Under the pieces are notes generated by a model that ran no database searches, was not told the DNA's origin, and saw only the letters and a program-made list of their open reading frames with translations. The position numbers and the translations under genes were made by a program. Positions 1 through 64,000 of a DNA stretch of 64,000 nt are shown piece by piece. Position 1 is the first letter of the stretch. Each line of letters opens with the position of its first letter. The stretch is from Hymenobacter sp. 15J16-1T3B (lineage in GTDB: Bacteria; Bacteroidota; Bacteroidia; Cytophagales; Hymenobacteraceae), in assembly GCF_020711235.1 (NCBI RefSeq), contig NZ_JAJFAV010000003.1, positions 62,001-126,000 on the forward strand, given 5' to 3'.

Positions 1-1
1 C

Positions 2-1363
2 GTGCTCTTCGAAACGCCCTTGTGCCTGCTGGAAGTGGGGCTGGGCATCACCGACTCGCGCACCACTTACCTGCTACGCCACGCCGCCATCTTCCTCACG
101 TTCGTGGGCGGCGTCTGGGCCTTGTACCGGTTGGCGCGGCTACGCTTCGGTAGCTGGCAGCTGGGCTTAGCGGCCAGCACCTTGTTGCTGCTCTCACCCC
201 GCTTTTTTGCCGAGAGCTTCTACAACAACAAGGACCTCGTGTTCCTGGCCGTCTTCACCCTGGGCGTGTACACCCTGGCCCGGCTGCTGCAGCACCCCAG
301 CCTGGGCCGCGCCGCGCTCCACGGCCTGGTCACCGCCGCCGCCACCGACGTGCGCCTGCTCGGCTGCCTGCTGCTACCCATGACGCTGGGCATGGTGACG
401 CTGGAGCTGCTCTACGGCCCGGCCGAGCTGCGGCGCCGCTGGCTGCCGGCAGTGCCCCTGTACCTGCTTACGGCCGTGGCGGCCACCGTAGCCGGCTGGC
501 CCTACCTCTGGGCGGCCCCGCTCACCAACTTCCAGCACGCGTTCAGCAGCTTGAGCAACTTCGCCTTCGACGCCGACTTGCTGTACTTCGGCGAGCGGGT
601 GTCCATCAATGCTTTGCCTTGGCACTACATCCCGGTCTGGGTGCTCATCACCACGCCCGTGGCCTACTCCGCGGCGGCCCTACTGGGCGCTCTGGCGTTG
701 GGGGCCGACTTGGTCCGCAGCCGACTGGCGCTGCTGCGCCGGCCCGAGTACCGGCTAGATGTGCTGTTTCTGGGCTGGCTGCTGACGCCCGTGCTCATGG
801 TCATCGTGCTCCACTCGGTGGTGTACGACGGCTGGCGCCACCTCTACTTCATCTACCCGGCGCTGCTGCTGCTGGCCCTGCGCGGGGCCTTGCTGCTGTG
901 GCGGGCCCGCCAGGAGTCGGCCCGGCTGCACCGCTTGGCGGTGGGGCTGGCGGCACTGGCCGCGCTCGAAGCCGTGGGCACGCTGGGCCGCATGGTGCTG
1001 ATGCACCCGTTCGAGCAAACGTTCTTCGCCTTTCTACCCGCGCGCGTCGTCGAGCAGCAGTTCGAGCGGGATTATTGGGGCCTTTCGTACCGGGCCGGCC
1101 TGCAGTGGATTCTGGCGCACGATGCGGCCCCGCGCATCGACATTCGGGGGGCGCAGCACCAGCCGCTGATGAACAACGTGGCCGTGCTGCCCGCCGCCCA
1201 ACGCCAGCGCCTGCAGCTCAATCCCGCCGCCCCGCGCGCGTATTACCTGACCACCTACCGCACCCACCCGGAGCCGTATCCCGATTCGCTGGGCGCCGAG
1301 GTCTACCAGCTGCGGGCCAACGGCGTGAAGATACTGTCGGTATTCCAGCGGCAGGCGTGGTAG
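2..1363 (+). CDS. Membrane glycosyltransferase, GT39/ArnT-like (5' partial)
   Basis: This is the C-terminal 453 residues of a polytopic membrane protein; the true start lies upstream of the window. Many hydrophobic segments alternate with short loops, and the order is typical of GT-C enzymes that take sugars from polyprenyl-phosphate donors. The late motif VYDGWRHLYFIYP before a Leu-rich helix is common in the dolichyl-phosphate-mannosyltransferase-like (GT39) group. The non-membrane tail (about residues 340-453) would lie outside the cytoplasm. The catalytic Asp/Glu of the first loop is not visible because the N-terminus is missing. Substrate is unknown. The gene ends 10 bp before the convergent ADP-ribosylglycohydrolase gene. 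The fold class is fairly sure, the exact family less so. Confidence 0.65.
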   Translation: MLFETPLCLLEVGLGITDSRTTYLLRHAAIFLTFVGGVWALYRLARLRFGSWQLGLAASTLLLLSPRFFAESFYNNKDLVFLAVFTLGVYTLARLLQHPSLGRAALHGLVTAAATDVRLLGCLLLPMTLGMVTLELLYGPAELRRRWLPAVPLYLLTAVAATVAGWPYLWAAPLTNFQHAFSSLSNFAFDADLLYFGERVSINALPWHYIPVWVLITTPVAYSAAALLGALALGADLVRSRLALLRRPEYRLDVLFLGWLLTPVLMVIVLHSVVYDGWRHLYFIYPALLLLALRGALLLWRARQESARLHRLAVGLAALAALEAVGTLGRMVLMHPFEQTFFAFLPARVVEQQFERDYWGLSYRAGLQWILAHDAAPRIDIRGAQHQPLMNNVAVLPAAQRQRLQLNPAAPRAYYLTTYRTHPEPYPDSLGAEVYQLRANGVKILSVFQRQAW

Positions 1364-1373
1364 CACGAGCGGG

Positions 1374-2297
1374 CTACCGGGCGTGCTGCGCAAACCGTGC
1401 TATAACCGTTTGCAGCCTGACGTAGTCCGGCAGGCGTTGCAGCCGCTGCCACAGCGCCGTGGGCAACGCGGCCGTGCCCAGGCGCGCCCCAGCCACTTGC
1501 CCGGCCAGGGAGCAGGTGGTATCGGTGTCGCCGCCGGCCGCGCACACTTCAGCCAGCACTGCCGCCAAACCGAGCCTCGGAACCTGCGCCGCGGCCCACA
1601 ACGCCAGGGCCACCGATTCGACGACGTACCCGCCGCTGCCAAACCGCGCCGCTACGTCGGCTATTGACAACCCAGCTGGCTGCGCCTGCAGCTCCAGCAG
1701 CCGGTCCCGCACGCGTGTGTCGGGCAGCCCGGCACTGATGCATGGCAGCAGGGAAGCGCGGTCGGTCCAGTCATCAGCCAGCCCCGCCCGGATGCCCAGC
1801 ACCACGGCCAGGGCGCCCGCGTAGGCCTCCGGGTGGCGGTGCGTGATGCGGCACACCGCCTCGACGAGCTGCCGGTCCGGTTCCGGGCCAAGGAAAGCCA
1901 AGGGCGCAATGCGCATGGCGGCGCCGTTGCCGGCCGCGTAGTCCCCACCGCGCCCTACTTGGCTCCAATGGCCGCCCGCGACCAGCCCTTGCAGGGCATG
2001 CAGGGTGCTGCTTCCGAGCCCCGTCAGCTGCCCGGCTTCAAAGTGCTGCCGGAACGTGGCCGCAATTGCCTCGGGCCGCGCCTGCCCGCCGCATTCGATT
2101 ATGGCCTCGCAAGTGGCTAGGGTGAGCTGCGTGTCGTCGGTTAGCCGCCAGCGGCGCCGCGGTTCCGGCGGCCGGCCGAAGGGGTAATAAATGCGCGAGT
2201 CGTTGCGGGCAGAAGCGGCCTGCTCGTAGCTGCTGCCGTACGCGTCGCCAATGGCGCCGGCGAACAAGCAAGCAGCAAGGCGGTCATAGGTAGCCAT
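1374..2297 (-). CDS. ADP-ribosylglycohydrolase family protein
   Basis: A 307-residue protein of the DraG/ADPRH fold, which removes ADP-ribose from proteins or small molecules using two Mg ions. Two metal-binding motifs are visible at the expected ends: GAIGDAYG at about 14-21 with TDDTQ at 53-57, and GGDTDTT at about 255-261 near the C-terminus. Length and motif order match the soluble, cytoplasmic family. No DraT-like transferase or other ADP-ribosylation gene is adjacent, so the substrate cannot be inferred from context. The family also includes enzymes acting on ADP-ribosyl-arginine and O-acetyl-ADP-ribose. Start ATG at 2297; a divergent promoter for the next gene lies about 40 bp upstream. 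Confidence 0.88.
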   Translation of the reverse strand: MATYDRLAACLFAGAIGDAYGSSYEQAASARNDSRIYYPFGRPPEPRRRWRLTDDTQLTLATCEAIIECGGQARPEAIAATFRQHFEAGQLTGLGSSTLHALQGLVAGGHWSQVGRGGDYAAGNGAAMRIAPLAFLGPEPDRQLVEAVCRITHRHPEAYAGALAVVLGIRAGLADDWTDRASLLPCISAGLPDTRVRDRLLELQAQPAGLSIADVAARFGSGGYVVESVALALWAAAQVPRLGLAAVLAEVCAAGGDTDTTCSLAGQVAGARLGTAALPTALWQRLQRLPDYVRLQTVIARFAQHAR

Positions 2298-2337
2298 CAG
2301 CGTTGAGGAAGGCAGTACGAAAATAATCGTAGATCAA

Positions 2338-2368
2338 TTTGCTTGGTCAGCAGCGTCCAGTATCTTTG
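2338..2368 (+). promoter_or_regulatory. Bacteroidota-type promoter for the serine hydrolase gene
   Basis: TTTG at 2338-2341, a 19-bp spacer and TATCTTTG at 2361-2368 match the Bacteroidota sigma consensus (-33 TTTG, spacer 19-21, -7 TAnnTTTG). Transcription would start near 2375 and leave a leader of about 190 nt before the ATG at 2563. I see no obvious riboswitch in that leader. Confidence 0.6.
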
Positions 2369-2562
2369 GTATTACGAATTGCTTCGTATATCACGCTGTC
2401 CTGGCTTAGATGGGTCTTGTTGGCCACCGCCCTGCAGGTTGGGGCCAGCACTGGCAAGGTAGGGGAGAAGCCCGTAGCGGCGCGCTGCCTAGCCGATAAC
2501 GCAGTTGTCCTCCGCCCAAATGCGGCTGAGTGGTCCCCAGCCTCCACCCAAACCTTACTTTC

Positions 2563-4026
2563 ATGAACCGCATCCGACGTTTAGTCTCCGGCTGCCTGAC
2601 TGCTTGGCTATGGCTAGCAAGCAGCGGCTATTCCTTCTCGCAGTCCCGGCCGGCCGCCGATAGCGTGGACGCCTTCCTGCGCCGGCAAATGCGGGAGCGG
2701 CGGATTACGGGCTTACAGCTCGCGGTGGTGCAACGCGGGAAAATTGCCTTGCTCAGGAGCTACGGCCTGGCCAATGTGCAGGACTCCTTGCCGGTGACCA
2801 ATCGAAGCGTTTTCCCGGTGTACTCCTGCACCAAATCGGTGACGGGCGTCGCCATCATGCAATTGGTGGAAGAAGGAAAAATCGACCTGGCGGCCCCGGT
2901 GGCGCGTTACTTGGACGGGCTGCCCGCGCCCTGGCAACCGGTTACCATCCGGCAGCTACTCACGCACGTGTCGGGCCTGCCGGATATCAACCGGCTGCTG
3001 AACCCCAATACGTTCGGGCTGGACGCGCTGGGCAGCGAAGAAGCCGCTTGGGCAAAAATCCAGGCGCAGCCCATGGACTTCGCGCCCGGCGAACAGTTTG
3101 CCTACAACCAGACGAATTACGTGCTGCTGGGCAAACTCATCGACAAGCTCGCCGGCAAGCCTTTCGCGGAGGTGTTTCAGCAGCAGTTTGCCGTAGCCGG
3201 CATGCCCAGTACCGTGCTAGGCGATTCGCGCGACGTAGTGCCGCGGCGGGTGCAGTCGTACCGGTACGTCACGCGGTTGGATGGGAAAACCCTGGGCGCG
3301 GAAAAGTTGGTGAACGTGTACGGCGAGCATCCCCCGTTTCGGCGCACCGCTTCGGGTCTGAACAGCACGGCCGAAGAGCTGGCGCGGTGGGTAATTGCGC
3401 TGCAGCACGGCCAGCTGCTCAAAACCAAAGCCGCGCTCCGCACGCTCTGGACGGCCGGGCGCTACAACAACGGTACTCCCACCCAGTGGGCCCTGGGCTG
3501 GGTGACCAAGCCCCGCCCCAGCCACAGCGCCGTAACCATCACGGGAGGCTCCGTCGCCGCTATGTACGTGTACCCGGAGGACGACCTTTCCCTGATCGTG
3601 CTGACCAATCAGGCCGGGACGTATCCGGAAGAATTTCTGGACGAGCTGGCCGGCTACTACAACCCGAAGATTCCTCTGGCCGATCCGCTTACCGCCCTTC
3701 GCATGCAACTGCAGCGGCGCGGCTACGCGCAGGCCCTCGCGGAGGAATTGAAAAGCAAGCCGAAAAGCCAGTGGCCCACGGAAAATGACTTGAACGACTG
3801 GGCCTACCGGCTGATGAACGGCAGAGGACGAGTCAAGGAAGGCCTAGAAGTCTTCAGGCTAACGGCTAGTTTGTACCCCGGCAGCTGGAACGCGTACGAC
3901 AGCCTGGGCGAGGCCCTGCTGAAAAACGGCCGGAAAGAAGACGCCATTGGCATGTACCGGAAATCCATTGAGCTAAATCCCAATAATCAACACGGAAAAA
4001 AGGTGTTGGAGCAGCTGACCAAATAG
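2563..4026 (+). CDS. Secreted serine hydrolase (beta-lactamase/esterase fold) with TPR-like tail
   Basis: A 487-residue protein of the class C beta-lactamase-like serine hydrolase group (family S12/esterase). The ATG at 2563 is chosen because it gives a clear signal peptide ending near SYSFSQS; an upstream GTG at 2530 would bury it. The nucleophile motif is S88-C-T-K91. The second motif reads Y181-N-Q where most relatives have Y-x-N. A TGGS sequence near residue 328 stands in for the KTG box. The C-terminal 75 residues form two TPR-like helical pairs, often seen in these Bacteroidota proteins. The likely place of action is the periplasm. Substrate could be a D-Ala peptide, an ester or a beta-lactam; the sequence does not decide. 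It is convergent with accC across a strong terminator. Confidence 0.85.
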   Translation: MNRIRRLVSGCLTAWLWLASSGYSFSQSRPAADSVDAFLRRQMRERRITGLQLAVVQRGKIALLRSYGLANVQDSLPVTNRSVFPVYSCTKSVTGVAIMQLVEEGKIDLAAPVARYLDGLPAPWQPVTIRQLLTHVSGLPDINRLLNPNTFGLDALGSEEAAWAKIQAQPMDFAPGEQFAYNQTNYVLLGKLIDKLAGKPFAEVFQQQFAVAGMPSTVLGDSRDVVPRRVQSYRYVTRLDGKTLGAEKLVNVYGEHPPFRRTASGLNSTAEELARWVIALQHGQLLKTKAALRTLWTAGRYNNGTPTQWALGWVTKPRPSHSAVTITGGSVAAMYVYPEDDLSLIVLTNQAGTYPEEFLDELAGYYNPKIPLADPLTALRMQLQRRGYAQALAEELKSKPKSQWPTENDLNDWAYRLMNGRGRVKEGLEVFRLTASLYPGSWNAYDSLGEALLKNGRKEDAIGMYRKSIELNPNNQHGKKVLEQLTK

Positions 4027-4170
4027 TTACCTGACCTGCCGCGCTTCCAGCCGTTACTGCCCGCCTCTGCTGCGCGGTGCCGCTTTCCACACGCGAGTGA
4101 GCCGCACGGAGCTCGGGCCACAACGGCGGTGCCCGCAGCAAGCCGGAACGGGCTAGTACCGCTGGGCGCA

Positions 4171-4214
4171 AATAAAAAGAGGGAGTCGCCGAGTGGCGAC
4201 TCCCTCTTTTTATT
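4171..4214. terminator. Bidirectional terminator between serine hydrolase and accC
   Basis: A perfect 20-bp inverted repeat (4171-4190 and 4195-4214) with a GAGT tetraloop has A-rich and T-rich ends, so it can act on both convergent transcripts. Confidence 0.88.
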
Positions 4215-4228
4215 CACAAAAGCGGTTC

Positions 4229-5572
4229 CTACAGCGTCGAGAAGTCGAACGACTCCAGGAACTTGGTGGTGAAGTTGCCGGCTTTGAAGTCCTCGTTGTC
4301 CATCAGCTTCAGGTGGAAGGGGATGGTCGTCTTGATGCCTTCCACCACAAATTCCGAGAGGGCGCGCTTCATTTTCACCACGCACTCCTCGCGGGTCTGG
4401 GCCACGGTGATGAGCTTGGCAATCATGGAGTCGTAGTTCGGCGGAATCTGGTAGCCTGCGTACACGTGGGTGTCCACGCGCACGCCGTGGCCGCCGGGAA
4501 TGTGCAGCACCGTGATTTTGCCAGGGGCCGGGCGGAAGTCCTTGCGCGGGTCCTCGGCGTTGATGCGGCACTCCATGGCGTGCAGCTTGGGCAGGTAGTT
4601 TTTGCCCGAAATGGCAATGCCGGCCGCAATCTTGATCTGTTCCTTGATCAGGTCGAAGTTGATAACTTCCTCCGTCACGGGGTGCTCCACCTGAATGCGG
4701 GTGTTCATCTCCATGAAGTAGAAGTCGCGGTTCTTGTCGACCAGGAACTCGATGGTGCCCACGCCCTCGTAGCCGATGCTGGCGGCGCCGGCCACGGCAG
4801 CCTTGCCCATTTTCTCGCGCAGCTCCTCCGTCATAAACGGCGAGGGAGCTTCCTCCACCAGCTTCTGGTGGCGGCGCTGAATGGAGCAGTCCCGCTCCGA
4901 GAGGTGGCACACGGTGCCGAACTGGTCGCCGGCAATCTGGATTTCGATGTGGCGGGGCTCCTCCACGAACTTTTCCAGGTACACGCCGTCGTTGCCGAAG
5001 GCGGCTTTGGCTTCGGTGCGGGCGTCGTTCCAAGCCTTTTCGAACTCGTCCTCCGCCTTGATGATGCGCATGCCGCGCCCGCCGCCGCCGGCCGTGGCCT
5101 TCAGGATGACGGGGTACTTAATCTTGGCGGCAATCTTCTTGCCCTGTTCAATGGAGTCGAGCAGGCCGTCGGAGCCCGGGATGGTGGGCACGCCGGCTTT
5201 CTTCATCGTGTCCTTGGCCGACGCTTTGTCGCCCATGGAGTTGATCATTTCGGGCGAGGCGCCGATGAACTTGATGCCGTTTTCGCGGCAGATGCGCGAG
5301 AAATCCGCGTTTTCCGAGAGGAAGCCGTAGCCGGGGTGAATGGCGTCGGCGTTGGTGATTTCGGCGGCGGCAATCAGGTTCGGAATGTTCAGGTAGGAGT
5401 CGCGCGAGGCGGGCGGCCCGATGCACACGGCCTCGTCGGCGAAGCGCACGTGCAGGCTTTCCTTGTCGGCGGTGGAGTACACGGCCACCGTCTTGATGCC
5501 CATCTCGCGGCAGGTGCGAATCACGCGCAGCGCAATTTCCCCGCGGTTGGCAATGAGTATTTTCTTGAACAC
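4229..5572 (-). CDS. accC: Acetyl-CoA carboxylase, biotin carboxylase subunit
   Basis: A 447-residue biotin carboxylase that uses ATP and bicarbonate to carboxylate the biotin on AccB, the first step of malonyl-CoA synthesis. The N-terminus [20 protein letters not shown] is diagnostic. The ATP-grasp glycine loop [14 protein letters not shown] and the catalytic stretch [15 protein letters not shown] are intact, and the length is normal. It is the last gene of the operon, 104 bp after accB; that gap holds heptamer repeats described separately. The carboxyltransferase subunits (AccA, AccD) are not in the window, as is usual in this phylum. Confidence 0.97.
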
Positions 5573-5600
5573 AGCTCTCAGGGTTAGATGGGAGAACGGA

Positions 5601-5672
5601 GAGCTTAGAACCTAGAAGCGCAGCCGGGTTGGCCCCACGGTTCTAAGCTCTAAGCTCTCCGGTCTAAGCTCT
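5601..5672. repeat. Heptamer CTAAGCT repeats and hairpin between accB and accC
   Basis: The word CTAAGCT occurs at 5643, 5650 and 5664, a 7-bp register with one skipped unit. An inverted copy, GAGCTTAGAACC at 5601-5612, pairs with 5639-5650 in a 12-bp stem. The 27 nt between the arms carry no repeat. Function is unknown; it could be a processing or pausing site inside the accB-accC transcript. Confidence 0.7.
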
Positions 5673-5676
5673 ACAA

Positions 5677-6213
5677 TTACATCGGCTCGATGAGGAACAA
5701 CGGCTGGTCGTACTCCACGGGGGAGGCGTTGTCGACCATGGCCTTCACGATGCGGCCGCGCTGTTCGGCTTCGATTTCGTTGAAGAGCTTCATGGCCTCA
5801 ATGATGCAAATCACCTGACCTTGCTCCACCACGTCGCCCACGTTCACGAAGGACGGGCTTTCGGGGCTGCTCGAGCGGTAGAACGTGCCAATCATCGGGG
5901 CTTTCAGCGCTACCGTGTTGCTGGCAGCCGGCGCCTCAGCGGCCGCGGCGGGGGCAGCAGCCGGAGCGGCCGGGGCCGCCGCGGGCGCGGCTTGCGGAGC
6001 CGGAGCAGCGGCGGGGGCAGCCTGCACTGGGGCCGCGGCCGCCACGTACTTGGTGTTCGGCTCGCGCTGTACCGAAATCTTGAATTCTTCCGTCTCGATG
6101 TTGACCTTGTTCAGGCCCGACTTGGCAATGAAGTCGATGAGGTCTTGCAGTTCTTTGGCTTTCATGGCAGCGGGGGAGGGCTTCGCTTGGTCCTTATTTG
6201 ACTCTTTCGACAT
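5677..6213 (-). CDS. accB: Biotin carboxyl carrier protein of acetyl-CoA carboxylase
   Basis: Carrier subunit (178 residues from the chosen start) whose biotinyl-lysine swings between biotin carboxylase and carboxyltransferase. An N-terminal helix region (MKAKELQDLIDFIAKSGLNK), a long Ala/Pro hinge and a C-terminal biotinyl domain are visible. The biotinylation motif is EAMKLFNEIEA, with the lysine in AMK. Start choice is uncertain: ATG at 6213 (MSKES) overlaps the efp stop by 20 bp, while ATG at 6165 would start exactly at MKAKEL, the usual N-terminus in the phylum. A further upstream ATG at 6258 looks too early. Translation is probably coupled with efp. Confidence 0.95.
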   Translation of the reverse strand: MSKESNKDQAKPSPAAMKAKELQDLIDFIAKSGLNKVNIETEEFKISVQREPNTKYVAAAAPVQAAPAAAPAPQAAPAAAPAAPAAAPAAAAEAPAASNTVALKAPMIGTFYRSSSPESPSFVNVGDVVEQGQVICIIEAMKLFNEIEAEQRGRIVKAMVDNASPVEYDQPLFLIEPM

Positions 6214-6757
6214 AGCTGTAGTCGCGGGTGTCGACCTTGATTTTTTGGTCCTGGTCAATGAACAAAGGAACCTGGATGCGGGCGCCCGTTTCCAGGATGG
6301 CCGGCTTCAGGGTGTTGGTTGCCGTGTCGCCGCGCAGGCCGGGCTCGGTGTAGGTCACCACCAGCTCCACGAAGGCGGGCAGTTCCGCCGTCAGCGGCTG
6401 CTCGGTTTCGGCGTGCATCAGGATGGTCACGGCCTGGCCTTCCTTCATCAGGTCGGCGAAGGGCACCATGGCCTCGGGCAGTACCACCTGCTCGAAGGTG
6501 TCGGTGTCCATGAAGGTGTAGCCGTAGTCGTCCTTGAACAGGTACTGGTGCGGGCGCTGCTCCACGCGGGCGGTTTCCACCTTGACCCCGGCGTTGAAGG
6601 TGTTGTCAATCACCTTACCGGTTTTGATGTTGCGCATTTTGGTGCGCACGAAAGCAGGGCCTTTGCCCGGCTTCACGTGCTGAAACTCCGTGATGACGTG
6701 CAGGTCCCCGTTGTAGTTTAAAACGAGGCCGTTGCGAAAATCCGCGGTGGTTGCCAT
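6194..6757 (-). CDS. efp: Elongation factor P
   Basis: A 187-residue EF-P that relieves ribosome stalling at polyproline stretches. The start is the ATG at 6757 (MATTADFRNG), which gives the standard length; the open frame continues upstream into fabH but that part is not conserved. The three beta-barrel domains are complete. The tip loop HVKPGKGPAF carries lysine at position 32, the residue that is modified in many bacteria. No epmA/epmB-type or earP-type modification gene is nearby. It sits between fabH and accB, a conserved order in Bacteroidota that ties translation and lipid synthesis genes in one unit. Confidence 0.97.
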   Translation of the reverse strand: MATTADFRNGLVLNYNGDLHVITEFQHVKPGKGPAFVRTKMRNIKTGKVIDNTFNAGVKVETARVEQRPHQYLFKDDYGYTFMDTDTFEQVVLPEAMVPFADLMKEGQAVTILMHAETEQPLTAELPAFVELVVTYTEPGLRGDTATNTLKPAILETGARIQVPLFIDQDQKIKVDTRDYSYVERVK

Positions 6758-6852
6758 GAGTGAAAGAAAGGTTTGGGTTGGCGCAGCAGCGGGGGCTGAT
6801 TCCGGAAAACCGCTGAGCTGCTGCGGCAGGGGAGGAAAACGATTGGGGGAGA

Positions 6853-6894
6853 AAAAACAACGTGCCGACCCGTCCGGGTGGGCGGGGCGGCACG
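6853..6894 (-). terminator. Terminator-like hairpin between fabH and efp
   Basis: On the minus strand, CGTGCCG (6894-6888) pairs with CGGCACG (6867-6861), and a TTGTTTTTTC tract follows (6860-6851 region). It sits inside the operon, so it may attenuate rather than end transcription. Confidence 0.6.
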
Positions 6895-6939
6895 TCGGGG
6901 GTGCAAGTATAGCTGATTGCGCGCCGGCCGCCCTGGTAG

Positions 6940-7959
<1,020 letters not shown>

Positions 7960-8015
7960 AGAGAGAAAATGCGGCTGAGAGAGACAAGGCCGCCGAAAAC
8001 GGCCGCCAAGGTAGT

Positions 8016-8041
8016 AAAAAGTCCGGCCGAGGTGGCCGGAC
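8016..8041 (-). terminator. Intrinsic terminator-like hairpin between plsX and fabH
   Basis: GTCCGGCC (8021-8028) pairs with GGCCGGAC (8034-8041) around a 5-nt loop; read on the minus strand, a T5 run follows the stem (8020-8016). Its place inside a conserved operon suggests partial termination. Confidence 0.7.
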
Positions 8042-8064
8042 CGAACTGCGAAATTAACTCCGCA

Positions 8065-9009
8065 TTAAGACTTAAATGTCGCCTTGATCTGGTCGGCAAT
8101 GCCCGATTGCGCCATCTTGAAGCCCTGCAGCAGCATGCTGCAGATAGCCTTCGGCCCGCTCACGCCGTGGCCGATGATGACGTTGTCGTTGATGCCCAGG
8201 ATGGGGGAGCCGCCCACGCCTTCGTAGTCGAACTTGTGGAAGAACGGGTCCATGTTCATTCCTTTCTCCTGCATGATGTCGTAGAACGACTCCGAGAGCT
8301 TCAGAATCACGTTCCCCGTAAACCCGTCGCACACAATCACGTCGGCCTTTTCGTTGAACATGTCGCGGCCCTCGATGTTGCCGATGAAGTGAATGTGGGG
8401 GTTCACCTTCAGCAGGTTGTAGGCGGCTTGCAGCAGGGCGGTGCCCTTGCCTTCTTCCTCGCCGAGGTTCATCAGGCCGACCTTGGGCTGCTCAATGCCC
8501 AGCACGTACTGCGCGTACAAGGAGCCCAGCTCGGCAAATTGCTCGAGCATTTCGGGCTTGCACTCCGCGTTGGCCCCAGCATCCACCATCACGCCGTACT
8601 CGCCTTTCAGCTTGGGCACGAGGTTGCCGATGGCCGGGCGCATCACGCCGGGCACCGGCTTCACGCTGAAAATGGCGCCCACCAGCATAGCGCCAGTGCT
8701 GCCAGCCGAGCAGAAGGCTTCCACGTCGCTGCCGTGCAGCAGCTTGTAGCCGACGGCAATACTCGAATCCGGCTTTTGTTGCAGGGCTTTGGTGGGGTGC
8801 TCCCCCATGGCAATAACCTGCGTGGCGGGCACAAACTCAATATTGCGGGCACGCTCGCCGTGCGCGTCGAGCAGAGGGCGCACAGCTTCTTCCTGGCCGA
8901 TAACCACAATGGTGGCCTGGCCATCGAGTTGTTCGGCGGCCAGCACGGCTCCGTCCACGGCAGCTTTGGGGGCGAAGTCGCCGCCCATGGCGTCGAGGGC
9001 TATTTTCAT
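8065..9009 (-). CDS. plsX: Phosphate acyltransferase PlsX
   Basis: A 314-residue enzyme that converts acyl-ACP into acyl-phosphate, the acyl donor for PlsY in phospholipid synthesis. The N-terminus MKIALDAMGGDFAPKAAVDG is the family signature, and conserved stretches such as GSTGAMLVGA and VCDGFTGNVILK are present. Length is at the low end of normal. It is a cytosolic, membrane-associated enzyme. It lies between rpmF (85 bp upstream) and fabH in the order conserved across many phyla. No PlsY gene is in the window. Confidence 0.97.
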   Translation of the reverse strand: MKIALDAMGGDFAPKAAVDGAVLAAEQLDGQATIVVIGQEEAVRPLLDAHGERARNIEFVPATQVIAMGEHPTKALQQKPDSSIAVGYKLLHGSDVEAFCSAGSTGAMLVGAIFSVKPVPGVMRPAIGNLVPKLKGEYGVMVDAGANAECKPEMLEQFAELGSLYAQYVLGIEQPKVGLMNLGEEEGKGTALLQAAYNLLKVNPHIHFIGNIEGRDMFNEKADVIVCDGFTGNVILKLSESFYDIMQEKGMNMDPFFHKFDYEGVGGSPILGINDNVIIGHGVSGPKAICSMLLQGFKMAQSGIADQIKATFKS

Positions 9010-9042
9010 GAAAGCGGGATGAAGAACAGTCGGCGGTAATGT

Positions 9043-9071
9043 AAAACCGGCGGCCGGGTGAGGGCCGCCGG
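9043..9071 (-). terminator. Terminator-like hairpin between rpmF and plsX
   Basis: CCGGCGGCC (9047-9055) pairs with GGCCGCCGG (9063-9071); on the minus strand a T4 run follows. It may set the ratio of ribosomal protein to lipid enzyme. Confidence 0.6.
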
Positions 9072-9093
9072 CTGGGCTAGGAGCGGGTCGGGG

Positions 9094-9315
9094 CTATTCC
9101 TCGTCGGTGCTAGCGGCGGCCGAAGCTACCGGGGCGTAGCCGGCAATGGCCACTTTGCCGTTGAGGTACAGGTCACCGTCTACCACGTAAGCGCGGTGAC
9201 GCAGGTGCGTTTCGCCGGTGGTCTGGCAGGTCGAAACAGCCTTAGCATCGAGCTTGTAGTGGGTGCGACGCTTGTCGCGGCGGACGGCGGAGACGCGTCG
9301 TTTGGGGTGTGCCAT
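9094..9315 (-). CDS. rpmF: 50S ribosomal protein L32
   Basis: A 73-residue basic protein starting MAHPKRRVSAVRRDKRRTHY, the L32 signature. The paired cysteines of zinc-binding L32 proteins are mostly missing; only one cysteine (in VSTCQTTGE) is seen, so this appears to be a zinc-independent form. The C-terminus carries an unusual Ala/Ser/acidic extension (ASAAASTDEE). It follows the DUF177 gene by 47 bp, the nearly universal pairing of these two genes. Confidence 0.96.
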   Translation of the reverse strand: MAHPKRRVSAVRRDKRRTHYKLDAKAVSTCQTTGETHLRHRAYVVDGDLYLNGKVAIAGYAPVASAAASTDEE

Positions 9316-9362
9316 GAGTGAAAGAGAAGAAAAAAATGAAAAAACGGAGGGAGTAAGCGGCC

Positions 9363-9905
9363 TTAGTTCAGGTTCCGCAGCGCATTCCAGCGCGGGTCGC
9401 CGAGGTCTTCGTCGTCATCGTCGTCGGCGTCGCCGGAAGCGGTGCCGGTGGAGTAGATGAGCTTGGCGTCGGCGTCGGGGTTGTCGTCTTCTTCGTCCTG
9501 GAAGCGCGGATGCAGCTTCTTCATCGGCAAGGAAAGACCGATGTAGTCGAAAAAGTGCTGGGCCATGGGCAAGGTCTGCGTGTCGGGCGTCACTTGCAGC
9601 ACGTCGTCGTCGAGCTCTAGCTCCTGCTCGCCGAAGCGCAGCAGCAGTTGGTTTTCCACGTCGATGGGCTGATCGAACTCGTCGAGGCTCCGGTCGCAGA
9701 TCAGCTGCACGGTGCCCACGATGTGGGTGTCGATGACGATGCGCTGGGCGGTTTTGTCAACCACCACGTCGGCGCGCAGCTTGCCGTCCGGAATCAGGGT
9801 CTGGTCGAACTGCTCGAAAAACGCCTGGTCGAGGTCAAACACGAACTCGTGCTTTTTCTCGCTCAGCGCGGCCAGCGGCAGGTCGTATTTATGGTCCTTT
9901 TTCAC
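9363..9905 (-). CDS. DUF177 (YceD-like) protein, large-subunit rRNA accumulation
   Basis: A 180-residue cytosolic protein of the YceD/DUF177 family, which is nearly always linked to rpmF and in E. coli and plants is needed for normal 23S rRNA accumulation. The start is taken as the GTG at 9905, giving MKKDHKYDLPL; an ATG 33 bp upstream lacks conservation. A central segment around LICDRSLDEFDQPI holds the single conserved cysteine; the usual CxxC partner is absent. The C-terminus is highly acidic (a run of Asp before LGDPRWNALRNLN). The ending WNALRNL is typical for Bacteroidota homologues. Confidence 0.88.
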   Translation of the reverse strand: MKKDHKYDLPLAALSEKKHEFVFDLDQAFFEQFDQTLIPDGKLRADVVVDKTAQRIVIDTHIVGTVQLICDRSLDEFDQPIDVENQLLLRFGEQELELDDDVLQVTPDTQTLPMAQHFFDYIGLSLPMKKLHPRFQDEEDDNPDADAKLIYSTGTASGDADDDDDEDLGDPRWNALRNLN

Positions 9906-9983
9906 AGAGTCGGTTCTGGCGGGCGGCAAAAATAGCAATATTTCGCCGCTCTAATGAGGTAAGAGGGAAGTTTGGGCCCCGGA

Positions 9984-10352
9984 TTACGCCTTTTTAAGGA
10001 TGAATTCCGGGCTGATGCCCAGCCGCTCGTAGAGCTTTTTGGCCAGGTCCAGGGTTACGCGGCGCTTGCCACTGAGAATTTGCGACAAGCGCCCGGCCGG
10101 CACTTCCAGCAATTGCGCCAGCTCTTTCTGCTTGAGGCGCATCTGCTGCCGCTTCAATTCAATCATGTCGGCCAGCGACTCCGGCAGCGTGGGAATGGGC
10201 ATGAGCCCGAGCTGGTCTTCGTAGGCGTCGATGGCCACGACCAGCTCCCGAAACTCGGCTTCCAGCGCCGCGTTGCCCTCGAAACCGGCGGCCACCAGTG
10301 CGTCGAGGCGGCGCAGGGCGGTTTTGTATTCCGAAGGGTTGCTGAGCGTCAT
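9984..10352 (-). CDS. HigA-like helix-turn-helix regulator, no toxin adjacent
   Basis: A 122-residue protein with a helical N-terminal half and a C-terminal Cro/C1-type HTH (KQKELAQLLEVPAGRLSQIL), the arrangement of HigA-type antitoxins. It would bind DNA as a dimer. No HigB-type toxin lies on either side: the upstream 200 bp has no open frame of that kind and the downstream gene is DUF177. It may be an orphan antitoxin or a regulator of the fatty-acid operon it heads, since it precedes DUF177 by 78 bp on the same strand. A palindrome about 90 bp upstream could be its own operator. Confidence 0.75.
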   Translation of the reverse strand: MTLSNPSEYKTALRRLDALVAAGFEGNAALEAEFRELVVAIDAYEDQLGLMPIPTLPESLADMIELKRQQMRLKQKELAQLLEVPAGRLSQILSGKRRVTLDLAKKLYERLGISPEFILKKA

Positions 10353-10441
10353 AGAGGAGGTGAAGCGAAAGTAGAACGGCTGGAGTCAGACAAAGCCAAT
10401 CAGCCTTTCCGGCTGCAAAGGTGCAACGGAAATTGCTAAAT

Positions 10442-10463
10442 CAAAAACAAAGTTTCGTTTTTG
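10442..10463. promoter_or_regulatory. Palindrome upstream of the HigA-like gene, possible operator
   Basis: CAAAAAC (10442-10448) and GTTTTTG (10457-10463) form an inverted repeat in AT-rich DNA. A -7-like CACCTTTG lies downstream on the minus strand at 10423-10416. The arrangement would suit autoregulation by the HTH protein, which is inference only. Confidence 0.4.
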
Positions 10464-10527
10464 GAAAGAATGTTTCTGAAGCGGCAATGGCTCGCGCTGA
10501 GCCAAAACCGTTCTTGGTAGTTCGCAA

Positions 10528-10565
10528 TTGTCTAGCCCACAGTCTGTAAACTATGGGCTAGACAA
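10528..10565. repeat. Inverted repeat after pdxA
   Basis: TTGTCTAGCCCA (10528-10539) and TGGGCTAGACAA (10554-10565) form a perfect 12-bp stem with a 14-nt loop, just past the pdxA stop. There is no strong T-run, so it may be a terminator or a protein-binding site. Confidence 0.6.
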
Positions 10566-10585
10566 GCGGTAGTTTAACTACGAGC

Positions 10586-11602
10586 TTAGGCTTCAGCTTC
10601 CTTTTCGGCCCGGCGGTTGCGCACCAAGTCGCAGGCCAAGTACAGGGCTTCGCGGAAGGAAGTCGGGTCGGCGTCGAACTTGCCGGCCAGGCCGTAGGCA
10701 GTGCCGTGGTCGGGGGAGGTGCGAATGACGGGCAGGCCGGCGGTGAAGTTGACGCCCCGCTCGAAGGCAATGGTTTTGAACGGAATCAGCCCTTGGTCGT
10801 GGTACAGGGCCAGAGTAGCGTCGAACTGCCCGTACTGGCGCGTCCCGAAGAAGCCGTCGGCGGGATAGGGACCGTAAACCAAGTGGCCTTCGTTGAGGAA
10901 CTGCTGGATGACAGGCGTCACCAAGTCCTGCTCCTCCTTGCCAATGAGGCCCTTTTCACCGGCGTGCGGGTTCAGGCCCAGCACGGCCACCCGGGGCTTG
11001 TCGATGCCGAAATCCTGGCGCAGCGACTGCAGCAGCATGCGCAGCTTGCCGCTGAGCACCTCGGAGGTGAGGCGGGCCGGCACGTCCTTCAGCGCGATGT
11101 GGCCGGTGGCGGTGGCCACGCGCAAATCGTCGGCCACCAGGAACATCAGGCTGTCGTTGTTCTTGCTGAAGTGGTGGGCCAAGAATTCGGTGTGGCCGGG
11201 GAAGTTGAACCCCTCGCCTTGGGTGTTTTCCTTGCTGATGGGCGCCGTCACCAGCGCGTCGATCAGGCCGGCCTTCAGGTCGTTGGCGGCGGCAATAAGC
11301 GAGAGGCGGGCGGCGCGGCCGGACGCCTCGGTGGGCTGCCCGGGCGTGAGGCCGAAATCCTCGTCCCAGCAGGTCACGGCGTTGACTTTGCCGGCCGTGA
11401 TGTCGGCCGCTTCGCGCACCTGCCGGAAGCTCAGCGGCGGGTGGTGCTTGTCGTGCGGAAAGTCGTCGAAGAGGGTAGCGGCGGTGCCGTAGACCACCGG
11501 TGTGCAGAAGCGCAGTACGCGCGGGTCCTGCAGGGTGCGGTAGATGATTTCGGGGCCGATGCCGGCCAGGTCGCCGGTGCTGATGCCAATGCGGGGAAGC
11601 AT
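10586..11602 (-). CDS. pdxA: 4-hydroxythreonine-4-phosphate dehydrogenase
   Basis: A 338-residue NAD-dependent enzyme of the DXP-dependent route to pyridoxal phosphate; it oxidises 4-phosphohydroxy-threonine. The N-terminus PRIGISTGDLAGIGPEIIYR and the late motif LYHDQGLIPFK, which holds metal- and substrate-binding residues, are intact. Length is normal. It starts 61 bp after the M17 aminopeptidase gene on the same strand. PdxJ, its pathway partner, is not in the window. Confidence 0.96.
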   Translation of the reverse strand: MLPRIGISTGDLAGIGPEIIYRTLQDPRVLRFCTPVVYGTAATLFDDFPHDKHHPPLSFRQVREAADITAGKVNAVTCWDEDFGLTPGQPTEASGRAARLSLIAAANDLKAGLIDALVTAPISKENTQGEGFNFPGHTEFLAHHFSKNNDSLMFLVADDLRVATATGHIALKDVPARLTSEVLSGKLRMLLQSLRQDFGIDKPRVAVLGLNPHAGEKGLIGKEEQDLVTPVIQQFLNEGHLVYGPYPADGFFGTRQYGQFDATLALYHDQGLIPFKTIAFERGVNFTAGLPVIRTSPDHGTAYGLAGKFDADPTSFREALYLACDLVRNRRAEKEAEA

Positions 11603-11663
11603 GCTGTTGAGTTGGGGCTAGAAGAGGAACAGCGGCGGTGGCGCTGCCGACAAACCAACGCGG

Positions 11664-13112
11664 TTACTTGCGGCTCGTCAGGAAATTATAAATCAGGCGC
11701 ACGGCCGTGCCGGTGCCGCCTTTGCCGCGGTACGAATCCGGGGCGGTGAGGTAGGCGGGGGCGGCAATGTCGAGGTGAATCCAGGGCGTGCCTTCGATGA
11801 AGCGCTCCAGGAACTTGCCTGCCGAAATAGCGCCGGCTTCGGCCTTGCCCAGGTTGTTGATGTCGGCAATGTCGCTCTTGATGTGCTCGGCGTACTCGTC
11901 CCAGAGCGGAAACTCCACGATACGCTCGTGCACGCGGCGGCCGGCCTGGCCTAGCGCCTGCATGGTGTCGTCGCCGCAGGTGCCCATGGCCACAATGCCT
12001 TCCTTGCCGATGGCGCGGGCGGCCGAGCCGGTGAGCGTAGCCGCGTCGATGACCAATTCGGGCTGGTACTTCTTGGCGAAGTGCAGGGCGTCGGCCAGGA
12101 TCAGGCGGCCTTCGGCGTCGGTGTTGAGCACTTCCACCGTCAGGCCCGAGTGCATGGTCAGCACGTCGCCGGGGGCGAAGGCCGGGCCGCCGGGGCGGTT
12201 GTCGGTGGCGGGCACCAGGGCTACCACGTGCAGCGGGACGCGGTTTTTGGCCAGGGCGTACATCACGCCGGTCATGGCGGCGCCGCCGGCCATGTCGCAC
12301 TTCATCATGTCCATGGACGCGGGCGTGGGCTTGAGGCTCAGGCCGCCGGTGTCGAACACCACGCCCTTGCCGACGAGCACGTAGGGCCGCTCGTTGCTGG
12401 CGCCTTCGGGCTTCCACTCCATAATGGTGAAGGTGGGCGGCTCGGGGCTGCCCTGGTTGACGGCCAGCAGGCCGCCCATGCGCAGCGCTTCGATACGGGC
12501 CTGGTCGAAGATTTCGGTGTGGTAGCCCGCTGCCTCGCCCGCGGCGGCCATTTGTTCGGCAAACATGGTGGCCGTGAGCTTATTGTAGGGCATGTTCACC
12601 AAGTCGCGGGCCAGGACAACGCCGCTGAGCAGGTTGGCGAGGGTCGTGACCTCGGCCTCGGCGGCCCCGACCAGCACCACGCGCCGCAGGTCGGCGGGCT
12701 TTTTCGATTTCTCGTCGGTTTTGTAGCCCTCAAACTGGTACGCCGACAGGTACAGGCCCTCGGCCAGGGGCAGGGCGGCCTGCTTATCAGCCGTCAGATC
12801 GACGATGTGCAGCTCTTGGACCTTGGCGGTTTTCAGCTTGGCGTGCAGTTCGTGGCCTTTGCGGCGCAGCTGTTCGGCGCTGAGGTCGGCGGTTTTCTTG
12901 GCTTCCGCTACCACTACGTACAGCCGGTGCGAGTACAGGTTCACGGCGAACAGGCGCTGCTCGGCGGCGAGTTGCTGGTCGGCGTAGGCGCGGGCGGCTT
13001 CGGGCAGGGCCGGCGCTTCGGCGGGCAGGGTGAGGCTGCCAGCGGGCAGAATCACGACGGTATCGGCGGGGCCGGCGGGCAGCGCGGCGGTAGTAGCGAG
13101 TTGGAGGGACAT
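11664..13112 (-). CDS. Leucyl aminopeptidase family (M17) peptidase
   Basis: A 482-residue di-metal aminopeptidase that removes N-terminal residues from peptides in the cytosol. The M17 signature NTDAEGRLILADAL and the upstream metal/catalytic segment VGKGVVFDTGGLSLKP are complete, as is MMKCDMAGGAAM. The N-terminal domain is diverged, as usual for the family. It is divergent from rsmA, with 139 bp between starts. PepA-type proteins can also bind DNA; nothing here tests that. Confidence 0.94.
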   Translation of the reverse strand: MSLQLATTAALPAGPADTVVILPAGSLTLPAEAPALPEAARAYADQQLAAEQRLFAVNLYSHRLYVVVAEAKKTADLSAEQLRRKGHELHAKLKTAKVQELHIVDLTADKQAALPLAEGLYLSAYQFEGYKTDEKSKKPADLRRVVLVGAAEAEVTTLANLLSGVVLARDLVNMPYNKLTATMFAEQMAAAGEAAGYHTEIFDQARIEALRMGGLLAVNQGSPEPPTFTIMEWKPEGASNERPYVLVGKGVVFDTGGLSLKPTPASMDMMKCDMAGGAAMTGVMYALAKNRVPLHVVALVPATDNRPGGPAFAPGDVLTMHSGLTVEVLNTDAEGRLILADALHFAKKYQPELVIDAATLTGSAARAIGKEGIVAMGTCGDDTMQALGQAGRRVHERIVEFPLWDEYAEHIKSDIADINNLGKAEAGAISAGKFLERFIEGTPWIHLDIAAPAYLTAPDSYRGKGGTGTAVRLIYNFLTSRK

Positions 13113-13251
13113 GGCGCAGAAATAACTTGGGCGCGCAAGTTATCCGGTTATGCGTAACCGCCGCGTAACTGCGGGGCAGGGCCGCCCGGCCGGGCTTTCG
13201 TACTTTTGCGGCCCAATCCAACGCGCGGAGTTGTCCTTCGCGCCCCCGCCC

Positions 13252-14046
13252 GTGGAACGCGTCACCCCGAAAAAGCACCTGGGCCAGCACTTTCTGGCCG
13301 ACCTCAACATTTCCCGCGACATTGCCGAAAGCCTGCGCCTGCCCGGCGGCGTGCGCCACGTGCTGGAAGTGGGCCCGGGCATGGGCGTGCTGACGCAGTT
13401 TCTGCTGGAGCACCCGGCCGAGTACGAAACCACCGTCATCGAAATCGACCGGGAATCGGTGGCCTACCTGCAGCAGCACTTTCCGGCGCTGGGCGGGCGT
13501 ATTCTGTCAGCCGACTTTCTCAAGCAGGACCTGGGCAAGCTCTTTGATAACGCGCCGCTGGCCGTTATCGGCAACTTTCCCTACAACATCAGCACCCAGA
13601 TCTACTTCAAAGTGCTGGAGCACCGCCAGCAGGTGCGCGAATGCGTGGGCATGATCCAAAAGGAAGTGGCCGAGCGCATTGCCGCCGGGCCCGGCTCCAA
13701 GGTGTACGGCATTCTGAGCGTGCTGGTGCAGGCCTTCTACGACACCGAGTACCTCTTTACCGTGCCCCCGCACGTCTTCGTGCCGCCGCCCAAGGTGCAA
13801 AGCGCGGTGCTGCGCCTCACCCGCAACCAGGTGGAGCGCCTCGACTGCGACGAAAAGCTGTTTTTCCAGGTGGTGAAGCAGGCCTTCAGCACCCGCCGCA
13901 AGACTCTGCGCAACTGCCTCAAGCCCCTGGGCATGCCGGCCGAAGCCATGACCGAGCCGCTGTTCGACAAGCGTGCCGAGCAGCTCAGCGTGCAGGACTT
14001 CATCGGCCTGACCCGGCAGGTTGCCGAGCACCGCAAGCAAGGATAA
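13252..14046 (+). CDS. rsmA: 16S rRNA (adenine1518/1519-N6)-dimethyltransferase
   Basis: A 264-residue KsgA-type methyltransferase that dimethylates two adjacent adenines near the 3' end of 16S rRNA during small-subunit assembly. The start is taken as the GTG at 13252 (MERVTPKKHLGQHFL), the normal N-terminus; the open frame continues upstream without conservation. The SAM motif VLEVGPGMGVL and the catalytic NFPYNIS are intact. A -7-like TACTTTTG sits about 45 bp upstream. It is divergent from the M17 peptidase gene. Confidence 0.96.
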   Translation: MERVTPKKHLGQHFLADLNISRDIAESLRLPGGVRHVLEVGPGMGVLTQFLLEHPAEYETTVIEIDRESVAYLQQHFPALGGRILSADFLKQDLGKLFDNAPLAVIGNFPYNISTQIYFKVLEHRQQVRECVGMIQKEVAERIAAGPGSKVYGILSVLVQAFYDTEYLFTVPPHVFVPPPKVQSAVLRLTRNQVERLDCDEKLFFQVVKQAFSTRRKTLRNCLKPLGMPAEAMTEPLFDKRAEQLSVQDFIGLTRQVAEHRKQG

Positions 14047-14143
14047 GCCCTGCTGGCCATGGGCTTAGCCGCCGGCCCGCCGGCGCGGGCCAACTTGGCG
14101 CGGGTTTCGCTGTTCCGTACTCTCCACCACCACTACCTGAGCT

Positions 14144-15091
14144 ATGATTTGCTGCCTCGTCGTCGACGAAATGCACCCCTCGCTGAAGACGCTGATGCGG
14201 GAAGCGGGCGTGCAGATTGACTACGAACCCGACTTGCTGCCCGCCGAAGTGCCGGCGGCGTTGGCCAAACGCGCCTACGACGGCCTGATTGTGCGCTCCA
14301 AAGTGCGCGTGACGGCCGAGCTGCTGCGCCACGGGCCGCGCCTGCGCTTCGTGGCCCGCGCCGGCGCCGGCGTCGACAACATCGACGTGGCGGCCTTGGA
14401 AGCGGCCGGCGTGGCCCTGGTGAATGCGCCAGAGGGCAACTCCCAGGCCGTGGGCGAATTTGCGGTGGGCACGCTGCTGGCGCTGCTGCGCAAAGTGGCC
14501 GCGGCCGACGCGGAGGTGCGCCAGGGCAAATGGCAGCGCGAGGCCAACCGCGGCTACGAGCTGCAGGCCCGCACGGTGGGCATCATTGGCGCCGGGCACA
14601 TGGGGCGTAGCTTCGCCCGCTGCCTGCGCGGCTTCGGCTGCACCGTGCTCGGCTACGACCACGACCTGGCCGTGGCCGCCACCGACTACCTGCCACTGGT
14701 GCCGCTGCAGGAGCTGCAGCAGCGCTGCGACGTGCTCAGCATCCATATTCCGTACTCGGCCCAAAACCACGGATTTGTGAACGAGGCGCTGCTGCGCGGC
14801 TTTCGGCACAAGCTCTGGCTGCTCAACACGGCCCGCGGCGAAGTGCTCGACCACGCCGCCCTCGTGCCGCTGCTGCGCGAAGGCCAGCTGCGCGGCGCGG
14901 CCCTCGACGTGCTCGACAACGAGCGGCTGGCCAGCCTCAAGCCCGAGCAGCAGGCCCGCTACGAGTGGTTGCGCGCCGCCCCCAACGTGGTGCTGACCCC
15001 GCACGTGGGCGGCTGGACGCACGAGTCGTACCAGCGCATCAACGAAGTGCTGGCGCAGAAGATCGGAGCGTTGCTGCGCCAGCCGGCCTAA
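14144..15091 (+). CDS. D-isomer 2-hydroxyacid dehydrogenase family protein
   Basis: A 315-residue NAD(P)-dependent dehydrogenase of the SerA/LdhA superfamily. The Rossmann motif VGIIGAGHMGRSFA lies at about 145-160, the catalytic Arg is in NTARGEVLDH, and the catalytic His in TPHVGGWTHES. It lacks the ACT domain of longer SerA proteins. The substrate could be 3-phosphoglycerate or another 2-hydroxyacid; no serB or serC is adjacent. It follows rsmA by 97 bp on the same strand. Confidence 0.9.
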   Translation: MICCLVVDEMHPSLKTLMREAGVQIDYEPDLLPAEVPAALAKRAYDGLIVRSKVRVTAELLRHGPRLRFVARAGAGVDNIDVAALEAAGVALVNAPEGNSQAVGEFAVGTLLALLRKVAAADAEVRQGKWQREANRGYELQARTVGIIGAGHMGRSFARCLRGFGCTVLGYDHDLAVAATDYLPLVPLQELQQRCDVLSIHIPYSAQNHGFVNEALLRGFRHKLWLLNTARGEVLDHAALVPLLREGQLRGAALDVLDNERLASLKPEQQARYEWLRAAPNVVLTPHVGGWTHESYQRINEVLAQKIGALLRQPA

Positions 15092-15294
15092 GCCGTGAAA
15101 CACCGCTCGTTGCCCATCCCGCGGCCCCGCCGAAAGCATGTTTTTGGCCTAGCTCAACCGGCCGGAGCGCGGCAGCCAATCAAACGCAGAAGCGAGCTGA
15201 CCACCTGCTGGATACCCCGGTCAGCTCCCGTCTGGGCCGGGGCGGGCCGATGACCGGTGGGGACGAGGTTGGTGCCCGCACCGCGTCGCCGGGC

Positions 15295-15326
15295 TTGCGT
15301 ACTGTGGGCTTGATTGCCTATATTTG
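15295..15326 (+). promoter_or_regulatory. Promoter of greA, upstream of its leader terminator
   Basis: TTG at 15295-15297, a 21-bp spacer and TATATTTG at 15319-15326 match the Bacteroidota promoter consensus. Transcription would start near 15333, before the hairpin at 15341. The 31 bp between the hairpin's T-run and the ATG holds no promoter-like sequence, which supports this as the greA promoter. Confidence 0.6.
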
Positions 15327-15340
15327 CTGATGCCTGTTCG

Positions 15341-15381
15341 GGAGAACGGCCGGCGCCGCCGGCCGTTCTCCTTGTTTTTTT
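15341..15381 (+). terminator. Intrinsic terminator in the greA leader
   Basis: A 15-bp perfect stem (15341-15355 with 15357-15371) is followed by TTGTTTTTTT (15372-15381). It stands 31 bp before the greA ATG and after the predicted promoter, so greA mRNA must read through it. It may also stop read-through from the dehydrogenase gene. Confidence 0.85.
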
Positions 15382-15412
15382 ACCTGATTGACCCACCACA
15401 ACCTACTTCGTC

Positions 15413-15883
15413 ATGGCTGTCAACTATTATACCGCCGAAGGCTTGCAGAAGCTTAAGGACGAACTGCAGGACCTCAAAATTCGCGGCCGGGCCGAGGCAG
15501 CCCGCCAGCTGGCGGAGGCGCGCGACAAAGGTGACCTGAGCGAAAACGCCGAGTACGACGCGGCCAAAGAGTCGCAGGGGCACCTGGAGCTGAAAATCTC
15601 CAAGCTCGAAGAAATCATCGGCAACGCCCGCATCCTCGACGACTCCAACCTGGACACGAGCAAGGTGCTCATCATGAGCAAGGTGAAGCTGAAGAACCTG
15701 AAGAACAACATGGTGCTCGACTACACCCTGGTGGCCGAAGAAGAAGCCAACCTGGCCGCCGGCAAAATCTCGGTGAAGTCGCCCATCGGCAAGGGCTTGC
15801 TGGGCAAGTCGGCCGGCGACGTGGCCGAAATCACCGTGCCCGCGGGCAAGCTGCAGTTCGAAATCCTCGAAATCAGCCGCTAA
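15413..15883 (+). CDS. greA: Transcription elongation factor GreA
   Basis: A 156-residue factor that enters the RNA polymerase secondary channel and stimulates cleavage of backtracked RNA. The N-terminal coiled coil with the acidic tip (GDLSENAEYDAAKE) and the C-terminal FKBP-like domain (SPIGKGLLGKSAGDVAEITV) are complete, and length is normal. The leader contains an intrinsic terminator, suggesting control by termination. A further terminator follows the gene at 15945. Confidence 0.97.
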   Translation: MAVNYYTAEGLQKLKDELQDLKIRGRAEAARQLAEARDKGDLSENAEYDAAKESQGHLELKISKLEEIIGNARILDDSNLDTSKVLIMSKVKLKNLKNNMVLDYTLVAEEEANLAAGKISVKSPIGKGLLGKSAGDVAEITVPAGKLQFEILEISR

Positions 15884-15944
15884 GCGGTGCAATGCGGAGT
15901 GGTGAACGGCTGAGTTAGCCCACACTATTCTAGCCGGAACGTGT

Positions 15945-15980
15945 AAAGGGCGGAGCTGCGGCTTCGCCCTTTTGCATTTT
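15945..15980 (+). terminator. Terminator after greA
   Basis: AAAGGGCGGAGC (15945-15956) pairs with GCTTCGCCCTTT (15961-15972, one G-U) around a TGCG loop, followed by a T-rich stretch. Confidence 0.75.
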
Positions 15981-16043
15981 GCCCCGTACTTTGGCAGCCG
16001 GCCCAACGGAGCCGCTTGGGGCCGCCAAAACGGCGCCTTCGCA

Positions 16044-16067
16044 TTTCACCACCTCACCATTTCACCG
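16044..16067 (+). repeat. Octamer TTTCACCA-type repeats just before the HIT-NuiA gene
   Basis: Three consecutive 8-mers read TTTCACCA, CCTCACCA and TTTCACCG, ending one base before the start codon at 16069. The sequence replaces any ribosome binding site. Similar word-like repeats precede other genes in the window. Confidence 0.6.
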
Positions 16068-16068
16068 C

Positions 16069-16959
16069 ATGCCTTCCATTTTTTCCCGCATCGTGGCGGG
16101 TGAGCTGCCCGCCTACAAAGTGGCGGAGGACGAGCACCACCTGGCCTTTCTCGACATTACGCCGCTGGTCGAGGGCCACACCTTGGTCATTCCGAAAAAG
16201 GAGGTCGACTACATCTTCGACCTGCCCCCGGCCGAGCTGGCGGCCCTGCACCAGTTTGCCCAGCGCGTGGCCAAGGGTGTGAAAGCCGCCGTGCCCTGCC
16301 GCCGCATCGGGGTGGCCGTTATCGGGCTGGAAGTGCCCCACGCGCACATTCACCTGATTCCGATGAACAAGGTGGCGGACATGAACTTCGCCAACCCCAA
16401 AATCAAGGTGGCTGAGGAGCGCATGCAGGAGCTGGCCGCCGCCATTGCCGCCCAGGTGCCCGCCGCCGACGGGGCTGCCCCCGCCGCGGCCGGCAAGCCG
16501 CTGGCCAGCAAAGCCGCCCGCGAAACTGCAGCCTCGAACGAGGCCAAGACGGCTGACCAAGGCCCGGCCGATACGGCGCTGGAGCAGCTTCGCCAGCTGA
16601 CCGAGGGCCTGTACTTCGTGAGCGAGTCGGATGCGCCGCTGGCCGCGGTGAGCTACCAGGCCCCGAGCGGGGCGCTGGACGCCAAGGAAGTGCTCAAGCT
16701 GCTCAACCAGCCCGCCGATACCCTGGTGCAGGAGCAGGAGCTGACGTATTTCCTGCGCAACCACACCGCCGACGACGGCGTGCTCGGCAGCGTGGAGCTG
16801 GCCAACCGCTTCAAGGCCCTGCAAATGTTTCTGAAGCAGGAGCTGGAAGACGTGAAGGTGTACCGCATCGGCAAGGGGCCGCAAGTGGAAGCCTACGCCC
16901 TGGGCAAAACCAGCAGCGGCAAGCTCGCCGGATTTAAGACGACCCTGGTGGAAACCTGA
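16069..16959 (+). CDS. HIT-family hydrolase fused to a NuiA-type nuclease-inhibitor domain
   Basis: A 296-residue two-domain protein. Residues 1-128 are a complete HIT domain (nucleotide hydrolase/transferase) with the histidine triad H91-A-H93-I-H95. An Ala-rich linker (about 129-168) leads to residues 170-296, which resemble Anabaena NuiA, the inhibitor of the sugar-nonspecific nuclease NucA. Shared marks are LYFVSESDAPL near the domain start, VKVYRIGKG and the ending GKLAGFKTTLVET (NuiA ends NLAGISTKVVET). The start is the ATG at 16069. There is no signal peptide, so it should be cytosolic, as NuiA is. A NucA-family lipoprotein nuclease gene lies 725 bp downstream in convergent orientation. 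HIT is sure; NuiA homology is judged from recalled sequence and is strong over the whole domain. Confidence 0.87.
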   Translation: MPSIFSRIVAGELPAYKVAEDEHHLAFLDITPLVEGHTLVIPKKEVDYIFDLPPAELAALHQFAQRVAKGVKAAVPCRRIGVAVIGLEVPHAHIHLIPMNKVADMNFANPKIKVAEERMQELAAAIAAQVPAADGAAPAAAGKPLASKAARETAASNEAKTADQGPADTALEQLRQLTEGLYFVSESDAPLAAVSYQAPSGALDAKEVLKLLNQPADTLVQEQELTYFLRNHTADDGVLGSVELANRFKALQMFLKQELEDVKVYRIGKGPQVEAYALGKTSSGKLAGFKTTLVET

Positions 16960-16981
16960 GCCGCGGCACTGGATGTGTTGC

Positions 16982-17038
16982 CGAACGAGCCGCTGGTTGG
17001 CGTTGGTCTTTGGGCCGCGCCGGCCGGCGGCTCGTTCG
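16982..17038 (+). terminator. Inverted repeat after the HIT-NuiA gene
   Basis: CGAACGAGCCGC (16982-16993) and GCGGCTCGTTCG (17027-17038) form a 12-bp stem around 33 nt. There is no clear T-run; it may end or protect the transcript. Confidence 0.45.
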
Positions 17039-17176
17039 TTAGGATAACGGTAAAATAATGCCGCAGCTATCATGAGTGCAGTAATTCGGCGCGAAAGTTG
17101 AGAGGGCGGGCACGCAAAACCAGCTGCGGGCGTTGTTACGTAGCTTCATCACCCATCCTTTATTTCTGCATTGCTT

Positions 17177-17581
17177 ATGTCCCGATTACTTGTCGTTTGC
17201 TCGTTGTTCCTGCTAGGAGGCAGCACCGCAGCCTGGGCCCAAACCAGCCCCGCCCCGCAACCCTTGGTCACGGCCAGCGGCGGCCCGGTAGCCGCGGCCC
17301 CCGCCAACATTGAAGACTATGTTAGGCAGGCCAGCCGGGGCGGCGAAATGGACTTCGAAAAGCTACTGGCCTCGAAAAAACAGACCATGTTTCTGCACGA
17401 CGGCAACATGTACAACCGTCACCAGTACGCGGTGGTGCTCTGGGGCATGCGCGCCAAAGCCCTCGGCGTCGAGTCGGCGGAGCGGGCCTGCGCCGTGTAC
17501 GCCCAGGCCAATAACCGCCCGCTGTCGGCGGCCGACCGGCAGTTGCTCGTCAGCGGCTTCGACAGCGGCACCCGCGAGTAG
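17177..17581 (+). CDS. Small secreted protein of unknown function
   Basis: A 134-residue protein with a signal peptide (MSRLLVVCSLFLLGG to AWAQ). The mature part begins with a Pro/Ala-rich stretch, then a compact helical region with two segments worth noting: MDFEKLLASKKQTMFLHDG and AERACAVYAQANNRPLSAAD. I do not recognise a family. It sits between the HIT-NuiA gene and the nuclease gene and shares a strong bidirectional terminator with the latter. A role connected to either neighbour is speculation. The start is the ATG at 17177; a TTG two codons upstream is possible. Confidence 0.75.
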   Translation: MSRLLVVCSLFLLGGSTAAWAQTSPAPQPLVTASGGPVAAAPANIEDYVRQASRGGEMDFEKLLASKKQTMFLHDGNMYNRHQYAVVLWGMRAKALGVESAERACAVYAQANNRPLSAADRQLLVSGFDSGTRE

Positions 17582-17599
17582 ACACTTCCCGCCTTTAGT

Positions 17600-17636
17600 A
17601 AAAAGCCCGCCCGGCAAGTTGCCGGGCGGGCTTTTT
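17600..17636. terminator. Bidirectional terminator between the small secreted protein and the nuclease
   Basis: An 18-bp perfect inverted repeat (17600-17617 and 17619-17636) with A5 and T5 ends lies between convergent genes and can serve both. Confidence 0.9.
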
Positions 17637-17684
17637 CGATGGTAGACGTCATCAACGACGCACCGCGCTGGGGACGCCGGCGGC

Positions 17685-19133
17685 TTAGCGCGTCGGGCCG
17701 GCGTCGACGCGGGCCTCCAGGCGGGCTTGGGCCTCGGCTGGCAGCTGGCTGAGCAGGTCGAGGCCGGTGGCGGCTTCGATGGCGTCGACGCTGGTGCGGT
17801 ATTGGGCCCAGTCGGGGTTGACGCTGTTGTCGTTGGGCGTGTCGATGGCAATAAGGCGGGCCTGGCCGGCGGCAATGCGTTGCAGGTCGCCGGAGCCGTT
17901 GGGCAGCACCACCAGCACCTTCCACACGCGCTTGGGCACGGTCACGTGGCCGTTGTCGAGGGTTTGGGCGAGGCCGTTAGCGCCGGTGCCGCCGCGGCCG
18001 TAGCTGCCCATCAGCACGTACACTTCGTTGCCGGCGTGCACTAAGTCGCGCGAGTAGTCTTCGAGGTGATTCCAGGTGCGCTGGTTGTTCATCGGCGCCT
18101 GCGGAATCATGTTGGTCATCAGGAACGTGGCCGAGTTGTCGTCCAGCGTCAGGCTGCGGTCGGCCGAGGGGCAGTTGTGGCCCTTGTCGAAGCCCGAGCC
18201 GGAGTAGGAGCGGGGCGTGACCTGGTACCAGCCGCGGGGCAGGGCCGGGTCGGGGCGGAAGTCGTCCTGGCGCGGGGCCGAGCCCAGCCAGGCCTGGCTC
18301 AGGTGCCATACCACCCAGTTCGGAATACCCCGGTCGCGGGAGTAGCTCAGCGCGTACTGGGGCTTCACCATCAGGTAGTTGTTGGGCGACTGGTCGGGGT
18401 TGCTGCTGGCGCCGCTGGGGTTGCCGAGGCTGAGCGGGTCGTCCTGCCCGGCCGGGCCCTGAGTCTTGCCGGCCGGAGCCGGAGCGGGGGCGGCCGGCGC
18501 CGTGGCCGCCGGCGTGCGGGCGCCATTGCCGGCCACGGTGGGCGGGGTGCCGCCCTGGTAGGGCTCCGCGGAGAAGTCGTCGAGGTTTAATCGGTCGTCG
18601 CCGCCGTCGAGCTTGCGGATTTCCAGGCGCAGCGGCCCGGGGCGGTTCACCACGATGGTGGCGGGCAGCCCGGCACCTTCCACCTTGATTTCGCCGCCGA
18701 CGGGCTGCCAGCTGCGGCCGCGGTCGGCGGAGCCCCAGAGCTGCCAGCGCACGGCGCCGTCCTTGCCGTAGCTGGCGTGAAACACGCGCACCCGGCCGGC
18801 GCCCGCGGGCAGGTCGAAGCGCATTTGGGCGCGGCCCTTGCCGCGCAGGCGCAAGGCTTTCTGCCCGTGCTTGTGGTCTTGGTCGCTGCTGCCAATCAGC
18901 GCGTCGTCGAGCAGCCAGCGGCCGGAAGGCAGGGTTTCCTCACCGGGGGCGTAGGAGCCCTTGCTGCCGGCTTCGAAGTCCTCGGTAAGAGGTTTGCCGG
19001 CTTGCAGCACCACGGCGTCGGCGCCGGGGGCGTTGGCCGCGGCTTGTCGCGCGTCGTCGGTACGCTGGAAGCAGGCGGCCAGCACGCCGCTCAACAGCAA
19101 GGCAGAAATCAGGGGGGAAGTGGTCAGGCGCAT
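17685..19133 (-). CDS. NucA-type DNA/RNA non-specific endonuclease, lipoprotein
   Basis: A 482-residue surface or periplasmic nuclease. The start at 19133 gives a lipoprotein signal peptide with lipobox LAAC (Cys21). Residues about 45-190 look like a beta-sandwich carbohydrate-binding-like domain (EDFEAGSKGSYAPGE, QLWGSADRGRSW, NLDDFSAEPY). A Pro/Ala linker follows. Residues about 255-480 are the beta-beta-alpha-Me nuclease: D316-K-G-H319 with NCPSADRS (DRGH in most relatives, here DKGH), then MTNMIPQAPMNNQRTWNHLE with the Mg-binding Asn and Glu. It would degrade extracellular DNA and RNA for nutrition, defence or biofilm control. The neighbouring HIT-NuiA gene supplies a candidate inhibitor. 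Confidence 0.9.
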   Translation of the reverse strand: MRLTTSPLISALLLSGVLAACFQRTDDARQAAANAPGADAVVLQAGKPLTEDFEAGSKGSYAPGEETLPSGRWLLDDALIGSSDQDHKHGQKALRLRGKGRAQMRFDLPAGAGRVRVFHASYGKDGAVRWQLWGSADRGRSWQPVGGEIKVEGAGLPATIVVNRPGPLRLEIRKLDGGDDRLNLDDFSAEPYQGGTPPTVAGNGARTPAATAPAAPAPAPAGKTQGPAGQDDPLSLGNPSGASSNPDQSPNNYLMVKPQYALSYSRDRGIPNWVVWHLSQAWLGSAPRQDDFRPDPALPRGWYQVTPRSYSGSGFDKGHNCPSADRSLTLDDNSATFLMTNMIPQAPMNNQRTWNHLEDYSRDLVHAGNEVYVLMGSYGRGGTGANGLAQTLDNGHVTVPKRVWKVLVVLPNGSGDLQRIAAGQARLIAIDTPNDNSVNPDWAQYRTSVDAIEAATGLDLLSQLPAEAQARLEARVDAGPTR

Positions 19134-19260
19134 GGAAAGCAGAGAAGGCCGCAATATAGGCAGCCGCGCCGCTGGCTGGGCATGGGCCCGTGGCCGCGGA
19201 CGGCCGGTATTGCGCATGAAGCGAGGTAGCCGTTTCTCACGCTCCACTGGCAGAAGCTGA

Positions 19261-19311
19261 AAAACCACACCGCCCGCAACCGGTAACGCCGGTTGCGGGC
19301 GGTGTGGTTTT
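19261..19311 (-). terminator. Strong terminator after the S74 protein gene
   Basis: A 23-bp perfect inverted repeat (19261-19283 and 19289-19311) with a 5-nt loop and A4/T4 ends separates the S74 protein gene from the nuclease gene, so these are separate transcripts. Confidence 0.85.
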
Positions 19312-19404
19312 GGGTTTGTATGTAAGGCGTCGGTGCTGCTAGGGAAAGGATTGCCGCGCTTCGCTTGCCATGACGGCGGGGCGAACGGGCGGTAGCTGGG
19401 AAGC

Positions 19405-20574
19405 CTACGTGGTGGGGCGGCGGCGCAGCAACAGCACGGCCAGCAGGCCGGCGCCAAGGGCCAGCAGGGTGGTATTGAGGGGCAACCCGGCGGCGCTGGG
19501 GTGGGTAGCCACTTGCTCCAGGGCGGCCAGGCGGGCGCGCAGCTGGGCGTTTTCGGCTTGCAGGGCGCGGGTGCGGGCGTCGAGGGCCTGCACGCCGGCC
19601 AGGGCCACCCCGTCGGCGTCGACCGAGCCGATGCTGACGCTGTCGGGGCCCAGGCCGAAGGCGCGGCGGAAGTCCTGGGCCATGGGGCCGAGGTGGCGCA
19701 CGTTGCCGGTTTCGGCCTTGTAGCTCCAGCGCGTGATGGGCACCTGGCGCAGGCGGCGCAGTACCTCCTCGCCCGACACGGCCTCGAACAAGTGCTTCTT
19801 GTGGCGGTCCGATACGCTGGTCCACACCCCACCGCTGCTCAGGTAAGCGCCGGTGTGAGAGGAAATCACCGCGTTGGCCTGGTACCAGGAGGGCGTGTTG
19901 CCCGCCGTCTGCGTGCCGGACTGAAAAATGATGCCGGTGCTCCGGTCGGAGGACGTGTAAATGCGGAAGCCGTTGGTGACGCGCCAGTGGGCGGCGTTGG
20001 TGGTTTCGGCGTTGAAGGACTCATCGCTCAGCCAGTCGCCGTCGTCAGGCACCGAGCGGTCCGAAAACACGAAGGTGCCCAAGCGCGGCGAGCCGGCGCT
20101 GGTGCGGGTGTTGGCGTAGTAACCTAGCGCCACTGAGTTAGCCCCGACAGCTGTGCAGAACTCGCCCAAGGCCACCGTCCCCACGTTAGCCGCCACGACG
20201 TCCTTGCCGGCGGCGAAGGAATAGTCGCCCGAGGCCCGGCTGTTGTACCCCAAGGCATTGGAGTAGGAGCCAACGTTAGCGTCGTCCCACTGGGTGCCGT
20301 TGATGTAGCCGGCGCGGAACGCGGCTTTGTCGGGGTACCAGAGCAGGCGGGTGCCGGAGCCCTCGGCGGGAATACCGCCGTTGAACCCGCCGTTGAACTC
20401 GCCGCCAGCTAGCAAGGCGCCGTTTTTGTGCACGCTCAAGCGGCTGGGTTTGGGGCTCGACGCGGTGCTGTAAACCGCCAGAAGGGTGTCGGGGGTTTGG
20501 GCCAGGGCGGCCGCGGGCAGCAGGGCCAGGCCGCAGAGGCTGGCCCGAAATAGAGCGGAGAAGTTTGTCATCAA
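19405..20574 (-). CDS. Tail-fibre-like surface protein with S74 chaperone domain and C-terminal membrane anchor
   Basis: A 389-residue protein. A signal peptide ends near AALAQ. Residues about 90-160 hold YadA-head-like repeats (SNALGYNSRASGDYSFAAG, ALGEFCTAVGANSVALGY), which form trimeric beta-rolls. Residues about 250-350 are a Peptidase S74 (endosialidase-type intramolecular chaperone) domain starting SVSDRHKK, where cleavage normally falls at the Ser-Asp bond; a coiled coil (LDARTRALQAENAQLRARLA) follows. The last 20 residues are a hydrophobic helix ending LLLRRRPTT, a likely membrane anchor. The family is known from phage tail fibres and bacterial surface proteins. Start ATG at 20574 or 20571. 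It is not part of a prophage: no other phage genes are near. Confidence 0.85.
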   Translation of the reverse strand: MMTNFSALFRASLCGLALLPAAALAQTPDTLLAVYSTASSPKPSRLSVHKNGALLAGGEFNGGFNGGIPAEGSGTRLLWYPDKAAFRAGYINGTQWDDANVGSYSNALGYNSRASGDYSFAAGKDVVAANVGTVALGEFCTAVGANSVALGYYANTRTSAGSPRLGTFVFSDRSVPDDGDWLSDESFNAETTNAAHWRVTNGFRIYTSSDRSTGIIFQSGTQTAGNTPSWYQANAVISSHTGAYLSSGGVWTSVSDRHKKHLFEAVSGEEVLRRLRQVPITRWSYKAETGNVRHLGPMAQDFRRAFGLGPDSVSIGSVDADGVALAGVQALDARTRALQAENAQLRARLAALEQVATHPSAAGLPLNTTLLALGAGLLAVLLLRRRPTT

Positions 20575-20941
20575 GTAGGGGGAATCAGGGGCAATTGACT
20601 TGTAAAAATAGCTCGTCTATATATAGCCAAATGCATAAGCGACGAATCCCCCGTCTTATTCGACGGAACGGGCGCCAGCGCCGATGGGCGGGCCGCAACG
20701 TCGCCGCCACCCGCAGCCGAGGAACGGAGCAGAAACAGCCGAGGCCCGACGCTATTGGCATCGGGCCCCAGGCTTGGCGCCGTCACGCCCAAGCGGGCTG
20801 AAGTGCCGGACTGAGCCGGCTTGGTGCTGGCTGATAAGCGCCCGGAGCAGCGGCGCTACGGGCATTAGGCTGGTCAGGAAGAAAGGTAGCTGATGGGGCC
20901 AAGGGGGGCCGCGGATGAGCAGCTGCTTCCGCAACGGGGGG
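20575..20941. other. Intergenic region of 367 bp, no gene seen
   Basis: The part next to the S74 gene (20590-20640) is AT-rich and contains TATATATAG and a -7-like TATTTTTA on the minus strand, so the promoter for that gene is probably here. The rest is GC-rich with no convincing frame, hairpin or repeat. Confidence 0.5.
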
Positions 20942-22579
20942 CTACTCCACCGCTACCCGCCCGCTGTAACTGCGCCCGTGGGCGTCGCGGGCGCGCAGGG
21001 TGTAGAGGCCGGCGGGCAGGCCGCGCACCGACACCTCGCCGCCCGCCTGCGCCTCGCGCGCCACCCGGCCCCGCGCGTCGATGAACTGCACCGGGGTGCC
21101 GGCCGGCAAGCCGACAAGGCGCACCGCCTCGTGGGCCGGGTTGGGATACAAAAGCAGGGGCTGGTGGGCTGCCGACGGCCGGGCCGCCAGCGCCGCGGAG
21201 CCCAGGTGCGCCAGGTAGTTTTCGCTGAACACCGTGGACGAGAGCAGCGTGGGCGTGACGGTGGCGGGGCCGAACGTGGCGGGGCCGCGCAAAGAGCCGT
21301 ACACGTGGGCGCGGCCCTGGGCATCGACGCCCGCGTAGAAGGCATCGTCGGCGGCGCTGCCGCCGGCGCGCTGCACCCAGCCGAGCTGGCCCTGGGGCGA
21401 GTACGCGGCCACAACGGCGTCGCTGTCGCCGGCGCTGCTGACGCTGCCGCCGCCGTGGCTGGCCGTGCCGAAGAAAGTACCGGCCAGGTAGGCATTGCCC
21501 GCCGCGTCGACGCTCAGGCCGTACCACATATCCAGGCTGGGGCCGCCGCCGGTGCGCACCCACTGCAGCGCGCCGTCCGGGCTGAACTTGGCCAGGAAGC
21601 CGTCGTAGCCGCCGGCGCTGCTGATGGCGGTGCCGCCCACCGTGCCCGCCTGCATAAAGGCCCCGGCCGCGTACAGGTTGCCGGCCGCGTCGGTAGCGGC
21701 CTGGTAGAGGTGGTCGGTCAAGGAGCCGCCCAATTGCTGCATCCATTCGCGGGTGCCCTGGGCGTTGAACTTGACGATGAGCCCGTCGTTGCTGCCGCGG
21801 CTCACCAGGGTGTCGGTACCGACCACCAGCCGCTCGCCGAAGACGGTCAGCACGTACGCGTCGCCGGCCGGCGACACGGCCAGCCCCGAGGTAAAGAGCG
21901 AGGCCTGGCCGGTGAAGCTGGGGTAATAGCCAGCCGCGGTCAGGCGCTGCGGCGCCCCGGTGGCGGCGTCGAAGCGGGCCAGGTAGGGCGCGCTGCTGAG
22001 GTTGTTGCCGGCCGGGATGTTCAGGGTCGTGCCGGCCAGGGTCAGGGTGTTGCGGTACATGCCCACCACGAATACGTGGCCGGCGGCGTCGGTGCCCACC
22101 TGGTAGCCCGAGGCCCCTAGGGGTTGCACCCACTGGGGCGTGCCCTGGGGCGAGAGGCGCAGCAAAAACTCACCGCTGGCCACCAAGCCGTTGCCCAGCG
22201 TCACCGAGCCGGTGGTCGAGCCGCAGACGTACAGGTTGCCGGCGGCGTCCTGAGCCAGGCCCCGCAGCGTTTCAGAGCCGGCGCTGCTGAGCCGGAAAAG
22301 CCATTCCACCGCCCCGGCGAGCGTGTACTTGACCAGGTAGCCGTCGTTGCCGCCGACCGGGGTGTAGCTGCTCGTGCCAATGACCGCCGGCGCGTAGAAA
22401 GTGCCGCTCACGTAGGTGTTGCCGGCGGCATCAACGAGGCAGCTCGACCGGCTGGCGCTGCCCACGCTGCCGGCGCCCAGCCAAGCCGGCACCGACTGCG
22501 CCCCGGCCCAGCGGCCGGGAACAAGTAAAAACAGTAGCAAGCCGGCAAGAGCCGTCCGGAGCGTAGCCGAGAAAATCAT
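20942..22579 (-). CDS. T9SS-exported repeat protein (SBBP-like repeats), paralogue 1
   Basis: A 545-residue secreted protein. The start at 22579 gives a signal peptide (MIFSATLRTALAGLLLFLL to GAQ). The body is a series of repeats with the recurring words DAAGNxYVxGxF, GGxDGxLxKFxxxG and LQWVxxxGG, as in SBBP/beta-propeller proteins. The last 75 residues are a type A sorting domain (LLLYPNPAHEAVRLVG to GRVAVE), which sends the protein through the type IX system to the cell surface. Ligand is unknown. It is the first of three related genes here. The open frame extends upstream of the chosen start without a signal sequence. Confidence 0.88.
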   Translation of the reverse strand: MIFSATLRTALAGLLLFLLVPGRWAGAQSVPAWLGAGSVGSASRSSCLVDAAGNTYVSGTFYAPAVIGTSSYTPVGGNDGYLVKYTLAGAVEWLFRLSSAGSETLRGLAQDAAGNLYVCGSTTGSVTLGNGLVASGEFLLRLSPQGTPQWVQPLGASGYQVGTDAAGHVFVVGMYRNTLTLAGTTLNIPAGNNLSSAPYLARFDAATGAPQRLTAAGYYPSFTGQASLFTSGLAVSPAGDAYVLTVFGERLVVGTDTLVSRGSNDGLIVKFNAQGTREWMQQLGGSLTDHLYQAATDAAGNLYAAGAFMQAGTVGGTAISSAGGYDGFLAKFSPDGALQWVRTGGGPSLDMWYGLSVDAAGNAYLAGTFFGTASHGGGSVSSAGDSDAVVAAYSPQGQLGWVQRAGGSAADDAFYAGVDAQGRAHVYGSLRGPATFGPATVTPTLLSSTVFSENYLAHLGSAALAARPSAAHQPLLLYPNPAHEAVRLVGLPAGTPVQFIDARGRVAREAQAGGEVSVRGLPAGLYTLRARDAHGRSYSGRVAVE

Positions 22580-22719
22580 AGATACGAGGCACAAACAAGC
22601 AGAGCGTAAACTTACGAGCTGCCGGCCGCAAAGCGGCGCCGGGCGCAGCGGGGTAGCGTCGGGTGGCGGGCCGGGGCACTTCTGGCAAGCCAGCGCGCGG
22701 CCACCGGCCGGAGAAAACA

Positions 22720-22751
22720 CGAAAGCCACCCCGGCGCGGGAGTGGCTTTCG
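22720..22751 (-). terminator. Terminator after paralogue 2
   Basis: CGAAAGCCAC (22720-22729) pairs with GTGGCTTTCG (22742-22751); on the minus strand a T-rich GTGTTTTCTC follows. Confidence 0.6.
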
Positions 22752-22772
22752 GAAATGAACAAAACCGGCGGG

Positions 22773-24443
22773 TTACTGCACCAGCACGCGGCCGCTGACG
22801 GGGCGGCTTTGTGCGTCGGTGGCGCGCAGGGTGTAGAGGCCGGCGGGCAGGCCTTGCACCGACACGGCGCCGGCGGCCACGCGGGTGGCGCGGGCTACCC
22901 GGCCCAGCGCGTCTACCAGCTGCACCGCGCTGCCGGCCGGCAAGCCGGGCAGCTGCACTTGGTCGTGGGCGGGGTTGGGGTAGAAGGCCAGCGCTTGGGC
23001 CGCCACGGCCGGGCGGACCGCCAGCGGGGTGGTGCCGAGGCGGGCCAAAAACAGCTCGGAGCCGGTGGCAACCGTGAGCGTGGCGGGGCCGAAGACGCAG
23101 GTACCCTCGAAGCGGCCCACGACGCGCAGGTAACCGGCGCCGTCGAAGCCTAGGTCGTAGGCCACGTCGAAGCCAGTGCCGCCGGCTTGCTGTACCCAGC
23201 GCAACTGGCCCTGGGGGGTGTAGGCGGCCACCGTGGCGTCGCGGCTGCCGGCGCTGGTGAGCGTGGCGGGGCCGTACTGGGCGGTGCCGTCGAAATTGCC
23301 GGTGACGTAGGCGTTGCCGGCCGCGTCGAGCACCACGTCGCCGAAGCCGTCGGAGCCCGGGCCGCCGCCGGGTTGCACCCACTGCATTACGCCCTGGGAT
23401 GAGTACTTGAGCAGGAAGCCGTCGTAGTCGCCGGCACCGGGCAGGGTGGTGGTGCCGAACTGGGCGGGGCCGGTGAAGTAGCCGGCAATGTACAGGTTGC
23501 CGGCGGCGTCGGTGCGGGCGCGGCGCATGCGGTCATCGGCCGCCCCGCCCGCCTGCTGCACCCATTCCAGGGCGCCTTGGGCGGAATAGCGGGCCACCAG
23601 CACGTCGTTGCCGCCGCGGCTGGAGTAGGTGGTTCCGCCAAAAATGGCCGGCTGGTTGGCGTGGTTCAGCAGGTAGTCTTCGCCGGTGGGGGCCACGGCC
23701 AGCACCGGGTACGTGTACGTCGCGGTGCCGGTGGACGGGCCGTACTCAAAGGCTTTGACCAGCGACAGCAGCGTGCCGGTGCCTCCGGCGAAGCGCGCCA
23801 GGAAGTTGCCGGGCTGGAAGGTGGTCGTGCTGACCGAGCTGCTGCCGATGCTCACGTTGCGGCCGAAGTAGCCCGCCACGTGCACGTTGCCCGCCGCGTC
23901 CAGCCCGATACCGCTGCCGACGGCCGTTGAGCCGGTGGTGGTGAGCTGGCTTTGCTGGGCCCACTCGGGCGTGCCCTGGGGCGAGTAGCGCACCACGAAC
24001 AGCTTGTTGGAGGTGCCCCCGCCGTCGGTCAGGCTCAGGCCGTTGCCCAGGCTGATGGCATTGGTGTAGTTGCCGGTGATGTAGACGTTGCCGGCCGCAT
24101 CGAGCACCAGGTCGTTGCCGGCCTCGAAGCCGGCCGAGCCCAGCTGGCGGATCCAGGCCAGGGTGCCGCTGGCAGTAAACTTGGCCAGGTAGGCATCGGT
24201 GTTGCCCACGCTGGTTAGGCTGGTGCCGCCGAGCGTGAGGGCATTGGTGAAGGTGCTGACCTGGTAGGTGTTGCCGGCGGCGTCGACGGCGGACCGGGTC
24301 ACGTAAATGGGGCCGGGGCCAATCTGGCTGGCGCCGCCCCAAGCGGGTGCCGTGGTGGTTTGAGCCAGGGAGGGAGAGGCAGCCAGGGCGGCGAGCAGCA
24401 GGGCCCAACCGGTCAGGCACCGGGCAGCAGTAAAGGTGTACAT
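22773..24443 (-). CDS. T9SS-exported repeat protein (SBBP-like repeats), paralogue 2
   Basis: A 556-residue protein with the same plan as its neighbours: signal peptide (MYTFTAARCLTGWALLLAAL, from the ATG at 24443), repeats carrying DAAGNVYITGNY, DAAGNLYIAGYF and LQWVQQAGG-like words, and a C-terminal type A sorting domain beginning ALAFYPNPAHDQVQLPG and ending GRVLVQ. The frame runs on upstream for 157 codons without support. It follows paralogue 1 closely in map order but has its own terminator, so each gene is probably transcribed alone. Function beyond surface display is unknown. Confidence 0.88.
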   Translation of the reverse strand: MYTFTAARCLTGWALLLAALAASPSLAQTTTAPAWGGASQIGPGPIYVTRSAVDAAGNTYQVSTFTNALTLGGTSLTSVGNTDAYLAKFTASGTLAWIRQLGSAGFEAGNDLVLDAAGNVYITGNYTNAISLGNGLSLTDGGGTSNKLFVVRYSPQGTPEWAQQSQLTTTGSTAVGSGIGLDAAGNVHVAGYFGRNVSIGSSSVSTTTFQPGNFLARFAGGTGTLLSLVKAFEYGPSTGTATYTYPVLAVAPTGEDYLLNHANQPAIFGGTTYSSRGGNDVLVARYSAQGALEWVQQAGGAADDRMRRARTDAAGNLYIAGYFTGPAQFGTTTLPGAGDYDGFLLKYSSQGVMQWVQPGGGPGSDGFGDVVLDAAGNAYVTGNFDGTAQYGPATLTSAGSRDATVAAYTPQGQLRWVQQAGGTGFDVAYDLGFDGAGYLRVVGRFEGTCVFGPATLTVATGSELFLARLGTTPLAVRPAVAAQALAFYPNPAHDQVQLPGLPAGSAVQLVDALGRVARATRVAAGAVSVQGLPAGLYTLRATDAQSRPVSGRVLVQ

Positions 24444-24907
24444 CGAACGAGGAGAAGAATAGCAATCCGTAAGGGACGAAAGTACGACGCGCCAACAGTA
24501 CTCGGTGGGCGCTGGGGCGGCTTTTTTACCAGGCCAGCCCCGCCGGCGGCGCCTGGGCCGGCCGCTTGCGCACCGGGGCGTGACAGCAGCGTATGCTGCG
24601 CCCTGAACTGAACATTGCCCGTCAAGTTTGGCTAACCGCGCTGGCCGCTGGCCGGCAGCGCCGCAGGGGGGCGCACCAGCTGTTGTCGGGGCCGCGACAG
24701 GTTCGGCGGGCAGACGCGAATAGGCGCGCACCAGCGGGTGGAGCGGGGCGCAAGTCGGCAGTAGGGGCCGAGCAGCCGGCTGTCCCAAAAAAGGAGAGGC
24801 AGCGGCCGGGTTTGGCCCAAAATAGGACGCGGCGCTATATAGCTCGGCTATGATAAACGAATAGCTTACGCCCATTCCTAACCCTAACTTCTTTACTGCC
24901 ACAAGGT
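24444..24907. other. Divergent intergenic region of 464 bp, no gene seen
   Basis: It separates paralogue 2 (minus) from the next plus-strand gene and must hold both promoters. An AT-rich stretch near 24830-24870 is the likely plus-strand promoter area. I see no strong hairpin or repeat; short frames here have no recognisable product. Confidence 0.45.
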
Positions 24908-25474
24908 ATGGCACGAGTATCCAACAACATCATTACCCAGGGCCTGAGCGGCACCATCGGCGGCACGCTGGTCTTCCGGCAAGTCGGCGGACAAACCATC
25001 GTGTCGACCGCGCCGAAGGAGTCGGACAAGGCGCCGACGAGCCGGCAGCTGGCGCACCAGAAGCGGTTTCAAATGGCAGCGCTTTACGCCAAGGCTCAAC
25101 TGGCCGATCCGGCGAGCAAAGCTGAGTACGAAGCGGCGCGCGGCGAAAACAGCGGCAACGCGTACGCCATTGCCGTGGCCGACTTCATGCAGGCGCCCGA
25201 TATTCACACCATCGACCTAAGCGCTTACGAGGGGCGGGCGGGTGGCACCATCAGCGGGCGGGTGACCGACAACTTTAAGGTAACGGGCGTGAAGCTGCGC
25301 ATCGAAAACGCCGATGGCTCCTTAGTGGAGGAAACGGAGGCCGTGCGGCAGGCCAACGGGCTGGACTGGGTGTTTACGGCTACCGCCAACAATGCCTCGC
25401 TGGCGGGTGACAAAATCACCATTCGGGCCACCGACAAGCCGGGCAACCTGACCACCGACACGCGTACACTGTAG
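24908..25474 (+). CDS. Uncharacterised 188-residue protein, DUF6266-like N-terminus
   Basis: A soluble protein without signal peptide. Its N-terminus MARVSNNIITQGLSGTIGG followed by TLVFRQVGGQTIVS recalls the Gly-rich opening of DUF6266-type Bacteroidota proteins. A helical segment (about 50-100) precedes a beta-rich C-terminal half (GGTISGRVTDNFKVTGVKL, KITIRATDKPGNLT) that looks like an Ig-like or carboxypeptidase-regulatory fold. Function is unknown. It is flanked by surface-protein genes but lacks export signals of the usual kind. A strong bidirectional terminator lies 125 bp after the stop. Confidence 0.7.
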   Translation: MARVSNNIITQGLSGTIGGTLVFRQVGGQTIVSTAPKESDKAPTSRQLAHQKRFQMAALYAKAQLADPASKAEYEAARGENSGNAYAIAVADFMQAPDIHTIDLSAYEGRAGGTISGRVTDNFKVTGVKLRIENADGSLVEETEAVRQANGLDWVFTATANNASLAGDKITIRATDKPGNLTTDTRTL

Positions 25475-25598
25475 GTGCCGGACTTCACGGTTTTGTTTAA
25501 TTACCTGTTGCTGCCGGCTCAGGCTGGTGGGGGCAGTTTCCGTATAGGCACCGTATAGCCACCCTTTACTCGCTCCGAACGGAGCACTGTTGAAAAAT

Positions 25599-25635
25599 GC
25601 AAAACGCCGCCCGGCACTGCCGGGCGGCGTTTTGC
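25599..25635. terminator. Bidirectional terminator between the 188-residue protein and paralogue 3
   Basis: An 18-bp perfect inverted repeat (25599-25616 and 25618-25635) contains AAAA and TTTT near its ends, between convergent genes. The remaining sequence of 25475-25771 shows nothing else recognisable. Confidence 0.85.
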
Positions 25636-25771
25636 GTGGGAGGTGAGGTCGATTTGGGCAGGCAGCCCGCTGTGAAGGCGTGCAATGGGTTGTCCCGGTG
25701 GAACGGTTGACGCCTGAACGGCACTAGGCGGTGCGGACGAGGAGACGCAAGGCTACGTTTCTACGGCGGGC

Positions 25772-27448
25772 TTACTCGACCACTACGCGGCCGCGGTAGG
25801 CGCGCCCATGAGCGTCGGCGGCGCGCAGGGAGTAGAGGCCGGCGGGCAGGCCGCGCACGGAAATAGCGCCGGCGGCCACGGTTGCGGTGCGGGCGACGCG
25901 GCCTAGCGCGTCGAGCAGCTGCACGCGGGTGCCGGCGGGCAGGACGGGCAGGTGCAGCTGGTCAGTGGCGGGCGAGGGATAGAGGGCGAGGGGCTGGGTA
26001 GCGGTGGCGGCGCGCGTGGGCAACGCGGCGCCGGCGAGGCGGGACTTGAAGTAGCCTGGAGGGGTGGAAGTGGACAGGCTCAGCGGGCCGAAGGCGCAGG
26101 TTTGCTCGAAGGTGCCAAACACCAGGGCGTCGCCGTTGGCAGCGAAGCTGAGCTGGTGGCCGGAGTCGGTGCCGGGGCCGCCGGCCTGCTGCACCCAGCG
26201 TACCTGGCCCTGGGGCGTGTAGGCCGCCAGCAGCACGTCAGCGCCGCCGGTGGTGGTAAGGGATAAGCTACCCACCTGGGCCGGGCCACCCAGGTTACCG
26301 ACCGTGTAGGGGTTGTCGGCGTTGTCGAGGGCTACGTAGTTGTAAGCATCGGGGCCGGGGCTACCGATGGTGCGGACCCATTGCAGTGCGCCCTGGGGTG
26401 AGTATTTGACCAGGAAGCCGTCGAGGCCGCCGCTGCCGGGCAGGCTCGCCGCGTCGAAGCTAGCGGAGCCGTTGAAAAAGCCCGCCGCGTACACGTTGCC
26501 GACCGCGTCGACCTGAGCGCTGTAGATGCGGTCTTCGCCGGTGCCGCCGCCTTGCCGGGCCCACTGGAAGGCGCCCTGCGCGTCGAATCTGGCGACGAGC
26601 ACATCGTTCAGGCCGGTGGGCGTGAGGGTAGCGCCGCTGAACACGGCCCGCTGGTTGAAGACGTTGTGCAAGACGACTTCGCCGGCTGGCGTCACGGCTA
26701 TGCCAGGTGTGTACCAGGTAACCGTGCCGGTGCTGCTCAGCCGTTCGAGGTGAAAAGCGTGGGAAAGGGACTGAACTGCGCCGGTCGCGGCCGACACACG
26801 GGCCAGAAATACGCCTATTAGCGGCGTGCTGCCGGCCGGGTACGTGATAGAGGTGGGACCGATGGTCAGGGTCGAAGTGTACAATCCTGACACGTAGACG
26901 CTCCCGGTGGCGTCGAGTCCAATGGCCTGGGCCGACACGCCGCTAGCACTGCTCTGCTGCGCCCACTGGGCAATACCCTGGGGCGAGAAGCGCACCACAA
27001 ACAGCCGGCTGCTGGTTCCACTGGAGTTGCTGAGCGTCACGCCATTGCCCAGGGCAATGGCGTTGGTGAAATGGCCAGTGACGAACACGTTGCCAGCCGC
27101 GTCAACGGCAACCGCGTAGACCCCCTCATTGCCAGGGGTACTAAACGGGACCACCCAATCCAGCGCGCCGGTGGGCGTAAATTTGGCCACGTAGCCGTCG
27201 TTGCCGCCTTGGTTGGGGAGGACCGTGCCGCCCACCGAGGTGGTGGTGGTGAAGATACCAGCCACGTACAGGTTGCCGGCCGCATCGTACACCGAGCGGT
27301 AGGGGCTGGGGGAAGTGAGGCCCAGGCTGACGGCGTCCGACCAAGCTGGGGCCGCATTCTGGGCCGAGCTCAACATAGATAGAAGCAGTAGCAGCACGAG
27401 CAGCAGGCGCCGAAGAGGGGCAGCCGACGAAGTAGGATTAAGTCTCAT
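25772..27448 (-). CDS. T9SS-exported repeat protein (SBBP-like repeats), paralogue 3
   Basis: A 558-residue protein with signal peptide (RRLLLVLLLLLSMLSSAQ), SBBP-like repeats (DAAGNLYVAGIF, DAAGNVFVTGHF, ALQWVRTIGSPG) and a C-terminal type A sorting domain (ALYPSPATDQLHLPVLP to GRVVVE). The sorting domain has YPSP in place of the usual YPNP. Order of repeats and spacing match paralogues 1 and 2, so they come from tandem duplication; the 188-residue protein gene now separates it from the other two. Downstream repeats include a single weak unit near the Cys in TCAFGPLSL. Confidence 0.88.
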   Translation of the reverse strand: MRLNPTSSAAPLRRLLLVLLLLLSMLSSAQNAAPAWSDAVSLGLTSPSPYRSVYDAAGNLYVAGIFTTTTSVGGTVLPNQGGNDGYVAKFTPTGALDWVVPFSTPGNEGVYAVAVDAAGNVFVTGHFTNAIALGNGVTLSNSSGTSSRLFVVRFSPQGIAQWAQQSSASGVSAQAIGLDATGSVYVSGLYTSTLTIGPTSITYPAGSTPLIGVFLARVSAATGAVQSLSHAFHLERLSSTGTVTWYTPGIAVTPAGEVVLHNVFNQRAVFSGATLTPTGLNDVLVARFDAQGAFQWARQGGGTGEDRIYSAQVDAVGNVYAAGFFNGSASFDAASLPGSGGLDGFLVKYSPQGALQWVRTIGSPGPDAYNYVALDNADNPYTVGNLGGPAQVGSLSLTTTGGADVLLAAYTPQGQVRWVQQAGGPGTDSGHQLSFAANGDALVFGTFEQTCAFGPLSLSTSTPPGYFKSRLAGAALPTRAATATQPLALYPSPATDQLHLPVLPAGTRVQLLDALGRVARTATVAAGAISVRGLPAGLYSLRAADAHGRAYRGRVVVE

Positions 27449-27456
27449 AGGAAGAA

Positions 27457-27926
27457 TCAGGCGCTGAATAGCCCTTCGGGGGTTTGGCGGATAAGGCTGA
27501 GGGTGGCCAGCGTATCGAGCAGGGGCTGCACTTTCTCGGGCTTGAGGCGCTTGAAGCGGGCGGCTACCTGGGCGGCGCTGAGGGGCTGGGCGGCCTGCTG
27601 GAGGGCGTCGCGCAGGGCTTGCATCTGCTGGGCCAGCTCGGCGGGGAAAGGCGGGGGTTGGGTGACGGGCTGGTCAGCGGCCAACTTGGCCTCAATAGCC
27701 TGCCGGGTGGGCGTGGTCAGCGTAATGACCTGCTGCTCGGGGCCTGGTAGGCGGGGCGCAGGTAGCGCACGAGGCCGGTGGCTTCCTCGCGGGCGCGCTC
27801 GTGGTTGAGGCGCACGAGGCGCTGGAGCAGCTCGGCATCGGGCAGGTCGTGGGTGGCTGCGGGGAAATCAGGGTAATCGAAATAATCTTTATCGATATGG
27901 ATAGATTTCATAGTTATGGTAATCAA
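27457..27926 (-). pseudogene. C-terminal remnant of an MmeI-like (type IIL) restriction-methylation gene, frameshifted
   Basis: Two adjacent minus-strand frames belong together. The first reads LPDAELLQRLVRLNHERAR and LVRYLRPAYQAP, a sequence typical of the C-terminus of MmeI-like restriction-methyltransferases. It then breaks. One base more in the C4 run at about 27738-27741 would restore EQQVITLTTPTRQAIEAKLA, which runs straight into the second frame (AADQPVTQ to TPEGLFSA). The second frame has a winged-helix-like ending (LSAAQVAARFKRLKPEKVQPL). The upstream part of the first frame (MKSIHIDKDYFDYPDF) is AT-rich and may come from the insertion junction. The homopolymer break could be a sequencing error, but the missing gene centre shows the locus is broken anyway. 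Confidence 0.7.
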
Positions 27927-28512
27927 GGTATAACTGAGAAATAGAATGCTTTACAATTTTTAAATCAGCTTGGAATAATTGACGCGCTCCAAAATCAAGT
28001 TCAGCGTGATGATTAGGGCATAAAACAATCATGTTAGCAGTGATATCAGGACCGCCGTGAGGGTTTCCTAAAGGTTTAATATGGTGCCCTTCCGCGTAGC
28101 GTTCCTTTGTATTCAAGACGATACTATGCTCGCAAATTTGACACCGGTATTGGTATAAACGCTTTAGTTCGTGAGCAAGGGTGCTGTCTCTAATGACTCG
28201 TAACGTCACCTGAATGGCATACTTCGATTCAGGCTCCGCTACATCAGAAGCAGGTGTATCAAATTGCTGATAGTTTCTTAATGCCCATATGCCTTTACCC
28301 AAGCCTTCTACCGAATAAAAAAGGTCTGGCTGTCCTGGACCATGATTCGCAGAATGAGACGAATGCGTCTCAATAGTGCGACGGACTGTGGCTTTCCATT
28401 GAGGAGAGAGGGGTTCAGGTCTGATACGCTCAATCTCTTCATACAAATCAGTGTAAGAAGCTAAGCCGCCTAGATTATCAAAAGCCTTTACAATGTATTC
28501 AAGCCAAGTCAT
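27889..28512 (-). CDS. HNH endonuclease with N-terminal winged-helix-like domain
   Basis: A 207-residue nuclease. Residues 1-80 resemble the helix-turn-helix modules found at the front of restriction nucleases (LGGLASYTDLYEEIERIRPE, GKGIWALRNYQQ). The C-terminal half is an HNH/McrA domain: CQIC, then EGHHIKPLGNPHGGPD and LCPNHHAELDFG, so the His-His catalytic pair and four zinc-type Cys/His positions are intact. The gene is clearly AT-richer than the surrounding DNA, a sign of transfer. It occupies the place where the middle of an MmeI-like gene would be, and its 3' end overlaps the start of the C-terminal remnant. A role as a restriction enzyme or mobile-element nuclease is inferred. Confidence 0.88.
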   Translation of the reverse strand: MTWLEYIVKAFDNLGGLASYTDLYEEIERIRPEPLSPQWKATVRRTIETHSSHSANHGPGQPDLFYSVEGLGKGIWALRNYQQFDTPASDVAEPESKYAIQVTLRVIRDSTLAHELKRLYQYRCQICEHSIVLNTKERYAEGHHIKPLGNPHGGPDITANMIVLCPNHHAELDFGARQLFQADLKIVKHSISQLYLDYHNYEIYPYR

Positions 28513-28552
28513 AGCTGTAGTGTCGGTTTTGGGAATGAGGGAGGATCAAATT

Positions 28553-28957
28553 TTAAGCGGCTAAACTAAATAAACCCTGCTGGCGGGCGGCGTGCATCAT
28601 CTGCTCCCACTTCACGGAGCCGCGCACGGCGTGGCCTTTGCGGCGCTTTTCGGCGGGCAGGCCCAGCTCGGCCCGCTCCGACTTCTGCTGCTGGTCGGGG
28701 GTGTCGGTGCCCTGCTTGGTTTCGAAGATAAAGCAACCGCGCTTGTAGAGGTCGATGCGGCCGGTGCTCTTCTTGCTGCCGTCGCGGAACTCCACGGCGC
28801 GCTCGAGCACGTATTGGTCCTGCTGCGGATTGTCGGTGGTGGGGTCGGGGCGGAGCACGCCCAGCAGGTCGCAGAGGTCTTGCAGGAACAGGCCGTAGTT
28901 GGCGCGCTCGGCCCCGCCGGCCGGGCGCCAGCGGGCTTCAAACTCGGGGTAAGTCAC
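28553..28957 (-). pseudogene. N-terminal remnant of an MmeI-like (type IIL) restriction enzyme, nuclease motif intact
   Basis: A 134-residue frame starting with GTG at 28957. It matches the N-terminal nuclease domain of MmeI-like enzymes: GGAERANYGLFLQDLCDLLG, then GRIDLYKRGCFIFETKQG. The PD-ExK motif has the MmeI spacing D69-x9-E79-x-K81, so the catalytic site is complete. The frame stops with GLFSLAA just after KWEQMMHAARQQ, where a full enzyme would continue into methylase and target-recognition domains. An intact protein of this family is about 900 residues. The remnant could still be translated and could cut DNA unguided, but this is more likely a decayed gene. Confidence 0.75.
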
Positions 28958-29430
28958 GGGTAATTGAGGCTAGGCAATGGGGGGCGGAAGATAGAAGGAT
29001 TTGGCCTGATTAAGCGCCATTTCGCCCTGGCTTCGGTCGTTTGGTGGTGCGCTGCCGCGCGCCTCACCCCCCGGCCCCCTCTCCGAAAAGGAGAGGGGGA
29101 GCCGGACGATTGTTGGGAGGCTCACGTCCCCGGCTTCGCTTGATGCGCGGCTTGAAAAGGATGGGGGCGGGAAAGTTTAGGGGCAGGGGCGGGTTACTTC
29201 CCGCGCCCCGCCGGTATGTAAAGCACCAAGGGCGCCGCTGGTGCCTTGGGCTTTACCCGCGGGCCGGTACTCTGAGTGCCGGCCGCCCCACAGCTGCCGC
29301 CGCAGGTTTTCGTCGCGAAGAAAACCCAGCGGCCGGCGCACCGCCCCCACGCAAGGTCGCGAGTTGCGGCGGGGCGGATCGGCGGGGCGCTACGGCCCGG
29401 GTGCATCCATCCCACCAAGACTGTACTGTT
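28958..29430. other. Leader region of 473 bp with hairpins, upstream of the vWA gene
   Basis: Contains a hairpin at 29071-29105 (GGCCCCCTCTCC pairing with GGAGAGGGGG, GAAA loop), a stem GTAAAGC/GCTTTAC with an inner CCAAGG/CCTTGG at 29218-29256, and a further stem GCCGGCCGC/GCGGCCGGC at 29278-29337. No gene is recognised. The first resembles interspersed hairpins common in GC-rich genomes; the last two may be structured mRNA leader. Confidence 0.5.
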
Positions 29431-31065
29431 ATGACTCTGAACCGCTTGCGGCCCCTGCGGGGGCTGCTGCTGGCGGCTGCGCTATTGTCTGCCTGCAGCC
29501 AGCAATACTCCACCGAAAAACAAGAGGTGCCCGCGGCGTACGGGCTGAGCCGCGAGGCTGCGGCCGATGCCAACGCTGAAGCACCCGCCTTACCGGGTAC
29601 TGCCGATACGGCCCCGGCTCGCCGCGAGAATTACGCCGTGGTGCACGAAAACGCCTTCCTCGACGCCCGGCACAACCCGCTGAGCACCTTCGCCATCGAC
29701 GTGGACCGGGCCAGCTACGCCAACGTGCGCCGCTTCCTCACCCAGAACCGGCAGCTGCCCCCGCCCGACGCGGTGCGGCTAGAGGAGCTGGTGAATTACT
29801 TCCCGTACCAGTACCCGCAGCCCCGCACCGGCCCGGCCTCGCTCAACGCCGAGGTGGCCGCCTGCCCCTGGAACCCCGCCCACCAGCTGGTTCTGGTGGG
29901 GGTGCAGGGCAAGGAAGTGGCGGCGGAACACCTGCCGCCGGCCAACCTGGTGTTTCTGCTCGACGTGTCGGGCTCGATGAACGAGCCGCAGAAGCTGCCC
30001 CTGCTGAAAGAGTCGTTGCGGCTGCTGGTGCAGGAGCGGCTGCGGCCCCAGGATTACGTGAGCATCGTGGTGTACGCCGGCGCCGCGGGCGTGGTGCTGC
30101 CGCCCACTTCCGGTGCCGCGCCCGAAGCCATTCTGCGTGCCCTCGACGGGCTGGAGGCCGGTGGCTCCACGGCCGGCGGCGAGGGGCTGCGGCTGGCCTA
30201 CCAGCTTGCGCAGGAGCACCGCCGGCCCGGCGGCAACAACCGCATCATCCTCGCTACCGACGGCGACTTCAACGTGGGCGAGCAAAGCGACGCCGACATG
30301 GAGCGGCTGATTACCCAGGAGCGCGGATCGGGCGTGTTTTTGTCGGTGCTGGGCTTTGGCGAAGGCAACCTGCAGGACAGCAAAATGGAGCTGCTGGCCG
30401 ATAAGGGCAACGGCAACTACGCCTACATCTACCAGCTGGGCGAGGCCCGGCGGGTGCTGGTGCAGCAGTTCGGCGGCACCTTGTTCACCCTGGCCAAGGA
30501 CGTGAAAGTGCAGGTGGAGTTCAACCCCACGCTGGTGCGCGAGTACCGCCTGCTGGGCTACGAAAACCGCCTGCTGGCCGCCGAGGACTTCAACGATGAC
30601 CGCAAAGACGCCGGCGAGCTGGGCGCGGGCCAGCAGGTTACGGCCCTCTACGAAGTGGTGCCCGTGGGCGCACCCGCCACCGCCGGCCGCCCCGCCGTTG
30701 ACCCGCTGAAGTACCAGACCCCGGTCAGCCCCTCCGCGGCCGGCGGCTGCCAGGAGCTGCTCACCGTGAAGCTGCGCTACCAAGAGCCGCAGGGCAGCCC
30801 GAGCAAGCTGCTGACCCTGCCTGTGCGCGGCACCCGCTTCGACGAACCCATTGCCCAGGCTTCAGACAACCTGCGCTGGGCGGCCGCGGTGGCGCAGTTC
30901 GGGCTGCTGCTGCGCGGTTCGCAGCACCGCGGCGAAGCCAGCTGGGCCAGCACCGCCGAGCTGGCCCGCAGCGCGAACGGGCCGGACACCGACGGGGCCC
31001 AGGCCGAGTTTCGGCAGCTGGTGCAGCAGGCCGCCGCGCTGGGCGGTGAAACGGCCACACGCTGA
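29431..31065 (+). CDS. von Willebrand factor A domain lipoprotein, YfbK-like
   Basis: A 544-residue lipoprotein. The start at 29431 gives a lipobox LSAC (Cys about 22). An N-terminal vWF-like domain (NPLSTFAIDVDRASYANVRR) is followed by a vWA domain with the MIDAS motif DVSGSMNEP, a metal-site Thr in the GGSTAGGEGL region and ATDGDFNVG, then a C-terminal DUF3520-like domain (LVREYRLLGYENR, YEVVPVG). Domain order and length match the YfbK family of unknown function. It should sit in the periplasm or outer membrane facing the periplasm. The long leader carries several hairpins. Confidence 0.9.
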   Translation: MTLNRLRPLRGLLLAAALLSACSQQYSTEKQEVPAAYGLSREAAADANAEAPALPGTADTAPARRENYAVVHENAFLDARHNPLSTFAIDVDRASYANVRRFLTQNRQLPPPDAVRLEELVNYFPYQYPQPRTGPASLNAEVAACPWNPAHQLVLVGVQGKEVAAEHLPPANLVFLLDVSGSMNEPQKLPLLKESLRLLVQERLRPQDYVSIVVYAGAAGVVLPPTSGAAPEAILRALDGLEAGGSTAGGEGLRLAYQLAQEHRRPGGNNRIILATDGDFNVGEQSDADMERLITQERGSGVFLSVLGFGEGNLQDSKMELLADKGNGNYAYIYQLGEARRVLVQQFGGTLFTLAKDVKVQVEFNPTLVREYRLLGYENRLLAAEDFNDDRKDAGELGAGQQVTALYEVVPVGAPATAGRPAVDPLKYQTPVSPSAAGGCQELLTVKLRYQEPQGSPSKLLTLPVRGTRFDEPIAQASDNLRWAAAVAQFGLLLRGSQHRGEASWASTAELARSANGPDTDGAQAEFRQLVQQAAALGGETATR

Positions 31066-31150
31066 GACCGGTGTGTGCGTGGATGGTGCCGTTAGAAAGC
31101 TCTGGCCCGCGCGGCAGTAACACCCGCGTGCAACTTTGCCCAAAGGCGGC

Positions 31151-31245
31151 GGCCACCCCGCCGGTCCTCTCGAACGGCCCAACCAGGCCGTCATGTCGAG
31201 CTTGTCGAGACATCTCGCGTGCTGACGCCAGATAGTATCTTACCC
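31151..31245 (+). repeat. Left 95-bp inverted repeat of the GIY-YIG cassette
   Basis: Begins GGCCACCCCGCCGG and ends ATCTTACCC; exact reverse complement of 31539-31633. The final bases include the stop codon of the GIY-YIG gene. Confidence 0.9.
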
Positions 31246-31536
31246 TTTCCAAGTACGCGGGTCGATTGGTTCCCAGCTTGGATTCAACGTGCCAATCAGC
31301 CATTCCTTCTTGGTCCGGCGCCAATTCTTGAGCTGCTTCTCCCGGGCAATAGCTTGCGCAGCATCCGGGCTACTTTCAAAGTACACCAACAAGTTGCATT
31401 GGTAGCGGCCGGTAAACTTGCCAGCATCACCCAGCCCTTGGCCGTGCTCGTATAGACGCCGCTCTAAATCATTGGTCACGCCGATGTAAAGCACCGTACG
31501 GGCCGGATTGCTGAGTATATAGACGACATAGCTCAT
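31240..31536 (-). CDS. GIY-YIG nuclease family protein (UPF0213/YhbQ-like)
   Basis: A 98-residue single-domain nuclease. The signature is VVYILSNPARTVLYIGVTND, with both halves (YVYIL and YIGVT) in place; the catalytic Arg is in LERRLYEHG and the Glu in AIAREKQLKNW. Length equals the small UPF0213/YhbQ class, which cleaves branched or single-stranded DNA. The start at 31536 lies just inside the right inverted repeat and the stop reaches into the left one. It therefore appears to travel with the repeats. Whether it acts on its own repeats is open. Confidence 0.92.
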   Translation of the reverse strand: MSYVVYILSNPARTVLYIGVTNDLERRLYEHGQGLGDAGKFTGRYQCNLLVYFESSPDAAQAIAREKQLKNWRRTKKEWLIGTLNPSWEPIDPRTWKG

Positions 31537-31538
31537 GC

Positions 31539-31633
31539 GGGTAAGATACTATCTGGCGTCAGCACGCGAGATGTCTCGACAAGCTCGACATGACGGCCTG
31601 GTTGGGCCGTTCGAGAGGACCGGCGGGGTGGCC
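31539..31633 (-). repeat. Right 95-bp inverted repeat of the GIY-YIG cassette
   Basis: Exact reverse complement of 31151-31245; begins GGGTAAGATACTATC and ends GGCGGGGTGGCC. Confidence 0.9.
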
Positions 31634-31643
31634 AATCGACGTA

Positions 31644-31753
31644 GCGGCGGGTCGGGTTTGTGCCGTGTTCGAGCAATGACGCTTGCGGAGTATTCCCGCC
31701 GCATACGGGCTAGGACGCCCGCGGGGTATTTCTGCCGCGTTCGGGCTAGGGCG
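31644..31753 (+). repeat. Three degenerate tandem units of about 36 bp
   Basis: Units at 31644-31681, 31682-31717 and 31718-31753 share the pattern GGNGTATTYCNGCCGC followed by a TTCGGGCTAGGNCG-like end. They abut without spacers, so this is not a CRISPR array. A fourth, poorer unit may follow. They lie directly beside the right cassette arm. Confidence 0.55.
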
Positions 31754-31888
31754 CTACCCGGCTGTTGCCCTCCTCGCTAGTAGGACGACATGATTGACAC
31801 GACGTTGTTTTCTCGGGTGAGGAAGGGCGCGCACGGCATAGCCGGGGCAGGGGCACTCAGCCGTTGGCAGTGAGCCGATGAGAATAAA

Positions 31889-31922
31889 AAAGCCGGGCCA
31901 CTGCATGCAGCGGCCCGGCTTT
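31889..31922 (-). terminator. Terminator after the anti-sigma gene
   Basis: AAAGCCGGGCC (31889-31899) pairs with GGCCCGGCTTT (31912-31922); on the minus strand a T-rich run (from AATAAAAA) follows. Confidence 0.85.
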
Positions 31923-31941
31923 GGGTATGTAAAGGTGGGGC

Positions 31942-32811
31942 TTAGTTCATCTGGCCCATCACCGTCAGCGCGGCCAGCGTGGGGGTGGGGTGGCCGCCGG
32001 CGTCTTCCAGGGTCACGGCAAAGGCCTGGGCGCTGGGAATGTCCTTCATGCGCTGCAGACTGTCGCCGGTGGCGGTGGTTTGCGCCAGCATGCCGGCATC
32101 CAGGGGTTTGCCGCGGTCCATGGCCCAGAGCTGGTACTGCTTGCCGGCGGGCGCGGGCGGCAGGCTCTTCACGTCCACGTACACGCGGCGGCTGACGGGG
32201 TTGTACATCACCCGGGCGCGGGCGCCGGGCGCCTGGGGCGTGCCGGTCATCACCACCATGCGGAACTGCTCGTCGCGCAGCACCCCGATTTCCTGGGTGC
32301 GGGCGGCCAGGCTTTTCTCCACGGCTTGGGTGGCGGCGGCGTAGCGGGCCTGCTCGGCCTGGGCCAGCACCAGCTGGTTTTCGGATTGCTGCCAGCGGCT
32401 ATAGAACAGCCAGTTGGCGCCCAGGCTCAGCAGCAGGGCCACCGAGGCGGCAATGGCCAGCCAGCGGAAGCCGTTGCCGGCGGGTTCGGGGGCGGGCAGG
32501 GTGCGCACCACGGCTTCGGGGCCCGGAGCTTCGTAGCGCGGGGCGGGTTCGGGAGCCGCCGCGGCGGCCGGTGCTTGCGGGCGAATGGCTTGCTGGAAGT
32601 TGCCGAGCACCCGTTCGCGCATATCGGCGGGCGGCGTCACGGCGTGGGCTTCGGCGTAAAGGCCCAGGGCGCGCTGCACGGTGGTCAGCTCCGCCCGGAT
32701 GGCCGGGTGTTCCGCGGCCAGCCGCTCCACCTCGGCCGCCTCGGCCGGGGAAAGCTGCTGCAGCGCGTACAGCTCAAGTTGGCCCGATTCGATGTATTCC
32801 TCGATGTTCAC
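31942..32811 (-). CDS. Anti-sigma factor, RskA-like
   Basis: A 289-residue single-pass membrane protein. Residues 1-100 form the cytoplasmic anti-sigma domain (MNIEEYIESGQLELYALQQL, SPAEAAEVERLAAEHPAIR); a Pro/Ala linker leads to a transmembrane helix at about 117-137 (WLAIAASVALLLSLGANWLF). A coiled coil (about 140-175) and an RskA-type C-terminal domain (RVYVDVKSLPPAPAGKQYQLWA) lie in the periplasm. It follows the ECF sigma gene by 8 bp and should hold that sigma factor until an envelope signal triggers release by proteolysis. The zinc HxxxCxxC motif is absent. Confidence 0.92.
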   Translation of the reverse strand: MNIEEYIESGQLELYALQQLSPAEAAEVERLAAEHPAIRAELTTVQRALGLYAEAHAVTPPADMRERVLGNFQQAIRPQAPAAAAAPEPAPRYEAPGPEAVVRTLPAPEPAGNGFRWLAIAASVALLLSLGANWLFYSRWQQSENQLVLAQAEQARYAAATQAVEKSLAARTQEIGVLRDEQFRMVVMTGTPQAPGARARVMYNPVSRRVYVDVKSLPPAPAGKQYQLWAMDRGKPLDAGMLAQTTATGDSLQRMKDIPSAQAFAVTLEDAGGHPTPTLAALTVMGQMN

Positions 32812-32819
32812 AGCTCAGG

Positions 32820-33374
32820 TTATCGGATCAGGGTGGAGAGGACTTTGATGGCGGCGCGGGCGCGGGTTTTCACTGTACCTAAGGGCATGTTCAACTCTTC
32901 GGCTACCTCGCTCTGGGTGTAGCCTTCGAAATACAGCAAGTCGACAATTTGGCGCTGCTCGGGGTTCAATTGGCGCGTAAGCTCCTGCAGCCCGATGTGC
33001 TCGGGCCGGAAGGAATCGACGGCGGGTTGGCGCTCGGCAGGACTCTCGTCCAGTGGCTGGCTGTGAGAACTTACGCGGTACTGGCGGGAGCGGATTTTGT
33101 CGATGGCTAAATTTCGGCACACGTTCAGCACCCACGTAAACAAGCGCCCTTTCGAGGCGTCGTAGCTCTGAAACGAATGCCAGATTTTCACCATCGCCTC
33201 CTGCAGCACGTCTTCGGCGTCTTCCTCGCGGCGCACGATGCGCAGAATGACGCCGTAGAGCGCGGCCGAGTAATTGTCGTAGAACTCCGTCATGGCGGCC
33301 TCGTCCTGGGCGCGCAGCCGGGCTACGAGTTGCTGTTCGGCGGCGGGGGGCGACTCGGGTAGCAAACTGGTCAC
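32820..33374 (-). CDS. ECF-family RNA polymerase sigma factor
   Basis: A 184-residue ECF sigma factor. The start is taken as the GTG at 33374 (MTSLLPESPP), which removes a non-conserved extension. Region 2 is at about 25-100 (YSAALYGVILRIVRREEDAEDVLQEAMVKIW, shown here in part: DAEDVLQEAMVKIW) and region 4 at about 130-180 (FEGYTQSEVAEELNMPLGTV). The anti-sigma gene follows immediately, so they form one unit. The group resembles sigma-K/RskA pairs. Target promoters are unknown, though autoregulation is usual. Confidence 0.93.
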   Translation of the reverse strand: MTSLLPESPPAAEQQLVARLRAQDEAAMTEFYDNYSAALYGVILRIVRREEDAEDVLQEAMVKIWHSFQSYDASKGRLFTWVLNVCRNLAIDKIRSRQYRVSSHSQPLDESPAERQPAVDSFRPEHIGLQELTRQLNPEQRQIVDLLYFEGYTQSEVAEELNMPLGTVKTRARAAIKVLSTLIR

Positions 33375-33568
33375 GGTGTGGGAAGTAGGGCCGCCGCCGC
33401 GCCGGAGTGGGTGCGGGCCGGGGCCGGTCAAAAGTAAGGACAAAACGCAGACGGCAAGGGCAGGGCGGCCAACCCGGAGAGCAAAGAGTCGGTTATAGGA
33501 AGCAGCCGCGCGCTTTCCGCGTACGTACTTCCGGGGTTGCCGTTGCACTCCGATTTGCACTTTTGCCC

Positions 33569-34966
33569 ATGCCCATCGAATCCTACAACCCGTATACCGG
33601 CCGCTTGTTGCGCCGCTTCCGCCCATTTGCCTGGTCGAAAGTCGAACGAATCCTGGCCCAGAGCCACCGCGCCGCCGCTGCGTGGCGCCTCAGCTCCTTT
33701 GCCGAGCGCGCCCGCCTGATGCGCCGCGCCGCCGCGCTGCTGCGCGAGCGGGCCGACGAGCTGGCCCGCCTCATGGCCCTGGAAATGGGCAAACCCGTCG
33801 TCGACGGCCGGGCCGAAGCGCAGAAATGCGCCCTGTGCTGCGACTACTACGCCGAGCACGCCGAGCAATTTCTGGCCGACGAAGAAATCAAGACCGAGGC
33901 GCGGCACTCCTTTATCAGCCACGAGCCGCTGGGCGTGGTGCTGGCCGTGATGCCGTGGAATTTTCCCTTCTGGCAGGTGGTGCGCTTTGCCGCGCCCGCG
34001 CTGATGGCCGGCAACGTGGGCCTGCTCAAGCACGCGTCCAACGTGCCGCAGTGCGCCCTGGCGCTGGAAAAGATTTTCCACGACGCGGGCTTTCCGCCGG
34101 CCACTTTCCGCTCCCTGCTCATCGGCTCCGACCTCGTCGGCAAGCTCATCGAAGACGACCGGGTGCGGGCCGTCACGCTCACCGGCTCCGAGCCGGCCGG
34201 GGCGCAGGTAGCCGCCACGGCCGGCGCGCAGATCAAGAAAACCGTGCTGGAGCTCGGCGGCTCCGACGCCTTCATCGTGCTGGCCGACGCCGACCTGGCG
34301 CTGGCGGCCAAAACCGCCGCCCAGGCCCGCATGATCAACGCCGGGCAGAGCTGCATTGCCGCCAAGCGCTTCATCGTGGAGAAGCCCGTCGTGAAGGAGT
34401 TTATCAGCCAGATGAAAACCCACCTGCTGGCCCTGCGCACCGGCGACCCGCTGCTGGAAACCACCCAGTACGGCCCATTGGCCCGCCCCGATTTGGCCGA
34501 CGAGCTGACCGAGCAGGTCAACGACTCGGTGCAGGCCGGCGCCAAGGTGGAGCTGTTCGGCGGGCAGTCGGCGCCGGGCACGGCGCTGTTTCGGCCCATG
34601 ATTCTGTCGAACGTGAAGCCCGGGCAGCGCGCTTACCACGAGGAACTGTTCGGCCCGGTGGCCCTGGTGCTCGAAGCCAAGGACTCCGACGACGCCATCC
34701 GCTTGGCCAACGACTCGCGCTTCGGGCTGGGCGCCGCCATCTGGACCCGGGACGTGCGCCGCGGCGAGGCGCTGGCCCGGCGCATCGAGGCCGGGGCGGT
34801 GTTCGTCAACGCCTTGGTGAAGTCCTCGCCCGAAATGCCGTTTGGCGGGGTGAAGAAGTCGGGCTACGGCCGGGAGCTGAGCTACCTGGGCATCCGCGAG
34901 TTTGTGAACCAGAAGTCGGTGTGGGTGGCGCCGGCCCCCCAGGCCGAGGGCAAGAAAGTGGAGTAA
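33569..34966 (+). CDS. NAD(P)-dependent succinate-semialdehyde dehydrogenase family protein
   Basis: A 465-residue aldehyde dehydrogenase. It begins MPIESYNPYTGRLLRRF from the ATG at 33569. The catalytic Cys is in NAGQSCIAAKRF and the general base Glu in VLELGGSDAF; the cofactor-binding PWNFPFWQV and the C-terminal PFGGVKKSGYGREL are intact. The short length and SC-I-A context match the GabD/Sad-like group that oxidises succinic semialdehyde, but other aldehydes are possible. No gabT or other GABA gene is adjacent. A TTTTG element four bases before the start hints at a very short or leaderless mRNA. Confidence 0.92.
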   Translation: MPIESYNPYTGRLLRRFRPFAWSKVERILAQSHRAAAAWRLSSFAERARLMRRAAALLRERADELARLMALEMGKPVVDGRAEAQKCALCCDYYAEHAEQFLADEEIKTEARHSFISHEPLGVVLAVMPWNFPFWQVVRFAAPALMAGNVGLLKHASNVPQCALALEKIFHDAGFPPATFRSLLIGSDLVGKLIEDDRVRAVTLTGSEPAGAQVAATAGAQIKKTVLELGGSDAFIVLADADLALAAKTAAQARMINAGQSCIAAKRFIVEKPVVKEFISQMKTHLLALRTGDPLLETTQYGPLARPDLADELTEQVNDSVQAGAKVELFGGQSAPGTALFRPMILSNVKPGQRAYHEELFGPVALVLEAKDSDDAIRLANDSRFGLGAAIWTRDVRRGEALARRIEAGAVFVNALVKSSPEMPFGGVKKSGYGRELSYLGIREFVNQKSVWVAPAPQAEGKKVE

Positions 34967-34971
34967 TTGTG

Positions 34972-35127
34972 TTAGGGTCTGTGGACAGTAAGCAAAAAGA
35001 ACGTCATGCTGAGCCCCGCGAAGCAACTATACCGCTTCGTTGTCCGGTAGAGCTGCTTCGCGGGGCTCAGCATGACGTTCTAAAAAGCATTGGAGTGCTC
35101 TTTTGAGTTACTGTCCACACACCCTAG
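34972..35127. mobile_element. 156-bp MITE-like element
   Basis: Terminal 20-bp imperfect inverted repeats, TTAGGGTCTGTGGACAGTAA (34972-34991) and its near reverse complement at 35108-35127 (2 mismatches), enclose a perfect 28-bp inner inverted repeat (34998-35025 and 35054-35081) with core GTCATGCTGAGC. No coding capacity. The outer ends resemble those of a DNA transposon, so an IS elsewhere in the genome may mobilise it. Confidence 0.7.
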
Positions 35128-35352
35128 AGAAAAGTCGCTTTGAACTATCTAGAGACTTGAGCTGACGGCTGCTTGTCGCCGCGGCGGAAGGCGAAGCCAA
35201 ATTTCGCTTGTTCCTCCAGGCCGTCAGGTCAAGCTGGTTGAATGCCGGTCAACGAAGCAGTAGCGAGGCTTGGCTTTCCGCCGCGGCGGAAAGCGGACGC
35301 CACGTGGAGCGTAACGTTCTGGGGTGTTGCCCGCTCGGCCTCACGCACCGGC
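35128..35352. other. Spacer with an imperfect inverted repeat
   Basis: CGCCGCGGCGGAAGGCGAAGCC near 35178 (shown in part) is imperfectly repeated in inverse orientation near 35265-35290 (TTGGCTTTCCGCCGCGGCGG). No gene is recognised. It may be a worn mobile or REP-like repeat next to the MITE-like element. Confidence 0.4.
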
Positions 35353-36150
35353 TCAGGCGTAGCCCAGCACCCGGTACACCACGTAGCCGCTGAGTTCGTG
35401 CAGCAGCAGGCTCCAGCGGCTGAGCGCATCGGCGTCGGGTATCAGCCAGTAGCTGGGCGCGGCGCTGCGGTCGGTGGTGACGAAGCCGGCCGGAAAGGGT
35501 GTCGGGTGCAGGCCCACGCGCTGAAAGCAGCCCAGGGCCCGGCGCTGGTGAAAGGCGGAGGTGATGAGCACCAGCGACTTCACGTCGGGGTGGTGGGCCA
35601 GCAGCTCCTTGGTGTAGAGGGCGTTTTCGCGGGTGTTGCGGCTGCGCTCTTCCAGCCAAATGTCGCGGGCCGGCACGTCGGCCAAGCGCAGGAGCACGTA
35701 CAGCTCGCGCGCCTCGGTGCGGCCGCGCGCGCCCTCGAGCAGCCCCGAACCCCCCGAAATGATGATGCGCCGGATGCGGCCGGCCCGGTACAGCCACAGG
35801 GCGTTGGTGAGGCGGTCGGCGCCGCGGCCCAGGTACACCCGGTCGTGCGGCGACTTGCGCCCGTCGCCGATGCCGGTGAGCAGCACGCCCGCGTCGTGGG
35901 GGCCGCCGAGCCGGCGCAGCCCCACCGGCGGCAGCTCCCAGGCCAGCAGGGCTTCGTTGACGAGGGCGTTGTTGGTACCGAGCAGAAACAGCCCGAGCAC
36001 GACCAGCAGCAAGGTGCGGCGGCGGGCCGGGCGGCGCGTGAGCAAAGCGGCCAGCAGCAGCCCGAGCAGCCACAGGGCCGGCAGCAGCAGAAAGTCGAGG
36101 AGTTTGGAGAGCAGGAAAAACACGGCCGCAAAGCTACGCCGCGGCGCCAT
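35353..36150 (-). CDS. YdcF family (DUF218) membrane protein
   Basis: A 265-residue protein with two N-terminal transmembrane segments (about 8-35 and 45-60) and a DUF218 domain. Family marks are VLLTGIGDG, IIISGGSG, ERSRNTRENALYTKELL and LVLITSAFHQRRAL. Related proteins (SanA, ElyC, YdcF) act in envelope and cell-wall precursor metabolism. Length is normal. Its 5' end is 48 bp from the thioredoxin-like gene stop on the same strand. Confidence 0.88.
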   Translation of the reverse strand: MAPRRSFAAVFFLLSKLLDFLLLPALWLLGLLLAALLTRRPARRRTLLLVVLGLFLLGTNNALVNEALLAWELPPVGLRRLGGPHDAGVLLTGIGDGRKSPHDRVYLGRGADRLTNALWLYRAGRIRRIIISGGSGLLEGARGRTEARELYVLLRLADVPARDIWLEERSRNTRENALYTKELLAHHPDVKSLVLITSAFHQRRALGCFQRVGLHPTPFPAGFVTTDRSAAPSYWLIPDADALSRWSLLLHELSGYVVYRVLGYA

Positions 36151-36198
36151 TTGGTTGGCGGCCGGCCCCGCGGGCGCGGACGCCGCAGCGCCTCCGCC

Positions 36199-36555
36199 TT
36201 ACGCCCGGAGCGGTACGAAAGCCCGCAGACGGTCGAGCATCTGCCGCACGTCGGCTTCGGTGGTCAGTGCGTCGCACTCCAGCAGCTGGCCCTGGCAGTA
36301 GCTCACGAAGAACGGGGCCACTTTCTGCTGCATCAGCTTTTTGGCTACCGGGTTCTGGTCGGAATTCAGGCGCAGAAACAGAATGGGTTCGTAGGCCGGG
36401 TCATCGGCAAACTGGGCGAAGGGCGGGGCCAGCAGCTCGCAGACGGCGCAATTCGCGGAGGTGAACTTGGCGAAGACCTTCAGGTGGTCGTGGGTGTAAT
36501 GGCGGAGGCCTTCGTCGTCGGTGTCGTGTACGCGCTGGCGGTTGGCGTCTTTCAT
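36199..36555 (-). CDS. Thioredoxin-like protein
   Basis: A 118-residue cytosolic thioredoxin-fold protein from the ATG at 36555 (MKDANRQRVHDTDDEG). The active-site motif is SANCAVCELL (CAVC, not the usual CGPC), followed by the fold elements ILFLRLNSDQNPVAKKLM and the cis-Pro segment KVAPFFVSYCQG. The CAVC pair suggests a redox role, but the changed dipeptide shifts its potential. It lies upstream of YdcF on the same strand, so a small two-gene unit is possible. There is no signal peptide. Confidence 0.8.
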   Translation of the reverse strand: MKDANRQRVHDTDDEGLRHYTHDHLKVFAKFTSANCAVCELLAPPFAQFADDPAYEPILFLRLNSDQNPVAKKLMQQKVAPFFVSYCQGQLLECDALTTEADVRQMLDRLRAFVPLRA

Positions 36556-36647
36556 GGGGGCGGGCGAGGGTAAAGCAGCGGGCGGAGCCAAGATGCCCGC
36601 TTGTACGAAAACCGCCGGCCCGCGGCTCAAAACCGGATAAATCCAAA

Positions 36648-36685
36648 CGCCCCGGGCCAGGCCGGCAACGACCTAACCCGGGGCG
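36648..36685 (-). terminator. Terminator-like hairpin after the DUF885 gene
   Basis: CGCCCCGGG (36648-36656) pairs with CCCGGGGCG (36677-36685), with a short T-containing stretch after it on the minus strand. Confidence 0.5.
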
Positions 36686-36705
36686 CCCGTTGGAAGCCGG
36701 CGGCC

Positions 36706-38475
36706 TTAGCGTAGCATCATCCGGCGGATGTACTTCACCGGGGCGCTGCCGTAGCTGAGAAACTGCTCGTTGAAGTTTTTCAAGTCGAAGGACTTGCCTT
36801 GTTTTTGCTTCAGCTCGTCGCGCAGGGCCATGATTTCGCTGTAGCCGGTGAAGTAGGAGCTGAGCTGCACCTGGCTGAGCGTGGCGCGGCGCCACTTGTT
36901 GCGCGCTTCCGCCTCCTCCTGAAAGCCGTCGCGCATGAGCAGCTGCACGGCCTGGGGCTCGGCGATGGTGCCCGTCTGCACGAGGTGGTCGAGGATGGTG
37001 TTGAGCGTCACGCGCATGTTCCACTTGTCCCACATCAGCCAGATTTCGTCGGAGCCACCGGCGTAGCCGCTTTCCAGCATCATGCGCTCGGCGTACACGG
37101 CCCAACCCTCGATCATGGCTCCGTTGCCGAGCACTGCTTTGATGATGCTGGGCGAGCGGTTGGCGTACACGAGCTGGGTGTAGTGGCCCGGAATGGCTTC
37201 GTGGATGTTGAGAATCTGCAGGGTATAGTCGTTGTACTCGCGCAGGTAGCTTTCGGCCTGGGCGGCGGGCTGCCCGTCCAGCGGCTCCACGTTGTAATAG
37301 GTGTCGGCGCCCTTGTCGTAGGGCCCCGGGGCCGAGACGGAGGCGCCCGCACCCGAGCCGCGCATGTACAGCGGCGTTTCGCGCACCACTAGCGGCTTGG
37401 TGGGGTCCTGGGTGAGCAGCTTCTTGGCGTCGACGAACTGCACGAGCTGCGGAATCTGCTGGCGCACCGCGGCCACGAAGCCGGCCGGCGGGGCGTGCTT
37501 CTCCGAGAGTTTGCGAATCACCTCCCGGATGCGGGCGAGCGTGTCGGCGGGCAGGGGCTGGCCGGCAAAATACTTTGGCCAGAGGCGGGTGGCGCGCCGG
37601 TTCATGTCTTGCAGCAACTCCTGCTTGTGGGCCTGGGCGCGGCGAAACACATCGTCGGCCGAGGCGCTGGCCACGATGTCGTAGCGGAATTTCTGCTCGA
37701 ACAGCTCGGGCCCGATGCGGAAGCTGCGCCGGGCCTGGGGCCGCAGCTCCTTGTCCAGAAAGTGCACGTACTCCTGCATGGCCTGCCGAGTGGTTTCGAT
37801 GCGGGCGCGCAGCTCGTCTTTCTCGCGGGCGGGCAGCTCGGCGCGGTTCACGGAGTCGAGCAGGGCCGGCCCGAACACCTCCAGGCCGCCGCGGTTCTGC
37901 AGAATGGCCAGTTCCAGGTGCTCCTTGGTGGGGTTGCGCAGGTTGTTTTCGGCGGCGGCGTAGTACTCCGTGGCCCGGTTGATTTTGCTGGAAATGCTGC
38001 GCAGGCGGGCGGCCAGCGGCTGGTAGCGCCCGTTCAGGATTTCGGCTACCGGCTCGGAGAGGTTGTACTGGGCCGGGTTCCACTCCCAGCCGCGCAGCGT
38101 GTCGTTTTGCCAGCGCGTGGTCCGCAGCTGGTTGACCATCATCAGGTAGTCGGTCTGGTTGTTGGGCGAGAGGCTGTCGAAGGCAAAGCCCCGCAGCTCC
38201 TTGAGCCCGCGGGCGGCGGCTTGGTTTTCCACCTGCCGGCGCCCGGCCGTCGGGATGAAGAGCACGGCGTCGTACTTGTGAAAGCCCTGCGAGGACGCCC
38301 AGCCGGGGTTGTAGTACCAGAGCGAGTCGATAAACCGCTCCTTGTAGCGGTCGAAGCCGATGTCGGCGGGCGAGGCCTGGGCGGAGTCGGAGTCGGCGCG
38401 GCGCTGGCAGGCAGAGGTGCTCAGCGCACCGGCCACAACGAGCAAGCCCAGCAGGCGGGAGTAGGAGTGGGGCAT
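36706..38475 (-). CDS. DUF885 lipoprotein, probable metallopeptidase
   Basis: A 589-residue lipoprotein; the start at 38475 gives a lipobox TSAC (Cys about 23). The DUF885 family is thought to contain zinc peptidases, and the segment IHEAIPGHYTQLVYAN holds the HE-x3-GH metal motif. Other conserved parts are AERMMLESGYAGGS and MRDGFQEEAEARNKW. Length is usual. It would act in the periplasm or at the surface on peptides. The upstream H-NOX gene is divergent; a terminator-like hairpin lies downstream. Confidence 0.88.
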   Translation of the reverse strand: MPHSYSRLLGLLVVAGALSTSACQRRADSDSAQASPADIGFDRYKERFIDSLWYYNPGWASSQGFHKYDAVLFIPTAGRRQVENQAAARGLKELRGFAFDSLSPNNQTDYLMMVNQLRTTRWQNDTLRGWEWNPAQYNLSEPVAEILNGRYQPLAARLRSISSKINRATEYYAAAENNLRNPTKEHLELAILQNRGGLEVFGPALLDSVNRAELPAREKDELRARIETTRQAMQEYVHFLDKELRPQARRSFRIGPELFEQKFRYDIVASASADDVFRRAQAHKQELLQDMNRRATRLWPKYFAGQPLPADTLARIREVIRKLSEKHAPPAGFVAAVRQQIPQLVQFVDAKKLLTQDPTKPLVVRETPLYMRGSGAGASVSAPGPYDKGADTYYNVEPLDGQPAAQAESYLREYNDYTLQILNIHEAIPGHYTQLVYANRSPSIIKAVLGNGAMIEGWAVYAERMMLESGYAGGSDEIWLMWDKWNMRVTLNTILDHLVQTGTIAEPQAVQLLMRDGFQEEAEARNKWRRATLSQVQLSSYFTGYSEIMALRDELKQKQGKSFDLKNFNEQFLSYGSAPVKYIRRMMLR

Positions 38476-38666
38476 AGACGAAACGGTTGGGCCGACAAGG
38501 TAGCGGCAAATCCGGCCGGGGCAGCACGCCCGCCGGCCCCAGCGGCGCCGGGGCCCCACGCCCGCGCGGCCTACCGGCCCGGGCGGGCCGGTATTTTCAC
38601 CGCTGCCCGGGCGCACTTGTACGGTTGTGTTGTATTTTCTCCGGACTTTTGGGCTTTCTTCCCCTT

Positions 38667-39209
38667 ATGCACGGCACCATCTTTACCCTGCTCAAGCGCT
38701 ACGTGCAGACGCAGTACGACCACAGCGCCTGGATCCGCCTCGTGGAAGCGGCCGGCATCAGTGGCCTGGACTTCGACCACAAGCACGTGTACCCCGACGA
38801 GCACATGTACGCCCTGGTGGGCCATGCCGCCGCGATGACCGGCATTCCGGCTGCCGAGCTGCAGGAAAAATTCGGCGAGTACCTCGTGCCCGACCTGCTG
38901 TATATGTACCAGAAGCTCATGGACCCGAGCTGGCGCACCCTGGAAATGCTGGAGCACACCGAGCAGGTGATGCACAAGCGGGTGCGCGAGGAGCACGAAG
39001 ACAACGCCCCGCCTGTGCTCGACGTGCGCCGCGTGGGCCCCGACGAGGTGGTGGTGGAGTACGTGTCGAAGCGGCGCATGGGCGCGCTGGCCGTGGGCAT
39101 CGTGCGCGGCCTGGCCGTGTACTTCGACGAGGCCGACCGCATCGAGGTGACGCCCACCACCCGCGAAGACGGGGAGCACGTGCACATTCGGGTGCGCCGG
39201 CGGGCATAA
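38667..39209 (+). CDS. Heme NO-binding (H-NOX/HNOB) domain protein
   Basis: A 180-residue single-domain gas sensor starting MHGTIFTLLKRYVQ. The Y-x-S-x-R heme-contact motif is present (VEYVSKRRM) and the proximal ligand is probably H103 (EQVMHKRV), at the expected place before the NAPP segment. It binds heme and senses NO, possibly O2. Unlike most H-NOX genes it has no histidine kinase, diguanylate cyclase or NosP gene beside it: the DUF885 gene is divergent and an arsenosugar gene follows. Its output partner is unknown. Confidence 0.88.
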   Translation: MHGTIFTLLKRYVQTQYDHSAWIRLVEAAGISGLDFDHKHVYPDEHMYALVGHAAAMTGIPAAELQEKFGEYLVPDLLYMYQKLMDPSWRTLEMLEHTEQVMHKRVREEHEDNAPPVLDVRRVGPDEVVVEYVSKRRMGALAVGIVRGLAVYFDEADRIEVTPTTREDGEHVHIRVRRRA

Positions 39210-39279
39210 CTTCCCGCCGCCTTCCTTTTCACCCGGCCGCCAATCCGAACTCCGCGCGGCTACGTTTGTTGACCTTACT

Positions 39280-39618
39280 ATGGACAAGAGCACCTACTAC
39301 AACCCGGCCGACTTGGCCAAATTTGGCAACATCACCGAGTGGCAGGCCGACATGGGCCGCAAGTTCTTCGACTACTACGGAGAGGTCTTCAAGGAAGGCG
39401 CCCTTTCGGAGCGCGAAAAAGCCCTGATTGCCCTGGCCGTGGCCCACGCCGTGCAATGCCCCTACTGCATCGACGCTTACACCACCGACTCCCTGCAAAA
39501 GGGCGCCGACGAAGCCCAGATGATGGAGGCCGTGCACGTGGCCGCGGCCATCAAGGGCGGGGCGGTGCTCGTGCACGGGGTGCAGATGATGAACAAGGCC
39601 AAGGAACTCTCGATGTAG
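39280..39618 (+). CDS. Arsenosugar biosynthesis-associated peroxidase-like protein
   Basis: A 112-residue carboxymuconolactone-decarboxylase/AhpD-like protein. The redox pair is CPYC in HAVQCPYCIDAYTTDSL, but the AhpD proton-relay His is replaced (IDAY), as in the arsenosugar-associated subgroup. The sequence matches the small protein encoded next to ArsS in many bacteria. A TACGTTTG -7-like box at about 39261-39268 precedes the ATG closely. The next genes, rhodanese and TIGR04282 transferase, belong to the same cluster type; arsS itself is not present here. Confidence 0.85.
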   Translation: MDKSTYYNPADLAKFGNITEWQADMGRKFFDYYGEVFKEGALSEREKALIALAVAHAVQCPYCIDAYTTDSLQKGADEAQMMEAVHVAAAIKGGAVLVHGVQMMNKAKELSM

Positions 39619-39622
39619 CATT

Positions 39623-39680
39623 TGATGTGCTGATGTGTTGCATGCGCTGGAATGACCATCAGCACATCAGCACATTAACC
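39623..39680. repeat. Octamer TGATGTGC repeats forming a 13-bp hairpin
   Basis: TGATGTGC and TGATGTGT at 39623-39638 face inverted copies ATCAGCAC twice at 39658-39673. ATGTGCTGATGTG pairs with CACATCAGCACAT (39663-39675). It fills almost the whole gap before the rhodanese start at 39682. Confidence 0.75.
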
Positions 39681-39681
39681 A

Positions 39682-40215
39682 ATGAACGTGAAACGACTCT
39701 TGCTGATGTGGTCTGCCCTGCTGGCGCTGGCCGGTTGCGGCTCGGCCCAGACGAAAACGCCCGCCCAGGACGTGTCGCCGGCGTACGCGGCCCTGCTCAA
39801 GACCATGTACAAGAACACGGTGCCCACCGTGACGGCCGCCGAGCTGGCGCAGCTGCGCCAGCAGCGGCCGGGCCTGGCGCTGCTCGACACGCGCACCGCC
39901 GCGGAGTACAACGTAAGCCACCTCGCCGGGGCCCGGTTCGTGGATTACGACGCCTTCACGGCCGCTGCCGTGCGCGACTTGCCCCGTGAGCAGCCGGTGG
40001 TGGTGTACTGCTCGGTGGGGGTGCGCTCCGAGCGCATCGGCGAGCAGCTGCGGGCCCTAGGCTTCCGCGACGTGCGCAACCTCTACGGCGGCCTCTTCCA
40101 GTGGTCGAACGAAGCCCGCCCGCTCGTCGACGCCCACGGCCCGACGCAGCGCGTGCACCCGTACTCGGCCCTGTGGGGCGCCTGGCTTACCCGCGGCGAA
40201 AAAGCCTACAACTAA
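39682..40215 (+). CDS. Rhodanese-like lipoprotein
   Basis: A 177-residue lipoprotein with lipobox LAGC (Cys about 19) and one rhodanese domain. The catalytic Cys is in VVVYCSVGVRSERIG, and LLDTRTAAEYNVSHLAGA is the typical CH2A-like motif. It would sit in the periplasm and transfer or bind sulfur or selenium. Such rhodaneses often occur in arsenosugar clusters between ArsS and the TIGR04282 protein, and the order here agrees apart from the missing ArsS. Flanked on both sides by octamer repeats. Confidence 0.9.
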   Translation: MNVKRLLLMWSALLALAGCGSAQTKTPAQDVSPAYAALLKTMYKNTVPTVTAAELAQLRQQRPGLALLDTRTAAEYNVSHLAGARFVDYDAFTAAAVRDLPREQPVVVYCSVGVRSERIGEQLRALGFRDVRNLYGGLFQWSNEARPLVDAHGPTQRVHPYSALWGAWLTRGEKAYN

Positions 40216-40314
40216 TGTGCTGATGCGTTGGAAGGAGCTGGGGGCTGATGGCCGTTTTGTCATCAGCACCTCCGCTCATTTCAGCTCAGCAGCACACCAC
40301 CGCATTAGCACATT
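40214..40314. repeat. Long-range inverted repeat around an octamer-derived spacer
   Basis: AATGTGCTGATGCG (40214-40227) pairs with CGCATTAGCACATT (40301-40314) with one mismatch. It uses the same GTGCTGATG words as the preceding spacer and lies just before the GTG start at 40322. Confidence 0.65.
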
Positions 40315-40321
40315 ACCCGAC

Positions 40322-40927
40322 GTGTCCGACGAGCACCTGCTCATCTTCGCCCGCTACCCCGAGCTGGGCAAGGTGAAAACCCGTTTGGCCGCTGGCCTCG
40401 GCGAAGAAGCGGCCCTGAGCATCTACCGGCAGCTGCTGGCGCACACCCGCGCGGCCGTGGCCCCGCTGCCCGCCGCCCGCACGCTCTGGCTGGCCGCCGC
40501 CCCGCCCCCGGCCGCGGGGCCGCTCTGGCCCGGCACCGCCCAGCAGCTGCAGCCCGTCGGGGCCGACCTGGGCCAGCGCATGGCCCACGCCTTTGCCGCG
40601 GCCTTTGCCCAAGGCGCCCGGCGCGTGGTCGTCATCGGCACCGACTGCCCGGGCCTGCGCACCGAACTGCTGGCCACGGCCTTCGAGCAGCTGCGCCACC
40701 ACGACGTGGTGCTCGGGCCGGCGGCCGACGGCGGCTACTACCTGCTGGGCCTGGGCCAGCCGCAGCCGGCACTGTTCGAGGGCATCCGTTGGAGCACCGA
40801 CTCGGTGCTGCGCGACACGCTGGCCATTGCCGAGCGGCAGCGCCTGACCGTGGCCCGGCTGCCCACCCTGCAGGACGTGGACACGGCCGAGGACTGGCAG
40901 CGCTGGCAAGCCGCGGCGCAGGGCTGA
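40322..40927 (+). CDS. TIGR04282 arsenosugar biosynthesis glycosyltransferase
   Basis: A 201-residue GT-A-like transferase (DUF2064). The start is taken as the GTG at 40322 (MSDEHLLIFARYPELGKVKT), because the frame upstream is repeat sequence. Conserved parts are FARYPELGKVKTRLA, VVIGTDCPGL, LGPAADGGYYLLGL and DVDTAEDWQRW. The family is placed in arsenosugar synthesis clusters with radical SAM ArsS. Only the peroxidase-like gene, rhodanese and this gene are present here. A related nucleotidyl-type function is possible. Confidence 0.87.
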   Translation: MSDEHLLIFARYPELGKVKTRLAAGLGEEAALSIYRQLLAHTRAAVAPLPAARTLWLAAAPPPAAGPLWPGTAQQLQPVGADLGQRMAHAFAAAFAQGARRVVVIGTDCPGLRTELLATAFEQLRHHDVVLGPAADGGYYLLGLGQPQPALFEGIRWSTDSVLRDTLAIAERQRLTVARLPTLQDVDTAEDWQRWQAAAQG

Positions 40928-40964
40928 CGGCTGGCGCGTACCTTGCGCCGCTATTTCGCCGCGT

Positions 40965-41870
40965 ATGCTTGCTTGTTCTTTTCGTTTCGCCCTTCGCTTC
41001 TGCACCGGGGCACTGCTTGGGGCTTTGCTGCTCCCCGGTTGCGGCCCGTCGGACCCGGCCACCGAGCGGGCCGGCGCCGACCAGTACCCACAGGCGCTGA
41101 CGCCGCTGCACCGGTATTTCAACGTGCATTGGGCCCAGCACAAGCGCTGGGACGACGGCCTGGCCGAAGTGGCGACTTACGCGGCCCAGCGGGTAGTCTA
41201 CGACCAGCCGCGGGCCTACGAGCTGACCATCATCACGGTGAAGGAGGACTTTAACCGGGCCTTCGACGTGAAAACGGACGATTACCAGCGCGAGGACCTG
41301 TTTGCGGTGATGAAGGTCAACGAGTTCTGCCAGATTCCGACCGACAATTACCCCTACCACTACCTCACCTCCCTGTTTTTCCGGCGCGAGGACCCGCTGC
41401 AGCTGCACAAAATGACCAGCTCTTCCCAGGAGTGGTGCGGCAACACGTTCAAGGCCCTCACCCAGCAGTCGCAAGGGTACCAGCTGAGCTACAACTCCTA
41501 CTGGGACGGGCAGGGCACCGGGCAGCGCACGCTGCCCTTGGATGTGGTGCTCGAAGATGCCTTGCCCTACACCCTGCGCAGCCTGCGCTTCAACGACGAG
41601 CCGCTGTTTGAGCTGAACGTGCTCGAAACCCAGCAAACCAGCAAGGCCGCCGAGCCCAAGCGCTACCGCGCCGAAGTGCGCACCGCCCGCGCCGCCGACG
41701 GCGAGGCCCCGCGCCCGGCCTGGCGCGTGAGCGTGCGCCTGGAGCGCGGCAAGGACAACGTGTACTGGTTCGACCAGCAGTACCCGCACTTGCTGCTCAA
41801 GCACACCGCCTGGGACGGCCGCACGCTGCTGCTAAAAACCGAGCGGCGCTACGCCTACTGGCAGCACTAA
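40965..41870 (+). CDS. Uncharacterised lipoprotein, about 300 residues
   Basis: A 301-residue lipoprotein with lipobox LPGC (Cys about 26). Conserved-looking stretches are YFNVHWAQHKRWDDGLAEV, YELTIITVKEDFN, MKVNEFCQIPTDNYPYHYL and WDGRTLLLKTERRYAYWQH. The fold appears mainly beta. Similar proteins in this phylum carry automatic names such as septum formation inhibitor Maf, but no Maf motif is visible and I do not adopt that name. It begins 37 bp after the TIGR04282 gene and could share its transcript. Function is unknown. Confidence 0.8.
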   Translation: MLACSFRFALRFCTGALLGALLLPGCGPSDPATERAGADQYPQALTPLHRYFNVHWAQHKRWDDGLAEVATYAAQRVVYDQPRAYELTIITVKEDFNRAFDVKTDDYQREDLFAVMKVNEFCQIPTDNYPYHYLTSLFFRREDPLQLHKMTSSSQEWCGNTFKALTQQSQGYQLSYNSYWDGQGTGQRTLPLDVVLEDALPYTLRSLRFNDEPLFELNVLETQQTSKAAEPKRYRAEVRTARAADGEAPRPAWRVSVRLERGKDNVYWFDQQYPHLLLKHTAWDGRTLLLKTERRYAYWQH

Positions 41871-41988
41871 CGTAACGACGACGCCTCGCGTCGCGGCCGG
41901 CGCTGAAGCTGCGCGTGCGGGCGGCGTCGCTCCGCCGAAGCGCATGTGCTTCAGCAATTAAGCCGCCTTGCGTCGCCGCAACACCCGC

Positions 41989-42020
41989 GTTTTGTATTGC
42001 ACAAGCCGGGTTTTGTATAG
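41989..42020 (+). promoter_or_regulatory. Two direct half-sites spaced 21 bp before the aldo/keto reductase
   Basis: GTTTTGTATTG (41989-41999) and GTTTTGTATAG (42010-42020) are direct repeats exactly 21 bp apart, two helical turns, as AraC-family sites often are. The AraC-type gene at 44045 is a candidate binder. They lie 63-94 bp before the ATG. Confidence 0.5.
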
Positions 42021-42058
42021 GCCGGCGGCCCAGACGGGGCGGCACCTTTGCAGGGTAA

Positions 42059-43081
<1,023 letters not shown>

Positions 43082-43138
43082 CGTTCCGACTGGCTGCAAT
43101 GGCCGCGCAATAGCGTACTTGCCGGCTCAGCACTTTGT

Positions 43139-44026
43139 ATGATGAGCGACTTTGTAGGCTATTGCGCGGCCCAGGTGGCCGATGACGCCCTCGGCCTGAC
43201 GTTCCCGGTGGCGGTGTTTTACCCCACCGCTGCCCCGGCCCAGCCCGAACCCATCGGCCCGTACCAGCTCGACGTATCCCGCGACGCGGCGCCGCAGCCC
43301 GGGCCGTGGCCGCTGGTGCTCGTGTCGCACGGCACCGGCAGCTCGGGGCTGGTGCACCGCAACCTCGCCCTGGCGCTGGCCCGCCGCGGCTACGTGGTGG
43401 CCCTGCCCGAGCACCCGCACAACAACCGCGACGACGACAGCTGGGCCCACACCCCGCAGAACCTGCAGGCCCGGCCTCGGCACCTGCAGCTCACCATCGA
43501 CCACCTGCAGCAGGACGCGCGCCTGGCTCCGGTGCTACGCCCTGATGCCGTAGCGCTGATTGGCCATTCGCTGGGCGGCTACTCGGCTTTGGCATTGGCT
43601 GGGGGCCGGCCCGTGAGCGTGCCGCGCACCGCCGCCGACGGACCTCCCCAGCCCATTCCGGTGCCCGCCGCCGATGCGCGGGTGCGGGCGCTGGTGCTGC
43701 TGGCGCCGGCGCTGCCCTGGTTTATGGCCGAAGGCAGTTTGGGCGGGGTGCACCTGCCGGTGCTGGCGCTGGCGGGCGAGCAGGACGAGCACATCCCGCC
43801 CGTTTTTGTGGAGCAGGTGCTGCGCGGGCTGCCCGACGCCAGTCGGCTGGACTACCGCGTCGTCGCCAATGCGGGGCATTTTTCCTTTCTGAGTCCATTT
43901 CCGCCGGCGCGGGTGAGCCCGCAGTTTCCGCCCTCGCAGGACCCGCCGGGCTTCGGCGACCGGGCCCGTTTTCACGCCGAGGAACTGTATCCGGCCATTG
44001 CCGCCTTCCTCGGGCGCTTTCTCTGA
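43139..44026 (+). CDS. Alpha/beta hydrolase, dienelactone-hydrolase-like
   Basis: A 295-residue cytosolic hydrolase. The nucleophile elbow is GHSLGG (Ser), the oxyanion segment LVSHGTGSSG, and the late His is in NAGHFSFLSP; the Asp is probably in GEQDEHIPP. It resembles platelet-activating-factor acetylhydrolase/DLH-type lipases. Substrate unknown. Start at 43139 or the adjacent ATG at 43142. It follows the aldo/keto reductase by 57 bp and precedes the AraC-type regulator by 18 bp, so an operon is likely. Confidence 0.87.
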   Translation: MMSDFVGYCAAQVADDALGLTFPVAVFYPTAAPAQPEPIGPYQLDVSRDAAPQPGPWPLVLVSHGTGSSGLVHRNLALALARRGYVVALPEHPHNNRDDDSWAHTPQNLQARPRHLQLTIDHLQQDARLAPVLRPDAVALIGHSLGGYSALALAGGRPVSVPRTAADGPPQPIPVPAADARVRALVLLAPALPWFMAEGSLGGVHLPVLALAGEQDEHIPPVFVEQVLRGLPDASRLDYRVVANAGHFSFLSPFPPARVSPQFPPSQDPPGFGDRARFHAEELYPAIAAFLGRFL

Positions 44027-44044
44027 TTTGGCTGTTAGTAGCTT

Positions 44045-44959
44045 ATGAAACCCGCCGCCCCGCCTTTTCGCCTGCTCGCCACGGTGAGCGACTTTGCCGC
44101 GCACTTCGGCTTTCCGCCGCCGGCCCACCCGCTGCTCACGGTGGTCGACTTAGCCCACCACCGCCACCCGCCGGTGACCGGGCCGGCCCTGCGGCAGCTC
44201 TACATCGTCACGCTGAAGAAAAACCTGAAGGGCCAGCTGCAGTACGGCCGCCGCAGCTACGACTTCCGCGAGGGCGTGCTGGCCTTTTACGCCCCCGGCC
44301 AGATGTGCACGGCCGACGCCTCGGTGGACGTGTCGGAAATCGAGGGCTGGATGGTGGTGTTTCACCCCGACTTGCTGGCCCGCTACCCGTTGGGCAAAAA
44401 AATCACCGGCTACGGCTTTTTCTCCTACCTCGTGAGCGAGGCTCTGCACCTCTCGGCCCGCGAAGAGCAGCAGCTGAACGGCCTGTTTCGCGCTCTGCAG
44501 GAAGAGCACCAGCAGCCCGTCGACGCCTTCAGCCAGGACGTGCTGGTGGCCCAGCTGGAGTTGCTGCTGAGCTACGCCAACCGCTTCTACCACCGGCAGT
44601 TTCTCACGCGCCGCACCGCCGAGCACGATTTGCTCAGCCGCTTCGAGGAGCTGGTCACGGCCTACTTCGCCCGCGACGACCAGGAGCAGCCCCTGCCCAC
44701 CGTGCAGCACTTCGCCGACGCGCTGCACGTGTCGCCGGCCTACCTGAGCGACCTGCTGCGCACGCTCACCGGCCAAACCACCCAGCAGCACCTGCACCAC
44801 GCCCTCATCGACAAAGCCAAGCGCCTGCTGCTGACCACCTCGCTGACGGTCAACGAAACAGCGTTTCAGCTCGGCTTCGAGTACCCCCAGTATTTCAGCC
44901 GCCTCTTCAAAAGCAAAACCGGCCAGACGCCCGCCGCATTCCGGTTTTCGGCGCAATAG
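44045..44959 (+). CDS. AraC-family transcriptional regulator
   Basis: A 304-residue regulator. Residues about 1-180 form a cupin-like sensor domain (KGQLQYGRRSYDFREGVLA, FYAPGQM), and residues about 195-300 the two-HTH AraC domain (VQHFADALHVSPAYLSDLLR, VNETAFQLGFEYPQYFSRLF, TGQTPAAFR). It probably controls the preceding aldo/keto reductase and hydrolase genes; a pair of 21-bp spaced half-sites upstream of the former supports this. The ligand is unknown. Confidence 0.92.
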   Translation: MKPAAPPFRLLATVSDFAAHFGFPPPAHPLLTVVDLAHHRHPPVTGPALRQLYIVTLKKNLKGQLQYGRRSYDFREGVLAFYAPGQMCTADASVDVSEIEGWMVVFHPDLLARYPLGKKITGYGFFSYLVSEALHLSAREEQQLNGLFRALQEEHQQPVDAFSQDVLVAQLELLLSYANRFYHRQFLTRRTAEHDLLSRFEELVTAYFARDDQEQPLPTVQHFADALHVSPAYLSDLLRTLTGQTTQQHLHHALIDKAKRLLLTTSLTVNETAFQLGFEYPQYFSRLFKSKTGQTPAAFRFSAQ

Positions 44960-45118
44960 AGTTGGGGGCGGCAGCGGCGCTTCGGTAAGCGGCGGGTCGA
45001 CTGCGCTGCGACGGGCTTCCCGAGCGGCCCCGGACTGCTGCGGTAGCTGCACGCGCCATTCCGTTTCCACTTAGCACGACCTGCTTTTCCCGGAGCACGG
45101 CTCTGAAGGCGGGCGCCG

Positions 45119-46462
45119 CTAAGCCGCTGCCGGCGGCGCTAGGTGCGCGGCGCGGTGGCGGCGCCAATCCCAGGCTGCCGCCAGCAGCACGCCCAGGTAT
45201 TCTAGCGCCACGAGACCAAGGTGTTCCTGGTAGGCGCTGCTGCGGTAGGTGGCGTAGGAAAGCGTAGCCAGCGCCGCCCAGGTAGCCGGGTAGCGCCAGC
45301 CGGTAAAGCAGTTCAGCGCCACCAGCGGCGTGAGGTACCAAGGGTGCACGGTGGTGGCCAGCAGGTAGTAGAGCGTAAAAGCCAGCAGCGCCGCCCGCGG
45401 CAGCGTGGCCAGCGTGGGACGTCGTTCGAAGGCCATCAGCACGAGTACACCGAAGGCAGCTTCAGCAGCCAGGGCCGTGCCGAGCCGGGCAATTTCGTTG
45501 TAGCCGGTGAGCCAGTAGCCGACGGCGCGCAGCAGGTAGTACACGCTGGCGTTGAACTCGAAGGAGTGAAAATACAGGTCGAGGCTGCGGCCGATGTTGC
45601 GCAGCAGCGCCGCCGAGGCGAAGGGCGCGAAGGCCGCGGCCAGGGACGCCGCCAGCGCCAGCCCGAAGCGCAGGGTGCGGCCCCAGCCTAGGCGGCGCAG
45701 CAGCAGCGGCAGGGCCAGCAGCGGGGTGAGCTTGGCGGCCACGCCCAGCGCCAGCGCCCCCGCGGCCAGCACCAGTCGGCCGCGGGCGAGCAGCCAGCAG
45801 GCGGCCAGCACGCCGGCAATGACCACGGCTTCGAAGTGCAGATTGCCCACCAGCTCGGCCACCACCAGTGGGTGCAGCAGGTAAAGCAGAGCCCGGTCCG
45901 GATCCTGCCCAAACCGGCGTAGCAGCCCCACCAGCAGCAGAGCCGTAGCCGCTTCGGCCAGCAGCAGCGCCAGCCGCAGCACCACGATCTGCGCCCGCTC
46001 CGACGCCGGAAACAGCCGCACGGCCAGCCCAAACAGGGCCTGGCAGACCGGCGGGTACACCGAATAGTAGTGCGGGGAGTTTAGGTGCTGATACAGCCCG
46101 GGCGTGAGCTGGGGCGCGCCCGTCAGCGGGCCGCCACCGGCCCGGTACTCGTCGGGGCGGTGCAGGAAGGGGCTATGGCCGGCCGCCACTAGGGCGCCGT
46201 CCCAGCGGAAGCGGTGGTAGTCGTCGGACAGCGCGGGCGTGGCGGGCAGCCACAGCAGGCGCAGCAGCAGGGCCAGCAGCAGGCCGGCGCGCAGCGGCAG
46301 GCGGTAGTGCAGCAGCGCCGCGTACGCCAAGGTGCCCAGGCCAAACAGCGTAAGCAGCTGGGCGGTAGCCGGGCGCGGGGTGAAGTAGGCCAGGCCGAGT
46401 TGGGTGGCCGTCAGCAGGGCAGCGGCCAGGCCCAGCAACGTGGAGCGCCGGGCCGCGCTCAT
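45119..46462 (-). CDS. Polytopic membrane glycosyltransferase, GT87/mannosyltransferase-like
   Basis: A 447-residue membrane protein with about 11-12 hydrophobic segments. The motif LSDDYHRFRWDGALVAAGHSPF near residue 80 (shown in part: DDYHRFRWDG) places the catalytic-type Asp pair in the first periplasmic loop, as in GT87/MptB-like GT-C enzymes that use polyprenyl-phosphate sugars. VHPWYLTPLV late in the protein is also typical. It overlaps the upstream GT2 gene by 4 bp (ATGA), so translation is coupled. It closes a minus-strand glycosyltransferase operon that may build a surface glycolipid or polysaccharide. Confidence 0.8.
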   Translation of the reverse strand: MSAARRSTLLGLAAALLTATQLGLAYFTPRPATAQLLTLFGLGTLAYAALLHYRLPLRAGLLLALLLRLLWLPATPALSDDYHRFRWDGALVAAGHSPFLHRPDEYRAGGGPLTGAPQLTPGLYQHLNSPHYYSVYPPVCQALFGLAVRLFPASERAQIVVLRLALLLAEAATALLLVGLLRRFGQDPDRALLYLLHPLVVAELVGNLHFEAVVIAGVLAACWLLARGRLVLAAGALALGVAAKLTPLLALPLLLRRLGWGRTLRFGLALAASLAAAFAPFASAALLRNIGRSLDLYFHSFEFNASVYYLLRAVGYWLTGYNEIARLGTALAAEAAFGVLVLMAFERRPTLATLPRAALLAFTLYYLLATTVHPWYLTPLVALNCFTGWRYPATWAALATLSYATYRSSAYQEHLGLVALEYLGVLLAAAWDWRRHRAAHLAPPAAA

Positions 46463-47949
46463 GACTGCCGCGCGTGCCGCACGCTGTAGTAGACCACCGC
46501 CGCATAGCCGGCCGTCAGCAGCAGGTGAAAGGGCAGCAGGCCGTAGTTACCGTAGCGGAACGCGAGGAAGATGCCGCCGGCAAAGTACAGGGCCAGCAGC
46601 GCTTCGAGCACCGTCTGCCCGTTGACCGAGCCGGTGCGGTAGCGGCGGCCGCGGGCCGTACCCGGCTGCCCGCTCAGCCCCGCCTTGGGCGTGCGCACGA
46701 AGGGGGTGAGCCGGCCGGCTAGGCCGGTGAGCACCGCCCAGCCGTTGTGCAGCGACAGGCCCATCGAAATCGAGAGGAAGAGCAGCAGCTTGGGCGCGAA
46801 GGGCCGGCCGCCGGCCGCGCGCCCGCCGTTCCAGCGCCAGGCGGCGTAGTAGTAGGCCACCAGCGGCAGCAGGCTCAGCACCGAGAGGCCCGCCAGCCGG
46901 AAAGGCCAGCGCAGGGCGGGCTCGGCGGTTTGCACCAGCAGCAGCGGAACGCTCAGCAGGCCCATCAGCAGCACGGCCACAAACACGGCGCTGTTGAGCA
47001 GGTGGGCGGTGGCGTAGAGCTTGGTGCGCAGCGGCAGCGCGGTGCTGCGCCACACCCGGCCCAGGTGCTTGCGGGCGGTTTCGGCCCCGCCCTTGTTCCA
47101 GCGGTGCTGCTGCGAGCGAAGCGCGTCCATCTGCGCGGGCAGCTCGGCCGGGGCCACCACCGCGGGCAGGTAGCGAAACTGCCAGCCCGCCAGCTGGGCC
47201 CGGTAGCTCAGGTCCAGGTCTTCGGTGAGCGTATCGGCCTGCCAGCCGCCGGCCTGCTCGATGCACGCACGGCGCCACACCCCGCCGGTGCCGTTGAAGT
47301 TGATGAAGTGGTGGCCCGCGTTGCGCCCCACTTGCTCCACCAAGAAGTGCGCGTTCAGCCCGAAGGCTTGCAGCTCGGTGAGCAGGGAGTCGCCCTCGTT
47401 CAGGTGGCCCCAGCGCGTTTGCACCACGCCCAGCCCCGCGTCGGCCAGGAAGTAGGGCACGGTGCGGCGCAGAAAGTCGGGGGCGGGCACGAAGTCGGCG
47501 TCGAAAATGGCCACCAGCTCGCCGGTGGCGGCGCGCAGGCCGTAGGCCAGGGCCCCGGCCTTGTAGCCTTGCCGGTCGGGCCGGCGCACGTGTTCGATGT
47601 TGAGGCCGCGGGCGCGGTGGTGGGCCACCCGCTCGGCGGCCAGGGCCACGGATTCGTCGGTGGAGTCGTCGAGCACCTGAATCTGCAGGCGCGCGGCCGG
47701 GTAGTCCAGCGCGGCGGCCGCGTCGATGACGCGCTCCACCACGTTCAGCTCGTTGTAGACGGGCAGCTGCACCGTCACGCGGGGCCAGCGCTGCGCGTCG
47801 GCGGGCAGGGGCGGGGCGGGCAGTTGGGCGGCCCCGGCGTAAGCGCGGCGGGCCAGGCGGGTGAGGCGCCACTGCGCGAGGCTGAAGGCCAGCACGAACA
47901 GCAGGCACAGCCCGTAGATCACCAGCAGCAGAATTTCTAGCCCAAGCAT
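46459..47949 (-). CDS. Processive-type family 2 glycosyltransferase (cellulose-synthase-like)
   Basis: A 496-residue membrane GT2 enzyme. N-terminal transmembrane helix, then a GT-A domain with VQLPVYNELNVVERVIDAAA, the acid pair IFDADFVPAPDF, GTGGVWRRACIE, the acceptor-site TEDLDLSYRAQL and QQHRWNKGG (QxxRW). Three or more transmembrane helices follow. This layout equals glucosylceramide- or beta-glycan-synthesising GT2 enzymes that also export or process the product at the membrane. It overlaps the GT87-like gene by 4 bp. Product is unknown. Confidence 0.9.
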   Translation of the reverse strand: MLGLEILLLVIYGLCLLFVLAFSLAQWRLTRLARRAYAGAAQLPAPPLPADAQRWPRVTVQLPVYNELNVVERVIDAAAALDYPAARLQIQVLDDSTDESVALAAERVAHHRARGLNIEHVRRPDRQGYKAGALAYGLRAATGELVAIFDADFVPAPDFLRRTVPYFLADAGLGVVQTRWGHLNEGDSLLTELQAFGLNAHFLVEQVGRNAGHHFINFNGTGGVWRRACIEQAGGWQADTLTEDLDLSYRAQLAGWQFRYLPAVVAPAELPAQMDALRSQQHRWNKGGAETARKHLGRVWRSTALPLRTKLYATAHLLNSAVFVAVLLMGLLSVPLLLVQTAEPALRWPFRLAGLSVLSLLPLVAYYYAAWRWNGGRAAGGRPFAPKLLLFLSISMGLSLHNGWAVLTGLAGRLTPFVRTPKAGLSGQPGTARGRRYRTGSVNGQTVLEALLALYFAGGIFLAFRYGNYGLLPFHLLLTAGYAAVVYYSVRHARQS

Positions 47950-48018
47950 CGGTTGGCGGGCGGGGTAAGCAACAACTTCATCGGCCCGGCAAAGGTACGC
48001 CCTGCGGCGCGGTGGTCC

Positions 48019-48747
48019 TTAGCCACGGGCGTAGCGGAAGATGGTCCACAAGATCTTGTAGCCCGCCCCGAGGGTGCCCTTCACCGTGCCCGATACTTTC
48101 GACACGCCGATGCGGCGCCGGTAGCGCACCGGTACCTCGGCGCAGCGCAGGCCCTGCTTGGCGGCTTTGAGCTGCATTTCCACCGTCCAGCCGTAGGTCT
48201 GGTCCTGCATGTCGAGGCGGCGCAGCGCGTCGGCGCGGATGGCGCGAAACGGGCCCAGGTCGGTGAAGCGGGCCCCGTAGAGGCGGCGCAGCAGCGTTGT
48301 GGCCAGCCAGTTGCCGAAAATCTGCTGGGGCAGCATGGCCCCCGGCTCGCGCTGGCCCAGGGCCCGGGAGCCGATGACCAGGTCCACGCCGTCTTCCAAG
48401 ATGGGGCGTACCAGCTCGGGCAGCTGCTCGGGGTAGTCCGAATAGTCGCCGTCGAGAAACACGATGATGGCGGGCTGCTCCGGGGCGGGGCGCGCGTAGC
48501 AGTGAGCCATGCCGCGCAGGCAGGCGAAGCCGTAGCCGGGGCGGTCTTCGCGCAGCACGGTGGCCCCACCGGCGCGGGCCGGGGTGGCCGTGTCGTCGGT
48601 GGAAGCGTTGTCGACCACGATTACCTCGCGCACCCAGTCCCGGGGAATGTCGGCCAGCACGGGCCCGATGCTGCGGGCTTCGTTGTGGGCCGGGATGATG
48701 ATGTCGATGAGCGGAAGCGGGGTAGGCGGGGGGGGAGAAAGGGGCAT
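48019..48747 (-). CDS. Family 2 glycosyltransferase, DPM1/polyprenyl-phosphate type
   Basis: A 242-residue soluble or peripheral GT2. Start taken as the ATG at 48747 (MPLSPPPP). Motifs: IDIIIPAHNEARSIGPVL, VVDNASTDDT, the metal-binding FLDGDYSDYP and LVIGSRALG. The C-terminal region KVSGTVKGTLGAGYKILW is usual for the dolichol/undecaprenyl-phosphate sugar synthases. It may make the lipid-linked sugar used by the GT87-like enzyme downstream. Gap to the next gene is 69 bp on the same strand. Confidence 0.88.
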   Translation of the reverse strand: MPLSPPPPTPLPLIDIIIPAHNEARSIGPVLADIPRDWVREVIVVDNASTDDTATPARAGGATVLREDRPGYGFACLRGMAHCYARPAPEQPAIIVFLDGDYSDYPEQLPELVRPILEDGVDLVIGSRALGQREPGAMLPQQIFGNWLATTLLRRLYGARFTDLGPFRAIRADALRRLDMQDQTYGWTVEMQLKAAKQGLRCAEVPVRYRRRIGVSKVSGTVKGTLGAGYKILWTIFRYARG

Positions 48748-48815
48748 GCAGCGCGAATCAGGGCGCAAAAGTGCGCAGAAGCCGGCCGGCGGCAACCGGC
48801 GCGGCAACGGAAATA

Positions 48816-49247
48816 TTACTCGGGGCGGCGGCGCTGCAGCACCCGGCGGTGCCAGCGGCCGGCGCGGTTGCTGGTGTGCAGCTCGGCTTCCTCCGTCAGA
48901 ATCAGGTACAAGCTATAGCCAAATACGAAGGCCGTGGCCCCGCTCAGCAGCCAGCCCCAGCTCCGGGTAAAGGCCATGTAAAAGTCGTAACACATGACCG
49001 CGCCGGGCACGGCGGCCGCCAGCACGGCCAGGCGCCGCGAAGGCCGTGGCTGCTCAAACAACAGGGTGGCCAGAAACGCCGTCAGCAGCACCGTTTGGTG
49101 AATGGCTTCGCCCATCCACCAGGGCAGCAAGTTGTTGAAGCCGATGAAGCGCGACACGGCGCGCAGCACGTAGGCCAGCGCGGCCGCTTCCACGATGGCC
49201 AGCAGCAGGGGCAGCAAGGGACGGAGTACGGGTCGGGCCATAGGCAC
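48816..49247 (-). CDS. Small polytopic membrane protein, unknown
   Basis: A 143-residue protein with four predicted membrane segments (about 8-25, 48-62, 72-92 and 98-118) and a basic, Arg-rich C-terminus (RWHRRVLQRRRPE). I do not recognise a family. It is the first gene of the glycosyltransferase run and ends 69 bp before the DPM1-like gene, so a link to lipid-sugar handling is plausible. Starts at 49247 and 49241 are both possible. Confidence 0.7.
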   Translation of the reverse strand: MPMARPVLRPLLPLLLAIVEAAALAYVLRAVSRFIGFNNLLPWWMGEAIHQTVLLTAFLATLLFEQPRPSRRLAVLAAAVPGAVMCYDFYMAFTRSWGWLLSGATAFVFGYSLYLILTEEAELHTSNRAGRWHRRVLQRRRPE

Positions 49248-49545
49248 GGGCTAGGGGGAAGGCAGACGGGGGCCAGCGGGCCGCGGCGGGCAGCCGGCCC
49301 GGCGGCGCTGCACATACGCGCCGGGCGGGCCGGGCGGTTTTACCCGGCGCCGGCGCATTCAGGCCTTCCAATATACCTTTTTCAGCCCAGCCCAGGCCCA
49401 GCTGCCACCCGCAAACGTCCATTCCGGCCGCCTAACCCGGCGTTTGCCACCCGCGGGCCGCAGCCCACGGGGCGCCGGCATTGCTGAACCAAACCGGGCT
49501 GCTACTTTTAGCAGCTTTTTACGTCCGAATCTCAGCCGCTTACCC
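49248..49545. other. Divergent intergenic region, 298 bp
   Basis: It separates the glycosyltransferase run from the first GAF gene. A -7-like TACTTTTA lies at about 49504-49511 upstream of the GTG start at 49546. The rest is GC-rich with no gene or strong repeat seen. Confidence 0.45.
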
Positions 49546-50214
49546 GTGCCTCCGTCCTCCCGCCTGCAAGCGCTGCATTCGTACGATATCCTGCACTCCG
49601 CGCAGGAGCCCTTGTTCGACGACCTGGCCGCCCTGGCTGCCTATATTTTCAGCGTGCCGGTGGCGCGCATTGCTTTCGTGGCCGACGAGGAAGTGTGGCA
49701 CAAGGCCAGCACCGGCATGGAAGCCCAGCAGGCGCTGCCGCTGGCGCAGAGCATCTGCCCCCAGGCCGTGCGCCACGACTTGCCGGTGCTGGTGTTTCCC
49801 GACCTGAACGCGCACCCCGAGCACAGCACGCCGGCCATGCGCGCCGAGCGGGTGGCCTTCTACGCCGGCGCCCTGCTGCGCACCCCGCAGGGCCAGGCCA
49901 TCGGCACGCTGTGTGTGGCCGACTACGTGCCCCGCGAGCTGACCGACGCCGAGCAGCAGATGCTGGTGCGGCTGGCCGACCTGGTGGTGCTGGCCCTCGA
50001 CGCGCGCCGGCAGCTGAGGGCCGGGGCCGGCAATGCCGCCTGGGAGAAGCTGCGCGGCGAGGCCGAAACCGAATTGCACAATCAGATGGCCCTGGTGCGC
50101 TACCTGAAAGTGCGCAGCAGCGGGCTGGTGCCCGTGCCGGCCGATTTGCTGGAAGAAGTCGGCCGGCGCCTGGGCGAAGTAATTGCCATTTTCAAAGCCG
50201 CCGAACAGGCGTAA
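49546..50214 (+). CDS. GAF-domain protein 1
   Basis: A 222-residue soluble protein. The start is the GTG at 49546 (MPPSSRLQALHSYDIL). A single GAF domain spans about 15-160, with AQEPLFDDLAALAAYIFSVP, FPDLNAHPEHSTP, VAFYAGALLRTPQGQAIGTLC and RELTDAEQQMLVRLADLV. The C-terminal 60 residues are helical. No output domain is attached. Its neighbour is a close relative. GAF proteins of this type bind small ligands or chromophores, but the Cys ligand of phytochromes is not clearly placed here. Confidence 0.85.
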   Translation: MPPSSRLQALHSYDILHSAQEPLFDDLAALAAYIFSVPVARIAFVADEEVWHKASTGMEAQQALPLAQSICPQAVRHDLPVLVFPDLNAHPEHSTPAMRAERVAFYAGALLRTPQGQAIGTLCVADYVPRELTDAEQQMLVRLADLVVLALDARRQLRAGAGNAAWEKLRGEAETELHNQMALVRYLKVRSSGLVPVPADLLEEVGRRLGEVIAIFKAAEQA

Positions 50215-50307
50215 GCCGCAAACCTCCCCGCGGTAGGGCCGTAAGTGCCTAATTCTTGCGTGCTTTATGCACTCCCCAACGTCAGCCTCCTATCACGAGG
50301 ATTGCCC

Positions 50308-51024
50308 ATGCCATCCTACACCCAGCCCGCTTCGCTTGTGCCGGCCCACGAACCGGCGCGGCTGCGTACGCTTTACCGGTACGAGATTCTGAACACCACT
50401 CCGGAGCCCATTTTCGATGACTTTGTGGCCCTGGCGGCGCAGTTGTTCAAGCTGCCTATCTCGCTGATTTCCCTGGTCGACCAGGATACCGTGTTTTTCA
50501 AGGCCAACGCCGGTCTGCCCGGCCTGGTGGCGGTACCCCGGGCCGACAGCCTGTGCTCGGCGGCCGTGCTCGAGCACACGCCCATTGCCTTTCCCGACTT
50601 GCAGCAGGAGCGCTGCGACCTGGTGAACCCGGCCGTGGCCGAAGCCGCCGGCCTGCGCTGCTACGCCGGCGCCCCGCTGCGCATGACCGACGGCCTCAAC
50701 ATCGGCACCATGTGCGTGATTGGACGCGAGCCGCGCGACTTCACCGAGGCCGAAAGCGCGTTGCTGCTACGCCTGGCCGAACTGGTCAGCCGCACCATCG
50801 AACTACGGGCCCGGCTGCTGGGGTTCAGCCCCGACGCGTGGGAGCAGGCCCAGCGCGAACTGCAGGCGTACCTGCACGAAAGCTCCACGCTGGCGCGCTA
50901 CTTGGTGGCCCGCACCGACGGCACCTTTCTGGCCGACGACGTGCTGCAAACCGTGCACCGCCGCCTCGACTTCATCGACAAGGCCCTGGGCCGCTTGCTA
51001 GCCTCCGAAGACGGCTACTCCTAG
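50308..51024 (+). CDS. GAF-domain protein 2
   Basis: A 238-residue paralogue of the preceding protein: EPARLRTLYRYEILNTTPEP, FDDFVALAAQLFKLPISLI, FPDLQQERCDLVNP, RCYAGAPLRMTDGLNIGTMC and RDFTEAESALLLRLAELV align in order. The C-terminal part again is helical, ending HRRLDFIDKALGRLL. The ATG at 50308 gives the same N-terminal length as protein 1. Tandem duplication is likely. Function and partner are unknown; a hairpin terminator follows. Confidence 0.85.
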   Translation: MPSYTQPASLVPAHEPARLRTLYRYEILNTTPEPIFDDFVALAAQLFKLPISLISLVDQDTVFFKANAGLPGLVAVPRADSLCSAAVLEHTPIAFPDLQQERCDLVNPAVAEAAGLRCYAGAPLRMTDGLNIGTMCVIGREPRDFTEAESALLLRLAELVSRTIELRARLLGFSPDAWEQAQRELQAYLHESSTLARYLVARTDGTFLADDVLQTVHRRLDFIDKALGRLLASEDGYS

Positions 51025-51094
51025 GCGGAACAGCAAGCCGACGTTTCTATCCCTGGACCCCAGCGGCAGGTGTAGGGCCAACGAGCGAGTAAAC

Positions 51095-51135
51095 CAACGG
51101 CGCGGCCGAGGCAACGAACCTCGGCCGCGCCGTTG
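51095..51135. terminator. Terminator-like hairpin between GAF gene 2 and the GH43 gene
   Basis: A 17-bp perfect stem (51095-51111 with 51119-51135) around a 7-nt loop lies between convergent genes; T-runs are weak. Confidence 0.7.
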
Positions 51136-51157
51136 TGCGCGGGGCCTGGCACTGACC

Positions 51158-52288
51158 CTACTGCGCCGCCACCATCGGCTCGATGGTTTCGATGCTGCCG
51201 TCGGGGCGGCGCTTGAGCTCGGTCACTTTCACGTTGCGCAGGTGGGTTTTGCCCGATAGCTCCGTGTCGTGGTAGAAGATGTACCACTTGCCTTTGAACT
51301 CGATGATTGAGTGGTGCGTGGTCCAACCCTGCACCGGGTTCATGATGACGCCCTTGTAGGTAAACGGTCCGGTAGGCTTGTCGCCGACGGCGTAGACCAG
51401 CAAGTGGGTGTCGCCGGTGGAGTAGGAGTAGTAGTACTTGCCTTGGTACTTGTGCAGCCAGCCGCCCTCGAAAAAACGGCGCTTGGTGTCGCCGGCCAGC
51501 AGGGGCTTGCCGTTTTCGTCGAGGATTTTTACCTCCGTCACCGGCCCGGCAAAGGAGCGCATGTCCTTGCTCAACCGGGCCACCCGCGGGCCGTAGGCGG
51601 GCTCTTGCGGGGCCTGGTTGGGCGCCACTGTCGAGTCGTACTGCCCGCTGCGCCAGCGCTGCAGCTGCCCGCCCCAGATGCCGCCGAAGTACAGGTAGCT
51701 CTGCCCGTCGGCGTCGGTAAACACGTTGGGGTCGATGCTGTAGGAGCCGGCAATGGGCTTAGCATCAGCCTTGAACGGACCGGTGGGCGAGGTGCTGGTG
51801 GCCACCCCCAGGCGAAACACGTCCTGCTTGTCCTTCACCGGGAAATAGAGGTAGTAGGTGCCGTTCTTGAACTCCGCATCGGGCGCCCAGAGCTGCCGCC
51901 CGGCCCAGGGAATGTCCTTGATGTCCAGCGCCACGCCGTGGTCCGTCACCTTGCCGCCCACGCTGTCCATCGAGAGCACGTGGTAGTCGCGCATGGCAAA
52001 GTGGGCGCCGTTGTCGTCCTCCGGAATGCCGGCCTCGATGTCGTGAGAGGGGTAGATGTAGATGCGCCCGCCAAACACGTGGGCCGAGGGGTCGGCGGTG
52101 TAGATGTCGCGGACCAGCGGCTTCGAGAGAAACGTGGGCTTGGCGGCCGGAGCCGCCTGGGTTGAATCGGCGGGCGCAGCGGTAGTGGCTTCGGACGAGG
52201 ACGAATTGCTCTGGCAGGCGGCACCGGCCAGCAGCAGCGGCAGGCCAAAACCGAGCAGGTGGGCCTTCGAAAGGCGGGAAACGAGCAT
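51158..52288 (-). CDS. Glycoside hydrolase family 43 lipoprotein
   Basis: A 376-residue lipoprotein from the ATG at 52288; lipobox GAAC (Cys about 25). The five-bladed beta-propeller catalytic residues are visible: Asp base in YTADPSAHVFGG, Asp modulator in SIDPNVFTDADG and Glu acid in RRFFEGGWLHKYQ. It would hydrolyse arabinose- or xylose-containing plant glycans at the cell surface. No SusC/SusD pair or other carbohydrate gene is adjacent, so it is not in a typical utilisation locus here. The Ser/Thr/Ala-rich stretch after the Cys is a spacer. Confidence 0.92.
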   Translation of the reverse strand: MLVSRLSKAHLLGFGLPLLLAGAACQSNSSSSEATTAAPADSTQAAPAAKPTFLSKPLVRDIYTADPSAHVFGGRIYIYPSHDIEAGIPEDDNGAHFAMRDYHVLSMDSVGGKVTDHGVALDIKDIPWAGRQLWAPDAEFKNGTYYLYFPVKDKQDVFRLGVATSTSPTGPFKADAKPIAGSYSIDPNVFTDADGQSYLYFGGIWGGQLQRWRSGQYDSTVAPNQAPQEPAYGPRVARLSKDMRSFAGPVTEVKILDENGKPLLAGDTKRRFFEGGWLHKYQGKYYYSYSTGDTHLLVYAVGDKPTGPFTYKGVIMNPVQGWTTHHSIIEFKGKWYIFYHDTELSGKTHLRNVKVTELKRRPDGSIETIEPMVAAQ

Positions 52289-52480
52289 GGGCGGGAGATA
52301 GGTGAGGCGTTGGTTTCGCAAAAAACACCGGCTCGTTCCGGAAAACGACCGATATAGATAGGTTCCGGATGAGCGGGCGGCAACTTCGCCAAGCAGCTCC
52401 GGTAAAAGCCGCAAAGCTGGCCGCTGCGCCGTATTTTGCACCCGTTTTGCGCCCCCGTCCGGGCGCCTGAATCGATTTCG

Positions 52481-53041
52481 ATGGGAGCTTTACTGACCGA
52501 TTTGCTGCAGCGCGCCCAGCGCAACCGCCGCGTGGTGGCCCTGCAGGCCGCCGGCGAAATGTATTTGGGCTACGTGCTCAACCACAACCCCGACGTGGTG
52601 CTGCTGCGCACCATCACCCGCCAGGGCATGCTTACCGGCGTGCGCAGCATTGCCCTGGCCGACGTGGCGCAGGTGCACTTCGACGACAAGTACGTGCGCC
52701 TGATTGAGTTCAAGGAGCACCACCCCGACGCGGTATTCGGCGTGGCCACCGCCCCCGACGGGCTGGAGCAGCACTACCTCTCGGTGCCCGCCCTGCTGCA
52801 GCGCGCCCACGACACGCATCAGCTCGTGCAGCTCGTCACCGCCAATTCCCACAACGACCCCTACGGCTACGTGGTGCGCCTCACCGAGGACGAGCTGCTG
52901 CTGGAAGTGTACACCGCCTTCGGTGAGCCCGACGGCCACACGGTGTTGCAGGTGGAAGACGTGCGCAGCGTGGTATGGAGCGACGAAGAGACGCGCACCA
53001 TCGAACTGCTGCGCAAGCAGCGGGCGGCGGAAAAACCATGA
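52481..53041 (+). CDS. Unknown protein with two tandem SH3/Sm-like beta domains
   Basis: A 186-residue soluble protein from the ATG at 52481 (MGALLTDLLQ). Two halves look alike: VVALQAAGEMYLGYVLNHNPDVVLL with DVAQVHFDDKYVRLIEF, and LVQLVTANSHNDPYGYVVRL with DVRSVVWSDEETRTIELL (parts shown). Each is a five-strand, Sm/SH3-like barrel pattern, so an internal duplication is likely. I recognise no family. It overlaps the following membrane protein gene by 4 bp (ATGA), so the two are translated together. Confidence 0.75.
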   Translation: MGALLTDLLQRAQRNRRVVALQAAGEMYLGYVLNHNPDVVLLRTITRQGMLTGVRSIALADVAQVHFDDKYVRLIEFKEHHPDAVFGVATAPDGLEQHYLSVPALLQRAHDTHQLVQLVTANSHNDPYGYVVRLTEDELLLEVYTAFGEPDGHTVLQVEDVRSVVWSDEETRTIELLRKQRAAEKP

Positions 53042-53580
53042 CCCGGGCCCAGCGCTGGGCCGCCGCGTGGCGCCGCAAGCGCAACGTTTTTTACCGGCGC
53101 CCCGACGGGCAGTTTATCATCCAGAGCCGGTTGCCCTGGTGGCAGGCTGCGGCGGGCACGCTGGGCTGGATGGCGTTTATTGGGGTGCAGCTGCCGCTGC
53201 CAGTGCCGGCCCTGCTGGTGGCTCCAGCGGCGGCCGGCGTTGCGCTGGCCGTCTGGGCCGGGCTGTTCAGCCGGCTGGAAATCGGCCCCGCGGGGGTAGT
53301 GTTACGCGCGGGTGGCTGGTTTGGCCGGGCCCGGCGCCTGCCCCTGCACGCGGTGGTGCTGGACGCCACCAGCCTGGCTACTGGGGAAGTGCTGCCCTGG
53401 GCGGAAGCCAACGGGCGCTTGCACTTCGAGTATGCCTCGCCCTTGGAAAGCGACGACCTGTTCCTCTACATTACCTGCCAGCGCAAGGACCTCAGCCACC
53501 AGTTCGACGATGCGTTTGCCTGGGCCAGCCTGCAGCAGGTAGGGACCGCGCTGCGCGAAATCCGGGCCGGCGGAAACTGA
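53038..53580 (+). CDS. Two-helix membrane protein of unknown function
   Basis: A 180-residue protein. The basic start MTRAQRWAAAWRRKRNVFYR precedes two transmembrane segments (about 40-58 and 60-80), followed by a PH-like soluble domain (LEIGPAGVVLRAGGW, LPLHAVVLDATSLATG, FLYITCQRKDLSHQF). Its ATG overlaps the stop of the upstream gene. The pair probably forms one functional unit at the membrane. No family recognised with confidence. Confidence 0.7.
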   Translation: MTRAQRWAAAWRRKRNVFYRRPDGQFIIQSRLPWWQAAAGTLGWMAFIGVQLPLPVPALLVAPAAAGVALAVWAGLFSRLEIGPAGVVLRAGGWFGRARRLPLHAVVLDATSLATGEVLPWAEANGRLHFEYASPLESDDLFLYITCQRKDLSHQFDDAFAWASLQQVGTALREIRAGGN

Positions 53581-53749
53581 ACGGCCGGAACCCGCCGCGT
53601 TTACCGCCCGAGCCGGCTGGGTTGAGCCCGCGTTGATTTTGCCGGTTGGCCGCGGCATGTAGCTGATGAACATGCAGCTGGCGGCTGCTTCGCCCGCTAA
53701 GCGGCCCCCGCGGACAACCCCGGTGCCTTAAACGGGGTTAGTACGCCTG

Positions 53750-54754
53750 ATGAAGTTTCTTCTGCCTCTGCTGCTGAGCTGCCTGTGGCTGCTCGGCGCC
53801 GCCCCGGCCCGCGCCCAATCGGCCGTGCCCGATGTGCTCAACGCCACCCTCGACAACTACGACTACCCGCACCCGGTGAGCTTTCTGGCGCTGCGGCTGG
53901 AGGGCCAGCCCCTGCGCATGGCCTACATGGACGTGCGGCCCACCGGCCGGGCCAACGGGCGCACAGTGCTGCTGTTGCACGGCAAAAACTTCTTCGGGGC
54001 GTACTGGCGCGGCACCATCGAGGCGCTGACCGCGGCCGGCTTTCGGGTGGTGGTGCCCGACCAGATTGGCTTCGGCAAGTCCGACAAGCCCAACATTCAC
54101 TATTCCTTCCATCAACTGGCCCGCAACACCAAAGAGCTGCTCGACACCCTGGGCGTGAAGCAGGCCGTGGTGCTGGGCCACAGCATGGGCGGCATGCTGG
54201 CCACGCGCTTTGCCATCGAGTACCCCGGCGCCACCGAGCGGCTGGTGCTCGAAAACCCCATCGGGCTGGAAGACTACCGCCGCGGCGTGCCTTTTCAGAC
54301 GGTCCTCGAAGCCACCCGTACCGAGCTGCAGGCCAACGAAGCCAGCATCCGCAAGTACCACGCGACCTACTACCCCGGCACCTATCCGCAGGCCCACGAC
54401 CAATGGCTGCTGCCGCTGATTGCCCAGACGCGCAGCCCCGATTACCCCACCGTGGCCGTGGCCAACGCCCTCACCTACGAGATGATTTACCAGCAGCCCG
54501 TGTGCTACGAGTACGACCGGGTGCAGGTGCCCACCTTGCTCATCATCGGGCAGAAGGACCGCACGGTGGTGGGCAAGGGCCTGATCAAAGACCAGAAGGT
54601 GCTGGAGAGAATGGGCCAGTACCCCGCCTTGGGGCAGCGCACGGCCAAGGCCATCAAGAGCAGCAAGCTGGTGGAGCTGCCGGGCGTGGGCCACATTCCG
54701 CACCTACAGGAGCCGCAGCAGTTCTACGCCGCCGTGCTGGCGTTTCTGAAGTAG
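53750..54754 (+). CDS. Secreted alpha/beta hydrolase
   Basis: A 334-residue hydrolase with signal peptide (MKFLLPLLLSCLWLLG to ARAQ). The fold marks are LLLHGKNFFGAYW, DQIGFGKSDKPN, the nucleophile elbow VLGHSMGGML and the late His in GVGHIPHLQEPQQ. It resembles epoxide-hydrolase/haloperoxidase-like esterases. The mature enzyme would act in the periplasm or outside. Substrate is unknown. A SemiSWEET gene follows 38 bp downstream and may be co-transcribed. Confidence 0.9.
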   Translation: MKFLLPLLLSCLWLLGAAPARAQSAVPDVLNATLDNYDYPHPVSFLALRLEGQPLRMAYMDVRPTGRANGRTVLLLHGKNFFGAYWRGTIEALTAAGFRVVVPDQIGFGKSDKPNIHYSFHQLARNTKELLDTLGVKQAVVLGHSMGGMLATRFAIEYPGATERLVLENPIGLEDYRRGVPFQTVLEATRTELQANEASIRKYHATYYPGTYPQAHDQWLLPLIAQTRSPDYPTVAVANALTYEMIYQQPVCYEYDRVQVPTLLIIGQKDRTVVGKGLIKDQKVLERMGQYPALGQRTAKAIKSSKLVELPGVGHIPHLQEPQQFYAAVLAFLK

Positions 54755-54792
54755 ACCCGCCCAGAGGAACGCTTTTACCCAACCCTAGGCCT

Positions 54793-55074
54793 ATGCCGGA
54801 CGTGGTGCGCATTATTGGGCTGGTGGCCGCGTCGTTGTCGGCCATCATGTTTTTGCCGCAGGTTGTGCGCACCTGGCGTACCCGCTCGGCGCAAGATTTG
54901 TCGGTGGGTACCTTGGCCGTATCGGCCAGCAGCATGGTGCTGTGGCTAATCTACGGAGCCAGCATCCGCGACGTGCCCATCCTGTTCGGCAACTCCGTTA
55001 ATCTGCTGTTTACGCTGACGCTGGTCTTCTTCAAGCTGCGCTTCGGCGCGGCAGACAAGCCCAAAGCCCCGTAG
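54793..55074 (+). CDS. SemiSWEET-type sugar transporter
   Basis: A 93-residue protein with three transmembrane helices, one MtN3/PQ-loop unit; two copies form a sugar uniporter. The PQ motif is FLPQVVRTWRTRSAQDLS, followed by the helix with SSMVLWLIYG and the third helix with FGNSVNLLFTLTLV. Start ATG at 54793. It follows the hydrolase gene closely, which may suggest import of a released product, though this is only positional evidence. Tail KPKAP is short and polar. Confidence 0.88.
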   Translation: MPDVVRIIGLVAASLSAIMFLPQVVRTWRTRSAQDLSVGTLAVSASSMVLWLIYGASIRDVPILFGNSVNLLFTLTLVFFKLRFGAADKPKAP

Positions 55075-55177
55075 CCGCTAGTTGCGGCTGGAGTAAGGGT
55101 TGCGCAGCGAAACCCGACAGCAGGCGCCGGGCCGCGGTAGCTGCCGCGGGCTTTGCAAGGCGCGAAGCACCGGCGCT

Positions 55178-56530
55178 CTACTCCAGAATCCGCAAGCTCT
55201 CGGCCCGGATCAGCTGGGAAGGTTGGTAACGGCCCTCGCGCGGGCCGTTTTCCAGGTTCAGCACCCCGCGCGGGCAAGCGGTACTGCACAGCCCGCAGCC
55301 CACGCAGGCGGCCCGGATGATGGGCTCCCCGCGCTGGGCGTACTGCTTCACGTCGATGCCCATTTCGCAGACGTTGGAGCAGTTGCCACAGCTGATGCAC
55401 TGCCCGCCGTTGGTGCTGATGCGGAAACGCGAGAAGTGCTTCTGCAGCAGCCCCAGGTAAGCGGCCATCGGGCAGCCGTAGCGGCACCACACCCGGGAGC
55501 CGAGAATGGGGTAGAAGCCCACGCCCACCACGCCTGAAAACAGCGCGCCGACGACAAAGCCGTAGGTGCGCGAAAACTCGTCGGAGAGCCGGCCGAGCAG
55601 GGCCCCGCCCAGGCGGGTGTTCAGCCAGAGCAGGGCTGTGGTCACCACGATGAAGCCGAGCACAGTGTAGACGATGCTCACCTCGTAGCGCCAGGCTTCG
55701 CGGCGTTTGTCGCTGAGGTGGCGGTACGGGTCGCCGGCGGTTTCGGCCAGCCCGCCGCAGCCGCACACCCACGAGCAGTACCACCGCTTCCCGAAAAAGT
55801 AGGTGAGCACCGGCGTGGCTACGAAGGACATGATGAGGCCCCAGCCGACCATGAAGGCGCCGAGGTGGCCGTTTTGCAGCAGGGACTGCACGCCGCCGGG
55901 AAACAGGTAGTCGTACTTCAGGGGCCAGAAATAGGTGAAGTAAAACTCGGGCTGCTGCAGGGCCAGCAACACCCCCGGCAGCAGCCAGGCAAAGCCCAGT
56001 TGAAAAAACATCACCGAGGCCGTGCGCACCCGTTGGTAGGGTGAGTGTCTGTACTTGAGCAGGGCCCGCGTGCCCATCAGCAGCACGGCCAGGGTGTAGA
56101 ACGTGCCGTAGAGAAACCATTGGTCGGCCGGGCGCTGGCGCAGCGCCTGGCTGAGGCCATCCAGCGGGCGAATAAGGTTTTCCAGGTACTCGGGCCACCA
56201 ATACAGCACCACGTAGAAGCCCGTCAAGGCCACGCCCGTGGCCCAGGCCACCGCCCCGCGCGAAGTGCTGCCGCGGGCCCACAGGTTGTTGTGGTGCACG
56301 CCGCCCGGGCCGCGGCCAAACTTGTACCAGCTCCAGCCCAGGGCCCCGGCGCTCAGCAGGGCTACCCCAAGCCAGAAAGCCGGCTCGCGCAGGCCAGCCG
56401 GGGCCGCTGCTGTCACGGCCAGGGCCAGCAAGCCCAGCGCCACCATGGCCAACCAAAGCCGCTCGGACAAGGGAGTTGCGGGAGTGGGGTGGGCTAGAGG
56501 CTGGTCGGAATAAGCGGCGAGGGAAGTCAT
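55178..56530 (-). CDS. Membrane polyferredoxin (NosR/NapH/CcoG-like 4Fe-4S protein)
   Basis: A 450-residue membrane protein with about six transmembrane helices and a C-terminal cytoplasmic domain holding two 4Fe-4S clusters: CISCGNCSNVCEMG and CVGCGLCSTACPRG. The membrane part has the CxxxCP-type motifs WYCSWVCGCGG and WCRYGCPMA seen in NosR/NapH/RdxA-like proteins. It is likely to pass electrons between a soluble donor and a membrane acceptor. It follows a small membrane protein and a flavoprotein gene in one minus-strand unit. No nos, nap or cco genes are in the window, so the pathway is unknown. Confidence 0.88.
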   Translation of the reverse strand: MTSLAAYSDQPLAHPTPATPLSERLWLAMVALGLLALAVTAAAPAGLREPAFWLGVALLSAGALGWSWYKFGRGPGGVHHNNLWARGSTSRGAVAWATGVALTGFYVVLYWWPEYLENLIRPLDGLSQALRQRPADQWFLYGTFYTLAVLLMGTRALLKYRHSPYQRVRTASVMFFQLGFAWLLPGVLLALQQPEFYFTYFWPLKYDYLFPGGVQSLLQNGHLGAFMVGWGLIMSFVATPVLTYFFGKRWYCSWVCGCGGLAETAGDPYRHLSDKRREAWRYEVSIVYTVLGFIVVTTALLWLNTRLGGALLGRLSDEFSRTYGFVVGALFSGVVGVGFYPILGSRVWCRYGCPMAAYLGLLQKHFSRFRISTNGGQCISCGNCSNVCEMGIDVKQYAQRGEPIIRAACVGCGLCSTACPRGVLNLENGPREGRYQPSQLIRAESLRILE

Positions 56531-56689
56531 GGCGAGAAAAGAAGTTGCAGGCGCCGGTTTGGCCGCCGTGGGCGGTGGATATGGGGCCGGGTCGGCGCGC
56601 CGGGGCGTCTAGGTGTTCCGCCCAGTCCGCGGAGAAGTGCCGACGGCCGTGCGCCGTGGCAAAACCGACGCCGGCTAGGAACCGGTCCG

Positions 56690-56923
56690 TTAGTGGTGAT
56701 GGTGGTTGTCGGGCTTGCCGTAGAGGTTGGTCAGCGAGCCGAGCACGAAAACGCCCGCCCATACCACGTACAGCCAGTGGAAGCCGTCGGGTTTGGGCTG
56801 GCCGATCAGGGCCAGGATGAGCTGGGCGCCGAGCGTCATGATGATGCCGGTAAAGGCAATGTATTGCCAGGCGTTGAAGGCGCCGGGGTGGTAGAGCTTG
56901 CGGTAGTCGGGTTTGTCGGCCAT
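56690..56923 (-). CDS. Small two-helix membrane protein with His-rich tail
   Basis: A 77-residue protein with two transmembrane segments (about 19-41 and 48-65) and a C-terminus ending KPDNHHHH. It sits between the flavoprotein gene (9 bp) and the polyferredoxin gene (159 bp), on the same strand. The histidine tail could bind a metal or heme. No family is recognised. Its position suggests it is a subunit or assembly factor of the same electron-transfer complex. Confidence 0.8.
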   Translation of the reverse strand: MADKPDYRKLYHPGAFNAWQYIAFTGIIMTLGAQLILALIGQPKPDGFHWLYVVWAGVFVLGSLTNLYGKPDNHHHH

Positions 56924-56932
56924 GATGGGCGG

Positions 56933-58276
56933 TTATACGGAGAGCAGGCGGCTGAGCAGGCCCTTGCGGCGGCGCAGCACCACGGCCGGCTCGTCGGGGT
57001 GCCGGGCGTTGTACGCCGCCACGATGGCCGGCTCGTGCTGCGCGAAAAATTCGGGGTCGAAGTTAGCGGCCCCGAGCTGGGCCAGTACCTCGCCGACGGG
57101 CACGCCGCGCCGCAGCCACTGGTCGCACACGTCGTGGCGCAGGCGCAGGCCCAGGGCATTCACGCCCAGCAAGGCGCGGGAGGCATCCGCGCGGTAGTGC
57201 AGGCGCAGGCCCAGCGCGGCCGTGGGGTGCTGCCACCAGAAGCTGGCCTCGTCCGCGCCCGGGCGCGCCGGCACCTGCCCGTAGGTCTGGTATTCGAGGT
57301 CGAAGAACTTGGCCGAGTTAAACCACGGCCCCCGCCGGTAGGCCGTGGGCTGCCCGCAGATGGTGTGGGCCACGGTTTCGCCCTGCATGCGGCCGGTGTA
57401 CCACAGCGGCTCGATGGCCGCCTCGCCGGGGCCTGGGCTGCGGCGTTGGGCGCAGTCGCCGGCCGCGAAAATGCCCGGCACGGAGGTTTGCAGGTAGTCG
57501 TCGACGAGGATGCCGCGGTCGGTGTCGATGCCGGTCCCGGCGGTGAGGTCGAGGGCGGGCGTGACGCCGGTGGCAATGCCCAACCACTGACAGGGCAATT
57601 CGGTGCCGCGGCTGGTACGCACGGCCCGCACCCGGCCCGCATCGTCGCCCAGCACTTCGGTTAGCTCGGTTTCGTAGTGCACCCGCACGCCGTGCCGGCG
57701 CAATTGCGCATCGACCAGAGCGGCTTCTTCCGGCGGGAGCACCGAGCCCCAGTAGTGCCGGTCGCGCACGAGCATGGTTACGCCGTGGCCGCGGGTGCGC
57801 AGCATCTCGGCCATTTCCACCCCGATCAGCCCCCCGCCCACTATCACCGCCTCTTGAACCTGCAGCGTGGTTTCGGCCATTAGCTCCACGTCGGCCTTCG
57901 ACACCAGGCCCTGCACGCCGCGCAGGTGCTGCCCGGGCCAGTCGTAGTAGCGGGTGGTGGCGCCGGTGGCCAGCAGCAGCGCGTCGTAGGTCAGGGAGGG
58001 GCCGGCGGCCAGGTGCACCGTGCGCGCGGCCGCGTCGAGGTGGGTGGCGCGGTCGTGCACCAGTTCCAGGCGGTTTTCGGTCCAGTACCAGTCTTCGAAG
58101 GGCTTCACGTCGGGCCAGCGCAGGTGCCCCATGTAGAGGTACATCAGCGCGGGGCGGGAAAAGTGGTGGGCGCTTTCGGCCGACACCAGCGTAATGCGGG
58201 CCGTGGGCTGCAGGCGGCGCACCGCCTGGGCGCAGCTCACGCCCGCAATGCCGTTGCCGATGATAACCAGGTGCAT
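56933..58276 (-). CDS. FAD-dependent NAD(P)H oxidoreductase
   Basis: A 447-residue class I pyridine nucleotide-disulfide oxidoreductase-like flavoprotein. The FAD motif is VIIGNGIAGVSCAQAVR at the N-terminus, the NAD(P) motif VIVGGGLIGVEMAEML at about 165-180, and a second FAD motif GIFAAGDCAQRR near residue 265. It lacks a redox CxxxxC, so it resembles NirB-, Ndh- or ferredoxin-reductase-like enzymes. The C-terminal 150 residues extend beyond the core. First gene of the unit with the small membrane protein and polyferredoxin; it probably feeds electrons from NAD(P)H. Confidence 0.9.
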   Translation of the reverse strand: MHLVIIGNGIAGVSCAQAVRRLQPTARITLVSAESAHHFSRPALMYLYMGHLRWPDVKPFEDWYWTENRLELVHDRATHLDAAARTVHLAAGPSLTYDALLLATGATTRYYDWPGQHLRGVQGLVSKADVELMAETTLQVQEAVIVGGGLIGVEMAEMLRTRGHGVTMLVRDRHYWGSVLPPEEAALVDAQLRRHGVRVHYETELTEVLGDDAGRVRAVRTSRGTELPCQWLGIATGVTPALDLTAGTGIDTDRGILVDDYLQTSVPGIFAAGDCAQRRSPGPGEAAIEPLWYTGRMQGETVAHTICGQPTAYRRGPWFNSAKFFDLEYQTYGQVPARPGADEASFWWQHPTAALGLRLHYRADASRALLGVNALGLRLRHDVCDQWLRRGVPVGEVLAQLGAANFDPEFFAQHEPAIVAAYNARHPDEPAVVLRRRKGLLSRLLSV

Positions 58277-58488
58277 CAGGAAAGAGGAAGTGCGTAGAAC
58301 AGAAGAACCGCCGCCGGGCCCGGCTGGTTTGCCGCCCGCCCCGACGGCCGGCGGCGGTCAAACGTACTGCTTTCGGGCCGGCTTGGATTGCGGGGCCTGC
58401 GTGAAACCCAGGCCCCGCCGCCGGGGCTCAACGCGGAGCCGCGGGCCTGCGTACAGCCTTAACAGACACCAACCCAGTCCTACCCATC

Positions 58489-58908
58489 ATGGCAACTCCC
58501 CTCAACCTCAATACCGAAGGCACCCGCAACGACGACAACGAGCAAATTAAGCGCGACAAAAACGTGATTCCGCGCGACGAGCAGCAGGAGCAGGACCGCG
58601 ACTTCGAGCAAATCATCAACAACAACGCCGACGTCGACAAGGACCCTACGGCCTACCGCAGCGCCGGTGCCCGCGGCTACTCCCAGCGCACCGACGAGAA
58701 GAACAAGCTGGAAAACCTGCACATCGGCGGCAGCGAAACCACTCCCCAGGGAGGCAACAACCACGCGGAAGACGCCAGCAAAAAACAGGGCGCCGGCTTT
58801 GAGGTCGAAGGCAGCTACGAGCTCGACCACGAGCAAAACCTGCGCACCCGCGAGCAGCCCTTCGGGGCCAGCCAACCCGAAGGACCCGCCCAGCCGGTGC
58901 AGGAATAA
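58489..58908 (+). CDS. Hydrophilic, probably disordered protein
   Basis: A 139-residue protein of strongly polar composition with no hydrophobic core, signal or recognised domain. It is rich in Asn, Asp, Glu, Gln and Gly (NDDNEQIKRDKNVIP, EQIINNNADVDKDP, YSQRTDEKNKLENLHIGG). The composition recalls small stress- or desiccation-related hydrophilic proteins, but no LEA or KGG motif is clear. It has its own terminator and stands alone between divergent and unrelated genes. Function unknown. Confidence 0.75.
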   Translation: MATPLNLNTEGTRNDDNEQIKRDKNVIPRDEQQEQDRDFEQIINNNADVDKDPTAYRSAGARGYSQRTDEKNKLENLHIGGSETTPQGGNNHAEDASKKQGAGFEVEGSYELDHEQNLRTREQPFGASQPEGPAQPVQE

Positions 58909-58930
58909 CCCCAACTAGTTAACCCGTTTG

Positions 58931-58970
58931 GCGCCGCGCCGGAGCACCCGCTTCCGGCGCGGCGCTCTGT
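58931..58970 (+). terminator. Terminator after the hydrophilic protein gene
   Basis: GCGCCGCGCCGG (58931-58942) pairs with CCGGCGCGGCGC (58954-58965), followed by TCTGTTTT. Confidence 0.8.
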
Positions 58971-59144
58971 TTTGGGGTAATTCGCGCGGCCTATTGCAGT
59001 ATAGCCATACTAATGTGATATATTTAGGGACGAACTCGACAGACTGCGCGCAGGCCCGGGCCGGCCACAGTGCTTGACCCTGTTTGCGCTGACGGGTTCT
59101 GCTTGCTTTTCACCCAGTACTCCCACCGTACTTCTTACCCGCCT

Positions 59145-59837
59145 ATGAGCGACAATTACCAATCCGTTACCGAAGAACCGGTAGAAACCGATGAGTCCTC
59201 CCTGGACTCGGGCAACCGCAAGCTGGCTTTTCTAGCGGGCGGCGTCGTCGTGCTGCTGGGCGCGGCCCTGGCATTTGGGCCCGCCGGCAACCGTGAGCGT
59301 ATTGCCAACGGGCAGATGCCCAGCTTCGAGCTGGTCGGGGCCAGCGTAGTCGGCTCCCGGGCCGCGGCCGAGGAAGTCGCCGCCCCGACCGAGGCAGCCG
59401 CCCCGGCCCCGGAGGCTACCAAAGCCTCCGCGGCGCCGGCCAAGCCGGTAGCAGCCGCCACCCGGACCGCCGCCGCGGCGCCGGCTGCCAGCAGTGCCAC
59501 CCCGGCCGCCGCGCCCGCCGCCGAGCCCACGACGGCCGAACCCGCCGCGCCGGCGGCCCCGGCCGTGGAGGAAGCGCCGCGCACGGCCACGCTCAACGGC
59601 CGCATCCTCGACGAAAACGGCAAGCCGCTGGCCGGCGCCACCGTGTTCGTGAAGGGTACCAACAAAATTGCCAGCACCGACCAGAACGGCAACTACACCG
59701 TGGAAACCCCCGCCGGTGAAACCAGCGTGGTGTATGGCTACGGCGGTTACCAAGACCAGGAAATGCGCGTGCGCAGCGGCCAGCCGAACAACGTGACCCT
59801 GCTGCCCAGCGAAACCAGCAAGCGGCGCCGGCGCTAA
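59145..59837 (+). CDS. Single-pass membrane protein with carboxypeptidase-regulatory-like domain
   Basis: A 230-residue protein from the ATG at 59145. Short cytoplasmic N-terminus (MSDNYQSVTEEPVETDES), one transmembrane helix at about 27-45 (LAFLAGGVVVLLGAALAFG), a long Ala/Pro-rich linker (about 75-150) and a C-terminal CarboxypepD_reg-like beta domain (LNGRILDENGKPLAGATVFV, GNYTVETPAGETSVVYGYGG). The end is basic (KRRRR). It would expose the beta domain in the periplasm across the cell-wall space. Upstream DNA (58990-59030) is AT-rich, with a -7-like TATATTTA. Function unknown. Confidence 0.85.
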   Translation: MSDNYQSVTEEPVETDESSLDSGNRKLAFLAGGVVVLLGAALAFGPAGNRERIANGQMPSFELVGASVVGSRAAAEEVAAPTEAAAPAPEATKASAAPAKPVAAATRTAAAAPAASSATPAAAPAAEPTTAEPAAPAAPAVEEAPRTATLNGRILDENGKPLAGATVFVKGTNKIASTDQNGNYTVETPAGETSVVYGYGGYQDQEMRVRSGQPNNVTLLPSETSKRRRR

Positions 59838-59859
59838 GCCGGCTGGCCTGCGGGCTTAG

Positions 59860-59904
59860 TGCGACAAGGGCCGCTTTCCGAGGAGGAAAGCGGCCCTTGT
59901 CGCA
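59860..59904. terminator. Bidirectional terminator before the permease gene
   Basis: A 20-bp perfect inverted repeat (59860-59879 and 59885-59904) around GAGGA, followed by TTTT, lies between convergent genes. Confidence 0.85.
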
Positions 59905-59946
59905 TTTTGGGGGCAGGGGTGCCGGGGATTAATCGGCCGGCGGCAC

Positions 59947-61404
59947 CTACCCGGCAAAGCGGTTGCGGAACAGGAAGTACACCGGCACGCCCAGGGCCAC
60001 CAGCACCAGCCCGCGCCACGAAAACTCAGCCGTACCGGGCGCAAACAGCAGAATCAGGCAGAAGGACGAGGCCAGCAGCACGTAAATGGCCGGCAGCACC
60101 GGGTAGCCCCAGGCGCGGTAGGGGCGCGGGGCATCGGGGCGGGTGCGGCGCAGCACGAAAATGCCGATGATGGTGACCACGTAGAACAAAATCACCGAGA
60201 ACATGACGTAGTTGAGCAGCTGCCCGTAGGACCCCGACAGGCAGAGCAGGCAGGCCCACAGGCACTGGGCCCAAAGCGCGCGGTTGGGCACGCCGGCCGC
60301 GTTTAGCCGGGCCAGACCGGGGAAGAACAGCCCGTCCTTGGCCATGGCGTAGTAGGCGCGGGCGCCGGCCAGGATGATGCCGTTGTTGGCGCCGAAAGTG
60401 CTGAGCATGATGAGCACCGCCAGCACCACGGCGCCCACCGGCCCGAGCACGTGCTCGGCCACGGCGGTGGCCACGCGGTCGTCGGTGGCGTACATGATGC
60501 CGCGGCCCGCCAGGGTGGTGGCGTCAGGCGAGCCTTGCAGGGGCAGCACCAGCAGGTACACCACGTTGGAGAGGATGTAGAGGGCCGTCACGATGGCCGT
60601 GCCGATGGCCATGCTGCGCACCAGCGTGCGTTCGGGGTTCACAATTTCCTCGCCGGCAAAGCCGATGTTGTTCCAGGAGTCGGAGGAAAACAGGGAGCCG
60701 GTCATGGCCATGCCGATGGCCACGACCAGGCCCGACACGGTGAGCGGGATGGGCAGGCCGGAGGTGCCCGGGGCCGGGTAGCTCACCGTGCGCCACATAT
60801 CGTGAAAGTTGGCCTGCACGGCTTCGGCGTTCAGGCCCAGCAGCAGGCCGCCGAGGATGAGCAGGGCCAGGGCCACCAGCTTGGTGGAGCCCAGCACGTT
60901 CTGAATCAGCTTGCCGGCGCGCACGCCGCGGGCGTTGATGGCGGTGATGGCCACAATCAGCACAATGGCCAGCAGCTGCACCGTCGAGAAGGGAAATGGC
61001 CCGAGGTTGAACAACACGTGGTTGACGCTAAACCAGGGCACCAGCACGCCCGTGAACTTGGCAAAGGCCACCGCCACGGCGGCAATCACCCCGGTCTGGA
61101 TGACGAGAAACAACGACCAGCCGTAGAGAAAGGCCACCAGCTTGCCGAAGGCCTCGCGCAGGTACACGTACTGCCCCCCGACTTTGGGGAACATGGACGC
61201 CAGCTCGCCGTAGCTCACGGCCCCGGCCAGGGTGATGACGCCCGTCAGCAGCCACACCACCAGCAGCCAGCCCGCGCCGCCCACCTGCCGGCCGATGTCG
61301 GCCGAGACAATAAAAATACCGGAGCCGATCATGCTGCCGGTTACAATCATGATGGCGTCGAACAGCCCGATGGCGCGCTGAAAGTGGCCTTGTGGTTCGC
61401 TCAT
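59947..61404 (-). CDS. APC-family amino acid permease
   Basis: A 485-residue transporter with 12 hydrophobic segments. The first helix holds the conserved substrate-binding break GSMIGSGIFIVSADIGR, and later marks are GGQYVYLREAFGKLVAFLYG and FAGEEIVNPERTL. It resembles the LAT/serine-threonine exchanger-like part of the amino acid-polyamine-organocation family. Direction of transport and substrate are not decided by sequence. It stands alone, convergent with the preceding gene across a strong terminator. Confidence 0.93.
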   Translation of the reverse strand: MSEPQGHFQRAIGLFDAIMIVTGSMIGSGIFIVSADIGRQVGGAGWLLVVWLLTGVITLAGAVSYGELASMFPKVGGQYVYLREAFGKLVAFLYGWSLFLVIQTGVIAAVAVAFAKFTGVLVPWFSVNHVLFNLGPFPFSTVQLLAIVLIVAITAINARGVRAGKLIQNVLGSTKLVALALLILGGLLLGLNAEAVQANFHDMWRTVSYPAPGTSGLPIPLTVSGLVVAIGMAMTGSLFSSDSWNNIGFAGEEIVNPERTLVRSMAIGTAIVTALYILSNVVYLLVLPLQGSPDATTLAGRGIMYATDDRVATAVAEHVLGPVGAVVLAVLIMLSTFGANNGIILAGARAYYAMAKDGLFFPGLARLNAAGVPNRALWAQCLWACLLCLSGSYGQLLNYVMFSVILFYVVTIIGIFVLRRTRPDAPRPYRAWGYPVLPAIYVLLASSFCLILLFAPGTAEFSWRGLVLVALGVPVYFLFRNRFAG

Positions 61405-61557
61405 GCGGAGGGGAGAGGTGAGGAATGAGGGCCGGAAGATAGAGGATTGGCTTGCATCGGGCCCAATAAAAAAGCCCGCCGGAGGGGCAGGCTAGCCAAA
61501 AAGCGGCGGAAAAAATGCGGAAATGGAAACGGCGCGGCGCGTCCAGCGGCCGGCTGC

Positions 61558-62118
61558 CTAAAACTCGCTGCGGTCGTACCAGCGGCGCATGCGCCAGGGT
61601 TCCGAGCGGTTTTTGCGCACCAGCTCCAGCCGCGCCGTGCCCGTGCCGTCGAAGCGCTGGTTGTCGCGCTGCTCGATGCTCAGCGAGAAGGCCCGCTCCA
61701 CGTATACCAGCGTGTCGGAGTACATGGTGTCGGTGGTGGGCAGGTACTGCGTCCACTGCAGGTTGGCCGCGCGGGCGGCCCGAAACAGCTTGTAGGTGGC
61801 ATTCACGTCCACGTCGCGGTTCCAGCTGCGGTCGGTGTTGGCGGCGAAGTCGCGGTAGGTGAAGATAAACTTGCGGTTCACCAGCTGCCCGTAGAGCGTA
61901 GAGTCGCGCAGCTGGTAAGAGGCCCGGAACCGGTCGAAAAACCCGCGCACGGTCACGGGGTTGCCCAGCAGCTGATCGGGGCTGATGCTCTCGTCGTCGA
62001 GGCCCGGCGCGAAGGGGTTGCAGGCGGCCAGCACCACGGCGGCCCCCAGCGGCGCCCAGCGCCCCAGGCGGCGGCGCACCGGGCGGACGGAAATGCGAAG
62101 CAGGGGCAAACGGTTCAT
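61558..62118 (-). CDS. Lipoprotein of unknown function A
   Basis: A 186-residue lipoprotein; after a long basic N-terminus the lipobox is LAAC (Cys about 33, in VVLAACNPFAPG). The mature part is mixed alpha/beta with NPVTVRGFFDRFRASYQLRD, FIFTYRDFAANTD and a C-terminal strand RMRRWYDRSEF. The length, the ending with Trp-Arg-Tyr and the general plan match the next lipoprotein, so they may be distant paralogues of an NTF2-like fold. Gap to that gene is 128 bp, same strand. Family not recognised. Confidence 0.78.
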   Translation of the reverse strand: MNRLPLLRISVRPVRRRLGRWAPLGAAVVLAACNPFAPGLDDESISPDQLLGNPVTVRGFFDRFRASYQLRDSTLYGQLVNRKFIFTYRDFAANTDRSWNRDVDVNATYKLFRAARAANLQWTQYLPTTDTMYSDTLVYVERAFSLSIEQRDNQRFDGTGTARLELVRKNRSEPWRMRRWYDRSEF

Positions 62119-62246
62119 CGACTGAGGCCTACGGTTGGGTGCAAGCTACGGTCTGGCCCGCTGCGGTGCAATAGCCCAGCCCTATATTCTGCCGCGCTGC
62201 CCCAGCGCCCGCAGCCCGCTGACGCCGGGCATGCGGTAGCGCCCGC

Positions 62247-62828
62247 TCAGTTGCGGATGAAATATTTCTTGGCCTCCGTCCACACCGGCTGGCTGCCGGT
62301 GGCCAGGTCGCGCCAGGCCGAAATCTGCCATTCGTTGTTGCGCCGGCGCAGCAGCAGGCGAATGTTGCCCGTCATGGTGCGGTAGTGGAAGGCCGTGTCG
62401 CTCTGGCTGAGGGTGAGCAGGTACTGGGCCGACACCTCCGCCGAATCGGGCCCGTAAATCTGGTCGCGGCGGGCCGAGAGCAGCAGTTGGTTTTGGGCCG
62501 TGGCGGGCGTGCGCTGCCGCAGGCGGTTGAAATAATCCAGCTCCTCGCGCAGGCCCCAGTTGGCAAACAAGGCGGCGCTGGTGGAGCCCGCCGCCGCCGG
62601 ATCGGGGTAGAAGCGGTAGCCCCGGGGCACAAAGCACCGCTCGTAGTTGGCCGCGTTCAGGCGCTGCACCGCCGTGCCGAAATTGGTGAGCAGCAAGTCG
62701 ATGCTGGTCGGTGACACCCATTCGCTGGCGGCGTTGGCCGGTTCGGGCGCGCGCAGATCAAAGCAGGCCGGCAGCGCGGCGAGCAGCAGGCAGGCGGCGG
62801 GCAAGAGCAGGCGGCGGGGGCGTGGCAT
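62247..62828 (-). CDS. Lipoprotein of unknown function B
   Basis: A 193-residue lipoprotein; the ATG at 62828 (MPRPRRLLLPAACLLLAAL) gives the lipobox LPAC (Cys about 22). Mature segments DLLLTNFGTAVQRLNAANYE, DSAEVSAQYLLTLSQSDTAF and EWQISAWRDLA resemble NTF2/SnoaL-like proteins, where similar YxxxL and WxIxxW patterns occur. It lies upstream of lipoprotein A on the same strand, so the two may act together at the outer membrane. No named family is certain. Confidence 0.78.
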   Translation of the reverse strand: MPRPRRLLLPAACLLLAALPACFDLRAPEPANAASEWVSPTSIDLLLTNFGTAVQRLNAANYERCFVPRGYRFYPDPAAAGSTSAALFANWGLREELDYFNRLRQRTPATAQNQLLLSARRDQIYGPDSAEVSAQYLLTLSQSDTAFHYRTMTGNIRLLLRRRNNEWQISAWRDLATGSQPVWTEAKKYFIRN

Positions 62829-62956
62829 AGAGGGGGTAAGGTACACAATCGGCGGGGGCGGCGCCAGGGCTTCGCGGCGGCGGCCGGCAACCTAAGCCGC
62901 CAACGGCCCGAATAGCTACCTTTGCCGCCTTCCCATTCTGCCCCTGCCGCCGCTGC

Positions 62957-64000
62957 ATGTCGAACCGCTTACTGGTCCTGCTTTCGGGTTTGCTGCTGCT
63001 CACGGCGCTGGCGTCGTACGTGTACTACCGCCGGGTGGTGGCCCGCACGCCCGTCGACCCCTGGGCGCTGGTGCCGGAAGACGCGGCCCTGGTGGTGGCC
63101 ACGCGCGACCACCCCACGCTGGTGCGCCGCCTCAAGGAAACCCAGTTGTGGGACAACCTGGCCACGTTGCGCTACTTTCAGCAGGTGGAGGAGCAGGTGG
63201 TGCTGGCCGACAGCCTGGGCAACGCCAAAGGGTCAGTGCTCGACTTTCTGGGGCGCAAAATGGTGCTGACCTCACTGCACGTAACCAACCCGCGCAGCTT
63301 CGATCTGCTGTTTCAGGTGCCGGTAGGGTCGGTGCGGGAACACCGCCAGATTCGCACCCTGGTGGAAGCCCTGGCCCGCGACGCCCGCTACCAGGTCAGC
63401 CCCCGCGACTACCACGGCGCCCAGCTCATCACCGTCACGCAGCGCCGCAACGGCCTGGGGTTGACGTATATGAACTACCGCAACATGCTCGTCATCAGCG
63501 CAAACCCCGCGCTGGTGGAAGCCGTGGTGCGGCGCACGGAGTACCCCGACCAACCCTCGGTGGCCGCAGAATTCGGCGCCACCGACTACCTGCAGCTCAA
63601 GGACGTGGATGCGGCCCTGCTCATCAACCACCGCCAGCTGCCGCCCTTTCTGAGCGTGTTTTTTCGGCCCGAGCTGCGGCCCGATTTTGAATATCTGGCC
63701 AGCATCGGCAGCAAAAGCCTGCTGCAAATGAAGCTGACCAGCAACCGCGTGCTCTTCAACGGCTTCACCAACGCCGAACCCGCCGCCGGCTCCCTGCACC
63801 AGCGCCTGCGCGGGCACTCTGCCGGCCGCCTGCGCATGGCCGAGGTGCTCAGCACCCGCACCGCCGCCCTGGTGCACCTGCACGCCGCCCCCGCGGCCCT
63901 GCGCCCCGCGGCGGCCGCCGATACGCTGGTGCGGCCGCTGGTTGACAGCCTCGCCGCTACCCTCGACGACGAAGCGGCCCTGTGCTACCTGGCCACCGGC
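62957..64000 (+). CDS. Membrane-anchored protein, DUF3352-like (3' partial)
   Basis: The first 348 residues of a protein that runs off the window end. One N-terminal transmembrane helix (MSNRLLVLLSGLLLLTALAS) is followed by a large periplasmic domain with VPEDAALVVATRDHPTLVRR, QLWDNLATLRYFQQVEEQVV and VEYLASIGSKSLLQMKLTS-like stretches (ending not seen). The opening of the mature domain, an Ala-Leu-Val-Val strand after VPEDA, is usual in DUF3352-type proteins. A -7-like TACCTTTG lies at 62917-62924, 33 bp before the ATG. No stop occurs before 64000. Function unknown. Confidence 0.72.
   Translation, partial: MSNRLLVLLSGLLLLTALASYVYYRRVVARTPVDPWALVPEDAALVVATRDHPTLVRRLKETQLWDNLATLRYFQQVEEQVVLADSLGNAKGSVLDFLGRKMVLTSLHVTNPRSFDLLFQVPVGSVREHRQIRTLVEALARDARYQVSPRDYHGAQLITVTQRRNGLGLTYMNYRNMLVISANPALVEAVVRRTEYPDQPSVAAEFGATDYLQLKDVDAALLINHRQLPPFLSVFFRPELRPDFEYLASIGSKSLLQMKLTSNRVLFNGFTNAEPAAGSLHQRLRGHSAGRLRMAEVLSTRTAALVHLHAAPAALRPAAAADTLVRPLVDSLAATLDDEAALCYLATG

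Follow-up and report, generated by a model that had tools for sequence, protein, structure and literature searches.

A 98-residue GIY-YIG nuclease gene of Hymenobacter sp. 15J16-1T3B was found between two inverted, CGTC-tagged palindromes, and the locus is probably the gene-bearing member of a mobile system similar to the REPIN/RAYT systems, with the GIY-YIG nuclease as its enzyme. The locus was examined in a window of 64,000 nucleotides (the whole stretch of DNA analysed), which corresponds to positions 62001-126000 of contig C33 in the 6.33-Mb host genome (G000). The inverted arms were located at 31151-31245 (plus strand) and 31539-31633 (minus strand) of the window; each was 95 nt long, the two were 100% complementary, and 293 nt lay between them. 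Such an exact match is far beyond chance, because the next best inverted pair in a 3-kb scan covered only 25 nt at 80%. The gene was positioned on the minus strand at 31240-31536 with an ATG start. Its stop codon fell within the left arm, and its start codon ended 2 bases short of the right arm. An earlier, sequence-only reading had described exact 95-bp inverted arms around a 98-residue GIY-YIG gene and a stop codon inside one arm, and both descriptions were borne out (Pfam GIY-YIG, PF01541, E 5.9e-16). The locus was well inside a 486-kb contig (C33:93151 of 485,917), and therefore it is not a contig-end artefact.

The arms exceeded the unit that was common to relatives. The blastn homology of the window unit with the copy in genome G006 and with locus L014 covered exactly 31189-31595, from CGTC to CGTC, whereas it covered 31180-31613 in genome G003 and 31180-31596 in G007. 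The neighbouring genes of these homologous copies differed from those of the window, i.e., the copies were non-syntenic. The common stretch of 407 bp (31189-31595, minus strand) consisted of a CGTC-tagged palindrome, the GIY-YIG gene and a second CGTC-tagged palindrome. The left tag and its imperfect palindrome (CGTC with ATGTC...GACAT) were at 31189-31213 on the plus strand (palindrome 31190-31213), and the right tag and imperfect palindrome were at 31571-31595 on the minus strand (palindrome 31571-31594), with both tags facing outward. The tail of the unit was CTC, and its stem was mismatched. The palindromic core that the arms had been said to carry was present, but the palindrome was imperfect, and the folding of one window unit as single-stranded DNA was weak (-3.2 kcal/mol, z -0.2). 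An inverted pair without a gene, of a sister type with an ATGCT stem and outward tags, was present at 35002-35077, directly downstream of an aldehyde-dehydrogenase-like ORF; as a whole it folded at -39.6 kcal/mol (z -11.4), which is a very stable predicted hairpin. The Rfam search gave zero matches across 30900-32000. The perfect inverted match extended 38 bp past the CGTC tags (31151-31188 and 31596-31633), more than in most relatives. These outer 38 bp of each arm were mostly local to the window copy, and parts of them looked by eye like the flanks of some other copies. The extension is an inverted, not a direct, duplication of the flank, perhaps produced by hairpin-primed repair or gene conversion.

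The protein gave one other Pfam match, to T5orf172, which was weak. Neither a HUH/tyrosine transposase domain nor a NUMOD-type DNA-recognition domain was found by Pfam in its 98 residues, NCBIfam gave no match, and no relative was found in phages at E 1e-6. The nearest named relatives among the matches listed were from Hymenobacter. By alignment, residues Y6, Y17, R27, H31, E66 and N85 were invariant across 13 diverse proteins and were kept in 97-99% of 194 proteins, a set that includes duplicates of one organism retrieved twice; we take these residues to be the positional equivalents of the GIY-YIG active site, with the numbering set against I-TevI. The C-terminal ending NPxW occurred in 149 of the 194. 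The dN/dS value between the window gene and its nearest relative was 0.034, and the median over the computable pairs of ten genes was 0.074, with dS saturated in many pairs, which yield no ratio. These values point to strong purifying selection on the nuclease gene. The sole solved relatives by sequence were two UPF0213 proteins (PDB 1zg2 and 1ywl). The cousin gene yhbQ of E. coli, whose product is annotated as a DNA damage response nuclease, was 50 bp from one neighbour and overlapped the other, and no outward-tagged palindrome was found within 260 bp of it.

The relationship between GIY-YIG genes and tagged palindromes across bacteria was evaluated at loci chosen by protein similarity alone. 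The best 80 of at least 571 were taken, of which 75 were used in a 260-bp flank test and 73 in an inverted-repeat test (the 5 and 7 dropped had too little flank). Outward palindromes within 260 bp were found on both sides of 44 of the 75 GIY-YIG loci, compared with 8 of 473 control ORFs taken from these loci, and on at least one side of 66 of the 75, compared with 81 of the 473. Of 146 control ORFs with a spacer of 80 bp or more on each side, 7 were both-sided; when Hymenobacter and Solirubrum were left aside, 35 of 58 GIY-YIG loci were both-sided, with a p value of 2.9e-17 against these 146 controls. The motif-free test, which took the best inverted repeat around the gene, gave 27/73 versus 13/556 (p 1.7e-18). 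In a set of 105 loci, formed from the best 80 of at least 571 together with own-genome and genus searches, an outward-tagged palindrome occurred within 450 bp on at least one side in 93 and on both sides in 71; 34 lacked one on at least one side, including 12 without any tagged palindrome nearby. The same loci gave 229 outward versus 104 inward matches, and 64 were expected from the rest of the loci for both orientations combined. In a set of 128 loci, the nearest left and right stems were identical in 67 of the 87 both-sided loci, where 10.6 would be expected, and in 19 of 35 versus 5.9 without Hymenobacter and Solirubrum. The 105-locus and 128-locus sets include duplicates of one organism retrieved twice. 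Both-sided loci numbered 29 of 44 in Bacteroidota and only 4 of 12 in Bacillota. Single both-sided loci were found in Actinomycetota, Planctomycetota, Verrucomicrobiota, Thermotogota, Campylobacterota, Fibrobacterota, Pseudomonadota and candidate phyla, and single loci of Elusimicrobiota, Spirochaetota, Thermodesulfobacteriota and some candidate phyla were not both-sided. The association of the gene with tagged palindromes is near certain. The sequence-only reading would have been refuted by a gene at conserved positions without arms in all relatives; the relatives were found to bear palindromes of their own at non-syntenic sites.

The arm core was not confined to this locus either, which would have been a second refuting condition of that reading. 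The query 31151-31260 gave at least 59 matches in the host genome including the two arms, i.e., at least 57 further ones; this figure is a lower bound, with 40 of 166 candidates scored. The CGTC tag, at query base 39 (31189), was the exact start of 17 of the 59 matches. Among the matches listed, those outside the window formed 38 gene-less loci, every one of which was inspected. Inverted pairs with tags outward ('+-') accounted for 24 of these loci, single copies for 13 and a tandem arrangement ('++') for 1, and tags facing inward ('-+') for 0. The 24 pairs had the same orientation as the palindromes around the nuclease gene. The gene-less pairs spanned 105-171 bp and resembled the window unit minus its gene. 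The arm core occurs in the host genome both with and without the gene. The ends were examined in 28 gene-less pairs, of which the left end was CGTCAT in 24, CGTCCT in 3 and TGTCAT in 1. A G three bases before the tag was present at 27 of 28 left and 27 of 28 right ends, and an A preceded that G at 18 left and 21 right ends; the resulting terminal motif, (A)GNNCGTC, reads AGGCCGTC in the window (31185-31192, plus strand). The target duplications that were to be looked for were absent from all 28 pairs, whose ends gave 0 direct 4-mers against 0.5 in shuffles. To our knowledge, REPIN/RAYT systems are likewise without target duplication. A reading as a MITE or insertion sequence was down-weighted, given no target duplication in the 28 pairs and no transposase domain in the sole gene.

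Other features were observed near the locus. The stretch 29041-29143, with ORFs translating to LTPRPPLRKGE and PHPPAPSPKRRGG, looks like another dispersed repeat of the CCCTCTCC...GGAGAGGGG type, and a stretch akin to it was present at the D2 site of genome G002 (L274). An ORF with an HNH-like motif (27889-28957, minus strand) adjoined a 134-aa ORF that resembles the start of a truncated restriction-methylation enzyme.

Related genomes were compared at individual sites. The copies of G003 and G006 were in one common site, and L012 and L013 were in another. The spacer orthologous to the window site measured approximately 85 bp in G003, approximately 185 bp in G002 and 876 bp in the window, and the unit was absent from G003 and G002. 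Empty sites had been recommended for search by the sequence-only reading; orthologous spacers lacking the unit were obtained, but an exact empty junction for the window copy, sought in G003 and G002, was not recovered, as these spacers do not align. The G002 spacer (L155, about 1310-1440) held a different inverted repeat, GCGCGGGCT...AGCCCGCGC. For pair D1, a pair was present in G003 and a single unit-like remnant in G002, and it was absent in G006. At the D2 site, G003 had no palindrome, G002 had one of the ATGCT type, and G000 and G006 each had an ATTCC/ATGTC pair; alternatively, the clean empty site of G003 could be a deletion. In the spacer orthologous to 35002-35077, G003 had one CGTC-tagged palindrome, of a different type, and G002 had none.

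The correspondence between repeat type and gene lineage was explored in the host family, where at least 94 of 120 genomes held a relative at E 1e-12. From the matches listed, 106 family genes, mainly of genera g1 and g5, were taken with their flanks, and each was labelled by the five bases that begin its flanking stem. The tree had 105 rows and 97 columns, with 51 of 102 inner branches open; 78 of the rows carried one of eight main labels, and the other 27 had no label or an ambiguous or rare one. The labels required 11 changes on the gene tree, whereas 1000 shuffles required 46.9 on average and never fewer than 39. When labels were shuffled among paralogs within genomes (52 paralogs, 22 genomes), 8 changes were observed, whereas the shuffles averaged 27.5 and never fell below 15; 0 of 2000 were as low. 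Hence, by this comparison, each of the several nucleases of a genome bears its own repeat type. Gene L182 of G101 was within the ATGCT clade yet was flanked by ATGTC, and the G101 genome has 171 ATGTC repeats.

Repeat numbers were compared in 51 genomes of two genera. The ATGTC repeats numbered 54-171 in the 6 genomes with an ATGTC-flanked gene, and their median was 0 (maximum 61, in G111) in the 45 genomes without one (p 2e-5). For ATTGC, the median was 23 in 13 genomes with the gene versus 3.5 in 38 without (p 3e-4). When the test was repeated with G117 moved to the group with the gene, p was 6e-5; G032, which has an ATTGC-flanked, stop-bearing copy, stayed in the group without. The number of ATGCT repeats was independent of an ATGCT-flanked gene (median 70 in 22 genomes with it, 94 in 29 without; p 0.41). 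For three patterns, the reversed-pattern control had no match in any of the 120 genomes. No family gene was detected by profile search at E 0.01 in G111, G020, G069, G073, G075, G079 and G081, two of which are single-contig genomes; these seven held 6-517 ATGCT repeats. G111, with 517 ATGCT and 61 ATGTC repeats and no family nuclease even by profile, is a candidate orphan repeat population. No matching gene was found for the 131 ATTGC repeats of G028 or the 46 of G046. Repeats without a detectable family gene may reflect gene loss or another mobiliser.

Loci of Proteobacteria and plasmids were also analysed, with 15 of the 32 plasmid-collection records with a relative retrieved and the palindrome rule applied at a 400-bp limit. 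According to the rule, 10 of the 15 loci had outward palindromes on both sides, one of which (S. meliloti) had a spurious right match. By eye, S. meliloti, Sphingobium and Novosphingobium were also both-sided, with one-base variation or a non-AT stem, giving 12 of 15; L259, L263 and L266 had no clear pairs. The proteobacterial units were of the CGTCATCC..GGATCCA type, and CCA- or CCAT-like tails occurred in the flanks of the Rhizobium, Shinella and Azospirillum genes. The unit of N. gonorrhoeae was CGTCATTCCCGCGCAGGCGGGAATC, which we take to be dRS3. The exact pattern had low counts: 2 copies in the A. caviae record (4.94 Mb), both beside the gene; 5 on the Rhizobium CIAT894 plasmid, all within 2.4 kb around the gene; 1 in S. 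meliloti; and 8 in Shinella WSC3. Neorhizobium was searched by the second pattern only, and the Neisseria, Azospirillum and Shinella PSBB067 records were outside this count. Because the exact copies in A. caviae and CIAT894 sit around the gene, these palindromes look like part of the unit rather than background. Two contexts were recorded in addition. On the Azospirillum lipoferum plasmid AZO_p3 (L267, 1058-1674), a GIY-YIG unit with CGTC palindromes was in the sufB-sufC spacer of the suf operon, and on the Planktothrix plasmid p1 (L256, 879-1793), a GIY-YIG gene with TGTC-tagged palindromes was between an MmeI-type restriction gene and the DISARM gene drmA.

The mechanism that we propose is as follows. 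The unit would consist of two CGTC-tagged palindromes, inverted and with tags outward; a few copies hold the GIY-YIG gene between them, and most hold none. The nuclease would recognise its own palindrome type, present as a pair, as a cruciform or as a hairpin where single strands are exposed, and would cut at the CGTC tags or close to them. Host repair might then insert the freed or copied unit, whether or not it contains the gene, into new intergenic sites, with no duplication of the target. The GIY-YIG protein would in this way serve CGTC-tagged REPs as the RAYT is thought to serve GTAG-tagged REPs. It is likely that the nuclease acts on the palindrome. The hypothesis that its action drives the spread of the repeats is the best single explanation. 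The small mobile unit parallel to REP/RAYT, which the sequence-only reading had put forward, gains from the outward gene-less pairs, the repeat type that tracks the gene type, the non-syntenic copies and the likeness to a REP superfamily. Several results speak against it: ATGCT repeat number is independent of a matching gene, seven genomes hold ATGCT repeats with no family gene found, G111, G028 and G046 hold ATGTC or ATTGC repeats with no matching gene found, some loci lack a tagged palindrome on one side or both, and few Bacillota loci are both-sided.

An unlikely alternative is that the nuclease resolves or trims repeat cruciforms or repairs DNA in the manner of YhbQ, that the palindromes regulate its expression or stability, and that the repeats spread by other means. 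Strong purifying selection, the UPF0213 proteins as nearest solved relatives, the annotation of YhbQ and the persistence of repeats in genomes where the gene was not found are consistent with this role. By itself, however, it would not explain why every paralog within a genome is enclosed by a palindrome pair specific to its lineage; it leaves unexplained that the only two exact-pattern copies of A. caviae are both at the gene, and it does not account for the non-syntenic gene positions. It is quite improbable that an unrelated enzyme or replication slippage moves the pairs, with the nuclease gene travelling as cargo or having become trapped in spacers rich in repeats. The seven genomes with repeats and no detectable gene would fit such transport, as would the gene-independent number of ATGCT repeats, but only 7 of 146 control ORFs with spacers at these loci had palindromes on both sides, the repeat type tracks the gene lineage, one enzyme family recurs over many phyla, and the A. 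caviae record has no further exact-pattern copies.

GIY-YIG is a domain of homing enzymes, and the unit is compact and without target duplication. A homing endonuclease that cuts a site lacking the unit, so that repair copies the unit in, could be considered on these grounds. It is very improbable, however, as no extra DNA-recognition domain was found in the 98 residues, the many sites have no evident common target beyond (A)GNN, and homing requires a homologous site, yet the copies are in unrelated contexts with no conserved target common to alleles. An assembly duplication, which the sequence-only reading had named as a refuting outcome, or a coincidental pair, to either of which a 95-bp identity exceeding that of most relatives might point, was rejected as having a negligible chance, because the same architecture recurs in independent genomes, control rates were low and the reversed pattern gave 0 in 120 genomes.

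The preferred reading, in which a GIY-YIG nuclease serves a mobile system as its enzyme, bears on a published repeat group. The CGTC-tagged REP superfamily (Di Nocera and colleagues, 2013) includes dRS3 of Neisseria and RPE-4/RPE-6 of Rickettsia, and according to that paper these REPs are apparently without a dedicated transposase (PMC3733652). They are described there with an 8-9 bp stem that starts with AT, a 4-5 nt loop, a CCA-like unpaired tail and mostly outward (HH) pairs. REPINs, which are inverted pairs of REPs, have been proposed to move by the action of RAYTs, which are single copy and apparently unable to move themselves (PMC3116915). A link between GIY-YIG and REPs was absent among the matches listed from the open-access PubMed Central literature, and a subscription paper, a preprint or other wording could report one; the string 'palindrom' was not found in the available part of the 2006 survey of the GIY-YIG superfamily (PMC1564403). 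The GIY-YIG protein is a specific, widely distributed, single-domain candidate enzyme for CGTC-tagged REPs, and it makes the question of their missing transposase testable using a single protein and a single oligonucleotide. If this is true, unrelated enzymes were recruited on at least two occasions to palindromic REP systems that have a cognate enzyme, and a likely function would be gained for many genes whose sole name is 'GIY-YIG nuclease family protein'. The presence of several enzyme-palindrome pairs in one genome also offers natural material for studying how a nuclease this small recognises DNA. The chances seem evenly balanced for a broader claim, namely a separate class of transposable element in many bacterial phyla, with CGTC-tagged palindromes at its ends and a stand-alone GIY-YIG nuclease as its sole protein, which would embrace most CGTC-tagged REPs (dRS3, RPE and the counterparts in Bacteroidota, Rhizobiales and Patescibacteria) and represent a second, independent invention of REPs with a cognate enzyme.

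Compared with known systems, the window protein and the UPF0213/YhbQ-like GIY-YIG proteins (PF01541; 1zg2, 1ywl) have in common a single catalytic domain, a length of about 100 aa and the same active-site residues, whereas E. coli yhbQ has no outward-tagged palindrome within 260 bp and the studied group often ends in NPxW. Gene-less copies beside a gene-bearing copy and inverted ends are also features of MITEs and insertion sequences, but here no target duplication and no transposase domain were found, and the ends are themselves palindromic and tagged. Relative to the CGTC REP superfamily (PMC3733652), the likeness includes the CGTC tag, first stem pairs of AT and mostly outward pairs (24/38, with 0 inward), and the proteobacterial copies have a CCA-like tail. 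As for the published stem and loop, the window unit folds weakly alone, and the proteobacterial units resemble the published type by eye. The difference is that GIY-YIG genes here bear the repeats as their ends, and that the stem in the window is mismatched and its tail is CTC rather than CCA-like. The window repeats belong to, or closely resemble, this superfamily, with the CTC tail and mismatched stem deviating from the published consensus. With REPIN/RAYT systems (PMC3116915, PMC3733652), the present system shares short tagged palindromes, dispersed inverted pairs, an enzyme gene flanked by its own repeat type, several enzyme-repeat types together in one genome and a repeat type specific to the enzyme lineage (11 versus 46.9 changes; 8 versus 27.5 within genomes). 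The tag here, however, is CGTC/GTC rather than GTAG, the enzyme is a GIY-YIG nuclease rather than a HUH tyrosine transposase, and close copies of the nuclease gene occupy different sites, unlike the single-copy RAYT of the former paper. The system would work like a REPIN/RAYT pair but is not one, because its tag and its enzyme both fail the definition of that family.
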